Shown: positions 1 to 64,000 of the stretch, one piece after another
How positions within the stretch are numbered: position 1 is the stretch's first letter
How the letters are laid out: each line of letters starts with the position of its first letter
Assembly (NCBI GenBank): GCA_019828545.1
Contig: JACVRA010000148.1
Span: forward strand, 248,001-312,000
Direction: 5' to 3'
DNA length: 64,000 nucleotides
DNA from: Paracamarosporium sp. OC-R06-R3
Lineage: Eukaryota > Ascomycota > Dothideomycetes > Pleosporales > Didymosphaeriaceae
The notes under the pieces: generated by a model
What the model was told of the DNA's origin: nothing
The model's input: the letters and a program-made list of their open reading frames with translations, nothing else
Database searches by the model: none
Program-made: the position numbers and the translations under genes

Positions 1-284
1 CACCAAAGCTTCGATCACGATCGTGATGATCACTGTGACTGACATGTTGTGGTCGCATTGGTATAGATTTTTTCCATACCCGTGCAATCCCTCATTGTTT
101 GTGAGTCCTTGCCGTTGCAGGATTTAGATATCGGAAGCTGACAGCCGAAATACAGACAGAGCACCTGCTGGCTTAATAGGCGTTCATGCTTGGGAGCTCA
201 CAGGCCATCAGCTCAACACTGCTGCTAGAGTTAGTTTCTCGTGTTAATTTGTAGTACCATGCTTGCTGACACCTATCACTACAG

Positions 285-1132
285 ATAACCTTGACAACAA
301 CCGTGCTGTACTCACCAGCTCTCGCTTTTGCCAAATTATCATTCCTCTGCCTGTATCTGAATTTGAGCCCCGGGGTGGGCTTTCGCACGAGCGTCTATGT
401 GACCATTTTCGTGGTGGTTGGGTCTTGCGTCGGAATCGTCATCTCTCTACTTGCAGCCTGCAGACCATTCGCAAGGAACATTGATGTCACCGTGACAGAA
501 GGGGAGTGTTTGAACAAAGCGGCGTTATACATCGCTACTGGGGCCATCAACATCATTACGGACATCATGGTACTGATTCTGCCCATCCCCATGGTCTTGG
601 GACTGCAGATGGTCAGGTCTCGGAAGATCATGTTGATCATGCTCTTCAGCGTTGGCTCTATGTAAGGTTCCACTATGAGCTATGACTTGCCTCGACTGAC
701 TCATAATCTAGTACGTGCATCACAAGTGCTGTGCGCGTTGCGCTGCTTCCTCCTATGCTCACCAGCAAAGACTCATCATGGGACACTGTGTACCCTAGTT
801 TGTGGATGTAAGCTTGCACCTTATTACCAGTCCACTTCTGTCTTTTCAGCCCCATTATAACGTTCTGAATGGTTTCTAACTCTTCTTCTAGCCTTATCGA
901 AGCCAGCCTCTGCGTCATCACCGGTACGCTACCGACCATGCGACTATTTTTGCAACACGTAGCACCCTCTTTGATAGGAGACTCAGATGTCACGCCTACG
1001 TTACCAACCTACCGCGAGCCTGGATGGGAGCTGCAGCATCAGGGAACGCACGATCCCTACGATGCGGAGGACGGATCGTCGGAGCGCGAGATATTCCCGG
1101 CCAAAAACGAATCACTTCAAAGGGTTGTTTGA
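285..1132 (+). CDS. Pth11-like fungal rhodopsin-family membrane protein, 5' part not resolved
   Basis: Three exons join in frame: 285-661, 712-807 and 892-1132 (about 237 residues). The product has hydrophobic helices (AKLSFLCLYL; a long segment around IFVVVGSCVGIVISLLAACRPF; IATGAINIITDIMVLILPIPMV), then the conserved WILIEASLCVITGTLPTMR stretch of the fungal rhodopsin domain. This is the family of Pth11-like 7-TM receptors in the plasma membrane, mostly of unknown ligand. The C-terminal tail of about 45 residues is hydrophilic. The first visible exon starts at an acceptor (ACAG/ATAACC), so at least one upstream exon is needed. I could not find a convincing one in bases 1-284, so the start is either outside the window or degraded. 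Family assignment is firm; whether the gene is intact is not known. Confidence 0.75.
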
Positions 1133-2489
1133 CGAAGAAAGATTTTGTCATTTTAATAGAAGTTTGGGCGACCGCGCGAGAAGCGGATGATACAGGGTCA
1201 GCCGGGGTACCATTCGATGACCTAATGAAGACCACGATCACACGTGGGGCGGACCGAGATGGTTTCCAGTTATTGCTTTACGGCCGAATCGAAAGACCTG
1301 CATTGAAGGAGCAGCCTACCCGTTTGGCCAGGTCGGATTGGATTGGATCGGATTGGATATTATAAGGAGCAACAAGGGAAAAGAAAGATACCCTAGGGAT
1401 AATTTTGGAGCAGCGCCGCGGTCCTTCTCTGTAGGATCAGCACCAAGGCAATGCTGCTTTGGATAAGAATTATGATCATCAGTTTGGCAGACAGCCATGG
1501 TCACATCATCCTTCCACGTTGAGACTATCATTGGGTCGTAGATGAGAACCTAAAGGACAACCGGCGAATGATGCTATCCGCCTGAGTAGCGTACAGGGAT
1601 TTTGCCACGAAGACGTAGAATCGGACGTGCGCGACGGACGCTGGCAGACGCCGCTTTCGGACACTACAAGAGACAAATCAACCTCGTCAAGCTACATCAA
1701 CCTCGTCAAGCTACATCACCTCGACGCCACCCAAAAACAACTTCAATACTATCCGTACCAGAAGCATTGACCTTGCAAGCCGGACTCTGCAAAAAGTCGC
1801 ACCAAACGAAAGCACACGCCAACAAACCGATCCAGACGCTGCCGACCCATCACGAAACTACGATGGCCTCAGCGAACTGATATTGGACGATTCAATGGTT
1901 TCCTACTAGCAAATCGTCTACCCGAGCACTTAACCACAAGCAACCTCACCCCTCGACAACCTCTGGTGGATGTCCTTGTTGATATCCCGGTATACCTCAA
2001 GCCACCACGCGAATCCGATTCTGAGATCAATTCAACAGCTCCGCTGATTGAGAACGCATCTACGCCGGCGTCTAGGACGAAGCTAAAAGACGCTCGCCCA
2101 TGGTATGATGCTAGCTATCTTGCCGTCGCCGGTAAACACCTCCGTGGCTGATGCAGACTTGCTCATCGTCCAGGTCCCGAACGCTACGTCGGGAAATATC
2201 TTACGCCGTTCTACGAAGCGGCAATAACCAGTTCGAACACAATGTCAGTCGGTCGGAAGCCTACTTACCAAGCATCCAGCAAACCTCACGACTTTGCCTT
2301 CCCAACGTATACGCAACCACACACGTATCTGGAAACATCTCAGACCTTCTGTCCAGCCGACCTACACGCAACCATCTCCCTCACCGCCTCGACCGTACTC
2401 TCTGGATCAAACGCTACCGCAACCTCACCCGGCACAAGACACCCAGTCCTCACGTAAACCGCCCAGTAACCAAGCACCCAGAAAACATC
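1133..2489. other. Intergenic region with a 19-bp tandem duplication and possible coding relics
   Basis: No gene is recognised. A perfect 19-bp direct duplication (CAACCTCGTCAAGCTACAT) lies at about 1679-1716. GGATT/GGATC-type short repeats lie at 1335-1361. Scattered protein-like stretches in different plus-strand frames (for example around 1740-1910 and 2110-2220) could be a decayed gene, but no continuous model with good splice sites was found. Confidence 0.4.
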
Positions 2490-3866
2490 CTAGGCCTTCC
2501 TCCCACCCGCCTCAGACCCCTCCACACCCATCTCCCCCTCCATCCCCCTCAACGCCGCCACCGTCTCCTCCCTCCTAAACGCCCCCGCTACCTCCTTCGG
2601 CACCGGACACCCAGCCCTCGCATAAAACGCGCCATCATCCAGCGGAACCCCGAACCTCGCCAGCGCCCGCAAAAGCTCGACGTTCCCCCACACCGCAGCA
2701 ACCATCACGACATGCGCGACGCCGAATCCCGTGTGCTCCTCCACACGCAGCAGCTCGTGCAGGCGGATCGCACGGCGACTTAGCACGAGGCGCACTGCGT
2801 CGGTAGCGCGCCCCGTAGGCGCGACGTGCGCGAGGAGTTTGAGTGCCGATACGGCGTCTAGACTTGCGCCTGCGTCGAGGAGCGCGGCGACGACGGGCGT
2901 GCTGTCTGCTTTTGCGCACAGGAGGAGCAGGGTGCTTGGGTGGACGGCGTTGTCTAGGTTTTTGGTCTCAGCGAGGAGGATGGATAGGATGGCGGGCTGG
3001 TGCGCGGTGCAGGTTGCGGTGAGGAGGTGCGTGAGGCTGGTGCCTGTCCATTTGTTGCCCTGGATGAAGGATCCTGCTGTGATGAGGCGTGGGACCAGGG
3101 CCGTCATGCCGCGGTGGCAGGCCTGCGTGAGGGCGGGCTTGAGGTAGAATGCTAGGCTGGCGTGGCCGGCGTGGGAGGCGTCGCGGTGCGAGGCGAGGAG
3201 TGCGAGGGCGGCGTCTTGTTTGCCTAGGGCGACGGCGTCGGCTATGGCGTCGGCGACGTCGCGGATTGAGGTGTGTTGGACGTGCTGCTGGGCGTGGTGT
3301 GTGGCTAGCATGGCGAGCATGCGCGGTGCGGCCTTCGTGCGGACGACGTCGCGGAGCCAGCCTGGGTACTCTAGGGTTGCGCCGTGGAGGAGGAATCTGC
3401 GGACGAGGGTTGTCGAGGACGTGGAGATGGCGGCTTTGATTGGGGGGCCGAAGAACGTGGTGTTTGGGGATGAGAGGTCGGGCTCCTGGCGGAGGAGTTG
3501 TGCGAGGACAGAGAGTTCGCGCAGGTACGTGGCTGCGATGAGGAGGTGCGACATGAAGTCATGGTCGGAAAGGGAGCGGATGAAGTTGTGCGTGAGATGC
3601 AGCGATGCCTTGCGGCATAGTATCATCATGTATCGCTCCCGGAGGGCCTTTGGCGTCTTCGCACCTCGCGATGCACGGAGATGGATGATCTTGTCTGTGA
3701 CTTCGTTCATGAACGCGGGGAAGTGTGCGTTCCACTTGACGCCTTCGGGATACGGACGGATCAGGGCGTATCGCGCGAGGAACGCTGCGTACGAGGGATG
3801 TGTGGCCCATTCTGGAGATGGTCGTGCGTCGCTGGATGTAAGAAACCCATGCTGTTCCAGTATCAT
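2490..3866 (-). CDS. Ankyrin-repeat-like protein, 458 aa
   Basis: A single open frame encodes a protein rich in helical pairs of ankyrin type. Examples are LIAATYLRELSVLAQLL, IKAAISTSSTTLVRRFLLHGATLEYP, ALTQACHRGMTALVPRLI, STPVVAALLDAGASLD and AAVWGNVELLRALARFGVPLD. The repeats are degenerate and lack strong consensus TPLH motifs. No catalytic or membrane domain is seen. Such proteins act as protein-interaction scaffolds; a specific partner cannot be named. The reading frame stays open upstream of the chosen ATG for about 13 codons (to a TAG at about 3905), so an upstream exon is possible; the ATG at 3866 is the first in-frame methionine. The coding strand is GC-rich, which creates long shadow frames on the opposite strand. 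Confidence 0.6.
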   Translation of the reverse strand: MILEQHGFLTSSDARPSPEWATHPSYAAFLARYALIRPYPEGVKWNAHFPAFMNEVTDKIIHLRASRGAKTPKALRERYMMILCRKASLHLTHNFIRSLSDHDFMSHLLIAATYLRELSVLAQLLRQEPDLSSPNTTFFGPPIKAAISTSSTTLVRRFLLHGATLEYPGWLRDVVRTKAAPRMLAMLATHHAQQHVQHTSIRDVADAIADAVALGKQDAALALLASHRDASHAGHASLAFYLKPALTQACHRGMTALVPRLITAGSFIQGNKWTGTSLTHLLTATCTAHQPAILSILLAETKNLDNAVHPSTLLLLCAKADSTPVVAALLDAGASLDAVSALKLLAHVAPTGRATDAVRLVLSRRAIRLHELLRVEEHTGFGVAHVVMVAAVWGNVELLRALARFGVPLDDGAFYARAGCPVPKEVAGAFRREETVAALRGMEGEMGVEGSEAGGRKA

Positions 3867-3909
3867 GAAGACCTCCCATTCGAAGATTGCTGGTGCTTTG
3901 TCAGTCTAC

Positions 3910-3931
3910 ACATCTCTCTCTCTCTCTCTTG
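3910..3931. repeat. CT/GA microsatellite
   Basis: A run of about ten CT dinucleotides lies just upstream of the ankyrin-like gene on the minus strand, in its probable 5' leader or promoter. Confidence 0.9.
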
Positions 3932-4289
3932 CGGTACCAACTAGATGTGGATAAACATACTATTCACACACGCCAGACTAATCACATCAAGATTATTCCA
4001 CACAGGGAGGTGTTTCGCCTTTCCACATTTTCCGCAGCGCAAAACAACATCGTGGATTATGGGGCGGATGAGCTCGATCGGGAGGGAGAAGATGTGCATT
4101 TTCTTCCTCTTCCTCCTCCTTGGTCCTTTTTTTATCTTTTCTCTTCTTCTTCTTTAGAATTAGTTGGTGTTCAAAACGCGTGCCGAGTGTCGATGGCGTC
4201 GGCTAGGCACGCATGTTATCAATGTTGTTGCCTTGTTCTCTACGCTCTTACTCTAGCTACTCCAGGCACCCCGTTTACAACGATGCGAC

Positions 4290-5195
4290 GTGACGCGTAA
4301 GGTGAGACGTCAGCGTCATGGAATGTGTATGTTCTCGTGCTGATGCAGAGATTGCCCGGTGACTTGAGGGAGATCAGGATGCGATGAGTTAGCATTATCG
4401 TCAATATCAGATACACAGTTCATTTGCAGACAAGGAAAAACAGAAGATAACAAATGCACAAGACAACGCTTAATATGCGATAACCTTTGATATATCACGC
4501 CGGCAGAATAGAACGTGTTTTCGTGCCAATGCAGAAGATTACCTTATAACTTACGGGAGGTCGGGAGGTCGGGATGCGCAAGTCATCCATAAACGAGCCA
4601 AAAAAAAAACACTTAACATGCTATAACTTTTGATATACGACGTCAGCGCACAGAACGTCCATTTTGATGCCGATACCAACAATCCCCAGCACCCCGAAGG
4701 AAGGAAGAAGATCAGTATGTATACAGTGTACTGTAAGTCATCATCCTCAACTTACAACGCGCAAAACATCCGTAAACGAAGAAGAAGAAAAAAAAAACAG
4801 AACAGAACGTGAACACACACACGCAAAAGACAACGCTTACCGTGCGACAAACCCGATATGCGACGTCAGCGCAATGTAATATATGCGTTCTATGCCGACG
4901 CAGAGATAGATGCCCTAGCACCTTGAAAGAAGAAGATCAGTATGCGGTGTACGTTAGCACTAGCCTCAGCGTGACAAGATGCATTTCCGTACCAACACAG
5001 AGATACGTTCCCCAGGCCCTCGAAGGAAGAAGATGCGTATGCATATGCGATGCAATGCGGCATGAATTATCCTCACCCTCGACTCACCTCAGAACACATA
5101 CAACTCACTCATCCAAAACACAACACAAAACACAAAAAACCCACACTGAACAAGTGATAACTTTACTTTTGATATGATATGACAGACTACGCACT
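4290..5195. repeat. Degenerate tandem repeat array, about five units of roughly 100-220 bp
   Basis: A set of phrases recurs in the same order. (1) GACGTCAGCG-like box at 4309, 4640, 4862 and, weaker, 4967. (2) A phrase like CGTGCCAATGCAGAGATT or its variants at 4335, 4532, 4666, 4892 and 4990. (3) A purine block GAAGGAAGAAGATCAGTATG or variants at 4367, 4555, 4696, 4926 and 5019. (4) An A-rich stretch with AAGACAACGCTTA, ending in GATAACTTTTGATAT, at about 4460-4495, 4605-4640, 4825-4860 and 5150-5180. The units are diverged and of unequal length. No open reading frame spans them and there is no spacer regularity like CRISPR. It lies between the ankyrin-like gene and the 3' end of the bestrophin-like gene. 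Function is unknown. Confidence 0.7.
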
Positions 5196-5490
5196 CTCAC
5201 CCACACACTACTCACAATACAATACATACTTTGTTTTAAAAAAAAATACCGTCAGGAACGCCGACCAGGCCGCTGAATCGAAGAGATGGATGCATGGAGA
5301 AGAACATGACATCAAGGAGATTAAAAAAAACAAGGATGAAAACGCAAACGCAAACGCTATGCAGTGAAAGCAAAAAACGCCGACCCAGGGGGATGAGACG
5401 ACGACGTCCGTGTCCGCTCAATCTAGAATGAGATAAGGATATGCCGTGACGACGTCCAGGGGTATCAAGGTTCGCACGCGGTCCGACCAA

Positions 5491-7083
5491 CTACGCCTCC
5501 TGCTGCTGGCCCTGGAGCTGCCCGTGGTGCTTCTCGTCCTCATCCTCCTGATTCCTGCCCGCGACGAAGCTGCTGCGGATGCGCATGTCGGCCTTTGTCT
5601 TGGTCATGAGCGCGTCGCGGATGTCCTGCTTGGAGCGGGCCATCCAGCCGTCGAAGTTCTTCTCGCTGAGCGGGTTGAGCGGCTTGTTGAGCGGGTTGCG
5701 GAAGAAGTCGGCGACCTGCGGGCGCGGGTTGCTCATCATGTAGTCGATGTCTGCCTCGAGCTCCTGGCAGAAGGACTCGAGCGGGAGATCGTTGACGTCC
5801 TCGCCGAAGGGGTTCTCGATTTCACGGCCGATGGCGGCGATGCCCAGGATGATGTACGCGGCGAAGATGCTGCCGGGGATGGTTACCCAGCGGAGGTCGT
5901 CCCACATTTGAAAGGGAAGCATCATGACGTAGACCCAGGTGATTTGCGAGATGGCGATGGAGTAGGCGATGGGGAGCGGGGTGTTGAGGACGCGGTCGAC
6001 GCCGACGAGGACGTCGTTGAAGGCTACGACGGAGGTGACTGTTCTGGTTAGCAGGAATTTTTAGATTGCGATGGGGAAGTCATACTCAGCTGGTTGTGGT
6101 ACAAGCCGTTCTTCAGGGTCTCGTTCTGGTTGACGTATTCGACGTACGAGGACAGGTGGTTCAGGATCTCGAGCGGCAAGTTTCCGAGGGGCTTCTTGGA
6201 GCGCTTGATCCTCTTGCGGGGGTTGGACTCGGCGAAGGTAACACCTAGAGATTCACCCGCAGCCTTGAGCACGCCGGGCTTCTTCGCCTTGGGGATCTCG
6301 GCTTCGGCGGCTTTGGCGAAGGTCTCGAGGTAGTCGACACGAGACTTGAGGTCGGGATAGTCGATACCGGGCTCGAAGCGGAGCTTGTGCAGAACAGCGC
6401 GAGAAAAGGCGACGACCAGGTTGAGCGCCGAGCTGCGATGCTATTAGTTTCGTCGTTCCATGCAGAATGCAATCAATTCCACGTCACTTACACTTTGGCG
6501 AGCAAGTCCTCCTTTCCGAGTTCACCATCTCGCTCGGCAACGTGAACCCAGACGGTCCTGGAGAAGTTCTGGCCAACGAGGAGGAGCTGGGACCAGTATT
6601 TTCGGCCCTCGGTGTAACGCTCGTAGGCAGACGAAGTGCGGAAGGAGATGGCGAGACCGACGACGAAACCGAGCACGGTAAGCAGCAGGTTGCTGACCTT
6701 GAGCTCGTAGACGAATTCACAGATGCACGTGATGAGGGTGGACCACAGGGTGACGACGGTCAAGGGCAGGATCATCTTGGGGAGCACGGAGCCGTGCATG
6801 CGCATGAAGAAGGGCCATTTGGAGTGCTTGGACATGTCACGGGGGCCATTCTGTGCCAATTAGTGGGTGATGGATTTGGGAGATGCAGAGGAACACGCAC
6901 AAAGTAGTCTCCGGCATCCAGCGAGGCGGCCGTGTGCTGTCTCGAGGGCGGGTTGTAGGTGGTGGTCCTGTGCCGCCACGAGCGCGGCGACATGGGAGTT
7001 TCGTGGCTGCCGCCGCGCGAGGTCGGGATCTCAATGGCTCCCGGCTTCAGCGTCTTGCTGCCGTCGGTCGAGGTCGACGCCAT
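5491..7083 (-). CDS. Bestrophin-like anion channel protein, 478 aa
   Basis: Four exons (6901-7083, 6492-6850, 6086-6432, 5491-6038) join in frame. The product matches the bestrophin/RFP-TM chloride-channel family of fungi and bacteria. It has an N-terminal basic region, then helices VLPKMILPLTVVTLWSTLITCI and VSNLLLTVLGFVVGLAISFRTSSAYERY (the family's characteristic RTSSAYERY-type segment). Further on come a cytosolic stretch (NLPLEILNHLSSYVEYV) and C-terminal helices (PIAYSIAISQITWVYVMMLPFQMW; IPGSIFAAYIILGIAAIGREIENPFG), followed by the conserved NPFGEDVNDLPLE motif. Members conduct anions across plasma or organelle membranes. The substrate here is inferred only from family. The C-terminus ends in a Gln/Glu-rich tail. 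Confidence 0.85.
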
Positions 7084-8635
7084 GGCGAGTGATTAGGAGC
7101 GACTGACTGTCCAGCAGTTGAAGGAAAGGGAGGGCGCGTGTGGACGTGATGTGGTGGCTCGGCGCGATTGGGGGTGCGGAGCAGAAAAGCGGGCGTGAAG
7201 GAGGGGAAGAAAGCTTGACAAGGCAAAGGAGCGACAAAGGAAAAGAAGCGGGACAGAAGCAAGATATACGGGGAGAAGATTTTCGCAAAGGGAAAAAGAT
7301 TGGCCCCCGAGGGTGCTGCGACGCCGTGGTGTCAGACGTGCACAATGTCCCAAATGGGCCCCTGCGTCGTCGCGACGCAGGACCCCTGGCGCACGGCGGC
7401 GACGAGGCCCAATGGCAGACGAGCCAGACGCCCTCGCCGGCAGGGGGCTGTGACGCGGAGACGCGTTTCATAAAACAAAGAGTGGATGGCCAAGCCCTGC
7501 GACATGCACGGGGAGCGCAGGCGTGGTTGTGTCCGTCAGCCTCGCTGCCGGGGGCGCTTTTTTTAGGCCCAGCAAAGGCACGCCCATTGCCCTGTTCGGT
7601 GCAAGAGCCTTGTCCGTCGAAATGGTTGCAGCAGGGCGGCGCTGCGCTTCGAAGGCGATGGGGGTGGCCGCGTGAGAGGATCCAGCGCTGGAGCTGGAGT
7701 GGAGTCGCCGCCAGACGATCTCTCGGTCTGGACAACTGTGGGCGACGGACAGACGACACCGCAAAGGCGAGAGGACGACTTGTGCGCATCGGCCCGCCGC
7801 GGCTGGCTCAGCGATGCCCCTGAGTCGCGCATGGGTGCAGCCTCCCGCCGCGAATTAACGCCTTCACCAGTACCGCCAAGCCCTCCGCCCGTGCGCCGCC
7901 CATCGGACGCTTCCTCTGACAGCTCCTCCGCCGCGTCGGTGTGCCTCCAGCGGCCGCCATGCCTGTGCGGATCCGTTCAACGGAAAAAAAAAAAAAAGGA
8001 GTTCCAGGCTATCCGCTATCCCACCGGCAGACAGACAGACGTGGCACGACAAACGGCACGCCTGCACCTGCAGCGCCCACTCGTCGGCCTTGTGCACGCC
8101 ATCGACCGCTTCGGGGACCGCCAACCAAAGTGCTGACCACGCTCGTTCGCTAGCCGAAAGCGATACCGAATATTCCCCTTTCGCTCGTCTACTCAGCCTG
8201 ACGGGAGAAAGGGCTTGCATGTCGAGTCCCACTACGTGCCACCGGTGGGAGAAGGCAGAGGCTGTGTGCAGCGCATGCCAGCGTAGCGCGTTTGTATGAC
8301 AAAATTAGGTGTGCCTACAAGGCCTACCTCTTGCGACATCGGGACCACGCTGCTAACCCGTCCCGGCCCATGGTAATTGTCGTGGTCCGCCCGTGTCTTC
8401 CCACATGGCATTGTCGTAGGTCGGTGCTACACCACCCCCACAAAACCGTTCCCAACGGTTAACCGGCTCTTGCTAAGGTCATGGATCGCGGCGGCCACCC
8501 CACTGGACCCTGTTCGCAGATTTTCTGGAATTTCTATGGGACATCAAGGCGCGACGTCTGGTCTGGACTGGACTGGGTTATCTATCTACCCCACAAGTCG
8601 ACTTTTTTCTGCCATCTTGTGCTTGATGGAAGCAG

Positions 8636-8683
<48 letters not shown>

Positions 8684-8754
8684 TGCTTTCTTACTATCTT
8701 ACGATTGATCAAGGCAGACAACAACCCCGTGCTTTCCTCCCTCCTACCCTCCAC
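7084..8754. other. GC-rich intergenic region, promoter side of the bestrophin-like gene
   Basis: No supported gene. Long open frames exist on both strands (for example 7031-7789 minus and 7140-7823 plus), but they are low-complexity by-products of high GC and match no family I recognise. The stretch holds the 5' region of the bestrophin-like gene and the 3' region of the 2EXR gene. Confidence 0.5.
8638..8683. repeat. (CAA)n trinucleotide microsatellite, about 15 units
   Basis: An uninterrupted AAC/CAA run. In one plus frame it reads as poly-Asn and in another as poly-Gln, but no gene is supported around it. It lies about 70 bp downstream of the stop codon of the 2EXR gene. Confidence 0.95.
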
Positions 8755-9771
8755 TCACCACCCCACCCGCTCCGCAATCCGCCTCCTCTCCTTCTGGCCC
8801 CTCTCCAGCACCCCTCGCAGTTCCCTCACCCTGAACGTCTCCCCACCCACGCACACCCTGACCCACCCAATCTTCTCCAGCAGCCCACCGTAGAAAATCC
8901 CCTTGAACTCGTCCCCCGCCCAGATCTTCCCCCACACATTGACCAGCTCCTTTGCCACCGTCCGCGGATGCACGACGCCCTCCTTGACCCCATCAAGCGG
9001 GAAGTCTTCGTCTAGCAGCTTCGGCGGCGCCACGCCAGTAGACGGTTGCAGCGAAGGGGTCTCAGGTGGGGGAACTACGTTCAGCACGAGCTCGTCGACG
9101 GTGAGCACGCGGGTAGACGGCTGGTCGTGGTCAGCGGGGAGATACGGGCCCTTGTCGAAGAGGCGCTTGAGGGCCGCGCAGATGGCCCAGCCGGTGCGGT
9201 CCGCGGGGCTGCTGTTCCGCCGCCACTTGTTCATGCGGTCGCCGACGATGCGGACGTCGACCCAGAGGCGCCCGATGCGCGTCGTCGAACTGCGGCGCGC
9301 CGCCATAGCATCGCTTACACCCGTTGGACGCAGCATCCTGCTTAGATAGCTCAGATACCTCACCACCCACCAGCTCGGCAGCGCGCTCTGCGTCCCCGTC
9401 TCCGTCCTCACCACCGGAACTCCCAGCCACGTGAAGTAGTGGAAGCTCTCATCCTCAGCAATGCAATCGAGGCACGCATTGACCAATTCGCTTCTCCGTA
9501 GGCGCTGCATGGCCTCGGTCATCTCAGCGTAGACCTGGCGATTGCAGCACAGGAAGTTTGCGCACGTCGACGGCGTGGGCGCGAGCGAGTACGCGCAGCC
9601 GAACTCGCCGCGCAGCGAGCTCTGCGGCTCGTACACCTTCTTGAAGCGGCTGTTACGGTCGTACACCATGAACTTCTCTCCGCTGAGCGGCGGCCGCGCG
9701 CGCTGCCAGAGGATCACCTCGGCGTAGACCATGTCGCGGAGTTCGCGGGGGAGACTGAGGAAGGCTGCCAT
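8755..9771 (-). CDS. 2EXR/F-box-like domain protein, 338 aa
   Basis: The protein begins MAAFLSLPRELRDMVYAEV. This is the LPxELRxxVY signature of the fungal 2EXR/F-box-like family, in which the motif forms the N-terminal domain. A cysteine-containing helix CNRQVYAEM (about residues 82-90) is also typical of these proteins. The remainder is poorly conserved, with Arg/Lys-rich helices at the C-terminus. The family is very large in moulds and mostly uncharacterised; a role in ubiquitin ligase adaptors is possible but not shown. The frame continues open upstream of this ATG to about 10128. I chose 9771 because the conserved motif starts immediately after it and the upstream part is repeat-rich leader (TAGG/TAGA tetranucleotides at 9826-9848). 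Confidence 0.75.
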   Translation of the reverse strand: MAAFLSLPRELRDMVYAEVILWQRARPPLSGEKFMVYDRNSRFKKVYEPQSSLRGEFGCAYSLAPTPSTCANFLCCNRQVYAEMTEAMQRLRRSELVNACLDCIAEDESFHYFTWLGVPVVRTETGTQSALPSWWVVRYLSYLSRMLRPTGVSDAMAARRSSTTRIGRLWVDVRIVGDRMNKWRRNSSPADRTGWAICAALKRLFDKGPYLPADHDQPSTRVLTVDELVLNVVPPPETPSLQPSTGVAPPKLLDEDFPLDGVKEGVVHPRTVAKELVNVWGKIWAGDEFKGIFYGGLLEKIGWVRVCVGGETFRVRELRGVLERGQKERRRIAERVGW

Positions 9772-9825
9772 TTGGGGGGGGGAGAGCTGCTCTTTTCCTT
9801 GGATGAGATGCGTGGTGTGGAATTG

Positions 9826-9848
9826 TAGGTAGGTAGGTAGATAGATAG
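9826..9848. repeat. TAGG/TAGA tetranucleotide microsatellite
   Basis: A GTAGGTAGGTAGATAGATAG-type run lies in the probable 5' untranslated leader of the 2EXR gene. A GGCT/AGCT run follows at about 9911-9930. Confidence 0.85.
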
Positions 9849-10971
9849 TCGACTTGTCTATAATAGTCTGAGAGCGGAATAGCGTGGGTATCAGATCGAT
9901 GTGATGTGCGAGGGCTAGCTGGCTGGCTGGCTTGATGATGATGCAGTGTGTGCAGTCTGAACGGACTCGAGTCGAGCGCAGAGAGCCCCCTCTATATATC
10001 CCGCGCACAAGAAAAACACAGCTCTTTCTTTGCTCCCCGCGTGACTGTCTCGTTCGTCGTCGAGCACTCTCTTTTGCCCAAAGCGTTGCACACACTGCAC
10101 TGCACTGCGCCGTCGGAGACCCGTCCACCCCAGACAGACCTCGGCAGAGACAATGAATAAGCAGGGAAGACAGTCCGACTTCGCAGCTCGCCCGTTCACA
10201 ACGACAACTCTTTTCCTTTCACGGAGAATATGAATCTGAGTATGTGCACGCGCGAAAGAGAAGACCCGCACAGCACATAAATAATAAGCCTTGCGCGCCC
10301 ACTCGTCACGCGACACGCCGCGGTCGTCGGAGGCCTGGCGTCATGTCATTATTCGGTCGCTGCTGGGTCCGTCCGCGCGGAATATGACTGCGCAGCGCAG
10401 CCTGCCGCCCGCTTACGTTGCGCTGGAGTCTGGGCCGTGTGCTGGGTGGGTTACACGGGTATTGTGTAGCATGCGTAGATTGTGGTGGGGAACGAGGAGA
10501 TGGATGGATGTGGTGTGCGCTGCGTGAGTGATGATGTATGAGGTGCGTTACAGACGTTGTGTGGTATGCTTTTTTCTCTTCTTTTTCTTTTCTCTCCGAG
10601 CATGTCCGCTGTATGCATGCGGTGCTGGATGGGTTTGGAGTGAGTGGGTCCGCTTTAATTTCATGTGAGTGTGGTCTCGAGGAGTAAGGATAGGCGGGTG
10701 CGTGATGCTTCTGCGGCTGGATTCGAGGGACGCTGCATGGCATAGCAATTTAGGGCTGCAGCTGCTGATGGCTCGGCATGCAATTACGGAGCGCTGGTAT
10801 CATAGCTACAGCAACGACTAACCTACCCACGAAGCACGATCCTCGTCTTCAACTCCCATTCTGTACATTATGGCTTCCTTTACGTTACCATGGTGTCCCC
10901 ATTGTGCGTACGCCATCCAGTCGTTCTCATCGTACATGTTTTTGTCCACAAATCCTGCTTTGCGTCGTCTG
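9849..10971. other. Intergenic region
   Basis: This is the promoter side of the 2EXR gene and the 3' side of the acetate transporter gene. No gene, RNA or repeat beyond short pyrimidine runs (10569-10595) was recognised. Confidence 0.5.
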
Positions 10972-12298
10972 TTACACGCTGTCCCCCGCCCTCTTCTCAC
11001 TCGCACCCTTGATGAACCCCGACAGATCGCCCACTACTCTCACGTCAGCTCATACCCCAACGCATCTACATCTGCATTCACTTACCCGGGATCTCGAACG
11101 GAAAGTCCAAGCTAGCCAGCATGATGGCAATGAAGATCCACCACCCGAATATGCACGTGGCGAATGCACACGCACCGCCTGCGGTCTGCAGCCTACCGGA
11201 AAGAGCAACGTTGCCGTTGTTTGCTTCCCAGAAGGAGCCGGCGAGTAGAGAGAAAGTGAGGGTCAGGGTCAGGAAGATCATGAAGAAGCACATGTTTGTG
11301 CGGAGCGAGCAGATCAGGTAGACGAAGCAGAGCATGGCCATGGCAAGGAAGAAGAATGCTGGTAACAGAGATCAGTATACTTATGTTTTACACAGGGTGG
11401 CTAGAGACATACCGTAACTGGAGCGGAAGCCAACGGTTGCAAGGCCGTCGGCGGGATTGCTCGTCGTCGAGTATGCGCCGTATGCGTTGTAGAAGGGCTG
11501 GAGGGTGGCCGCCCAGCCGAGCCAGAAGGCGCCGAAAGAGCCGAAGACGACAAAAGGGAAGGTGTTTCCAATGAGGAACTGTGTAGAGGTCAGTCTCAGA
11601 TGACAGTGTATAGCAGTGTTTGTCGTACTTCACCAAGAGAACCGAGTACCATGAGAAGACCACCAAAGAAGTAGTATGTGCCAGTCCCTGCAGCGCCTAC
11701 GACAACATGCAATCAGTACGGCTCGCTCACGTCTTCCCACTCAAACAGTGACTCACCGTTTCCACCTGCGCCTCGCCAGCCCATCAGATCCATACTCAGA
11801 GGCATCAGGGAAAGCAGAAAACCAAGAAGCGCACTAAGAGGTCAGAAGCAGCATCAATCAGGCTCGAATGTGGACGTACAGAGGCGTTGGGTTACCGACT
11901 GTCCTTCGCAGGTCACCGTGTACCTTGGTCTGCGGAGAGAGATAGAGCTTCTCAAACAACTCAGGCGTGATCGAGATACTGCCAGCCGTTCGTATCTTCC
12001 TGAGCGCCGTCTGGGAATCCTGGCTAACATCCAAATGCTGATGGTACCCGTTGCTATACGCGCCTGCCTGATCGTTAACGTCGGAGGGAGGAACGTGGTT
12101 GGGAGGTATACTACCATTGCTGAAGTCCTTCTCTAACGGAACAGACAGGTCTGGCGTGGGCACCGTCAGATTCTCATTGTTCCGCGTTCGATCGTAGAGA
12201 TCCGCATGGTCACCTCCCACACCGCCTCTATTGACCTCAGGCCCGGCAAGGTTCTCGTTGTTCAGCGTCCTCTCGCGGAGACTCTCGTGGTGTGCCAT
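10972..12298 (-). CDS. Acetate transporter, Gpr1/Fun34/YaaH (AceTr) family, 354 aa
   Basis: Six exons (11880-12298, 11757-11833, 11629-11696, 11413-11578, 11086-11358, 10972-11033) join in frame. A hydrophilic N-terminal region of about 135 residues precedes the family signature GNPTPLALLGF (family consensus NPAPLGL). Six hydrophobic helices follow, including MPLSMDLMGW, YYFFGGLLMVLGSLGEFLIG, TFPFVVFGSFGAFWLGWAA and FFFLAMAMLCFVYLICSLR. The short last exon supplies a C-terminus VGDLSGFIKGASEKR that is typical of fungal members. These proteins import acetate and related monocarboxylates, or affect ammonia export and development. Here the Ala of NPAPL is Thr. The start was chosen at MAHHESLRER; an in-frame ATG further upstream (12394) would add a hydrophobic leader not expected in the family. 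Confidence 0.88.
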
Positions 12299-14308
12299 GT
12301 TGAGAATGCAACGAACACTTTGAAAAACACTAGGGAAAGGGGTAAGAAGCGGACTTGGAAATAAGTCTGCTATATCAATAATCGCCACAACCACTTATGT
12401 TCACCAAGTCCGGGGTGGAAGCAGGGTGCGGGTGGTTCGAGTTGAACAAAGGCCGGCCTCCGGCATTCTCATATACTTCTAATGCAGCGCCGCAACGGCT
12501 CGGGGCGGAACAGTGGACAGATTCGAGGATTGGTTATAGCCTGCATGTTATCCCTTGTGGCGGCGATCAGCCCAGCTCAGACTCGTACTGGAGCAATGGC
12601 GAGGCTAGGCGGAGGGGCTGACTTGTGGTCTAGTATACTCCCGGTAGGAGCACGGCTGTGAGTGGTCGCGGATCCTCGCGAGCGAACATGGCATGGTCAT
12701 GGTCCGACGTGGCATTAGCGTTTGGGCGTTCTCCTATTTCGACTTCTGGTATCAACATTGTTGGCATAGTCAGAGAGAGGAGCACATGGCACGATTTATA
12801 TCCAGCATTTCCAGATTACTTATTGTCACTTATGATGAGTATTGAATCTCTGATTAACGGAGTGTATAGACTCTGCTGACAGTCCTGTGTGTAGTAATGT
12901 GGAAACGGCCAGGCATCTTCGATAGTTGGATGATGCAGCAGTCGGGTAGCTAAACTGCGATTGGCGAGAAGAGGATTAGAGCCGGCAGTGCGGAGAGTGT
13001 GAGTGGAGCTGGCACGCGGAGAAGTCTGGGGATGATGCGGAGAGTGGCCGGATTCGATGGCCGCAGGGAAAACACTGACTAGAACGCTTCCATCCCTGGT
13101 CGGTACGGAGATGTTTGCGGGGAAGCTGGCGTGGCTGTGGACCAGCTAGACTTGAAGCTGTGCAAGCGTCGCTCCCCATGTTGTTGCTAAGTATTGAGAT
13201 GATGCATTTGTTCGTGGCGATCGTCGAGCGTTGTGCTGTATCGCTACCATCGACCGCAAGCACCTAGGCTTCCTGCTTGACTCGTTTCGCAGTCTCACTT
13301 CTAGAAGCCGGTATACTTGCTCTACAACAACGCCCGCTGCGCCGACATACTAACGCAGTCGAGCGTGTCAGCTTCGGACGGGCGGTGATTCCAGGAGCTT
13401 GGGTGGTGTGATGCTGAGTTGGCGAGTCGTTGCGTTGCGGTCATCCGAGGTGCGCCTTCCGCTTTCCGCGGCGCTTAAACTTAGTTTGGCGGACAATGGG
13501 ATGTGAGGGAGCTACGCTTTAGTTACCCGTTTAATACCACATCGATCGCGCCGGAGACGATCCGAGACCCTATCGAGATGCCTACTTGTCGGAATTAAGG
13601 GAAAGTCTTGGGCCGTTAGACGAAAGCAAGAGTGATCAGGTGACGAATTCCGGGAGATCTAGAGCACAGCACTCAGGTACTAAGCGCTTGGCTTGGACGC
13701 CTTGACAATTGTTCATGAGAGCTAGCTATTCTTAATGCAAGTTGTGAAAGTCCCCAAGGATTGTTTGGAAGTATACTATTCTCTAAACGTCGCCCAAAAA
13801 ACAACTTAACATCGTAGACGGATCGTGCTCGCCTCACTTCAAGCTCTCTATGTGCTAATCACACTTCATGAGATTCTTTGCAAGAAATGCTAACGTTCTT
13901 TTCTGCGAATTTAAGAATGAGACATCACACGTGTAGTCTTGCTACTGAATCAAAGCTTGCTATTCGATCAACCGTATGCCACAGCTTAGCACCCAGAGCA
14001 AGCAGCAAGCTCGTTCACCCATCAATCATCTCTTATACCCAACATATCAATCCAACCAACCGACAAAGCTCACTTCACCAACATGACCAGGGTATCGCTG
14101 CGCGCGTATTATTATCATTGAATTGAGATTATCCAAACGTATGCTACAAACCAGACCGTCCAGGCGCTGATACCCCAAAAGAACAAACGCCCAAAATGGC
14201 ACATCCACCAATAAAAACCTCTTCGCCCCCTCTAAGCGCGTAACATTAACACTAAACATAAGTTGAAAGGTATCACCGTTCCACGTTCTCATCTCCTAGC
14301 TAACGCAC
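12299..14308. other. Intergenic region of about 2 kb
   Basis: No gene recognised on either strand. All open frames are short and without family resemblance. It holds the promoter of the acetate transporter on the left and the 3' region of the NZF gene on the right. Confidence 0.45.
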
Positions 14309-16210
14309 CTACTCATCCTCTCTCTCGCCCCAAACACCGGCCTCCTCCCTAGCAACAGCATCCAAGTCCACCATGCCTCGCATCCCCCTCCCTTCATCCT
14401 CGTCATCGTCGCTATCCTCGCCCCGCCCGATAACCTCCTCCCTGCTTACCTCCCCCCATCCCGCATCCTCCTCGTCGCGATCATGCACTATAGGAGGCGA
14501 CACGGGGACGTAATCGTCCATGAGGTTCTGCGGTAGGCCGAGGGGCGTGGGGCGGCGAGCTGCGGAGGAGGAAGAGACGGGTGGTGGGGTTAGGGGCATG
14601 AGTGTTAGTTCGGGGTGCTGGGAGAGAGGGGGTGCGTTGTTGTCTGGGGGTGTTTGCGGGGCGATGGTTGGCGAGGTTGGAGGGGAGATGGAGGGTGTGC
14701 GGGTGCGGGTTGGTTGTTTGGGTGGCGGGGCTTCTGCTGCGACTGCTTTTGATGCTACTTTTGATGCTGCTTCTGCTGCTTTTGGTGCAGTATGTGGTAC
14801 CTGCGGTGCTTCCGCGTCGCCGGGTAGGGGTCCGTTGAAGCGCCGTTCATTGACCGGTAGTTTCGCAGGCTGCTCTGGGGGCTGCTGCTGTGGGGCAAAC
14901 GGCGAGATGGAATACAGCGTTGAGCCGAGACCGAGACTATACCTATTCACCTTGTTCAGCAGGCCAGGCCGCTCTTCCTTCTTCGCCTCCTCAGCTCGCG
15001 AATTCGAAGGCATCGACGCCGAATGCGCGTGACTTGGTTTTGTGGCTTTTTGTTGCACGGGACTAGGCGGTTTCGTGATCACTGTCTCTGGAAGGGCGCT
15101 TTGACACATCTCACAGGTTGTTAGCTCGGGATGGTTCAAGAACGTGCATGCCGGGCACTGCTTCTTCTGAACTGGTGACGGCGATCGGGCGTTTGGAGTA
15201 GCATTGTGCGGCTCTACCTGTGGAGGGAGCGCTTGTCGAGGTGCTGTGTCATGGGTGCCAGGCATTTCGTATCCAGGCGTGTACCGCTGAGACACTCTGG
15301 ACGTATGGTGGCGCCTCGGCGCCGATGTGTTAGGGTTCGACGGTCTCCTTTGCGTGCTCTGTGGCGTTGCTCCTCCTGGCGTTGGATCGATTAACACGGC
15401 GACCTGGACATCTCTGGAGGTTCCACACTTCAAGCATCGGCACTGCCGTACCACACTTCTCGCTACCGTGTTCTGCACATCACCTGGGGAGTCAAACCGG
15501 ATCTCGAAATGATCTGGCTCCCCGAACCCCTTCACCACGCTCTTCCTAGCAGGTGCGTGTACAAAGCCAACACCATTCGACACAATAGGGCGTATAGGCT
15601 CCACCGGCCCGGTAAGGATGTGATCCGCAAACGGGACCAACATGAGCGTGCCAGCAGCACTTTTCAACGTTTGAGCAACTTCGGGCTTCAGCGAGAAGTC
15701 ATCCACAGCACGCAGCGACCGGAAATACTTGAAGAACATGTACCCATACCACTGTCGTACCTGTACACCCTGCTGCAACAACTCTTTCGGCAAGTTAGCC
15801 GGTGCCGGGCTCGGCCACAACCTATCAATGAGATGTTTCTCCTTCAACGCCTTTCGAACAATCAAATCGCCTCTACAGGACTCATACAGTTTTTTCTCCA
15901 AGCGCTCATGCACTCTGTACTTCGAGTACCGGACGACAATGCCTCGAACGAACGCTGGATCCAGGTTCCATTTCCGGATGCAGTAGTCCAGGGCCTCGAG
16001 GTCGGCGTGTGCTCGCGGGTCGGCGGGTCGGAAGGACGATGGTGAGAGCTCGTCGCCCATGGCTAGCCAGCGCTTGGGCTGTCTAGGCACTGCTTCGGCG
16101 GTTGACGCGAAGATCCAGCGTATGGGCGCATATTCGGCTTTGAAGTAGTTGTAGATGAAGTCGAGGAAGTCGGCTTCGCTAAGTGGTAATGGTCCGCGGG
16201 GTAAATCCAT
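14309..16210 (-). CDS. RanBP2/NZF-type zinc-finger protein, 633 aa
   Basis: Single-exon frame. The N-terminal 220 residues are a helical globular region without a family I recognise (starts MDLPRGPLPLSEADFLDFIYNYF). A CRCLKC motif lies near residue 260. A Cys4 finger, CPACTFLNHPELTTCEMC, lies near residue 355. It has the C-x2-C-TF-x-N-x6-C-x2-C pattern of Npl4-type zinc fingers, where the Thr-Phe pair contacts ubiquitin in known examples. The rest is disordered and rich in Pro, Ser and Ala, ending in an acidic stretch (DSDDDEDEGRG). Ubiquitin binding is an inference from the finger. It is not Vps36, because no GLUE or Snf8-like domain is visible. Neighbouring genes give no functional hint. 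Confidence 0.7.
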   Translation of the reverse strand: MDLPRGPLPLSEADFLDFIYNYFKAEYAPIRWIFASTAEAVPRQPKRWLAMGDELSPSSFRPADPRAHADLEALDYCIRKWNLDPAFVRGIVVRYSKYRVHERLEKKLYESCRGDLIVRKALKEKHLIDRLWPSPAPANLPKELLQQGVQVRQWYGYMFFKYFRSLRAVDDFSLKPEVAQTLKSAAGTLMLVPFADHILTGPVEPIRPIVSNGVGFVHAPARKSVVKGFGEPDHFEIRFDSPGDVQNTVARSVVRQCRCLKCGTSRDVQVAVLIDPTPGGATPQSTQRRPSNPNTSAPRRHHTSRVSQRYTPGYEMPGTHDTAPRQALPPQVEPHNATPNARSPSPVQKKQCPACTFLNHPELTTCEMCQSALPETVITKPPSPVQQKATKPSHAHSASMPSNSRAEEAKKEERPGLLNKVNRYSLGLGSTLYSISPFAPQQQPPEQPAKLPVNERRFNGPLPGDAEAPQVPHTAPKAAEAASKVASKAVAAEAPPPKQPTRTRTPSISPPTSPTIAPQTPPDNNAPPLSQHPELTLMPLTPPPVSSSSAARRPTPLGLPQNLMDDYVPVSPPIVHDRDEEDAGWGEVSREEVIGRGEDSDDDEDEGRGMRGMVDLDAVAREEAGVWGEREDE

Positions 16211-16810
16211 CTTTCTTGCAATGCTGGATATATCAATACCAGTCTTGAGATGCTATGCGTGGAGCAGCCTCAACCTCTCCGGGTGGGTGCAAAAGAGCAG
16301 ATGAGGACTGGATGCTGGATGTGAGGTGGGAAAAGCCACTACGCTGATTGAACAGTAAAGTTGCTGCCTGGGGGCAGTAGAAGACTACGTGTGCAACGCA
16401 GCCGTGCGTTTATCAGAATCGTTACGCGCCACGCCACCTCGTGATGTCTTTTGCGCGTGGACAAGCTTGGTCCAATCGCATGGCTCACGGATGCGTGCGT
16501 TTTGAGGTTCCTTCACCGGAGCAACGTCATCGGGTGTGGCTGTGCAGGGTGCGCCACTCAACGTTGAAGAAGCGAATGTACATGTATAAGGCGATACGCC
16601 CGTAAGCTACAGCCAATTTCAAGAACTCCCAATATGCCCTTCTATACAATTGACAAACAACTGTTTCAACCAACGCCGTCGCCATGCTTATGCGCTGTAA
16701 TATACACCCACATCCGGCAATGCGAAAATGACGATTTTGAGAAGCTTTTGGCTCCGAATGGGTATCAAGCAGAAAAGTCACCACCAAGCTCACTATATCT
16801 TCAATGTCCT
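16211..16810. other. Intergenic region
   Basis: Promoter side of the NZF gene and 3' flank of the mannosidase gene. Nothing else recognised. Confidence 0.5.
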
Positions 16811-18682
16811 CTATCCCCTCCTCGTCCCTGTCTTCTGGGGAACTGGCCTGCGGAAAGGATGGGCTTCCGTGTTGAAGACCCAGTCGTCTAAGCTGATCAT
16901 GTCCGGGGGACTGAAGATCAGATAAAAGTACTTTAGCGTCTCGCCGAACCAGAAGCTCTCCATCTTGTTCTCCGGCTCAGCTGGCGGATCGGCAGTGACG
17001 TCGAAAACCTGCCCGTTCGCGTAGGGCGTCTGGGTGGCTCTGACGACAGAGACAAACATATCCCACGCGTGGTCGAGATACTCTTCATGTCCGGTGATGC
17101 GATACATAATCATGACAGATTCAATAGCTTCAGGTCGCAAGAGATAGCGCTTGTCGCGTAGAGATGTGAAACCGGGTGGTAGCTTCTCCTTCTCCACGGC
17201 CTTTTGAAAGGCCTCGTGGTCGTGGCCGTAGTTATGGCGGAGGACTTCTTCTTCCCAGAAGGAGGCGTTCCACGGACAATTTGTGCGCGACGCGCAGGGC
17301 GCAATGTTGAAGATCTCAGGCATGACACCGCTGGGCATCGAGTGGTAGGCATAAATGCAACCTTCAGTAAGCTTCGCACCCAGGTCGATGTGGTGTTGGT
17401 CCGGCATGAGGCGTCCCCCGAGTGCAAACATGCCACCGATGAAGCAGGTCAGATGCTGCATCTCTGGATCTAATTTGATGTTTTCGCCCGCGATGGTCAC
17501 GTCGCCGCTGAAGAGTAGGTCTTTGCCTGGCTCGGTATCAGGAAGCATGGGTCGGAAAAGCATGTGCTTGTCGATCATCGCGCTGGAGTCCTTCCATAGC
17601 TTCTCATATACTGGCTCGAGGCCTCCGAGAAGGGCAAACATCTTCGGGAAGTACTCGTAGGAGCTGTCTGCCATGGCACCTGCTGTGAAGGTCGTGCCAA
17701 TGACCTGCTCCTTGTATGCGTTGATCCAGATCGGGAACAAGCCTGGAATGTTCGTCTCGTTCTGGGCGCGATCCAGGAAAGAAGTGACTTTTGCGACAAC
17801 ATCATAGTATTTGTTCTCCTGCGTGACCTGGGCCAGTCGCGTAAACTCCATGGTAAGGGACCCGAGGGCCGCAAAGCAGATGCTGCTGTCCGCATTGAAA
17901 CCGCTCTTGTTCTTCGCATTCTCCAGCATGAGCCGATCCAGAGGAAAGTTGTTGGGTTTGGTGTCAAATGCACGGTAGAGCATCTCGCCCAACTGTATCG
18001 CCTTTTCCAGCAACACCTTCTCACGGCTCAGATCGTATGCAGAGAGCAGCCCGCCCAAGTATCGGATCGTCGTCTCAAACACGCTGATTGTAACGGACTC
18101 TGATACGCCAAAGTCAATGGCCGCTACGGCCTCGACGGCCTCGTAGAACTCCTTCTTGAAGCCCATGATCCACAGCGTGTCCAGCGCATCCACAAGTGTC
18201 GCGCCCCAGCCCCCAAACGACTCAGTGCCTTTGCCAGTAATCGGCGCAAGTTCATCCTGACCCCATGCAAAGACGCGGTAGTTTTCCCAACTGCGCTGAA
18301 ACTCCTCCCGGACAGCGACCCGTCGCGCCTCTCGCTTCGCCTTTTGCGACGATGTTTCCGGCGGGAAGTCGAACTGCACTTTCGGCAGCTTCTTGGGAGT
18401 GCCTATGGGCAGCTGTGTGTATTCGGCGATCTTGTGCCTGAACGGCGCAGTCCGCCAGTCGAACGAATCTCTTGCGACGAAGCCGTCAACGTTTGCGCGA
18501 TCGTTCATGTATGCCTCGTGCTGTTCGAAGGGAACAGCGAGCGGGTCGCCAGGCCCGTTGAAGATGTATATAGTGGCGAATATGAATGCGACGACGAAGG
18601 CGTACGAGAGGTTTCGTTTGTGGCGGCGCGACAACGGCTGGTTCGGGACCGTCCGGCGTGGCATCTTGATTCTGGGATGCAT
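16811..18682 (-). CDS. Class I alpha-1,2-mannosidase (GH47), type II membrane protein, about 623 aa
   Basis: A short basic N-terminus precedes one hydrophobic helix (about residues 25-42, LSYAFVVAFIFATIYIF), giving a type II signal anchor for ER or Golgi. The catalytic (alpha/alpha)7 domain follows. It has GGWGATLVDALDTLWIMG (about 155-172), GLFPIWIN, the substrate-site motif ADSSYEYFPK, a HLTCFIGGM segment and the C-terminal FNTEAHPF, whose Thr co-ordinates the essential calcium in this family. GH47 enzymes trim mannose from N-glycans during glycoprotein maturation and ER quality control. The ATG at 18682 and one at 18664 (MPRRTV) are both plausible starts and do not change the domain content. 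Single exon. Confidence 0.93.
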   Translation of the reverse strand: MHPRIKMPRRTVPNQPLSRRHKRNLSYAFVVAFIFATIYIFNGPGDPLAVPFEQHEAYMNDRANVDGFVARDSFDWRTAPFRHKIAEYTQLPIGTPKKLPKVQFDFPPETSSQKAKREARRVAVREEFQRSWENYRVFAWGQDELAPITGKGTESFGGWGATLVDALDTLWIMGFKKEFYEAVEAVAAIDFGVSESVTISVFETTIRYLGGLLSAYDLSREKVLLEKAIQLGEMLYRAFDTKPNNFPLDRLMLENAKNKSGFNADSSICFAALGSLTMEFTRLAQVTQENKYYDVVAKVTSFLDRAQNETNIPGLFPIWINAYKEQVIGTTFTAGAMADSSYEYFPKMFALLGGLEPVYEKLWKDSSAMIDKHMLFRPMLPDTEPGKDLLFSGDVTIAGENIKLDPEMQHLTCFIGGMFALGGRLMPDQHHIDLGAKLTEGCIYAYHSMPSGVMPEIFNIAPCASRTNCPWNASFWEEEVLRHNYGHDHEAFQKAVEKEKLPPGFTSLRDKRYLLRPEAIESVMIMYRITGHEEYLDHAWDMFVSVVRATQTPYANGQVFDVTADPPAEPENKMESFWFGETLKYFYLIFSPPDMISLDDWVFNTEAHPFRRPVPQKTGTRRG

Positions 18683-19737
18683 GGTGGGAAAGGAAAGGAA
18701 GGAACGGCTCCTTCTACGCTGTACGAGAGGCTCGAGGGTGGGTTGGTATTAATCGTTCCTGTGCACAGTTGCTGGGCGCCTTCACGCCCCCGGTTGCTCA
18801 CGACGACAGGGACAACGTATGAAGACGACGCCAACGAATGAAAAATGCAGCATAGGATCTGCAATCGCACGTAAACCTAGGTGCTAGGTAACTAAGGAGT
18901 GAACAGAGCAGAACAGGAAAGGAGAAGAAGAGGACACATTGGCGTCGGGAATCCAATGGTGCTGTTGTTCGTCTAAGCTGCCAAGCAGGAACAGAGCGGT
19001 GCGCGCAGGCTGAGTTCGCATTGCCGGAGAAGGCAGGAGCATGACTCTCTGGCTGTCTTGTGCGGAGCTGCTAGTTTATGAAAATGGGTACTTTAGGGTG
19101 CGCGGAGACGCTGGCCCAGAGACTGTGTTGCATTTCGCGTGCCAGGGACCACTGGCATGCCGCCGTTTAGATGGCCACTTTATCGACAGCTGACCCGCTC
19201 CGGCAAGTGTTGCCGTCGCCAACCTGGCCCCAGAACTTCACCCGTCCGTGAAGCAAACAACTAGTGTGACTGAGGCTGGCTTGTGCGAGATGAGATCCAT
19301 AATCGTCGCACCATGCTGTAGATTTACTGTAAAATGGGGTACGTTCTTCACCCGTTCCTACCATGAAACGAAATTACGGTAGATCTAAGCATGTTGTTGA
19401 TTATTCTATTTGCAGTCTCTAACGTCGTTCCCGCTTCTAACCCCTGCTTAACTATTGCTACGAATACTTTTACACATTTCGAGGGTCTTGCAGGGTAGTC
19501 CGAGTTCATCTGTAGGATGTGTACTACAGCGTCTCTTGGCGTGCGTTTTAAGCAAGCCATTGTAAAAAAGCTATATAACTACTAAATCGTATCAGGTTAT
19601 ATACTGTGCTTGGACCATGCGTATAGACCTTTTCGTCCCGTTTTGCGTTTCTTTCTACAATAAATAAAATGCCTTCTGGGCGGTTATTATGGCCCGTCAT
19701 ATTTAGATGACCAGTGGTGAGAATATCTAAACAAAAG
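18683..19737. other. Intergenic region
   Basis: Promoter side of the mannosidase gene and 3' flank of the NLR gene. AT content rises from about 19370 onward. No gene or structured element recognised. Confidence 0.45.
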
Positions 19738-22462
19738 CTACTTGAGCGTCAACGCAAGACCATCTTCTTGATGTCGTTGAGCACCGGCATCAAGTAGCAT
19801 CTTGACCACCTGCTCGTGCCTATGTTTTGAAGCAGCCTGGAGCGCGTTGCTATAATGGCCACCTTGAGCGTTGACCTCTGCTCCCTTCTCTAGGAGTAGC
19901 TTCACAATCTCCTGCTCACCCTGATATGAAGCAGCCTGGAGCGCGTTGCCGTAATAGCCACCCTGAGCGTTAACATCTGCTCCCTTCTCTAGGAGCAACT
20001 TTACAATCTTCTGCTCATGCCAACATGAAGCAGCCTGGAGCGCGTTACCGTAATAGCCACCCTGAGCGTTAACCTCTGCTCCCTTCTCTAGGAGCAACTC
20101 CACAATCTCCTGCTTACCCCTATATGAAGCAGTATGAAGCGCATTGCCGTAATCGCCACCCTGAGCGTTAACCTCTGCTCCTTTCTCTAGGAGCAGCTTC
20201 ACAATACTCTGAAAACCCCAATATGAAGCAGCCTGGAGCGCATTGCCGTAGACGCCACCCTGAACGTTGACNNNNNNNNNNNNNNNNNNNNNNNNNNNNN
20301 NNNNNNNNNNNNNNNNNNNNNNNNNNNNNNNNNNNNNNNNNNNNNNNNNNNNNNNNNNNNNNNNNNNNNNNNNNNNNNNNNNNNNNNNNNNNNNNNNNNN
20401 NNNNNNNNNNNNNNNNNNNNNNNNNNNNNNGCCGTAGACGCCACCCTGAACGTTGACCTTTGTTCCTTTCTCTAAGAGTAGCTCTACAATCTCTTGCTTA
20501 CCTGCAACTGAAGCAGCCTGCAGTGCGTTGCTGTAATAGCCACCCTGAGCGTTAACCTCTGCTCCTTTCTCTAGGAGCAACTCTACAATCTCTTGCTCAC
20601 CCTTATATGAAGCAGCCTGGAGTGCGTTGCCGTAGACGCCACCCTGAGCGTTGACCTTTGCTCCCTCCTTAGCTAGAATGGACCTCACCAAACTTCGATG
20701 TCCACGAAGTGATAACATGTAAAGAAGTCCTGCATCCATATTATCGTATAAGTCTTTACGTTCTTGGCCTCGTTCAGTTGCATGACGAAATGCTTTCCAC
20801 CATTCGAACCAGCCATTGTCTTCTTGCAGCCATTTCCCTATTCCGTCGGTGTTATCTCCGCATGCAGACAGTCCCTCATCCAAGACCTTCTCAGCATAAT
20901 CGAATATATAACCCGCTGCATAGCCCAGAAACGGATATTTGTAACGCAGTTCCTTGTGTGTCTCGTTCGTTTTTGTAGTGCTAACTTGATCGATGCACGA
21001 CCGACAGAGTACCCACAGTCGGTAATGGCTTGCACGAACAGGGTCTGGCTCTAGACTAGGGTCCAATGTCTGCAGCCTCCCGTTCCGGAGCAGGAAATCG
21101 CTAACTGATAGGTGAATGAATTGCACAATTCTCGCATGCCCGCTTCGTACCTCGACGAGGCCCCGGGACAGGTAGTTGATCCGGTTCTGCACAATGTCGT
21201 CCGTAGCGCTTGATCGAATCCATTGGTCCGTACATGTCGGATCCGTTCCGGCCTTCACGGCGAAGAAGAGCTCCGCTGGCTCTAGCGACCGCTGACTAAA
21301 CAGCACCCATTGCAGCATAAGCACCGTCCAAGCTATGTCCTCTCCTGTGCTTAAGAGAACTCCAAACACTTCCTCAAGTTCCTTTGGGATCTTCTGCAGT
21401 ATATCCCACATCTTACGCACATTCCCCTCTTTGTAAGCCTTGTTGAGCAGGGAGACGACGAGAACAACCCACATGAAGATGCCGCCAGCCTTTTTCTCAA
21501 TCTCGGCCTCAATTTTGTTATCTCGTTTATCCAGCTTTGCTTGGACGTATATGATAATATCTTTCAGGTGGTCTTTGTTGTTATCGACGGTCAGATCAAG
21601 GCACCCTTGAATACTTAGTTCTGGGTAATGACGCCTGGAGAGGCAAGTTCTCAGAGTAGTGCCGTAGCGTATCGCATTACTACTCAACGACTCGAGGAAC
21701 TCCACAACATGTTCCACGTCCACCCGATTGCACTCATCCAGCGCATCCACAAGAAGGATCAAAGGCCTCGATTCCTTCTGTCTGATGACAGAAGTTGTAA
21801 AAGCCTCTAGCTCTTGTAATCGCCACCTCCATTGCCCATCTCGACTGAGATGTTGTTTGTCGCGGAACTTGGTCAAGAATTGCTCAAAAATCACGTCGTC
21901 TTGTTTCACAAGCTGGTATACGATCGACCGTAGCATGCCTAGCGGTGTTTTCTCGAGGGCGCCTCCTTGAGCGTTGAAGAAGTACGCCACCCTCAGATGG
22001 TCGGGGAAGATCTCTTTGCAGTGGCCCAATGTATGCTTCATCAGCGTCGACTTACCCGCTCCCGGCTTGCCTTTAAGGCAGAGCACTCCTTTGTGGGTTG
22101 CGAGGTCGGCGCGCGTCCGCCATTTCTTGAACTCGGTGGTGCGGAATAGCCAGTCGCATGTGTCGTCGACGGCGTCGCATATGTCATGCTCACGATAGTC
22201 AATCTCGAGGAAGCCGAGGGAGCGGAGGCAGGCTGTGAAGTGTTAGCGTTCAGGACATATCATTGCAGGTCGAGCAGAGAGCGGCACAAGCCTTCTTAGC
22301 TCGGCTTTTTAACTTCTGCATATACTCACACGAGCGGTCGCTGACATCCTGGGCTCCGAGTCGAAGGTTATCAAGATGTTCGATGATTAGTTGTTTGCTG
22401 TCGTTTTGAGAAAAATACTGTCGGGAGCTGCGAGATCTTTCGCTAGACATGGACTGTGCCAT
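19738..22462 (-). CDS. NACHT-ankyrin NLR-like (STAND) protein, interrupted by an assembly gap
   Basis: Two exons (22330-22462 and 19738-22232) join in frame. A short 44-residue N-terminal extension leads into SCLRSLGFLEIDYREHDI, the usual lead-in to fungal NACHT domains. The NACHT NTPase shows Walker A GKPGAGKST (about residue 98) and Walker B LILLVDALDE (about residue 203). After a helical arm come at least eight 33-residue ankyrin repeats of the form GGxYGNALQAASxxGxQEIVELLLEKGAEVNAQ. The repeats are unusually alike. Unknown bases at 20272-20430 (159 n) fall inside them, flanked on both sides by the same 27-base sequence, so the true repeat number is not known. Such proteins act as cytosolic sensors in fungal non-self recognition and regulated cell death. 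It faces a HeLo-like gene 537 bp away, in divergent orientation. Confidence 0.88.
20272..20430. other. Assembly gap of 159 unknown bases within ankyrin repeats
   Basis: Runs of n. The 27 bases before and after are the same (GCCGTAGACGCCACCCTGAA plus CGTTGAC). The gap holds 53 codons, whereas a whole number of 33-residue repeats would need 24 or 57, so the gap length is only an estimate. Confidence 1.
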
Positions 22463-22999
22463 GGTAGGAATGCAACAACGCCAAGACCTTTTATAGATAG
22501 CTATAAGGTAGAATGTACGCTGCGCATCGTCTGTTGAAGAGGCTTAGAGTATCCCTAGAGAAAGATGTTTGCTCTATAATTATTTGACGTTCACACGTCG
22601 TAAAAGCCCCCTAATGCTTCTAAATATTGTGGCGTAAATCAATTGGTCCTCCGACATATGAAGGTGGCGGAGGAGGGCTAAGGATCGCCCGCTATTGGCG
22701 TATTAGAGTGCAAATCTTTTCAGCTGGTATGCCTTGCTGCAATGTAACTTCGGCCTCATACACTTTGATTGGGCGGTCTTAGAGTGTGTAGACAAGGTAA
22801 TTAGGAACTCTATGCGTTTATCATCAGCTAACTAAATTTGAAACTTGCACATATTGCAAATCCTGTCTAGAAAATTTAAGTGTTTAGGTGCGGCTTAGAC
22901 CGGGCTCGCGGCCAGCTCATTCAGTGCGTACTGATTTACTACACGAGGCCAGTGATCTTGTTACACTACAGACTGTACGTTATTCTTTAACTCAGTATC
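22463..22999. promoter_or_regulatory. Divergent intergenic region between the NLR and HeLo-like genes
   Basis: Both genes are transcribed away from this 537-bp AT-rich segment, so it must hold both promoters. No specific operator was identified. Confidence 0.5.
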
Positions 23000-23906
23000 A
23001 TGGTCGAAGCCGTCGGGGTCGTAGCTAGCGTAATGACCATCGTCGGTTTAGCATACCAAGGCAGCAAGGAGCTTTATGAAGCTGTGGATAAATACCAAAA
23101 TGCCCCAAAGACCCTGAGCAATCTTCGCACGGAACTCGATATTGTGCAGCGACTTCTGCAATCCATTGAAAAAAACCTAGCCTATACCAGAGACCAAGAT
23201 CTACCCGAGGCATTGCAGCGATGCTTGCAAGATTTCAAACCGTCGCTGGAAGGCCTTAAACTGGGTTGTGATGAGTTCTTGGAGAAACTCAAGAAGTTGA
23301 CGAATCACTCCACAGGCTCTGACATGAGTAAGCGAGATCTGTTTAAGCTTCAATTTGAAGAAAAGTCGATCGAGGCGTTCAGATATCGCTTGAGTAGCCA
23401 CAAGCTGTCGATCAGCATTGCCCTTGGCTTGATCAATTAGTAGGTTTACGTCCAACAACCCGAATGCACATAAGGCTTACTATCATGAAAGCGCATCTTC
23501 AAACCGAAACCACCAGGGTCTGAATGACCTCCAAAAGAATATCACGACAGCAATGAACAAAATCTCGGGCCAATTGGAAGGCCTGGAGATCACTGTACAA
23601 TCTTTGGGAAGCACCGAAGGGTCGATACCACAGGGACAGGCTTTGGAAAGTCTGCGAGAACAGGAGATAGCAATAGGACAGTGCTTGAAAGTGTGTACTA
23701 GTGCTGTGGAAGCAGCGCCACCCGGGGTGAAGAGTGCTATTGAAACTATGGAGAGCTTCGAAACGGCGAAGCAACTTGTCGTTCTTACCAAAGGAGAGCA
23801 TGGATTAGTAGGGGCAATGGTTGCTCGAGGATCCTCCCGCCAGATGTTCATGGACATCGTCAAAGGAGGTGAAGAAAGTAAGATGGTCAATGATTTCTTC
23901 AAATAG
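23000..23906 (+). CDS. HeLo-like / fungal STAND N-terminal-domain protein without NTPase, 284 aa
   Basis: Two exons (23000-23439, 23492-23906) join in frame. The start MVEAVGVVASVMTIVGLAYQ, with the following SKELYEAVDKYQNAPKTLSNLRTEL, is the hydrophobic first helix and helical bundle of the fungal N-terminal domain of STAND proteins (HeLo-like). In fungi this domain either sits at the front of NLRs or stands alone as a membrane-targeting cell-death executor. Here no NACHT or repeat domain follows. The second exon adds coiled helices (LQKNITTAMNKISGQLEGLE) and a C-terminal tail with GAMVARGSSRQMFMDIVKGG. The divergent NLR next door lacks its own HeLo-like domain, which fits a split sensor/effector pair. 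The pairing is an inference; the domain call is fairly firm. Confidence 0.75.
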
Positions 23907-24812
23907 GCTGCGCGCACTAGCTTGAATCAGCAAGAATTGATTTGTTAGTGCGCCAGGGTTTGTGGGCAATAACATTGTTGCGTTCTGCCACAGCATGGCA
24001 AAATTATACACGAAAATGCGGAAGTATTGTCTACAAGCTGCATAGCAATGCTCGTAACGAACCTGCCTGAATGACAGAGCGCGTGAAAATTGACTTGCCC
24101 GTGCCGGTAAAGCAGTTCAGCCGGAGGATGCATTCGTTGTTTTGACGCGAAGAGCTGCTCGCTGCGGTCTCGCTCCATTACCACAACCACATTCGCTATC
24201 ATCGACCGAGCCGGCCAGGTAGGTGCAGGCGGAAGCACTTCGTGCGGACAAGCCTCTATCATACGTGCGCTAACAGACAGAAGTGATATCACTCGCTCTG
24301 ATGTCCCTCATTAACTTACCAATTGAGGCACTCCGCAGTGCGATAATCTTTCAGTCAAGTCAGGACTTAAGTAGGATGCTGAGATATTTTACCACCACAA
24401 GTCTGAACTTCAGCCAATTGACAATAAGCGCTTAGCATTCCTAATCATCTTGTTTACATACTCTTAGACCTACTGATTAAAGTGTATAAGGCTGAAGATC
24501 ATTGTAAAAGATCTGTACTGTAATGCGCTAATGGCGAGCGGGCCTTAGCCTCCTACTACCTACAGCTAACCCTATAGCAAGCATTCGCAACTTTAGCATA
24601 CAATAAAGCTTTGCGCGAGATCAGCAGCACAGCTGTAAGGTACTGGTAATTTTCAAACTAAAACAAACCAAGGTGTAGTGAGAGACGTTAGACGTGTTCT
24701 ATCTTTACTTGATTTTCATGCTCTACACAAACTTTTTCCATGTCGAGTCTCCCTCAAGGCTCCCTAACCCATCCCAGTCATCAAACGTCGTGAAGTCGTA
24801 ATTGTTCCCCAG
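23907..24812. other. AT-rich intergenic region
   Basis: No gene recognised. The part at 24330-24660 is AT-rich and featureless. It is flanked by the HeLo-like and OPRT gene 3' ends. Confidence 0.45.
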
Positions 24813-25514
24813 CTAATCAGTTGCCCTGTACTTCTCCCTGTACTCGTCCAGTCGCTTCAGATCGTCCGCGCTGCCTAATCCCCTCAAGTATTCGACCACA
24901 TCATCCAGCGTCAGGATAGCCAGCACGGGGATCCCGTACTGTTTCCTGACCTCTCCGATCGCACTGGGCCTCGGCTGCCCATCATCGTCCGTCGCGCTGG
25001 GGGTCTTTTCCAGACGGTCGAACGCGACAATGATGCCAACGAGCTCGCCGCCTTCCCGCTTGATGATCTCAATGGCTTCGCGGATGGCAGTTCCAGCAGT
25101 GATGACATCGTCGACGATGACAATCTTCTGGCCCTTGAGCGAGGCGCCGACGATGTTGCCTCCCTCGCCGTGGTCCTTGGCTTCTTTGCGGTTGAAGCTG
25201 TAGCTCTTCTTGCCGTACTTGGAGATGTCTAGGTCGGCGAGCTTGTCGACTGCGGCGGCGGCAAGCGGGATGCCTTTGTATGCTGGGCCGAAGAGAACAT
25301 CGAACTGGAAGGACGGGTCCGAGTTGGAGTGCGCTGCTAGCGTGTGGGCGTATGCTGAGGATATCGAGCGCAGGAGATCGGCGCGGTGGAATAGGCCCGC
25401 GTTGAAGAAGTAGGGCGAGATGCGCTTGGACTTGAGGGTGAAGGTGCCGAACTTGAGGGCGCCTGCCTCGACGCAGTCCTTGAGGAAGGCTTTCTTGTAC
25501 TCTGGAAGCGACAT
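24813..25514 (-). CDS. URA5: Orotate phosphoribosyltransferase, 233 aa
   Basis: Converts orotate and PRPP to orotidine 5'-phosphate in de novo pyrimidine synthesis, in the cytosol. The sequence shows the family's N-terminal [19 protein letters not shown] (residues 22-40), [11 protein letters not shown] (75-85), the flexible-loop segment [13 protein letters not shown] (107-119) and the PRPP-binding motif [13 protein letters not shown] (131-143). The length equals that of yeast and mould OPRTs. The gene is intronless. It is transcribed away from the TIM23 gene, sharing a 315-bp region upstream. Confidence 0.96.
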
Positions 25515-25829
25515 GTTGGCTCGTTGCGGGGTTGTGAAAGATTGTCGCGGAAAGCCGAGACGATTTCTTTTCCGAGCTCGGAACTAGCTGAGGAGGGCCC
25601 GTGCGCCTTCTAGTCGTCACTCCTGGCTAGAAACTTTTATCGCGACACCCTCAGCAACCCCGACCAGCCGCCATCGCCTGCGCATCCCCCATAGCAAGGC
25701 CTAATCATCCTTTGTCGCTGCATTGTGTTTCTTTTCGCATTCTAGGCGTTTGGGATCTGTCACTATTCCTCACGTCTGAGACCGAACCTTCCTCGCGCCT
25801 TCCACCCGCCGCACCACTACATCTCCATC
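25515..25829. promoter_or_regulatory. Divergent promoter region of the OPRT and TIM23 genes
   Basis: 315 bp separate two opposite start codons, so both housekeeping promoters must lie here. No specific binding site is claimed. Confidence 0.6.
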
Positions 25830-26596
25830 ATGACCATGTACGCCGCCAGCTTGTCACGGAATTAACTATCAGTCATGCTAACAATGCTGTTTTAGCTGGG
25901 ACACATTGACCGGACGCAAGTCCTCCTCAACGCAAACAGCGACGCCTGCATCCGAACCACACGACACCTTCACACCGGCTCCCTTCGACCCATCCACAGC
26001 CATACAACAACCCTCAGACTTCATCCTCGACCCCACACAACTGCACCCGCTCGCAGGTCTGAATCAGGACACGCTCGACTACCTCCAGCTCGAAGACTCT
26101 GTCCTCTCTGACCTTCCCGGCTCACAATCCGCGCTCCCGTCGCGAGGCTGGTCCGATGACCTATGCTACGGAACCGGCATATCCTACCTCTCAGCTCTGA
26201 CCGTTGGTGGCGCATGGGGCTTGGCCGAAGGTCTTCAGAAAAACCCCGCGTCGATGGCGCCGCGGTTACGGCTCAACGGTGTGCTGAACGCGGTTACGCG
26301 AAGGGGACCGTTCCTGGGCAACTCGGCGGGTGTGGTAGCTATGGTGTACAATGGAATCAACAGCACGGTTGGCTACTACAGGGGGAAGCACGATATGACG
26401 AACAGCGTTGTTGCGGGAGGGTTGAGTGGTGCCATCTTCAAGAGCACGAGAGGCGTGCGGCCGATGATGATCAGCTCTGGTATTGTTGCTAGTGTAGCAG
26501 GATCATGGGCGGTAAGTCGACTTGGGTAGATACGCCCTTGAAGACCGTACTAACGATATGCAGCTCTTCCGCAAGGTGTACTTCGAGAGCGAATAA
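25830..26596 (+). CDS. TIM23: Mitochondrial inner membrane import translocase subunit Tim23, 218 aa
   Basis: Three exons: 25830-25837, 25896-26511 and 26564-26596. The first carries only ATGACCAT and joins to give MTIWDTLTGRK, the characteristic fungal Tim23 N-terminus. The intermembrane-space region is rich in Pro, Thr and Asp, with FILDPTQLHPLAGLNQDTLDYL resembling the presequence-receptor part. The Tim17/22/23 membrane domain follows (YGTGISYLSALTVGGAWGLAEG; GNSAGVVAMVYNGINSTVGYYRGKHD; VVAGGLSGAIFKSTRG). The last exon supplies LFRKVYFESE. Tim23 forms the import core for matrix-targeted precursors. Family recognition is certain and the exon joins restore the expected ends. Confidence 0.95.
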
Positions 26597-27554
26597 ACGA
26601 CGTCCCAACCATTCCTATATACACGGCCGGGCGAGACCTCACGAGCGAACAATACCCAAACCGGATGCGGAGGTGTACAGTAGCGGCCGGGGCTCGTGGC
26701 TCTTCTCTTCGAAAAAACTTGACATTTTACTGCATCTATAACCTTTTACTCTTTCTTGCTCACCACTCTTATGGGTTGCTCCCATATTGTAAATTAGAAG
26801 GCGTCTAGATATGGGAGGGACGCGGGATATCCCATTGGATATTGGAAGCATCTGGCGACTGCGATTGTGTTTGGTTGCGTTGCGTTGCGGCATGTAAGAC
26901 CATGAGTTGCGAGATAATGATAAGATATCGAAGATGATAACATAACTTAGTTTTTGCTGAGCGTAGAATATGCGGGAGTGTGAGGATAGGTGATTTACAC
27001 ACTACCACTGCAAGACTGACGATTACTCTAACTGGGGGCTTGCTTCTAGACCCAGCTTCATCTCGCCCAGTCGCACCTCAAGCTATTGTTCACATCAAAA
27101 CCAAATCCGCATTTGATGCTGCCCATGACTTCTTCACTGGGCTACCTTCAAAGCAATCCGACGTCTCAGTATGAACGTCATCATCGATTGTTGAGCTGAG
27201 GCTTGCTAACCATGGGTGGTGTGAGTTAGCGCTTTCAAAATCATCAGCAACATTTGGGTCTGCGATTACATACACGGCTCCTATCGCCCAATTCGGCCAC
27301 TCACAAGCCAACGTACCCAGTCCCAATCAGCACATTGACCTAGACGAAACCACTTTCCTTCCTAGGAAGAAAGGTATGCCTGCAGCGAGGGCCTAGCTCG
27401 TTAAGCGTTCGGTTAATTTGCCGTGTCGTTGGTTTATATCTTGAGTATATATACTTACAGGCAAAGAGTTTCAGCATCAACTCGGGTGTGTTAGCCACAT
27501 ACGTGATAGCAAAGCAATTGCATCTCGTTTTCGCATTGGGCTTGTTCCAGCGTT
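26597..27554. other. Intergenic region between convergent genes
   Basis: 3' flanks of TIM23 and the DUF6594 gene. Several small open frames, none credible. Confidence 0.5.
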
Positions 27555-28607
27555 TTACATCCTGCCACTTCCGTCGCTTCTACCGCCTGTCCCAAGCCCG
27601 GCACTCACATACACGACGAGTACCGCTGCATATGCTGCCGTGCTCCCGAAGACCTCTGCTCTTCTCGCGTTCGTCAACAATGCTACGAACGCTGCGAAAA
27701 GGAAGGTGAAGAGTGCCACGAGTGCGATTCTAAGTTTCCAAGAGCGCTTATCGAGCAGGGAGAGACAGACCATGGCACCAACAAGTAAAATGCCGCATAA
27801 GATGGCAGTAATCGTGTAGCTGAGGATCTGCACGCGGCGCGGCGGGAAGTAGAAGATTTCGGGGTGGTGTGTAAAGCTCGAGGACTTGCGTGACTGAGTT
27901 GTAAGCAAGTGAACCGGTCGTTACGGCGTGGAGAAGGATCTTACTTGGAGACAATAGCCGCAGGTATATCGTACTAGCCTGCTCAAGCGATCGTCTTCTG
28001 AAGGAGCACCTAGAGTGATGAGGTCTTCGTCGTTTTGAATAATCCTTTTGTCGTTTCCAATTAAGATACTGCCACCTGCGTTGAAGTACCGTTTGAAGGT
28101 CGCCAATGCACTAGGCGATGGTTTGCGGAGTAATCGAGCTTGATGTTCGTCATTAAGCGCTTGACCTTTGATGTGTTAATTGATAGAGATTACACTAAGT
28201 ATCTTATTGCTCATACGGTACTGATGAAGAATAACTGCTATCTCTTCGTGAAGTTTGACTCGTTCGTGGCATTGCTTCGGAAACACCATCTCAGAGCAAG
28301 ACGTCCCCGTCGTGTCTTCGCCTCCTTGGCTCAACCACAACTCATACTGAGATGCTGCATCGCGTATCGAGTCGTACGCTTTTGCTCCGCATCGCAGATA
28401 AGTACTCAATTCCAATTTCTTTGCATCTTCCCTATCCAAGCTGTCCAGCTTTTCTTCGAGCTCATTAAGGCGGTTTTGCAAGTGTAGTAAATTTCGTACT
28501 CCAAGTCTTGTGAAGTTGCGGAAAATTGTGGCATCCTCATCGGCTGCCATGAAAGTAGATAGTAACGGTATGCCATCGAGACGCTCTGTGCCGACATTTC
28601 TTGACAT
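27555..28607 (-). CDS. DUF6594-family membrane protein, 323 aa
   Basis: Three exons (28196-28607, 27945-28165, 27555-27893) join in frame. The N-terminal part has GIPLLSTFMAADEDATIFRNFTRL and LLHLQNRLNELEEKLDSLDRED, the conserved helical start of this fungal family. The middle part contains a HEEIAVILHQYRMSN segment. The C-terminus carries three closely spaced hydrophobic helices (SYTITAILCGILLVGAMVCLSLL; LRIALVALFTFLFAAFVALL; GSTAAYAAVLVVYVSAGLG), with the family's TNARRAEVF motif before the last one. Function is unknown throughout the family. It lies divergent from the retropepsin-like gene, 294 bp between start codons. Confidence 0.85.
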
Positions 28608-28901
28608 TGGGAATACATCGAAATACTCCTGTCGATGATCCTGTGTTCGTGGATCGGGGTGTTAACGTATGTCTTGCTGTAAGGCTGAACATGTCCGTCT
28701 ATTAGTGTGCCTCGTATAATCCTTGCATAATTCTTGTATGGCTTCACCGGTCTCGCTCAGCCACGTCATATGCTACGACATGCACACTGAGCTTGCACCG
28801 AGCATATGAACTTCCTTTCTTTTTGTCTTTCGAAATAGAAGTTCCACAGTAGGGGAATCCTCGTTAGCAACTAGGCGTCATTGCAGATACTAGAATGCGA
28901 C

Positions 28902-30157
28902 ATGGAGAACTACTGGAACGAGCGCTTGGACCAAATGTTATGGTACATAGATGACATTTTGTTCAACAGACCTCCACCACCACCACACCTCGCAGTACAC
29001 AAAGCGACTAGGCGATCTGGACTTTCCATGATTGTAAATGGGGAGGAAGTGGATGCTTTTGGTGATACTGGATCAAGCACCAATGTGGTTAATGAGGCTT
29101 TCGCTCGAGAAAAAGGCTGGAAGATACGTCCCGGAGAATCGTACATGACGTTAGGGGATAAGAGCACCTTGTTCTCGCCCGGAACTGTCAGGATCAAGAC
29201 AGCCTTTTCCGGAGAATGGGGACAGTACAAGACGACCACCGCACGCGTTGTCCGCGATTTTCCGTTCGACATGTTGCTTGGGCGCCCGTTTTTGCGAGCA
29301 ACGTCGACCCTGACAAAGTTCCTCCATAGGTTTAAGATTTGTGTGTTTCCTCGCTTAACATCAAAGATGGCATTCAACTTTGTCGATTCATTGCGCGAGC
29401 CTACATCCGATCTTTTGACCGTCCAATTAAGTGGTAGAAATGAGAAGGTGCTGTTAGATACAGGTGCCAATTGCAACATAGTGGATAGCGACTGGGCCAC
29501 ACAGCGTGGCCTCCATATCGTGACCGCAGATGAGCATCGCGGATGGATAACCTTTCCATTCGGAGAGCGGAAAGCCACCGTAGGTCAGGTCTTGACCAAA
29601 ATCACGCTAGCAGATGGTCGGGAAGTGCCGCTCACTCTTGAGGTCCTTGAGGGCTGCGCTATGCCTCTTGTTTTCGGGGAAGATGTTATCTTCGAACATC
29701 GACTCTTTGAAGGCAATTACCAGGATCAACCAACGTATCAGATCAGCAATGCTCTGGATGAGGTATTGCACATGAATTATATACCATGGTACTGCAGATT
29801 GGTGCAGAAAGCGAAGAAGATATTCCAAAAGTCAACCACAAGACCAAACCTTGCCAGTGTTGACGAGTCTGAGGAGCTAGAGCGGCAGAGGCAGTGGGAT
29901 CGTGACAATGAGTATGGTAGATCGGCAACCTTTGAAAGTTGGATGCAAGAGCATTATCGGAGAGAAGAGCACGAGAAAGCTCTGAACCCAACGGTTGACA
30001 CGAAAGGAATGTGGCTTATACGGTACGCTTGACTTAAGCCCTTGCTTTACTGGCCAGACTAACTCATTTCTTGTTAAGGTACCGGCCCGCCAACTCAATA
30101 CAGAACGTGGATGATGCTTTATTAGGAGTGTCTGCAACCACGGCCACTCGAGTCTAG
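28902..30157 (+). CDS. Single-chain tandem retropepsin-like aspartic protease domain protein, about 399 aa
   Basis: Two exons (28902-30022, 30079-30157) are proposed. Two retropepsin-like units follow one another. Unit 1 has VDAFGDTGSSTNVV (Asp near residue 55) and closes with FDMLLGRPFL (about 122-131). Unit 2 has KVLLDTGANCNIVD (Asp near residue 186) and closes with PLVFGEDVIF (about 255-264), a weaker form of the hydrophobic-hydrophobic-Gly motif. Both keep D-T-G. No reverse transcriptase, integrase or LTR is visible nearby, so it looks like a domesticated or host gene rather than an active element. The C-terminal third is charged and helical. The intron call rests on a GACTAAC branch site and a TTAAG acceptor; without it the protein would stop at 30032. 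The frame is open upstream of the first ATG back to TTG 28881, so an earlier exon is possible. Activity is not proven. Confidence 0.65.
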
Positions 30158-31268
30158 GGGACGAAACGATGTTGTGATATAGTCTTTCTCTGTGAGCCCA
30201 ATTGGCGCATTACAGCTACAGTTCCCTCGAACTCGGTAGTCTATGTCCAGTTTTTACGTAGCTTGCTTTCATACTCATTTCATTTTGGGGGGATCTGTTT
30301 CAGTCGACGTGGATTGTGGCGGCGCCGTGTTGTTTCAAGTTGGTTTGCTGATTTCGCTGTTGTGTATTTCTTCGACCTAGGCATCACAAATACTGAAGTT
30401 TCTCACATTTCGAATTCGATTTATATGCTCATGCAGAAACCTGCGTTGTCGGGGTCGGAGTAGAGACATGTGCTAGACTGCTTCCGGCGAGACCATGAGA
30501 CTTTACCATATCGTACCGCATGTGACGATGCCTTCAGACATTCCGCTTGCCGCTGTGTTGGAAAAAACGGTTACGAGCTCTACAAGGATGCTGTTCGCGA
30601 AACTGCAGGTCGGATATGTGATGTATCCACCAGGCTGGCCCCATGTCTGCCAGCCTGCGGGAACGCGGCGTAGCTGCACATCAAGCTGACGCCAGCACTC
30701 CCGCGCCGCAGATACGCAGGCGCCGTATACTACGCCCCGTAACGCCACCGAGGCTTATTTCAACATAACGCTTCACGAGCCTACACACGGCATGCCTTTC
30801 TTTCTCCATATAGCCAGTCGCGTGGTGGGTGAGATAAAAGCCTAACGCAAGAAGCTCCACGCTAAAGCACGGAAACTACAGTATAGCAAGAGACCTCGAA
30901 GCAACCCGCGTCTTGTCGTGGAAAATATATATTACATACCTAATAAGCGTAACACTACAAGGGGATATCGAAGTCTCTGATCTTCCACCACCGCACGGCA
31001 CGAAGCCATCCATACCTGTCTGTCGTCCGACCATTTCCCATTCTCATGGATCTCCTCATAGAGACAAAAGAAACACAAAACGAAGCGAAAACGCTGCAAT
31101 CCGCCATGGAACCATCTCATCGCTAAAACGATGAATTAATAGAGAAAGGAAAAGGGTAGTATTTGTCCGAGAAGAGAAACCGGGAGACCACCGCTAACCG
31201 CGTACTTTTTCTTTCCTTCCTGCTCTGCTTTCTTTTCTAGGCTGGTTGTCGAGAGAAAACGACATTCC
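30158..31268. other. Intergenic region
   Basis: 3' flanks of the retropepsin-like and PAN-domain genes. No gene or repeat recognised. Confidence 0.5.
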
Positions 31269-32840
31269 TTAACCCATCTCATGTACCTCCTGCCCCGCCC
31301 CGGTGTTCCCTCCCTTGTGTGCATACTTCGCCGCACTCGCACCCTCCATCTCAATCATCGGGTGTTCCTGTCCCAGCTCCGAAGGCGCGCCATGTGCATT
31401 ATACTGCGGTACGGGCGCGTATGCCGGCGCCGGCGTGTTCGGAACATACGGGTTGAGCTTCGCGTTGCTGCCGTCAGCTTCCTGTACGTTTCCTGGTGGG
31501 GAGGCAGCAGCGGATCTCCTACGGAGAAGGAACCAGGCGGCTGCGCCGATGAGGGCGAGGCCTGCGATGGGTCCGATTACGGCGCCGGCGATCCAGGCTT
31601 TTGAGCCCGAGTCGCTGTCAGAGTCGGAGGAGTTTCCTGAGTTTGAGCCGGACGAGCCGCCGGAACCGGATTCCTTGGGCTTTGCGCCGGTGAGCACGCC
31701 GTATATGGAGGAGCCGACGTCGTTGAAGATGGAAGATGTGTTCTGGAGATAGCAGTTCTCATAGCCGCCGCTGAGGCTCGAGTCGTAGACGACGCCGACG
31801 CATCCGTTCTTGTTACCCGCGCATTCCTCCATGCAGCTCGTGAAGTTCTGCGAGTGTACCATGGTCATGTTTGTGCCTTGGTTCGTCTGCCCGCAGTGCA
31901 CGGCGAAGTTCTTGCTGTCGTCCTGCGTGCTCGTGTATGTCTCATTCTTGTTGCACTCGGTGTCGGGCGTGTCGATCTGGTCAATAGTGGCGCTGTGCGT
32001 GATCTTTAAGAGCGTCCCTGTGTCAGGGAGCGTTGAGGGGAAGCCGGTCTTGGGCCAGCAGTTCGCAAAGCCGCCCGTTAAGCCAGGAACGAATACGACG
32101 CCGCGGCAGAGTGGGTGCTCCTTCATGCAGCTTGTCAGACACTCTTCGAGGGAGTCGGCATGGTAGTAGGCCTGGAAGGGATTGTCATGGTAGGCATAGG
32201 TCCAGTGAGTGTCGTAGTCGCCGCCGATGTCCTTGTTGCATTGGACTGTGTATGAGACGCCGTCGAAACCATCGAGCGAGTGTCGCGATTTGTCGGCGGC
32301 GGGGCACTCTGTGTCGAGAGCCTTCATCTGATTACGGTCGACGAGGGCGGAGTGGGTTCCCTCTTCGTCCGTGAGGGCCTTGGAGTACACGGTTTTGTTA
32401 GAAGAGAGTCTGGACGTGGTCGAGTTGCGCATCCAGCATTGACCGTCGCCTTCTCTCCAGACGACACCGAAGCAGCCTTCGCCGCTGCCCCAAAACCGCG
32501 AGCAGTACTCCATGCAGTCAGTCATCGAGTTGACCGTGAAAGGATCGTGTGCATCTAATCGAGTATTAGACAGAGCCGGCTGCCAGCGTGGCGGTGCGAC
32601 TCACCGTTGAACGGGTTGTTCTGGTTGCATTGTATGTTTGTGAAGTTTAGGCCGTTGCCAGATGTGAAGGAAGTAACGCATTTCGAAGTATCACGACCGA
32701 ATAAAGACTCTACAAGCACTGCGCAACGTCAGCCATCGCTCACTTCATTATCTTGTGCGCGTCGGTGACTTACGTGGTGTGGCCAACGTCCTGCTCGCCC
32801 ATAGGAGAGCGAGCAGGCTTCCTTTCGTCGAGAACCCCAT
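31269..32840 (-). CDS. Secreted-type single-pass surface protein with three PAN/Apple-like repeats, 485 aa
   Basis: Three exons (32774-32840, 32605-32709, 31269-32554) join in frame. A signal peptide (MGFSTKGSLLALLWASRTLA) precedes three Cys-rich units. Each has the pattern C...S/M-x-x-C-M/L-x-x-C...C-x-G-V-V...C-x, as in TDCMEYCSRFWGSGEGCFGV, EECLTSCMKEHPLCRGVVF and TSCMEECAGNKNGCVGVVY. This is typical of PAN/Apple-like folds in fungal surface proteins. A Ser/Gly/Asp linker (about 350-376), one transmembrane helix (WIAGAVIGPIAGLALIGAAA, starting at about 378) and a basic RRR stop-transfer follow. A Pro/Ala-rich cytoplasmic tail ends the protein. The layout suggests a cell-wall or surface sensor or adhesin. 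Ligand unknown. Confidence 0.78.
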
Positions 32841-34154
32841 GATATCCACACCAAACCAGGCCCCGAGGACAGTCCTACTGAGTTTCTTGAATCGAGATGG
32901 GATGGCGAAGTTCACGTACCCCTACGGACACGGATATTGACGCTCGTACAGCGCGGACAGAACGCGAGACAGCACAGTGACACAGGGATCACCGAGGATT
33001 AAGACGAAAGTCCGACGGGTGGGCTCACCTTCGAGGAGCCACAGGCCTTGGTCCAAGCACTGACGCATTTTGCTCACAGAGCACTGCCTGTTCCGAGTCC
33101 ACATACCATTCAGCCCCCGAACTAACCTCATTGGCAGGGGCTTGTGTTCCATGTTAGTGGTTTGCGAGGAGCGGTAAGGCTGAGGCTGCATGGACTGGCT
33201 GCGGTCGCAGATTAGCGCAAGGCCCCCCGCGAGACCTGCGTCTCGAATGAAAGGATGGCGGCTCAATATTTGTAGGCCTGATGTGCCTAACGCTCGTGCA
33301 GACGTCGCCGCCATCGCACCGTACGTAGCTTTGTTCACTACAACACGCTTTCATGTTCTCGAACGACCTCTCTTCGCAGCATAAAATCTATGATCAATCT
33401 CACCGAGTAGCGTGTTTGGCGTGAGGCGTTAAAGCTTCGCTCGACAAGCCTTTTGCCTGATGGGGTTCGCGCGGGCTCCATCTGTCATGCCAGCTAGGTT
33501 TCCTAGGGTATGGCACTCCTGCATCAATGTACCCCAATCGTGTGAGGCTTGGCACACCCAGTGCTAAGGCACGAATCCTAATTTTGGGCCCAACCGGCGT
33601 TAAACAAGCCCTTGCTCGTGCTGACATGGCCCCGAGCGTGTGGAGAATGCTCGCTCATTTCCTGGCGGCTGCAAAAACTTCGGACTTTTATCAGATCGCC
33701 ACAAGTGTTCATCAATCTTATAAATTGCGAACTTGGGGAACGTATTCTTTTGTCGTGATTGTCGGGATGGCATTTGTCAAAATCCATGCTGTGCGACGAA
33801 CTGCGTGTTGGGATTCCGCGCGAACTTAAGCTAAGGACCGGTAGGAGCCGGGAAATTACCACCTCTACCCGTCTCAGTTAGCCCCCTCGTACAGCAGAAG
33901 GCCCTGGTGGGTTGCGAGTAAATGAATAGCTGAAAATTTGATAGCAGACCGATGGTCGCCTGGAGTAGTACATTTTGAGGGGGAAAAAGCGGCCGGGAGA
34001 ACCTCATCCGAAGGTGAATATTTCTCCGATCCGACATAAGCTTTGGTATCGAGATAGACCCTTAACGCCGCTAGATAATCTAATGCCCATGCACCACAGA
34101 ATCGTTGCATCATTAAACGCCCAAATGCGCACATAACAGAACCAATGGATGCTT
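32841..34154. other. Intergenic region
   Basis: Promoter side of the PAN gene and 3' flank of the Nog1 gene. A 138-codon minus-strand frame (32922-33338) has no recognisable content. Nothing else seen. Confidence 0.45.
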
Positions 34155-36271
34155 TTATCGCCTGTTCGTCTTTCCCATGCCTCGTTTGCCCGTGACCTAT
34201 GCGACTGTTAGTGTCAATTCTGCAGGAGAAGGCAAAAATTCCTACCAAATGCTTGACCAACGACCCAGTTTGGTGCCTGTCGGCTTCACCTTGTCTGGCC
34301 ATCCTGTTCATCTTCTTCTGTGACAGCTTGGCCAGCCTCTCAGCCTTTGAACGAGATGCTTCATCCGTGACGCCATCTGTCCTGCGGTTTGTGCTCTGGC
34401 TTCTAGCACGGCTCTTGGCCCGCTCGAGAGCAGCCTTGGGGGTATCAATTTCCATAGCATCGCCATCAACGCCTTCCGAACGGCTACGAGCCAGACTGCG
34501 GCCACGGCTCTGGCTTCGTGCTCGCGAAGCAACATTGGAAGTATCGTAGCCAAGGCTCTCGAGATGGGATTCCATCTGAGACATCTTGACGGCCTTGGCG
34601 GAACGGGGAATGACGGCCCTGTTCTTGAGACTCTTCCGCATCTTCGCCTCGTTGCGAATAAGCTGCCTCTTCTCGCGGATGAGCTCTGCCTTGTATCGAA
34701 TATCTGCCTCCTCGGCATCTTCTAAATCGTCCTCGGACTCGTAGAAGCCCTCAGCTTCAAGCTTCTCCTCTTCCTCCTCCAATGCTGCGAGCTTGGCCTC
34801 AATGTCAGGATCAATGAAATCGTAGACGTTCTTGCCGTCAAAGACCTCAGGTATCCTGTCTTCCTTCCATTCTGGATTCTCAAGAATGTAGTTCTTCCGC
34901 ATGTTGAAGTTGTATACACCAGCACCTCCTTCCTCCTCTTCAATGTCGCGCTCCAGTCTTATCCGGTCCGGATCATTACTGTCGTACTTCTTCCTGTTCT
35001 TGACAGCATCCGGAATAGACGTTTCGCGGGTAACTCCACCCATGGGCTGAGCGACGTGGATGCGGCGAAGAAGGTCACCAAGCCTACCAGTTGGCTCACC
35101 CGAGCTATTCGTGCCTGCCTTGAGCTTCTCTGCATTACGTGCGGCCAACAAGCGATCGCACGCCTCGTTGCGGACGTTCATCAACCCTTCGGTTGTAGTG
35201 CAGGAGAGTTGGAGCAGCTCCACCTCACCTGATTTGAGCATACCTTGGATCAACTCCTGGCTCTCGGGGTCCAGATCTTCTGGTCTCGTAACATCAATCT
35301 TGTTGATGACAACGAATACCAGCTTATTGGCAAACAAAGGCTTGATTGAATTGAACAGTGAGACTTGAGCGGATACGGAATAACCGCACTGCTCAGACAA
35401 GTCCATGAAATAAAGGACAGCCGCACGCAAATGAGCGATTGCGCAGATGGACTGATGCTCGATCGTATTCATTTCCTCAAGCGGGTGGTCGAGAATACCG
35501 GGAGTGTCAATCGCCTGGAACCGCAACATCTTGTAGTCGAAGTGTCCGACGAAAAGACTCTTGGTGGTGAAAGCATAGGGCTGAACGTCGACATCGGCCC
35601 TGGAAATACCCTTCAAAAAGGACGATTTACCAACGTTGGGGTAGCCGCAAATAACGAGCGTGCGGGTGTTGGGGTCGATCGAGGGCAGACGGCCCAAATG
35701 CTGTCGGACCTGCTCTAGGTAGACGAGCGGGTCTTTAAGCCGTTTGCAGATTGTGGCCATGCGGCCAAGGGCGGCGCGCTTGAGGTTCTTGCACTGGAAC
35801 AAACTCTGGCTGCGATAGAATTAGCTTTACCAACACTGTTGTGGCTGAACCCCACTTACCCATATTTGATGAGCCTGACATAATCGCGAGCAACGGCCTC
35901 AATCAATGACTTGGCGGTGCTCAGCTGGCCCAGCGCGATCCTGAAGTGATCGGCATCGTACAGCGTGTTCAGAAGGTCGCGGTGGAATGGGTGGATGTCT
36001 GCGAGGCGCGGGAAACCGTTGATGGTGGCGGTCAAGCGCTCGGTGAAGGTCTCGGACGTGTACTTGACTTTACGAGTGTAGAAGGCTCGGATTCTGCTGA
36101 TCTTGAAGCCAGCGCGGATCTGTGTGGGAAGTCGCCTCTGTCTGCGCACAAGTTAGCCCCGCCGCGCGGGCTGCTTCTGGGGAGGGAGTCGTACGTGCGG
36201 GAGAGCACAATGTCGAGGAACTCCTGCGACGTCGGCACGACGGGGATGTCTTTCCACTGGGTCTTGGACAT
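34155..36271 (-). CDS. NOG1: Nucleolar GTP-binding protein Nog1, 654 aa
   Basis: Four exons (36195-36271, 35860-36141, 34246-35809, 34155-34196) join in frame. The protein begins [20 protein letters not shown] and continues through the conserved helical region ([20 protein letters not shown]). The circularly arranged Obg-like GTPase domain follows: G1 GYPNVGKSS (about 175-183), G3 DTPGILD, G4 NKID. A long charged C-terminal half has Arg/Ser-rich repeats. The small last exon restores the canonical tail [16 protein letters not shown]. Nog1 is needed for 60S ribosomal subunit assembly in nucleolus and nucleoplasm. Reading through the last 49-nt intron would give a spurious longer tail to 33874; the conserved ending argues strongly for splicing. 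Confidence 0.95.
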
Positions 36272-38458
36272 GATTGCAGCGACGCCGTGTTGTGCTGGAG
36301 TGCAGGAAGTCTGAGGCGGCGTATCGATACCAGAAATTTTGTCGCTCTTGCCAAATCTTTGCGCTAGCAGGGGCCCACTAGCCGAGCGCCGCTTCCCCTT
36401 TGGGTGGCGGCCCCGCTTCGTCCCACGCCAGAGGTGCAGTCCAGAATGCGACGAAATGGGAAGAGCATATGCACTGGCAGCATTTTCAGGTGGATTTCGT
36501 GTTGCTGTCAAGGGTTTTGGGTGAAAGATCGGACATAACTGTGGTCTGGGTGTTTTTTCTTCTTCTAAAGTGTCGAGTCTCTGATTCGGAGCCGCTGGAT
36601 TACCCCAACGTTTCTGATGGGTTACAGTGAGCTTTGAATTCAGGTACATTGACAGTAGAGATTACAATTGGTGCATAATAATCCTACATGGTGTTGAAAA
36701 GGCAGTAAGGAGCGATTAGTGGTGGTTTCGATGAACCCTTATGTTCATTTCGCAACCGATGGAAAAGTAAAAACGTCACGCTGGACATAAACGTAGAAAT
36801 TTGGTATACTTGCACGTCGTCTTGATCTTAGTACATAAATGAGACGGAAAATCAAAGGACCAAGCAACCTGAAAACTGAAACAAGGAGCAGGATTTGTAG
36901 GTCCACCCTCACCGTCAATCTTGCACTTCGAACCTCTGATGTGAGAAGCTCTTAGACTAAGAAGGCTGCTGGGTCTTTCCCGCCACGACACTGCATCTGC
37001 ATGGATTGTCTCCTCGCGCATGAGGACATGCCTTGCACTGCGATCCATCTGCCGCTGTTCCGTCTCCCCAATACATCGTGCGGCCTGCATCATTATCAGT
37101 TCCTGAAGTCACAAACTACGAATTGTCAAGATCACGTACAACGGCAGCAATCTCACAGCTGAGATGGTTTAGCGCAATTGGCAAGGTCTTGGGGCGATAA
37201 TTGGGCCATTGTGTGAGTATAGATGTGCGAGCTGAAGAAAAGGTGTATTCGTTTAGACTTTGGGGTAGCTTGATGATGTTGACGGATCAAGTTCGTCAAT
37301 TGAACAGTAGATTCCTGTAGTTCGTGGTATGGTGATTATGATAATACGGGGTAGGGGGAATATACGCACTCTCTGAGGCTCTGGGTATGTGAAGTAGGAC
37401 ATCACATCGTTGACTGTCTGCTCTGCCGTTCGCGAAAATCCACAATCTACAGCGAATATTCAATAATCTGGATTATAGGGGCTACTCTTCGGTTCTTTTT
37501 GATAAATATTGACTGCAATATTCGCCGTACCGGGTCGTGATCTTTGACTTTAGAAATCGAAACCTCACATCATAGTGACGTAAAGAATGATGTTGATGGC
37601 TAGATACGTCGCTCTAACCAAAAATGACAGTTGGAAGCTAATAATATGGGGGGAAATTGCCATAGCAATCCTCGAGTTCCAACAATTGGCACATATGCTT
37701 CAAAGGACAGGTACAGTATGTTTACTTGCACTACTCAATACACCGCCTTGTCTGGGTAACAGCCTCAGTAAGATAGCATATAGACGGTTGGCTCTACAAG
37801 AATCTGCTACCTGGACCTTCGAGAAAATTTAGTGAAGGAAAAAAAAGCGGCGACTCGTGTCCATTATGCAGCTGCAGGTCTCAATACCAAAAACTACGCG
37901 AATGCTGCACAAATTAGCATCTCTCGATGCTCAATATCCTAGCTATAATGCTTATAGTAATTAACTTACACATCATGGGGGGCCTGTTCAGTATAATACC
38001 TCGGATAGCCGCCCTAAACAATCGTCACGTGAATCACCAGCACTCTATTGCCTCCCTTGAGGTATTGTTCCTTCTTGCACGCGGATTTACCTCTATGCAA
38101 AAAATATAGAATGAGTGTATCTCTTGCTCATCATACTATATGAATTTTCCTTACGTTTCATCTAACGTCTTGTGGAGGTCAGTGTTCTATACTTTCTTAC
38201 ATCGGACAGCCCAACCATGGACGCGATGATTCTAGCTTGAAAACAGGTTGTGACTTGGGGTATCCTCCTGTAACCAGACCATTCCCAACACGTTCCTCGA
38301 CCACCAGCCATTCTTTGACCTAGCGCATTCCCCGCTTATACATCCTAATCAAACAGAGATGTAAGGGATTTCCATGGCCCAACGTTCACGAGTTGTGACT
38401 ACGTTTTCGCCAACACCCTTGATCCTCACAGCAACTCAATCGGTCATGTGCAGCTACA
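36272..38458. other. Intergenic region of about 2.2 kb
   Basis: Promoter side of Nog1 followed by an AT-rich stretch (about 37130-38160) without credible genes. It contains several short frames with hydrophobic content, but no splice-consistent model. Confidence 0.45.
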
Positions 38459-40705
38459 ATGGCCGAAATATGCCACAAACCCAACTGCTCCTGGTTATCG
38501 TTGCCAACACTGCGAGACCTGAAAGACCCCCCTCCCTTGAAGCCAAATCCTGAGCTTTCAGGTGTGGGAGTAAGACGGCAAGCAATTGCATTGTTGGGAA
38601 TCCATGACTGACTAAAACATCAGGTAATTCTCGGCTTTTCCATAACCGCCTACTTGACCGTTGCGCTGCTATACTTTCACTACATCACTGTGTACGATCC
38701 TCACCGCATTGGTCAGTTAGGCAAGGAATACACGAATCCGGTAGATAACGGCGTTCTTACATTTATCCGAGAGAAAGTAACTTCGTGGACTCCGAGTGTA
38801 AGTGCTTGAAGCTAATGTGCTGTACGGGATGCTTTGCTAATATTTTGTGAGTAGCGCCGTTTCGAATATGCCATGGAGAAATCGGTCCTCATTCTTAGCG
38901 ACACGCAACTCGTAACAGGACTCGCTATATTGATCGCAGGGTACTCGCAGCTTTCGTGCGGGATTAGTTCCTACCATTGGCAGATTTTGGTGTACGTTGC
39001 GTGGTTCTCTTCATTTACGTTTCTGTCGGCGATGGCATTTTTAGAGGGATACTTTCAGACGAACAACAACCTACGGCTTATTAGAGTCTTCTTTATGTGT
39101 ATCCTGGGTGGGCTTATGGTAGCTGCGCTTCTGCCGACGGGGAGTCGGAATTGGCTGGATGCTGCAAGGGAAGCTGAGCCGCTCTATGCTGGCCTTGAGG
39201 CGGAGTGCTTTTATGAACAGTGAGTCAGTCTGATAAAGAGTTGAACTTAGACCGAGCTGACCTCCTGGTGAACATATAGACTATCTATGGCTTCCTATAC
39301 CAAAGGAGGCCCAAAAGTTTGGTCGGTGGTCCTCTCCATCCTCGTGGTCAGTCTCTCCTACATACACAGTGGTATCAGGCTATTCGATCCCACTGCCGAG
39401 TTCAGCCGGAAGTACTTTCACACCATTCCAGGCTTCTACCTAAAGAAGCTTCTCTATTTTCTAGAGCGCCGAGCCACATGCCGATGCATCCGAGCTGCCG
39501 CTTGGACGGTACTGTATATGATGGTTTTCGCTGGGTTTATATTCCTTCGTGCAATGTATGATGTAGCTGAGTCGATGCTCGCCGAGATTATATGGCTGTC
39601 TTTCGCAATAGTGAGTTTCATTGTTCCCTTGTGCTAGAGGTACTTGCTAATCAAGCTCTGACTTCTAGGCGTGGGGCTCACTTAAAGTGTGGGATACCCG
39701 GACATTGGCGTGGGCTAACCAACTTGAGGACGGGACAATAGTTTTTGAGAACACTGCTAACAGCGAAGATGTATGGTCGTTTGGACAGACATTGCCGTTG
39801 GTCCTCTTGTTGTTACCGGTATTGTCGATGTTCCAATCTTACCGTCAGTGATGCTATCGTTCTGATATAATACTAAACAAACGCTAACGGACAAAGTGGA
39901 CAACGATGCAAAGACGCAAGACGCCCTCCATACTTTGCCTACCATCCGAGAATCTGGAATAACACAAGGCGAGAACAAACGGCAAATGGTAGGGTTCGCT
40001 GTTGTGTCTACTGGCACAGGTGCAGAAGACGAACAAGCACCTGCTACCCGCACCTCGAACTCAGGCGGTATAAAGCGCTGCGTCCCCTGGCCCCTGGCAA
40101 TACCACCATACATCAACAGTCGGAGTCCCTCCGAAGACGTCACTATTTGTACGTCTTCCCTTACTACCACAAGATCCACGTCACCAATCATGCCACACCC
40201 TCCGCCATATACCTTCTCCCCCGATCTCCTATCTAGAACGCTTCTCCCGCCGCTACCCCGCCACCCCTACCACTCCTTCTTCCGCTACGCCTGGTACCGA
40301 GACCACATCTACCTCCTTATTTGCCAGAGTCTCATGCTAGGTTGCGTGATCCTGTGGGCACAGAGCGAGATCGTGTCTGTGCTCGGCATTTCATACATCC
40401 TACACAATAGGCTGTTTCTCATCTGGGTATTTGGCTTTATACCCGTATCGAGTGCGGTGCACCTTGCAGCGTGGTATATCGGTGCGAGCGTGGTGCGAAG
40501 GATTGATGGGGCGGAGGAGTGGCTGAATGGGAAGGGGGATAGGGATGTGATGAAGATGGAAAAGAGGTGGTGGGGGAGTATGAGCGTGGGGCAGTGGGTT
40601 TATTGGGGGTTGCGGTTCGTGTTGAAGGGTGGGTGTTTGGTCATGACGTTCCTTGCGAGCGCGCAGATTGCGGGGCCGTATAAATCAGATCGGAGTGATG
40701 GATAG
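38459..40705 (+). CDS. Multi-pass membrane protein of unknown function, about 654 aa
   Basis: Six exons (38459-38569, 38624-38797, 38855-39219, 39280-39610, 39669-39843, 39897-40705) join in one frame with GT-AG borders. The predicted protein starts MAEICHKPNCSWLSLPTL. It carries about nine hydrophobic helices, for example VILGFSITAYLTVALLYF, LVTGLAILIAGYSQL, ILVYVAWFSSFTFLSAMAFL, VFFMCILGGLMVAALLP, VLYMMVFAGFIFLRAMY, SLMLGCVILWAQSEIVSVLG and LFLIWVFGFIPVSSAVHLAAW. A hydrophilic insert rich in Ser, Thr and Pro (about residues 390-480) separates the last two helices from the rest. No family name can be given with confidence. The last exon could in principle be a separate gene, but the frame-preserving join favours one gene. 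Confidence 0.6.
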
Positions 40706-40885
40706 AGATATTCTCATGAGTAGTGATATTTACGTTTGCATTTCATATTGCCATATCAGTTTCTTACTTGCGGCCTGATCATCTATCGTGGTCGTGCCTC
40801 TCATCCTGTCTGTTGCCTGTCCTTTTTAAATGGCTCTTTCCTCATAAAGCAAGTCGTAACGCGATACAATCCTCTCCTCCCATCA

Positions 40886-41656
40886 TCAAGCGCCACCCAC
40901 TTCCTCGATGACCTTCTTGAGATTGTGTATGTCATGCGCAAACCGTCCCAAGAACAGCCCGTCCACACCTTCGGCGATCTTCGCAAACGTACCAGGCCCT
41001 GCGCTACCTCCATATAGTATCCTCGTCACGCCCTCCCTTGCGCCAGCCAGCCGCCTCAGCTCCTTCGTCACATTCACAACATGATCCGCGTCCGCCGGTT
41101 CTTTTGCACCTATTGCCCACACAGGCTCATACGCGAGTATCACCTCGCTCTCGTCTGGCACTGCGGCAAGGACTGATGTGACCTGCGGTGTGCACTCTGA
41201 GATTGCGGCACCGACAGCCGCTGAAGGCGACGTCGTGTTATGCGTTCGCTCCCCGATGCACACCAGAGGAATCAGTCCGTTCCGCGCGCAAGCACCGGCT
41301 TTCTTCGCGACGCTCTCGTCTGTCTCGCCAAAAAGCGCTCTCCGCTCCGCATGCCCTATCTCTACGATCCTTGCGCCGGCCTGCTTCAATACTACTGGCG
41401 ACACTTCTCCGGTGTACGCGCCCTTGTCTTCCCAGTGTGTGTCTTGGGCGCCGAGGAGTATGGAGGAGGGTTGGAGGATTTCGGCGGCGGAGACGAGGGT
41501 CACGAAGTCGGGGATTGCGAAGAGGTCGATGCGGGCATTCCAGGCGTCTCCGTCAAGCTGGAGCATGCCACGGATATATGAGAGGGTGGAGGGCAGGTCA
41601 AAGTACATTTTAAGGGAGACGCCGACAATGCGACGGGGACGAGTGAGCGGGGGCAT
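40886..41656 (-). CDS. Triosephosphate isomerase-like paralogue, 256 aa
   Basis: A complete TIM-barrel isomerase of the triosephosphate isomerase family. Catalytic residues are present: Lys16 (VSLKMYF), His102 (EIGHAERR) and Glu177 (AYEPVWAIG, the mobile loop 6). GGSAGPG near 216 corresponds to the phosphate-binding loop. It departs from glycolytic TIM in two places. The N-terminal NWKMN is replaced by SLKMY, and the last phosphate loop (usually LVGGASL) reads LFLGRFAHD. Sub-families with such changes act on other phosphorylated sugars such as erythrulose phosphates, so it is probably not the glycolytic enzyme. The actual substrate is not established. Single exon. Confidence 0.85.
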   Translation of the reverse strand: MPPLTRPRRIVGVSLKMYFDLPSTLSYIRGMLQLDGDAWNARIDLFAIPDFVTLVSAAEILQPSSILLGAQDTHWEDKGAYTGEVSPVVLKQAGARIVEIGHAERRALFGETDESVAKKAGACARNGLIPLVCIGERTHNTTSPSAAVGAAISECTPQVTSVLAAVPDESEVILAYEPVWAIGAKEPADADHVVNVTKELRRLAGAREGVTRILYGGSAGPGTFAKIAEGVDGLFLGRFAHDIHNLKKVIEEVGGA

Positions 41657-42563
41657 TGCGTGCGTGCTGCGAGAGGGTAGCTAGAAGGACTGGTAGATGG
41701 TTGCAGTGCGTGCAGAGGGTAACGGATGGACGTATACTGGACCTAGCTGGCAGCTGGAAGGTGAGCAGGTGATGTCGCGATATAATTACTGACGTCGTTG
41801 GAGGGGCCGAGGGTTACTGCAAGGGGCAGGCCCGGGGAAGGCGAGATCGGTCAGTACACAGCCAGAGCGGGGGCGAGGCTGTTCAGGAACAGGCTAGTAA
41901 ATGTGCTTGGATACGAGGCAATCCGAAATCTAATTCTATTCAGAACCGTAGCATCGTCGATGGAGACATTGGAGGCATTTCCGAAGAAAGAAGGCCGCCG
42001 GTGCATTGCAACGAACCCCACGCAGCAGGGGTTGCTGGTCAGCTTCACCGCGGGGTATTTCCCCGACGCAAATTGCGCTCCCCGCACAGAACGAGGCCAA
42101 GCGGTACTCGATGGAGTCAATTGCGTCGCAAACGCGAAGTTGCAGGCAGAGCAGAAGAACAGCACGCATGACGACCCAAACGGGCCAGATCTTGGCGCCG
42201 ATTTCGCCGATTCTCAGACCGCCGCTAAGCAATTGTTCCCCTCTACTGCACCTCCCACTCGCATACGCACGCTAAACACATTCTCATACACCACTCGTGG
42301 TTCATGCATCGCCAGCTCGCGGATCGTTGGGCCCGCGTTCGCTACATTGGATAGCTAACCAGCATAACTAGCCACTCACCGCACCTACTCGTCGGAAACT
42401 TTGCCTGCTCGGCTTTCGGTGTATGCTGCAAAACCCCCGAGCAACGCTTATATACTTCTGTGGGGTTGTGCTGACCTGGGTACCGTATAGGCAAGAGGAG
42501 GAAGACGGATAGGGTTTTTTCTTCTTCAGTTCATAGCATTCCATTGCGTACCGCGCCGCCACC
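41657..42563. promoter_or_regulatory. Divergent intergenic region between the TIM paralogue and MTHFR
   Basis: Both genes are transcribed away from this 907-bp stretch. A CRE-like TGACGTC lies at about 41791. A 186-codon plus-strand open frame (41798-42358) has no recognisable domain and is not called as a gene. Confidence 0.4.
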
Positions 42564-44652
42564 ATGCACATCTCGAAGATGCTCGCGCAGTCGAAGGAGG
42601 AGGGGAAGCCCACCTTCTCCTTCGAATTCTTCCCGCCGAAAACCGCTCAGGTACCTACAACAAAGAAGCGCTGCAACTCTGAGACATGGAGCTAATTTTC
42701 TGCAGGGTGTCCAGAACCTCTATGACCGCATGGATCGCATGCACGGCTTGGGTCCCAAGTTCATCGATATTACGTGGGGCGCTGGCGGCAGCCTCTCCCA
42801 TTTGACCTGCGAGATGGTCAAGGTCGCCCAAAGCGTTTACGGCCTCGAGACATGTATGCACCTTACATGTACCGACATGGAGAGGTCCAAGATCGACGAT
42901 GCGCTGAAGACGGCCTACGATGCCGGGTGCACAAACATCCTCGCCCTGCGTGGTGACCCACCAAGAGAATCAGAGAAGTGGCAGGCAGTTCAGGGCGGGT
43001 TCAAATACGCAAAGGACCTGGTGAAATACATCCGGGAGAAATACGGGGACCATTTCGATATCGGCGTGGCGGGGTACTCGGAAGGCAGCGATGACAACGA
43101 TAACGTAGATGAGCTCATCGATCATCTGAAGGAGAAGGTGGATGCAGGTGGTACCTTCATCGTTACTCAGATGTTCTACGACACCGACATCTTTATCGAC
43201 TGGGTGCACAAGGTCCGCGCAAAGGGTATCGATATCCCAATTATTCCTGGCATCATGCCTATCTCCACGCACGCTGCTTTTCTCCGTCGCGCAAAATGGT
43301 CCAAGATCAGAATTCCGGATCAATGGACTGACGTTCTGGAGCCTATCAAGAACGATGACTCGGAAGTTCGTGAGGTTGGAAAGGGCCTTGTTGCCGACAT
43401 GTGCCGGAAGCTGATCGATGCCGGCATTCTTCACCTACACTTGTAAGCCGAACCCAAACATATCCTCAAAACCTTTGTGCTGACTTCTGAAGCTACACGA
43501 TGAACCTCGCCCAGTCCAGCCGCATGGTCCTCGAGGAGCTAGACCTTCTCCCCGATGTCGAAAGCCCGCTGCAGAAACCGCTGCCATGGCGGCCGTCACT
43601 TGGCCTCAAGCGTCGCGAGGAGAATGTCCGACCCATTTTTTGGCGCAACCGCAACCGCTCTTACATTGCTCGTACGCAAGATTGGGACGAGTTTCCTAAC
43701 GGTCGCTGGGGTGACGCTCGATCTCCCGCTTTCGGTGAATTCGACGCGTACGGTATCGGTCTGAAGGGCAGCAATGAGCAGAACATCAAGCGCTGGGGAA
43801 CCCCAGCATCTGTCAAGGACATCTCGGACATTTTCGTCAAGTATATGTCTGGCAACCTCGAATCGTTGCCCTGGAGCGAGTCGGCCATCTCTAAGGAAGC
43901 TGACACCCTCCAACAGAACCTCATCGACCTGAACCGCCGCGGCTTCTTTACCATCAATTCGCAGCCTCCCGTGAACGGCGCCAAGTCAAACCACCCGGTG
44001 TACGGATGGGGTCCAGCACATGGCTACGTCTACCAGAAGGCATACCTAGAAGTCTTAGTTTCGCCTGAGTACATTGCAGAATTGATTACCCGAGTCGAGC
44101 GTGATCCTGAGATCACCTACTATGCGGTGAACAAAGATGGCGACCTGAAGACCAACTCTCCGGAGGGACCAAACGCTGTCACATGGGGTGTATTCCCTGG
44201 GAAAGAAATCGTGCAGCCGACCATCGTCGAGGCAGTCAGCTTTCTGGCCTGGAAGGATGAGTTCTACCGGCTAGGTCAGCAGTGGGCAAACTGCCATTCT
44301 TCTACCAGCCCCTCGCGCTATGTGATTGAAGATGTAATGGATACATGGTACCTCATCAACATTGGTAAGTAATGGTCTCTATGAAAAAACATAATGATAC
44401 TGACTTTGGATGATAGTCCACAACAACTTCCAGGAGAGCAATGGCATCTTCCCTCTCTTTGATGGGCTCGAGGTAGCGGACATGGAGAAGGAACTCCATT
44501 CCACAGGCCTTACTAATGGTGAGACGACGAACGGCGACTCATCTGCCAGCGGTAACGGCGGACCTACCAACGGCAAGAAGTCGACTTTGAATGACCTCGT
44601 TGAAGCTGCAAAGTCAGCTGCATCCACAGTGACCAACGGCATTACGGCTTGA
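42564..44652 (+). CDS. Methylenetetrahydrofolate reductase, 643 aa
   Basis: Four exons (42564-42650, 42706-43442, 43493-44364, 44417-44652) join in frame. The start lies in a favourable context (GCCGCCACCATGC). The N-terminal catalytic TIM barrel shows FSFEFFPPKT, FIDITWGAGG, HLTCTDM, NILALRGDPP, GVAGYSEG and FIVTQMFYD. It ends at the conserved LHFYTMNLAQS, restored across the second intron. The fungal/animal-type C-terminal regulatory domain follows (PIFWRNRNRSYIARTQDWDE, WGWGP-type segment YGWGPAHGY, VTWGVFPGKEI). An unconserved Asn/Gly/Ser-rich tail of about 50 residues ends the protein. The enzyme makes 5-methyltetrahydrofolate for methionine synthesis. Fungi often have two paralogues; which one this is was not resolved, so no symbol is given. 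Confidence 0.96.
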
Positions 44653-45231
44653 GTTTCTCAAGCTCAAGTAAATATTGACACTCCATCTTGACCTGATTGT
44701 ATTCAACAAGCGAGCCCGACCGCATGCGCAATTCAACCCTGCTTCAACCCACGGCCGGCAACTATCTCCTTTTGTGTTCCTGGATCTTTCTGCTGATTAG
44801 ATTGGTGTTTCGGTTTGTTCCCTACTGTCGAGAATCTGCATATTAAAGTCATGCCAGAGCATGCATGTGGATATAACGGTGTCGATTCAACCTGACGACC
44901 CTAATGAGAATAACGAAGGGTAAATGTTGGAAAAGTTTATTGGTAGCATATGAGATACCCGACCAGCCCTTCAACTGCGCTGGTCAAAAACTAAAATGTC
45001 AAATCTATCAGGATTTTAGCTTGGGGATATCGACCCATATCTATATGTGCCACATACACCTGCTGTGATAAGTGCCGACTCACTACTCCACTCCACCTCG
45101 GTTCGGAGATAAAGATTAGGTATAGTTGATATTACGTCATTTTGCCTTCTCCACATCGATGTGGCAGCACGTCAACCGACTATTTGGGGGTATGCGATGC
45201 TGAAACAGTATTATAACACGATTATTCACAC
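44653..45231. other. Intergenic region
   Basis: 3' flank of MTHFR and promoter side of the iron-type alcohol dehydrogenase. Nothing further recognised. Confidence 0.5.
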
Positions 45232-46578
45232 ATGCATTCTGCTTTGAAAGCTGTCCACCCTTCAGGATACGCCGTGACCCGCTGTACTTGCCTTCGACTA
45301 CAGAGCATCACCACTTCATCATTCCGTCTGAATCCGCAATCAAGGCCCCACATACACTTCTTTGCTCCCAATTCAAAACCAAGACATAACATTTCTCAAT
45401 TTAGTACCACCCCGGTCAGGAACAAGAACGGGAATAAGAAGATGACAGACGCAACGAATCATCCTCTAAGCGGCCTCTGGCAGCCAACCCAACTGCAGAG
45501 GCTATACTATGGCCCCGACGCCGTATCGACCCATCTTTTGGATTGCCTGCCTTCTAAGTCTAGCAAAGCTTTCATCATTACGGGCAAGAGTTTGGCGACC
45601 AAAACCCCACTGGTCAAGCAGGTAGAAGAAGTCCTTGGCTCGCAGCACGCAGGCACGTTCTCCAGCATCGGGGAACACGCGCCTGTCGCAGCACTGGATG
45701 AGGCAACCACGCTCGTGGAGAAAGACGGGAGCATCGACACTGTCGTCAGCATCGGTGGCGGCTCACCTATAGATTCGTCCAAGGCAATTAGTTACAGACT
45801 GCACGAGAAGAGCGGGAAGTGGCTTTTCCATATCGCGGTGCCGACAACGCTGAGCGCGAGCGAATGTACCATGATGGCGGGATACACTCAGGCAGACGGC
45901 GTGAAAACTGGCGTCCGAGCTGCAGAACTTGTTCCCAACGTCGTGCTGTACGACGCCCAGTTTGCGGCCCACACGCCGGAACGACTCTGGCTCAGCACAG
46001 GTCTCCGCGCGCTCGACCACGCTGTCGAACTCTTGTACCATCCTACGGCATCAGAAATGCCTGCGCGCTGGCAATGTCTCCAGTCCGCAGCGGCGCTCTT
46101 CGACGGCCTCTCCGCATATAAGAAAGATCCTAAGAACCAGGACACGATAACCAGATTGCAACTCGCCGCTTTCGCAAGCCTAGGCTTCCTAGGCACTAAC
46201 ATTAAAGGTGGCCTCGGACTCTCGCACGCTCTAGGCTACGCTCTCGGCTCGCCCTACAGCATCCCGCACGGTATCACGTCCTGCCTTACTCTGGGGCACG
46301 TCGTCAAACTCAAGGCTGAAGATCCTGCAGCTGCAGAGCAAGTAGCTAGGCTCTTACCCTTCCTTGGGGAAACCCGGAGTGGAGATGATAAGAAGGATGC
46401 GGAGAAGGTGGGAGAGCGTATCTTGAAACTAGTGAAGGACCTCGAGCTCGATTACGATCTTAGGAATTACAAGGTTGGGAAGGATCAGATTCCGGTCATT
46501 ACGAAGAGGGCGAGTGGGCAGGAGGAGGGTGGGGAGTTGTATGGGAAAGTGGAGACGTTGGTTAAGGGGTTGTTCTGA
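45232..46578 (+). CDS. Iron-containing alcohol dehydrogenase family protein with probable mitochondrial presequence, 448 aa
   Basis: Fe-type NAD(P)-dependent alcohol dehydrogenase fold. The dinucleotide motif GGGSPIDSSKA lies at 175-185. Metal-site histidines are present in the C-terminal half, in ALDHAVE, GLSHALGYAL and SIPHGITS. The first 70 residues contain many Arg, Lys and Ser, almost no acidic residues, and end in FSTTPVRNK, like a cleavable mitochondrial targeting sequence. A second in-frame ATG (45442, MTDATNHPLS) would start the enzyme directly, so both mitochondrial and cytosolic forms are conceivable. Related fungal enzymes reduce aldehydes, hydroxyacid-type substrates or maleylacetate; the substrate is not determined. 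Single exon. Confidence 0.88.
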   Translation: MHSALKAVHPSGYAVTRCTCLRLQSITTSSFRLNPQSRPHIHFFAPNSKPRHNISQFSTTPVRNKNGNKKMTDATNHPLSGLWQPTQLQRLYYGPDAVSTHLLDCLPSKSSKAFIITGKSLATKTPLVKQVEEVLGSQHAGTFSSIGEHAPVAALDEATTLVEKDGSIDTVVSIGGGSPIDSSKAISYRLHEKSGKWLFHIAVPTTLSASECTMMAGYTQADGVKTGVRAAELVPNVVLYDAQFAAHTPERLWLSTGLRALDHAVELLYHPTASEMPARWQCLQSAAALFDGLSAYKKDPKNQDTITRLQLAAFASLGFLGTNIKGGLGLSHALGYALGSPYSIPHGITSCLTLGHVVKLKAEDPAAAEQVARLLPFLGETRSGDDKKDAEKVGERILKLVKDLELDYDLRNYKVGKDQIPVITKRASGQEEGGELYGKVETLVKGLF

Positions 46579-46727
46579 CTAAGTGCAGGAAAGCTGTGAG
46601 CGAGCTACGATATTCGCAGAATGGACTGAACAGGACAGGGAAAGAGGAAAAACACATGTAATTATCTTGTAATCTTTATGTACCTGTACACCTGAGACCG
46701 ACAACATACGCGTTCGGAAAATACATA

Positions 46728-48769
46728 CTACCAATCCTGATAGCCCGGATTCGTCGCCGTGAACTCCTTCTCCTTCCATCCGCGGAGCTCCTTCAGATCC
46801 TTATTATCGTTATCCAACCGCTGCAGAAACTCTGCTCCCTCCCCATCAACCTTCATCTCGCCCGCCTTCTCCTTCACTAGCTTCTCCTGCTCCTCCGGCG
46901 GCATATATCCTCCGCCCCTCATACTCCGCTTCTGCGCCGAGTAGATCAACTCCCGCTCGTACGGCATCCAGTAGAACCCATCCTTGTGCCAACCCTGCTC
47001 GGGGATGACGAACTCAGGGATAGATACAATGTCTTCTTCGCTCTCGGACGGCACGGCCTTACCGAAGAAATACGAGTATCCGCGTTTCAACAGACCCGGT
47101 TCCGCAGGCTTGTACGTCTTGACCCAGTGGTGGCCCTTTCCTGGGCCAAGCGGCACACGATCAAAGCCCTGCAGCGCTTCAGGCTTGTACTTTACCTGCT
47201 CCCACGCGTGCTGTACTACGGGGTGCATGTACTCATTCGTCTGTGTATGATGGTGTTCGTGTTTATGCTCGGGGTCGGTCTCGCGGTTCAGGAAGTAGTG
47301 GCCCGGTGTACGCGCCTCGGAGCCCGCAGCTCTCATGATGCCTTCGTATGAATCGAGGATGGGCGCGATGCCCCAGCCGCCATAGTGCCCGTGTGCCTTC
47401 GGGTCGTCTTTCGAGCGCTGCATGATTTTATCGAGCGCTTTTGCGTAGTCGCTCATGATGTTGTCGTCGATTTGGAAGCGCAGGAAGGGGACGCAGCGAT
47501 CAACCATCCAGAAGAAGGTTGTAACGCTCATAATCTCCAAGTCGCCTTTGCTCTTTTCCGGAGCTTTCGAGCTAAACCATCCAGACTTTGCAATACTTTT
47601 GGGGCCGTCTGGATTGTCGGTGCCTTGCTTGATATCTTTCATGCCGTCGCCGCTGCCGCCTCCGACGTTGATGTGGACACCCGGGAACCAGCATTGAATG
47701 AGATTCGTCTTACTGTTTTCTGGGAGCGACCACAGTGTTGGCCCGAAAGCCTTCCTGTGCTCCTCCAGGGCCAGAGCATGGAATGCATTCTCGATTTGTG
47801 GATGGATCTCCGTGTTGTGAAAGCCATAGGGCTTGTTTTTCGCCTTGGTGTCAACCCACACATTGTCAGGATATCCCAGACTACCGACGGTGTCCCATAC
47901 GCCGACAACCTTGATCTTGATATTCTTCTCAGCGCTGTCAAGCCAGTTGGCTCCAGAGCCCTTCTTGAACTCCCAGTCCTCGTCCTTGACTTTGATAGTG
48001 AATTTAGGTGGTGGGCCCTCGCCCTCCCACCGCTTACCCCAGTCACTGCTCTCAAGAGGCTTAGTTGCGTCAATGGACTTGTAGTTAGCATACATCTCCC
48101 AGAATTGGCCCATAGCTCGTGGCTTGCAAATACCGGCGCGACACACAAGGCCAGCGCAAGCACGGACGGTGTATGCTCCGCGGGAGAAACCGAAGAAGAA
48201 CAGCTCATCGCCAGGGTTATAGTTGTTGACGAGGAAGTTGTATGCCTCGCAGACGTTCTCGTCAAGGCCGCCACCAAATGCTCCTACAAGCTGTTAGCTT
48301 CTGACTTATCATGTAGGGAGTTGAACTCACCAGTCCACTTTGCTTCGAGCCAGCCCATCCCAGTACCAACACCAGCATCGTAATATACCAACTGTGGTGC
48401 CTTCAAGCCATTCTCATCAACGTACCAAGAGGCGATAGAGCGGCTCATCTTCGCTACATTAGATGGGATGGTTTGTGTGCCGTGTGCAGAGCTTTGCCAT
48501 GTTCCATCGCAGCATATGATGATGCGCTTCTTTGGCTGTGTAGGTGCTGGGCGCTTCTCTCTTGATGCCGATGGCGGCATCTTGAAGGCTTCGACTTCCG
48601 GGATGTTCAGCGGATTGCCATCTTCGTCCCGGAACCCGCCCTGTGAGAAGCCCTCTTGGTGCTGAGAACCGCTCCGGAAGATGCTGTTTGGTACGGGTTG
48701 GAAGCCGTCTTGCGAAAAGCCATTAGATGTCGGTTGGAATCCCGCTTGGGAGAAGCTGGAGTCAGTCAT
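46728..48769 (-). CDS. DUF2235 (alpha/beta-hydrolase-like) protein, 664 aa
   Basis: Two exons (48331-48769, 46728-48283) join in frame. After a disordered N-terminus, the domain opens with KKRIIICCDGTW (near residue 80). It continues with LVYYDAGVGTG and the nucleophile motif FFFGFSRGAYTVR (GxSxG), then VVGVWDTVGSLG and FHALALEEHR with the usual Asp and His positions. This is the fungal DUF2235 family, related to the catalytic domain of bacterial Tle1-type phospholipases. A lipase or esterase role is therefore likely but unproven. The first 45 residues contain a repeated phrase: FSQAGFQP, FSQDGFQP and FSQGGF. The C-terminus ends in charged helices. Its substrate is unknown. Confidence 0.88.
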
Positions 48770-50641
48770 GATTGTGGATGTAACGATTATAGATCGAGCT
48801 TAATGGAGATGTTCATACGATTGAAGATCTCTGAGCCATCTTTTTATACTGCCGCTGCTGGGCCGTGTCGCTAGGCCAGTACCTGTTCTAGATGCGAAGG
48901 TCTCGGCCAGCTGAACTATTGGGGCAGCGCCAACGGACAAGCTGAAAGCTGGTATGTCCATACGTGGAAGTTGACGCGCATGCTTTGCGAGTATAGTCGG
49001 TCTTCCCGAAGCTGGGGAAGTTCTTTTCTGGTTAGGTGTGCGAAAAGTCTCGCGCTACTGGGTGGATTTGTCCATTTTGACATTGGGCCTGGAAAGTCTA
49101 TACCAAAAGCACTTGTGGTTCGCGGTCCAGAGCGCGGCCCGTCGCGAGGTGGCTTGTATTCGGCGCGTTGATCGAAAGACGCTTTCCTCTTTTCAGTCAC
49201 TCGCTTCCGTTTAGAGTCTGCAGAAGCGAGTGAATGTATACAGGCCAGCTGAAGGTACGTGGAGATGCGAGATGTTATCGTATGTGAAAGTGATGACAGA
49301 TCATCCAATCAGGTACATTTTGTGTGAGACGGAAGCACTGCAGCAACTGTGTTCAAGATGTTGCAGAAGGGCGTACACGCCAGTGCTGTCCTCGCTTCGC
49401 TTGCCATCCAATCACTGCTAGCGCTTTATGTCGGCGCTGCTCAACTCAAGTTTTCTCGACCATCATTAGGTCTGCGTCATGTTGTATCTATCTCTTACTA
49501 CTATGCCTTCTCATGACCAAAACGACAGCAATGTTTCGTCTGTTTATAAACTCAGGTATTCTTGATGGCTGTTCTCACATGGACATGCTGCTATAATGCC
49601 GCATGTTGTAATCACTATACGTGTGCTCGACCGGCAATTATTCAACATCAATGCCCCATGATGGTTCGTAGTGAAATGCAATTGAAGCTCGTGCCGCCTA
49701 TAGACGATTCCGAAATACAACAATGACGATACCTTCATCGATATTAATAGGATGAGCTGCATGATCAATGTTGACAACGGTCAACTTCATATATGTCGTA
49801 CTCTAAGTCGTGAGTGTATGTGTTATAGAAAGTATCGTGACTCGAAGCCTTTGTGCTGGATCGAAGAATTGAATAAAAGCTGATGTCGTTAGTACTAAGA
49901 CTCGCAGTACAATGTCTGCAGCATTACTTTTGAGCATATCGGACCAGGACGGCCTGTAGTTTTCAGAGCGGTGTTGTTTCAAAAGCTAAGATTATAGTCT
50001 TCCCTATGGACCTGCACGTTTACGTTAGCACAAGGTCATTTGCGATAAGTTCGTTCGAAGACTCTCGAAAAGAGTGAATGTCAGGTGACTAGGCCTTCTT
50101 GTTTCCGACCACTCCAGACTTGTGCTTCAAAACGAGTTGACGACAGCTTTCGGCCTGGCCTCGTGACTGTGCCCTTGTCTATCTATCTATTCTCCATATA
50201 TTTTGAATCGTTCACAAGGGTACCGCCAGAGCGGGTCGGCCATCCTCCCTGCAGCTAGTGGCGATATTCAGTGCCAAATTAATCTCATTACTATACAGCC
50301 AGTCGTAAGCATTCTTACACAGCTCTGCCTATTCTACACTTTCACTAGCCACAACAGCTGGTGTAAGTTTTGGGACAGGTGCAAGGGTTTGCTTGCGATG
50401 CTGTTGCTTCCTAGACGTCCTAGTCATAGCGTAACAAGAGGAGGATGGTGCGCAAAAGACCCTCCGGGACGAGGCGCGATGTCAGAGTCAAAAAAAATCT
50501 TGCTAAGATATTGTCTTCTTAAAATTGTAGTTACCGTTAAAGGATCAACGTGAACATACAAACAGGTAGAGTATATGGCTAGCAATTATGCTCGCCAGCA
50601 TCAAGCACAGCTGACAAGTCTTCCGAGACCTGTTTTTCCGC
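48770..50641. other. Intergenic region of about 1.9 kb
   Basis: Promoter side of the DUF2235 gene and 3' flank of the HET gene. No convincing gene. Short open frames at 48916-49308 and 49324-49596 lack recognisable content. Confidence 0.45.
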
Positions 50642-52534
50642 TTACTGAAGCTCATGCAGCCCTGGATCTTCCCGACTCACATCATGCATGCTGATATCTA
50701 GGACGGAAATTTGCTTCTCCCAAGCGAACCGAGGCTTGATCTCGGCGTGCACAACGTAGCCGTTTGGCAAGAGCCCAAAACTCTTATCGCAAACCCCATG
50801 AGAGAGTTGCTCAAGGAGTTTGTCAAGCGGGCTTCTATTCGGAGGCCGTAAACGATCGATAAATTCTGAAGAAGTGAGCTCATGCAGGTGGAATATTAGA
50901 TACCTAGGGATCCACTCCCGGGGTGAGGTGAAGCCATATTCTTCGAACATTCTCTTATGCAGCCTATTAGTGGACTGGGATAAACCGTTAATCTTTCCCG
51001 TTGGAGTGGCCAAGACCGACTCTCCTATGTCTTGAGCAAGATTGAATACTACGACTTTGCAAAGTCGCTGATTGGGCCCCTGGGTTTCATTATCGAAAAC
51101 CACAGCGATGCAGACCTCTGAATGTTCTGCATCTTTGAAACGGTAAGAGAACACTATAGCGCCCTTGTTCAAGCCCCAAGACGTGCGGGTATCTCGATGA
51201 CTGTTAAATTTACGCCAGAGTCCATTAGGTTCGATCATCGCAACGTTTTGAATGTCCGGTAAGCCAAGACGAATATATACTCCGGACCTCGTATCCAACT
51301 TGAAATCCAGTGGCTCCTTGATGTATATCGTCCTCAAAATGGCCGAGCTTAACTTGTGGGATGGTATTGTCACTAGCCCTCCATGTGGCTCTTCGTTACG
51401 GGCATATTGATCTCTATTCCCTTCCGTCACGCGTAACAGACTAACGCCCAATCTCTTATCGTTAGAGCTGGCATCCTGACACTGGAGCACTGCGATTAGA
51501 TTCCGCTCCGCGTCCTGTTGACTCCGATCAATAAGGGGCAACTCTATTCTCAGCCCGCGGTTGGTCATCGCATATGTGTTCTGCGTCTCATGTTGTGGTA
51601 TCGGAATGACTGCACCAGAATCTCGAAATTGCTGCGGAGTTGAAGCAAGTAAACCAGAAAGTGAGGGTCTAGTATGATCAGCATACCAGTTCCAGGCAAA
51701 GAGAGACTGATCGTCAGAGCTTTTCATGATCTCTTCTTGCAGGCGTATGAACGCTTTAGCTCCCTCACCGTACAGTAGAGGCATATTGACGTCGAATATA
51801 CCAAGGAGGCAGTAGGCAATATCTTCTCCACGCGTCGTAATGCGGTTCGCTGCCCAGGACATTCTAGCTGCCACACTGCAGTGTCGAATGTCGCGACCAC
51901 CTAAAGTATCCACATCGACACCGGTGCAATCGGCAACCAGATCGATGAGGGTCGACCGATCCCCTAGAGGGAACCATTTTCCGTCAATCTGGCCGTAGAA
52001 GAATAATTGAGAAGGCGCAATTAGTTCCTGAAGTGTCCATCCTCGTTTGAACCACTGGCTTGATTGGAAACGCTCGACGTCGTCCCTGCTATCCTCATTC
52101 CACATTACCGCTGCAATCTTGGCATACTCAATAGAAGAAGATTGATTGGCCGAGAAATGAGATTGTATCCACAATCGTTGCTTGGGGGTGAGGTTGACGT
52201 TCAGCTGAACATCCGATAGATATGCGTAGCAGACTGAGGATCTTTTATACCATTGAAACATGGAGTTTATAGCCTCTGATAATTCAGCACTGCTGCTCTT
52301 GTCGATACAACATGTATCAATCCATATATATTCGAAGCCATCCGCTTGTGCTTGCTCACAGCAGCTCATGATCTTAGCGAAGCCTTGCTTCTGGCGGGCA
52401 GCTTGCATGTCGTTTCGCATGTCATCGAACGTAACTTCTTCATCCTCCCATCGATGAGATAGGATGGCGTACGAAGGAACATCTGAGCCAATGAACTCCC
52501 TCAGTTGGAGGGTCTCCACATTCAGCAGGCGCAT
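50642..52534 (-). CDS. HET-domain (heterokaryon incompatibility) protein, 630 aa
   Basis: The N-terminal HET domain shows its three conserved blocks: YAILSHRWEDEEVTFDDM (22-39), GFEYIWIDTCCIDKSSSAELSEAINSM (66-92) and RGWTLQELIAP (164-174). The HET-E/HET-D-like segment ITTRGEDIAYCLLGIFDVNMPLLYGEGAKAF follows. HET domains trigger cell death in fungal non-self recognition and share ancestry with TIR domains. There is no NACHT or repeat domain. The C-terminal half is a conserved but uncharacterised region of this subgroup. Single exon, ending HELQ. Neighbours give no partner. Confidence 0.92.
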   Translation of the reverse strand: MRLLNVETLQLREFIGSDVPSYAILSHRWEDEEVTFDDMRNDMQAARQKQGFAKIMSCCEQAQADGFEYIWIDTCCIDKSSSAELSEAINSMFQWYKRSSVCYAYLSDVQLNVNLTPKQRLWIQSHFSANQSSSIEYAKIAAVMWNEDSRDDVERFQSSQWFKRGWTLQELIAPSQLFFYGQIDGKWFPLGDRSTLIDLVADCTGVDVDTLGGRDIRHCSVAARMSWAANRITTRGEDIAYCLLGIFDVNMPLLYGEGAKAFIRLQEEIMKSSDDQSLFAWNWYADHTRPSLSGLLASTPQQFRDSGAVIPIPQHETQNTYAMTNRGLRIELPLIDRSQQDAERNLIAVLQCQDASSNDKRLGVSLLRVTEGNRDQYARNEEPHGGLVTIPSHKLSSAILRTIYIKEPLDFKLDTRSGVYIRLGLPDIQNVAMIEPNGLWRKFNSHRDTRTSWGLNKGAIVFSYRFKDAEHSEVCIAVVFDNETQGPNQRLCKVVVFNLAQDIGESVLATPTGKINGLSQSTNRLHKRMFEEYGFTSPREWIPRYLIFHLHELTSSEFIDRLRPPNRSPLDKLLEQLSHGVCDKSFGLLPNGYVVHAEIKPRFAWEKQISVLDISMHDVSREDPGLHELQ

Positions 52535-53939
52535 CTAGCTTGAGGTACATGCAGGCAGTCTAGAAGGATTAGCCTCGTGGCATGCGTTGACAAAAACTCT
52601 AAGATGAGGCTTGTAATGACGGCCGAGGGCGATTAAAGGATCGAAGTAGAATGTGCATACCTAGGTGGAAATTTTGATCATTTAGTTGAATTCGCAGGTT
52701 CGGATCGGTGTTGTTGGAGGAATAGAGTTGCTTTCTCTGACAGACGGCATTTTGCTCGCTCAGCCCAAGGAGGCGCAGAACCCCACATCTAGGTATCCTT
52801 TATGTAAAGTGGGGGCCAAATAGAGCTCAAATCTGTATATCTCAAAAACTGCTAAGCTGTACACTATAAAACCCTCGTAGTAATCTAATTTAATCCTGGA
52901 GAGTCTATTAGTATAACTTTTAAGAGATATCAACTACTAAAATATCGCATCCTCAATGAGATTTTGGGGTGGCGCACTCCTTGGATGGGGTCACTCGCAT
53001 GCTAGCCGGTATGACACCTGGCCACAAAGCCTCTAAAAATAGCTATTATGTGAATATTCATATGCGTTTCCAGAAGAGTTAAGTCTTCAAGTATCATAAA
53101 ATACATTATAGCAGAGTAATCTTGCTAGCTTTCTTTACAGCAGCTCGCTTAAACGCACGCCAAGAGACTTATAAGATCAACCACTACGGATAAATTCAGA
53201 ATCCATATTTACATGTGCTAAATGCTACGATGGGTTCGATATTGTTGTGTAGTTAGACTGCGTCGATCAAGTATCAGGGGAAATCTGCGTTAAGTAGGGA
53301 TTGATCCTATCGAAAGCCTATCGTACAACTGTTGTTCTGTTCATTCTGCGTCCTCTTGTCTCTTCTTGCTGAAATTGCTGGTGTTTTTTTTTTTTTTTGA
53401 GGAAAAGCGTCATCATGCAAATACGTTAATATCTGCTCACCAACTTCAAGATAGCTGATAATCTTCGCTGCTAAGACTTGGTGTTGAGAACGGCTTCCGT
53501 TGTACATCAGGACCGTTGCGAACCGACACGACATCTGCCCATAAACACAACAACGGGATGGAAACACCAATCAAGTATCAAGACGGAGAAGATGCAACGA
53601 GCGTTAGTCGGAGAAGACGATGACAACGTTGAGATTTTACTACAACCACTTCGAACACAGCACCTATCTAGCGCACACACAAGCAGCATTTCCAAAGCTT
53701 TCAAGTTGTCTGCCCAAGCAAAACCTTGACTCTCGCACGCACACCAACGATCCGGTGTGAAAAAACACGTGAGCTCATTCTCTACGTCATATTCTACACG
53801 ACTTCGTGTTCCAAAGTCCATTTCATACAATCTGAACTCCAATTCAAATGCTAATGCCGCTAAATGCCAATGATTCATGAATCCAAGCGTGAAAGATCGA
53901 CCGTTCCCTTCGTAATCCTACGACCAGTTTCGTATCATG
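52535..53939. other. Intergenic region with AT-rich, transposon-like relic
   Basis: Promoter side of the HET gene. It contains the relic at about 52800-53020 and a poly-T run at 53385-53398. No gene is supported. Confidence 0.5.
52800..53020. mobile_element. Possible decayed end of a Tc1/mariner-type DNA transposon
   Basis: An AT-rich non-coding block (CTCAAAAACTGCTAAGCTG; TTTAATCCTGGAGAGTC; TAACTTTTAAGAGATATC) runs into TTTTGGGGTGGCGCACTCC and GGATGGGGTCACTC. This layout resembles terminal regions of mariner-like elements in ascomycetes. No transposase, clear terminal inverted repeats or target duplication was found. Confidence 0.3.
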
Positions 53940-54782
53940 CTACTTGCGCTCCCGTGGACGTCCCCACAGCTCCTCTTCGCTCATGGCTTGCATGGGTGAG
54001 ATGCCGTTTGAGGGTCGAGCTGCTGTGAACTCCGGACCGCATGATCCGCGATCGATGGTCAGCGAATTCAAGCCCCAGTGAATCTGCTCGGAGGCGTCAT
54101 TCGGCAGGCCGATTCGCTTCCTGGCTGGCGATTGTGCTTCGGCGGTTGTGCTGCTGTTTGAGGACATCATTGCAAGGGAGAGAGAGTCCAACTCGGCCGC
54201 AAACGCCTTTTCCTCTTCGCTGTATTGGAGTGCTGAACATATATTGCTGGGTCGAGTGGTAGATTGAAGCTCTATTTCGTAGATTCTACGATCCCGTGTA
54301 AATGAAGCCTCGAGCTTACGGTGCTCGTCGTACCAAAGGTCATATTGCTCCTGCGTCATCTCAGATAGAGGTGGGTACGAAGCATTGTGCTCTGCTTCGC
54401 GCGTCTCCCAGATAACCTTTGCTTCTTGATCGACACATTCTTGGCAGAGAAATGGAACGTCCGACACAAGGCCATGGGGTTCCAGACAATTTGAACCACA
54501 GTCTTCAACTAAGTCGGTCCGTATTCGATGTGAGCAGGAAAGTTGATGGTACAGGCGGCCGCGGCAGGGCATTGACCGATTTGGACGCGTGACATATGAA
54601 GTTGGGGTAGGGCGCGCTTGCACAGGCGGTGCAGACGCGTGTGGCGTTGGCGTGCCAGTAACATGCGGGTCAACAGACCAGCCCCAACGACAAGCTTCTA
54701 CTGCTTGTGCATGGCCCATAGTGTCAATAGAAAGTTTTGAAGACACCTTTTTCGGTCTGAAAGCATTGCTAGAGAAGTCCAT
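53940..54782 (-). CDS. Hypothetical Cys/His-containing protein, 280 aa
   Basis: Not recognised as a named family. The middle part (about residues 70-120) has a cluster CRGRLYHQLSCSHRIRTDLVEDC, SNC and PFLCQECV. Its Cys and His spacing looks like a metal-binding module. A helix rich in Glu, Tyr and Arg follows (MTQEQYDLWYDEHRKLEASF). The tail is Ser-rich and ends in a basic RPRERK. No signal peptide or membrane helix. It could be a zinc-binding regulatory protein, but that is only a guess from the cysteines. Single exon; the ATG at 54782 is the first in frame. Confidence 0.6.
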   Translation of the reverse strand: MDFSSNAFRPKKVSSKLSIDTMGHAQAVEACRWGWSVDPHVTGTPTPHASAPPVQARPTPTSYVTRPNRSMPCRGRLYHQLSCSHRIRTDLVEDCGSNCLEPHGLVSDVPFLCQECVDQEAKVIWETREAEHNASYPPLSEMTQEQYDLWYDEHRKLEASFTRDRRIYEIELQSTTRPSNICSALQYSEEEKAFAAELDSLSLAMMSSNSSTTAEAQSPARKRIGLPNDASEQIHWGLNSLTIDRGSCGPEFTAARPSNGISPMQAMSEEELWGRPRERK

Positions 54783-55539
54783 GATGATACTGTGTTCGCG
54801 AATGTAACAGGGTTAGTAGAGAGTGGCGTTAGCTGGCCGACGGAGTTGCTGCTTGCTGCGTTGGTCGGCAGTCGAAGCGGTTATTCTGCAGTTGAGTTGA
54901 TGTGATAGTTTGATACAACAGTCCCGTAGAAAGATAGTAAGAGCTTCAGTTGTACGGTCGTCTATGCGTAGTTTCGTGAATGCATAGTGCGCGCGCGCAA
55001 TAGATCTGGCTGTGTGACTATCGATAGCAGCAACGTGGCTGCTACAGAAGCAGCGAGCGAGAGAGACGAGCGTGTTCAGTGACGGTGAAGTGAACGCGTG
55101 TAATGAAGGCGGGCGCGTATATGCGGAGACGGCAAGCCAGGGTGCGGCACGATGGAGGGTGATGGTTGACGTAAACGCGCTGGGACGCACCTGGCAGTTT
55201 CATGTGTGGGGCTCGAGATAACGCCCGGGCGCTTGGCGCTTAGCGATCACGTGGGTTCCATCGGCCCCGGAAAGGCGCGACCCCTAAGAACCACCCACAG
55301 AGCAATGTAAGGATGGACTCATCGCGAAGTTTTATCCCCAAATACAGAAGAACCTCGATTTGTTTCGTATATGCTTATGGTGTGGGTGTTTTGAGCGCAG
55401 GTCGCAGAATTGGAATTCGATGATCGAGATCGAGGTTGACATTACTGCAACGGTACATTTGCTGCTTAAAGGTATCTATTGCCATACTGATAGCGCACAT
55501 CTTTGCGTCTGAAAGCACCTACAACATGTGTTTGCACAC
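54783..55539. other. Intergenic region
   Basis: Promoter side of the hypothetical gene and 3' flank of the MFS transporter. No gene recognised. Confidence 0.5.
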
Positions 55540-57223
55540 TCACACCAAAAATCTAAATCCATTTTCCTGCGCCACACCGGGAACAGCATTGATCGCGCCT
55601 TCCACGTGCTCTCCCCTATCCAGCTTCTTGTTCAGTCTACCCAGCACTATCCTCATGACAGCCGCCATGATGATGGCGAGCGCTGCCGTTGCGCAATCTA
55701 CGCTTAGCGGCACCGTCAGGTTCGGTTGTTCCTTGCCCTTCGGTTGCGGATACATGTAACTCGCGTAGATCGAACTAGTATTTGAAATGGCATTGATGAA
55801 TGCGAGAGCGGCCGCACGCTTCGCTGCCGGACGCGGTAGGGAATTCGATATCCATGCGAGAGCAACAACGTAGCCAGTGTAAACGCCAGGAACCATCAGC
55901 ATCATCGCAACATAGCGCGGTGCCGTAGAGTGTGTTGCAGCGCAGAGAATGAATGCGACGACTCCAACGCAAAGAGGGATCGTAATATGGAAGAACCGTT
56001 CTCCAGTTCGGTCTGCGTGCCATGCGTTGAGGTATGTCGTAATCACCGCAAGAACGTACGGTGGTGCAGTGAGAAGCAACGTCTTGACGTTATCATATCC
56101 TAGTGTCTTCACAATCGTCGGAAAGAAGTTTGTGACAGAAGCCGACGAAACGATGGCTAAAAGGAGGACCGTAAGAATCCAAGTTTTGAGGTCGGCCATT
56201 GCGAGCTTGAAACCATGGAACAAGGTCTGCGATTCTGAGGACGTCCAATCTTCTTCACCAACATCCTCTACCAAACGGAAGGTTGCTAGTTGGCGTTCTT
56301 CCTCGCTCAACCACGCCGTCGTCCGGGGCATGTTTGGCAACACGAAGAAGGCTCCCATGGCAATTACGACTGTGATGGCGCCTTCAATGATGAATACCCA
56401 TCGCCAGGCGCGAAGTCCTTTGGTGTTGTCCATGTTGCTTGTAATGCCGGCGGTGACGAGTCCTCCAAATGCGCCCGAGATAAGTGAGCCAGAGTACAAC
56501 ACTGCAGTCCTAAAGCCGAGTTCTTTTCGGGTATACCATGACGAAAGATAGAACAGGCATCCGGGAAAGTACACGGCCTCGATAAAGCCGAGAAAAAATC
56601 GGCATGCTACAAGGCCTCCGAAATTTTGGCAAGCGCCTGTCGCACCTGATATAACTCCCCAGACGATCATACATGCGGGAAGGAAGAGTGCAGGTTTCCC
56701 AGTTTTGTTTAGAAGAAGGTTAGATGGTACCTGCATAAGGATGTACCCCACAAAGAGAATCGAAACAGTTGTCTATAACAGCAGTCAGTATAGGGCACAT
56801 GCCATTGATTTAGCAGCGAAATGGGTGCGGTCCAGAATACAAACCATTCGCGAGTAACTTCCAAACTGTTTTCTCCAGGAATGTACTGTGACAACTCAAA
56901 GCGAAGACGAACTGAGAACGAACCTGGTATTGCGTGCTTGACAAATTCAATTCATCTTGCAAACCTGCCAATCGCACTGCCGCGATGTTGTTGCGATCCA
57001 GATAATTCATGATATACATTAGAATAATCATCGGAAGTAGTCTTGTATCGATTTTCCTTCGCAGTTTGGCCTCGGCTTCTAAGCGATGTTCCTGCGACAT
57101 CGCTGCAACCAGCGGCGGCGGTTGCAGCTTACCACGTGCAGGGCCATGGCCGGGTTCTGTCGCTTGCACAACATCTTCCGAGATCTGATCGGCCGCAGCC
57201 TTGTGATCAATGTCTGCAGTCAT
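55540..57223 (-). CDS. MFS transporter, allantoate permease (ACS) family, 510 aa
   Basis: Two exons (56924-57223, 55540-56772) join in frame across the usual intron site. After about 70 hydrophilic residues come MIILMYIMNYLDRNNIAAVRLAGLQ and SILFVGYILMQVPSNLLLNK, the hallmark start of the fungal anion:cation symporter group (Dal5, Tna1, Vht1 relatives). The motif CRFFLGFIEAVYFPG marks helices 4-5. There are about twelve transmembrane helices with a central loop at 205-250 of charged residues. Members import allantoate, nicotinate, pantothenate, biotin or similar acids; the substrate here cannot be told. The ATG at 57223 (MTADIDHK) was chosen because the open frame upstream has only a TTG. Confidence 0.9.
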
Positions 57224-58490
57224 TGTACTGCTGGATGCCGATGTAATGGCGCCGTAATTCGAATTGCTCGCTGTGCGCAAACGATCAGAGTCCCGTACGA
57301 TACGATATGATAAGTTAAGTGGCGGCGGAAGGAAGGAATCGAGGGGGCAGAAGCTTTACTTATACGAAGCTTGTCGAGCACCGGCCTGCCTATGAGGAGG
57401 AAGTGTTTACAGGCCATAATTACCAAACGAGATCACTCACTTGCACTTCCGACCAGGATTGCTTCCCGCTCCCTGGACGATGGCCTGGTCATGGCGCTGA
57501 GTTAGGAAGCGTCTTCGGTCTTGGTATTGCTATTGCACCGTGATTTGTTGCCGCGAAGGAGTTGTGCACAAGAGTGTGCTAGCTAGTCAGATGAGTGGTT
57601 GCTGATGGAATGTCACAGTATGCGCGGCACTCGGTGGATAAAGTGGGTTGAATTGGGTATGGCGGGGTGTTGATCCGGAGAAGACCAAGGATGTGCGGGC
57701 CGCGTTGCGAATCCTGCAAACCATCGACAACACGTGAACTATGAGGAACGAGTGGCAGGGAGATACGAATGCAAGTTGAAGTTGTATGTATCAAAGTCCA
57801 CGTTGAACGTCAATAAGTCTCAACAACGTTGACAACAGTCGTGGACGGAGTAGGGACAGCGCACTTGTGGGCACTGCGGGGTTAGTGGCAGGCTACAACA
57901 CACGTACACGAAAGTGGAACTTCTCCCGAAATCGAATGCAAGGTACGAATCATGAATCAGTTTCGACTCGTTCCATGCGTCAAGATGTACAGACCAACTT
58001 TCTTGTCTACAAAGCAAAGTTGCTCGGTGATTGTTAGTGGAAGCAAGGACATGGTATCAGTCAGTGTAAATTGTGTGGCTTGAGCCTACCAAGGAGCCGC
58101 TAGACCGAATCCCGATTCCCCATCATTGAACCGCCCGTTCGCGAATCCAATATACCGCAGAACATCATTGCCGCTCCTCACAACTTTGGACCTGAACCTT
58201 ATTCAATGTGTTCTCTCCAGCGGAGCACAATGAGAGTTTGTCCATCAATAGCAGCTTCACACGCGCATGGCTCTTGCCAAGTTTCTCTATCATGACGTAG
58301 GCCTAGCAATACTCGGAGAAAGTAGCATGGCCACCGCCACTGCCACGATCTTGTCATTGACGAAATACAAATCAGATGAAAATAACGTGATGTGGATGAT
58401 GAGAACCCTGCACCAGGTCTTTGGTAACCCATATACAAGCCGGTCAGAAAGAGATAGCGTTAGGTTCCCAGCCGTCTTACTCCCACAACG
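57224..58490. other. Divergent intergenic region between the MFS transporter and GH128 genes
   Basis: About 1.27 kb with no supported gene. It must contain both promoters. Confidence 0.45.
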
Positions 58491-59492
58491 ATGAAACGCA
58501 ACGTCAAACCCGGGCTTAGCAGAGGGACAAAAGCCCTCGCTTTAATCACTCTTAGCACACTCCTCTCCCCCACCTCAGCCCAAGACAACAAAAGAGGCTT
58601 CGCATACGTAGGCAACACCCACCAAGCCGACAATCAACTCCTCACCTCCGAACATACCCCACTGAGATGGTACTATAACTGGGCACCCTCACCACCGCCC
58701 CAAGTTCCCTCCGCAAACCTTGAGTTCGTTCCCCTAATCCACGGCTTGGACGAAGCCTCGTCACAGTCAATATCTCGCCAACTAGACAACCTCCCTCAAT
58801 CCTCAACACACCTCCTCTCCTTCAACGAACCAGATGGCACGACTGATAGCGGTGGCAGCAGCATCAGTCCGGAAGACGCAGCAAGAGCGTACATAGATCA
58901 CGTGGTGCCGTACAGGGACGGGAACAGGAAATGGAAAGTAAGCCATCCGAGTGTGACTGGGTCGGGTAACGGATTGGACTGGCTGCACAAGTTCAACGAT
59001 TCGTGTTATGATATTGATGAGGAAAATGGATGTCCGACGGATTTCGTAGCTGCACATTGGTATGGCGCCTTCGATGGCCTGGCGTCTTGGCTCGGCACTC
59101 TGAATGAGTTTTATAACACGAATACTTCTCGTGAGACACCGCTGAAGATATGGGTTACGGAGTTGGCGCTACCGCAGGCGGATACGGAGGCGACGGTGCA
59201 GATGATGAACTTGACCCTGCCGTACTTGGATGGACAGGAGTATGTGGAGCGTTATGCGTGGTTTGGGGCTTTTAGAACGGGAGATGCAAATGAGTGGACG
59301 GGAGATGGGGTTGCGCTATTCAATGACGATGGGGGATTGACGGAACTGGGCGCTTTGTATATGGGTGGGAACCAAAACGGGTTTACCGAGGGACAAAAGA
59401 GTGAAGGAGAAGGCGGAGTGGGACAGTTGCTGGTAGAATGGCGGTTGATGTTGTTGCTATCGCTGACTGCACTATGGTTCAGCAATTATTGA
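58491..59492 (+). CDS. GH128 (Asl1-like) glycoside hydrolase, probably beta-1,3-glucanase, GPI-anchored, 333 aa
   Basis: A signal peptide (hydrophobic core ALALITLSTLL, cleavage near SAQ) is followed by the Asl1-like TIM barrel: RGFAYVGN, LRWYYNWAP, FVPLIHG. The acid/base motif LSFNEPD has Glu113, and VAAHWYG follows. The nucleophile motif WVTELALP has Glu224, then YAWFGAF. This is the GH128 layout of fungal endo-beta-1,3-glucanases acting on cell-wall glucan. The C-terminus ends with a hydrophobic stretch (WRLMLLLSLTALWF) after a Gly/Glu-rich spacer, as expected for a GPI-anchor signal. Enzyme class is well supported by motifs; the anchor is an inference. Single exon. Confidence 0.88.
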   Translation: MKRNVKPGLSRGTKALALITLSTLLSPTSAQDNKRGFAYVGNTHQADNQLLTSEHTPLRWYYNWAPSPPPQVPSANLEFVPLIHGLDEASSQSISRQLDNLPQSSTHLLSFNEPDGTTDSGGSSISPEDAARAYIDHVVPYRDGNRKWKVSHPSVTGSGNGLDWLHKFNDSCYDIDEENGCPTDFVAAHWYGAFDGLASWLGTLNEFYNTNTSRETPLKIWVTELALPQADTEATVQMMNLTLPYLDGQEYVERYAWFGAFRTGDANEWTGDGVALFNDDGGLTELGALYMGGNQNGFTEGQKSEGEGGVGQLLVEWRLMLLLSLTALWFSNY

Positions 59493-59744
59493 AAATTCTC
59501 AAACAACGGATGCTTTCATTGAAAATTGGGGAACAGGTTGTCGTCTCTTCATCAGAGATTGGGTACAGGCCGTGGCCTCGAATTTTTATCGCAGACACCG
59601 GTATAATGACGCTCCACTTATGTTGGAGTACACGTGAAGGTATGAAATTCCCTATGATCATCGCTCATTGACGCCTAGACCGTGCCCATGCCGTCTCCGT
59701 TTTCCTTCCACTTGACACCGTGCCGACCCCGATTACTCTCTTCT

Positions 59745-60577
59745 CTACGCAGCGGTGATGGCACGGCGGGCCGCACGACCCTGCTGCCTGGAGTTCAGGC
59801 GCTGAGCGACCTGCTCAGACTTCTGGACGGTCTCGGTAGCCTCGGTGAGGATGAGTTCGATGTGGCAAGGGTTCGACATGTAGGGGTTGATCTATGCATC
59901 TTGTTAGAGATGTCACGACCATGTGTTAATTTGTTCATGACGTACACGGCCGTGGGCGCGGTATGTGCGCCTTCGCTGCTTGGGGGCCTGGTTGACCTGG
60001 ATGTGCTTGACAATCAAGTTGCTGGTGTCGAGACCCTTGGTGTCAGCATTGGCCTCAGCGTTCTTGAGCAGACCAAGAAGGAACTCGGCGCTCTTAACGG
60101 GCCAGCGGGCCTTGGAGACACCGAAAGCCTTGCCTATACTAATGTCAGCCCCGCTCATTCATTTCTATGTCCAACTCTCCGTTCCCAATCTTCAAACCCA
60201 ATAGTTTTCAAAAGCCCTACGATACTGCCTCTTTCGCATCCTCGACATGAAAAAATCGCATCCACTCACCCTGCGCAGTGCGGCCGGTGCTGCCAGCGTA
60301 CCGCCTCATGGGAACAGCCTCCTTGTGCTCGAGCACGTTGCCGAGGAAGGTGAGAGCACGCTCAAGACGCCATCCGTTGATAGCCTGGGCAGTCTCGCGA
60401 GTGTTCTTGAACGAGGTGCGGAGGTAGCTGCCGCGAGCCCTGGCGGACTTTGCGTTGTCGATCGAGGTGGCTGCGTAGCGGACCTGCGATACCAATTAGC
60501 TGGTGTCGCGATTGTGTGCGCGCGGAATATGCTCGAGAAACTCTTCGCAGTCCAATATGCGGCGGGCAACGTACCAT
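59745..60577 (-). CDS. 60S ribosomal protein uL22 (L17), 183 aa
   Basis: Four exons: 60575-60577, 60270-60483, 59946-60133 and 59745-59891. The first coding exon is only the ATG. It joins GTCCGC to give [20 protein letters not shown], the usual uL22 start. The conserved segments follow: [81 protein letters not shown] and the fungal C-terminus. The protein lines the nascent-peptide exit tunnel. Length matches yeast L17 (184). The gene shares a 269-bp divergent upstream region with fibrillarin. Confidence 0.96.
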
Positions 60578-60846
60578 CGTGATGTGCGGCGGGTGTCCTG
60601 TGTGGTTAGTTGAGGTCGTTGTTCTCGGTTGCAAATTCGATGCTGTGTGGGCGCCTAGCGCAGAACACTCTTGGCGCGGAACAATACTCGGCCCGCGCTA
60701 AGCTGCGCCTGCGAAATAATTTCTTGTAACGCCAAAGTTAGCTCTTGTCTGCAAAGCTCTACTGCAACACCTGCAATCGCCGACAGCAGCACACCCACGA
60801 CAAGCGCACAATCGCAGAGGAGCGCTATATCTATATTAAATCATCA
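60578..60846. promoter_or_regulatory. Divergent promoter region of uL22 and fibrillarin genes
   Basis: 269 bp separate the start codons of two ribosome-production genes pointing apart. Shared control is plausible. No defined motif is claimed. Confidence 0.6.
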
Positions 60847-62537
60847 ATGGCTTTCACACCTAGAGGACGAGGCGGCGGTCGCGGTGGCGGTCGTGGTGGA
60901 TTCGGCGGCGGCGACCGTGGTGGTCGCGGAGGAGGCCGTGGAGGATTCGGTGGAGGACGTGGTGCTCCGCGCGGAGGAGGACGTGGTGGAGGAGGCCGTG
61001 GACGTGGTGCGCCCAGAGGAGGCGGCCGTGGCGGCCGTGGTGGAGCTGGAGGTGCCAAAGGAGGAGCGTATGTTCAGTGAACCCTTGAGAACCCCTAAGA
61101 ACCTCGAACTTCCCGAGATCTTGGTATGCAAGATCACGGTCGATTCATTTACCCCCTTCTATCTGAGAACCTTATGGATTCGGGCTCACAAATTGCATAG
61201 CAAAGTCATAGTTGAGCCTCATCGCCACGCTGGTGTATTCGTCGGTCGCGGAAAGGAGGATCTCCTTCTCACCAAAAACGTAAGCAATGCTAGGGTACAA
61301 GATAGGTGCTCGTGCTGGCGATTGTCTAAAACTCTCAGACTCTTCACTTGTGTCTGAAAACTTAGGCATTGACAGCTAGCTAAGACACCTATTCCTACCC
61401 ATTCCTTTGATTTTGAACATTACACTGACTTTGTAACCCGCCTTTAGATGACGCCTGGTCAGTCCGTGTACGGCGAGAAAAGAATCAGTGTCGCCAACAG
61501 CGCAAACCCAACCAACGGCGATGATGCACCTGCAACCACCACCGAGTACCGTGTGTGGAACCCTTTCCGCTCTAAGCTGGCAGCTGGTATTCTGGGTGGT
61601 GTCGATAATTTGTACTTTGGCCCGGGCTCGAAGGTGCTCTATTTGGGCGCTGCTTCTGGAACTAGCGTTTCCCACGTGGCTGACATTTGTGGCCCGGAAG
61701 GACAAGTTTTTGGTGAGTTCCACTTCTATAGCAGCCGAAGTTGTTATGTGCCATATATGGATGACTTGCTGACGCCGTTTGTAACTAGCCGTCGAGTTCT
61801 CACACCGGTCTGGCCGTGATCTGATCAACATGGCTACCCACCGCACGAACGTCATCCCTATTGTCGACGAGTAAGCAATGCCAGGGTATAAACTGGGTGC
61901 TCATGCTGGCGATTGTCTGAAACCCCAGACTCCACTTGTGTCTGGAGTTTTCAGGCATTGACAGCTAGCTAAGACACCTACTTCTACCCACTCCCTTAAA
62001 TTTGAACATTACACTGACTTCATACTTCAACCTGCAGCGCAAGGCACCCCATGAAATACCGTATGCTCCTACCGATGGTTGACTGCATCTTCGCGGACGT
62101 GGTAAGTAATGCCAGGGGACGAAGTGGGTGCTCATGCGGGCGATTGTCTGAAATTGTCAGACATTGACAGCTAGCTAAGACACCTACTTCCACCCATCCC
62201 TTAGATTTTTGAACATTACACTAACTTTGTTCTTTGTCTTTAGGCACAACCTGGTAAGTATAACTTTTGAACAATCATTTTTGCGCTTTTCTAATACCAT
62301 ACAGACCAGGCACGTATTGTCGGTCTCAACGCTAGTATGTTCCTCAAGACTGGTGGTGGTGTCCTCATCTCCATCAAGGCGAACTGTATCGATTCGACTG
62401 CTGCACCAGAAGCTGTCTTTGCTGCTGAGGTTAACAAGATGAGGGAAATGGGTATCAAGCCCAAGGAGCAGCTGACGCTTGAGCCTTTTGAGCGTGACCA
62501 CGCCCTCGTGGCCGGTATTTACCAGCGATCATCGTAG
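60847..62537 (+). CDS. NOP1: Fibrillarin, rRNA 2'-O-methyltransferase of box C/D snoRNPs, 317 aa
   Basis: Seven exons: 60847-61067, 61201-61279, 61448-61712, 61789-61870, 62038-62101, 62244-62253 and 62305-62537. Residues 1-73 form an RGG/GAR domain. Then come [35 protein letters not shown], the SAM-binding [44 protein letters not shown], the catalytic-site segment DCIFADVAQPDQARI and the C-terminal [15 protein letters not shown]. The enzyme methylates ribose in pre-rRNA and histone H2A Gln in the nucleolus. Two points are odd. Introns 2, 4 and 5 are close copies of one another, and exon 6 has only 10 nt. All joins are needed to restore the conserved protein, which supports the model. Confidence 0.95.
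61280..61447 (+). mobile_element. Introner-like intron, copy 1 (fibrillarin intron 2, 168 nt)
   Basis: Begins GTAAGCAATGC and ends CCTTTAG. It shares ordered blocks with copies 2 and 3: GCGATTGTCT, ATTGACAGCTAGCTAAGAC (61368-61386), ACACCTA, and GAACATTACACTGAC near the branch site. An internal inverted repeat (CAGAC/GTCTG) can form a hairpin. It is far longer than most other introns in the window (mostly about 48-65 nt). Confidence 0.85.
61871..62037 (+). mobile_element. Introner-like intron, copy 2 (fibrillarin intron 4, 167 nt)
   Basis: Begins GTAAGCAATGCCAGGGTA and ends AACCTGCAG. It is collinear with copy 1 over its whole length. Shared block ATTGACAGCTAGCTAAGAC is at 61957-61975. The central hairpin is clearest here: GTCTGAAAC and CCAGAC pair with GTCTGG and GTTTTCAGGC. 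Confidence 0.85.
62102..62243 (+). mobile_element. Introner-like intron, copy 3 (fibrillarin intron 5, 142 nt), with a shortened hairpin
   Basis: Begins GTAAGTAATGCCAGGGGA and ends GTCTTTAG. Shared block ATTGACAGCTAGCTAAGAC is at 62163-62181. It matches copies 1 and 2 except that about 26 nt of the central hairpin arm are missing between CAGAC and ATTGACAG. Confidence 0.85.
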
Positions 62538-64000
62538 GAGATGAAATGTCGAAGCGACTATTATGTTTTTATGAAACAGATGGGCTGCGTCATGTACCGA
62601 TCACTCGGACAAGCTGGCGTTTCATGGCGCTTGGGATGGGCACTGTTGTACAGATTCTCTAGTTTTCGTATACCAAAATGTTTAAAGTTCATGCGGTCGG
62701 ATCCTATGCATTGCGGAATCTCTATCACGTCGTGTACGACACTGGCCGAGAAGAGAGGTTGGACTTTCTTATGTGTAGTTTGGCGCCGAAAAGTCCTCTA
62801 AGTGGCCGAAGGTATTCATCGGACCACTGACGTACTACCGACGTACCAAACGCCCTAAAACGACGATATCTTAACTGATTGGTATACACCTGGGGTTGGT
62901 GTAGAGCTAGAAAGCTGATATATCATTCTCTTATACAGTCATACTAAGCACGTGTTGTCTAAGTAATTGTTTGGGTCAATCATGCCCTTCCCCTCGTGCT
63001 CAGTCATCCAGGCGGTCCCACTCATCACAGCGGTACGAACTAATTACATCTCCGAACTTATAGTTCGCCAAATCCCATACTCCCGGATTGACGAATGGGA
63101 ACGCTTTCCCGCTGCAATTAAACTCGCTTTACCCTTCTTCAGCACTCTTTGTTCTTCTCTGTGGACTAGAAGGGATGTACGTACGGATATGTAGTGCAGA
63201 GATAGCCCTCGTCAGGACCGGCTGAGGAGATCTTATCGTCCCAATCGTCTCCTGCGTTATCTGTTGGACGTTTATTATGTCAGCCGATGAAGGAGAAGTA
63301 ACGAGTAGAGGGAGGGGTTCATGGATAAGGGTAGGATGTACAGCATTGTCCCAGATTAACTTGTAAATTTTCACAAGCGCCTTTAAAACCAGAATCAGGG
63401 CATACATAGAGGTGTGTGAACTTTTGCGGGATGGGCGTGGGTGGCGGATTGTCCCTGGCTGTGTGTCAGTTGTGGTTGGGTATGTGGTTGTGTCATGGGA
63501 GCTAGAACCTCAGCTTGAGGGACGGTATGGTGAGCGCAGTGGCGCAGGTGGCGGCGAAGATGAGGAAATTCATAGTGATAGGCTAGGTGATCAGTACGAA
63601 GAATAAGACGTCGCGTTTAGATAAGTTTTGCGTGCACGATGACATCCCTTGGGCAGGTAGCTTAACGCGTTCCTCGCGTTGTGTTACCGTCAATGGCTTG
63701 GATGGCGACAGGAAATTTCATTGAGAAACACGTCTGAGTTATGTTTATAAAATTGCAATGAAACTTAATACTCTAATCACCCTATCCCGTGTTTTTTCAT
63801 TCAGACCTTTTGGGTGACTAGCGACCACTACCACAAAGTTATCTTCCTCTAAAAGAAAAAACACAAAGAAGACCTTAGGGTTTCGACTGATTCTGTGGTC
63901 TGTAAAATACCATAGAAGATACGTCGCTCAATGATCACCAATGGAGGACGGGTAAAATTGAAAGGGTTCCTGCCATGCTTGCATAACGGTAATCGAGGCG
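62538..64000. other. Intergenic region to the right edge
   Basis: No gene recognised. Small open frames (for example 62967-63194 plus, 63129-63407 minus) show no family features. The last 300 bp are AT-rich. Confidence 0.45.

Follow-up and report, generated by a model that had tools for sequence, protein, structure and literature searches.

The origin of spliceosomal introns has long been a question, and there are few clear examples in which introns arose by copying. The fibrillarin gene of Paracamarosporium sp. OC-R06-R3 raises the question in compact form: three of its six introns share long blocks of sequence, and the issue is where these three came from. The gene lies in what we call the window, the whole stretch of 64,000 nt that was analysed (G000:C37:248001-312000, from a genome of 43.09 Mb in 337 contigs). 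Elsewhere in the window, on the minus strand at 19738-22086 and 50642-52534, ORFs encode NACHT/ankyrin and HET domains, a combination typical of fungal genes for self/non-self recognition.

The fibrillarin gene and its six introns

The gene extends from start to stop codon at 60847..62537 on the plus strand, with seven exons and six introns. When the six introns are spliced out, an open protein of 317 amino acids remains, and the Pfam Fibrillarin domain (PF01269) covers residues 78-314 (E = 4.8e-101). The related introns, like all those of the gene, are on the plus strand; intron 2 (61280..61447, 168 nt, phase 0) and intron 4 (61871..62037, 167 nt, phase 2) are full-length copies of the element described below, and intron 5 (62102..62243, 142 nt, phase 0) is a copy of a shorter class that is missing the apical stem-loop. 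The blocks common to the three are direct repeats in conserved order, and a search with three core patterns, allowing up to 3 mismatches in each, gave 3 matches in the window and 0 in 100 dinucleotide shuffles. An earlier, sequence-only reading had described such ordered blocks in introns 2, 4 and 5, and we confirmed both its coordinates and the order of the repeats. It had also called the three near-identical; the kinship stands, while the near-identity does not, as pairs of these introns are 79-81% identical.

The remaining introns are of other origin. The profile of the introner family matches introns 2, 4 and 5 and nothing else in the window, and we therefore take introns 1, 3 and 6 to be unrelated to the family, in agreement with what had been read from the letters. 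Intron 1 (61068..61200, 133 nt) is an ordinary, single-copy intron that matches nothing but itself genome-wide; the residues just upstream of K-V-I-V-E-P in the ORFs of related fungi are unrelated, which fits an intron 1 that ends there. Intron 3 (61713..61788, 76 nt) and intron 6 (62254..62304, 51 nt) are placed by the gene model; the former is missed by the family profile, and the latter is an ordinary intron whose position is common to relatives.

The element in the rest of the genome

At least 53 distinct places in the 43.1-Mb genome carry the element, nearly all of them in different genes. These places were merged by hand from several DNA searches, and the number is a lower bound because each genome search scores only about 40 candidates. 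DNA searches of the genome gave at least 41 and at least 42 matches and 56 aligned pieces, with further places added by the profile and by later queries; a pattern search gave 30 matches, compared to 0 for a reversed-pattern control. The 53 places are made up of 41 with 1.5-kb flanks, 11 that were resolved or partly resolved in other stretches, and one on contig C331. The element was not found in the viral contigs that were searched. The genome search had been suggested by the sequence-only reading, and its yield, with 51 of the 53 places resolving as exact GT..AG introns, bears that reading out. Fibrillarin introns 2, 4 and 5 are almost certainly copies of one family of introner-like elements, so that new introns of the Paracamarosporium genome would have arisen as copies, as has been seen before in some other fungi.

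Most copies are 160-172 nt long, and a second class comprises ten copies of ∼134-144 nt. In the ten, the apical stem-loop that is flanked by two TGTCTGAA repeats is missing, and C86 has a different deletion. Descent of the short class as one lineage is compatible with the tree, in that a grouping of its 10 copies is not rejected (p-AU 0.108).

Three genes were hit more than once, and they hold 8 of the 53 copies (3, 3 and 2). Such a concentration is unlikely for random hits over about ten thousand genes, and some genes may therefore be preferred targets. One of the multiply hit genes encodes a class I tRNA synthetase (L091, 491-1605, G000:C135), which we take to be valyl-like from its motifs, and carries introners of 160, 169 and 70 nt. 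The place on C331 (L092, G000:C331:7200-8250) holds a degenerate copy with no long reading frame on either strand and, alone among the 53, may lie outside coding sequence.

Copies as exact introns of coding genes

All 51 resolved junctions are GT..AG, and 43 of the 51 copies have a CTRAY branch-site motif at a distance of 15-45 nt from the 3′ end. Intron lengths are spread evenly modulo 3 (19/16/16 over the 51 junctions). After exact removal of the intron, 34 of the 51 junctions are open for at least 150 nt on both sides; the corresponding numbers (n = 51) are 9 and 13 if one base more or less is removed, 2 if the intron is kept, 8 on the other strand and 1.3 with shuffled flanks. A count of frames open for at least 60 nt (46/51) was dropped as main evidence in favor of the 150-nt count, because its controls are high both on the other strand (36/51) and in shuffles (∼21). 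The counts leave out the copy on C331, with 1,051 bases lacking a long frame, and the copy on C104, where no GT..AG pair restores the frame.

Protein domains point to the same borders. Pfam was applied to 30 of the 51 junctions, and a domain spans 22 of the 30; two more junctions fall between adjoining domains, and six peptides had no match. The domains that are spanned include fibrillarin (three junctions), AA9 (two genes), GH32, P450 (two junctions in one gene), S9 peptidase, rRNA dimethylase, ATP synthase, ABC transporter, aldo-keto reductase, beta-galactosidase, TauD, S33 hydrolase, class I tRNA synthetase (three junctions in one gene), short-chain dehydrogenase, amino-acid permease and GH31. 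Nearly all copies are in the sense orientation within coding frames, the exception being that on C331. Codon phases 1/2/0 occur 22/17/8 times, an uneven distribution (P = 0.04) that is too slight a signal to build on. A nested internal intron in the donor, as in stwintrons, was not seen, and removal of a single GT..AG unit restores frames and domains. Judged by these frames and domains, the copies are predicted to be spliced at these borders.

Sites without the element in relatives and paralogues

If the introners are gains, we expected the same sites to be uninterrupted in related genes. The best 15 of 2101 fibrillarin matches were compared as ORFs, which, to judge from their breaks at different points within the gene, were probably called without regard to introns, and the state of a site was read from where the ORFs break. 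Among these 15 relatives, the site of intron 2 is uninterrupted in 15 of 15, that of intron 4 is crossed by 9 and that of intron 5 by 5; the site of intron 3, outside the introner family, is likewise uninterrupted in all 15. The ORFs P0249, P0251, P0252 and P0253 cross sites 2, 3, 4 and 5 and break exactly at ordinary intron 6, and P0241 crosses site 6 also. A check for absence in relatives had been proposed along with the original reading, and the outcome that would have spoken against it, a lack of further copies in the genome together with the same three introns at these positions in distant fungi, did not appear.

The ends of the relatives' ORFs (P0241-P0255) fall at many places, and several of them miss introner site 4 or 5 by ∼4-5 nt. 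Six end upstream of site 4, three of these (P0242, P0244 and P0245) ∼4 nt before it, and P0247, P0248 and P0254 end ∼5 nt upstream of site 5. With the offsets read from residues, the ends of these two groups of three probably mark introns of the relatives' own. Near-coincident intron positions of this kind have been explained as parallel gains, according to excerpts of PMC4457414. From the variety of ORF ends, fibrillarin intron positions therefore seem to turn over fast among related fungi.

Other genes give similar results. In the dimethyladenosine transferase gene (L021), no insert is present at the introner site in any of 13 aligned relatives (13 of at least 120); the nearest named proteins are from Kalmusia (88%), Bimuria (86%), Didymosphaeria (84%) and Karstenula (83%). 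For the GH47 mannosidase, the nearest named proteins are from Karstenula rhodostoma (88%), Kalmusia (85%) and Pseudopithomyces (85%). Of these genera, Kalmusia, Karstenula and Bimuria belong to Didymosphaeriaceae (Pleosporales, Dothideomycetes), and by these proteins the genome probably falls within that family. The introner site of the AA9 gene on C254 is crossed without a stop by 30 of 37 AA9 paralogue rows, and the paralogues on C225 and C231 have introners at other positions than that on C254. With relatives and paralogues that are without them, we infer that the introners at these sites are gains.

Separate insertions and the age of the burst

The presence of three copies within one kilobase of one gene could also be understood if local gene conversion or tandem duplication had homogenised old introns of that gene. 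This account would leave the at least 50 further places elsewhere unexplained, and it fits poorly with intron 5 being of the short class when introns 2 and 4 are of the long class, as well as with relatives that are without the introns. Moreover, copies that share a gene are not nearest relatives of one another, nor do they group together in the tree: among the pairs of the copies concerned, same-gene pairs rank 39/95, 17/95 and 21/95 in fibrillarin, 56/95 in the P450 gene and 82/95 in the tRNA synthetase gene. We consider local conversion or duplication very nearly out of the question. Since same-gene copies are no closer than random pairs, they would stem from separate insertions rather than local duplication, and the earlier claim that fibrillarin received three insertions of one family is upheld.

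A tree built from 49 copies has the shape of a star (33 of 46 inner branches unresolved, one starred, median end branch 0.12), the pattern that a single burst from a few source copies would leave. Pairwise identity among copies has a mean of 0.776 and a maximum of 0.907. Taken with the star-like tree, these values indicate that the burst was not recent. The original reading had placed the insertions recently and had raised the prospect of an active intron-birth system; the first of these does not agree with the identities and the tree, and we see no sign of present activity, since copies are ∼78% alike on average and their tree is a star.

Among the 49 copies, C→T changes are commonest at CpA (229/1393), compared to 0.072 at CpT, 0.096 at CpC and 0.107 at CpG. 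This context resembles that of repeat-induced point mutation, here on repeats only ∼170 nt long.

Target sites

A purine is found at -1 in 41 of 51 sites and G or T at +1 in 38 of 51, and neither number was reached in 2000 phase-matched samples. GT at +1+2 occurs in 13 of 51 sites, against a background of 5.3%, and this excess could reflect a short target duplication in a subset of copies. AG at -2,-1 is found in 6 of 51 (background 6.2%). When the start of the intron was compared with the start of the second exon, the two shared a mean of 0.80 letters, compared to 0.33 at random positions (sd 0.10). A prefix match of 2-3 letters (GT/GTA) is present in 11 of 41 junctions and 18 of 41 share no letter; thus, a general target-site duplication was not found in these 41 junctions. 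The family offers a testable site preference, unlike the one cited for earlier families.

Structure and splicing signals

The consensus folds into a long hairpin that spans the first two thirds of the element, and single folds of fibrillarin introns 2, 4 and 5 are more stable than shuffles (z = -2.8, -2.7 and -3.3). RNAalifold returned weak local structure only (-2.06 kcal/mol) and not the consensus hairpin. The positions of the hairpin are paired in 89.7% of cells, compared to 89.3% in shuffles, and 21 of 500 shuffles were as high. The consensus also has an exact 11-nt inverted repeat, GGGTACAAAGT/ACTTTGTACCC, located 13 nt inside the left end and 10 nt inside the right end; this length was reached by 2 of 20,000 shuffles. 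In intron 2, the subterminal arms are at 61293..61303 (left) and 61427..61437 (right) on the plus strand, and 9 of the 11 pairs are kept. Across copies, the repeat is paired in 85.2% of cells versus 85.0% in shuffles, with no covariation. As paired fractions for both hairpin and repeat are close to those of shuffles, the copies would be drifting without keeping the pairs. Hairpin and inverted repeat, which have little or no covariation, appear to be features of the founder.

Introns can host snoRNAs, and fibrillarin is itself a protein of snoRNPs, which makes it conceivable that the likeness of the introns comes from one and the same non-coding RNA hosted in each. An Rfam search of 60800-62600 gave no match at E values up to 1, identity stays level along the body and peaks at the branch site, and some copies are without the whole middle, so that we regard a shared hosted RNA as highly implausible. 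Identity is 0.94 at the donor and 0.96 at the branch site, compared to 0.86 for the rest; the acceptor, at 0.86, is no higher. We read the structure as having belonged to the mobile source, and the splicing signals as what matters after insertion.

An inner inverted repeat is also what might be found in a MITE-type cut-and-paste DNA element with ends that happen to serve as splice sites; such an origin has been suggested for many non-ascomycete introners. The repeat would then be the site of a transposase, its exactness and length being in keeping with such a role, and the GT at the 3′ junction would be a short target duplication, to which the letters shared between intron start and second exon lend support. 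Against this, the repeat lies inside the ends rather than at them, conservation reaches the GT and AG borders, and the junctions that share no letter speak against a general duplication. Nor is there a longer element with these ends among the partial matches examined, which are intron copies except for those on C331 and C104; nearly all copies are in sense within coding frames, and the pairs of the repeat do not covary. On balance, we judge a DNA element of this type unlikely.

The route of copying

The best overall explanation, which we hold to be highly probable, is a series of separate insertions of a self-copying spliceosomal introner of ∼170 nt, with a second class of ∼140 nt. As to how it was copied, excised intron RNA, stabilised by the long hairpin, might re-enter other transcripts or transcribed DNA through reverse splicing, and the reinserted intron would then be fixed in the genome. 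Inserted copies would drift, selection being seen chiefly at the donor and the branch site; some would lose the hairpin and end at ∼60 nt. Reverse splicing is favored because exact borders, sense orientation, the hairpin and the lack of a general target duplication all fit it; it is the likeliest route, although we put its chance at about even. Fungal introners have been read as products of reverse splicing, according to excerpts of PMC9860276.

The route proposed for Hypoxylaceae in excerpts of PMC8469720 is different: intron RNA or cDNA would be captured at chromosome breaks by end joining, aided by the symmetrical structure. The GT/GTA match at part of the 3′ junctions is the trace of microhomology that such capture would be expected to leave. 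However, break capture predicts both orientations, truncated copies and small deletions, and nearly all places here hold whole GT..AG introns with the frame kept, with the qualification that selection would remove many failed insertions. This route is, in our view, doubtful. The inner repeat and the GT match nevertheless keep both the DNA-element and the break-capture routes alive beside reverse splicing.

Shortened copies

Three copies approach the size of ordinary fungal introns, which is given as 50-55 nt in excerpts of PMC4457414. The introns on C231 (AA9) and C306 (carbamoyl-phosphate synthase) are 61 nt long, with GTA joined to the consensus from CTTCCACCC onward, and that on C135 is 70 nt long, with GTAAGCAA joined to CCTACTT. 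In all three, the hairpin is lost and the branch site and acceptor are kept; from these joins, they appear to be introners shrunk to ordinary intron size. The edges of the 61-nt form are identical in two unrelated genes, C231 and C306. There might be a standard path, with landing between a purine and G or T and then loss of the hairpin from the donor to a fixed point in the right arm, or the 61-nt form might be a mobile mini-introner; we offer this as a speculation with a small chance of being right. If it is true and the path is common, many ordinary short introns of the lineage would be shrunken introners that no longer look copied.

Comparison with known introner systems

Introner-like elements of Fulvia fulva, Dothistroma septosporum, Zymoseptoria tritici and relatives were reportedly described by van der Burgt in 2012. 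As portrayed in excerpts of PMC4457414 (Collemare 2015), these elements resemble the present family in being spliceosomal introns of near-identical origin that lie in unrelated genes and are longer than ordinary introns, in their predicted stable structure, in the occurrence of two-copy genes, in their decay toward ordinary introns, and in the presence of relatives' introns a few bases from an introner site. The family described here differs in belonging, by its nearest proteins, to another order, Pleosporales, and in occupying at least 53 places rather than hundreds, in a comparison made by description and not by sequence. The site preference also differs: AG/GY is cited for the earlier elements in excerpts of PMC8469720, compared to a purine at -1 and G/T at +1 here.

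The sister stwintrons and cropped sister introns of Hypoxylaceae, as presented in the same excerpts (PMC8469720), share with our family the dozens of sense copies, seamless insertion, inverted symmetry, and size classes that arise from loss of the middle. Those of Hypoxylaceae are twin introns and carry a 10-nt palindrome and terminal repeats of 45-55 nt, whereas the copies here are single introns in which a long hairpin accompanies an 11-nt inner repeat, and their sites show a preference. Introners across eukaryotes (Gozashti 2022, PMC9860276) are likewise many intron copies inserted in genes. Many of those families have terminal repeats and target duplications, and ascomycete families are said, in excerpts of that source, to have neither; our family combines an inner inverted repeat with the lack of a general target duplication.

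Among the matches listed, which did not extend to survey supplements, no introner described in Didymosphaeriaceae or its genera was found, and one paper on Pleosporales mentions introner-like elements as background; a survey may already list this genome. By comparison of descriptions, the element is probably a new family within a known kind, the introner-like elements of fungi. The genome offers at least 53 copies, three multiply hit genes, an empty-site comparison in fibrillarin and intermediates from a 170-nt introner to a 60-nt intron. It thereby extends introner-like elements, earlier described in cercosporoid fungi and Hypoxylaceae, to a Pleosporales genome near Kalmusia and Karstenula.
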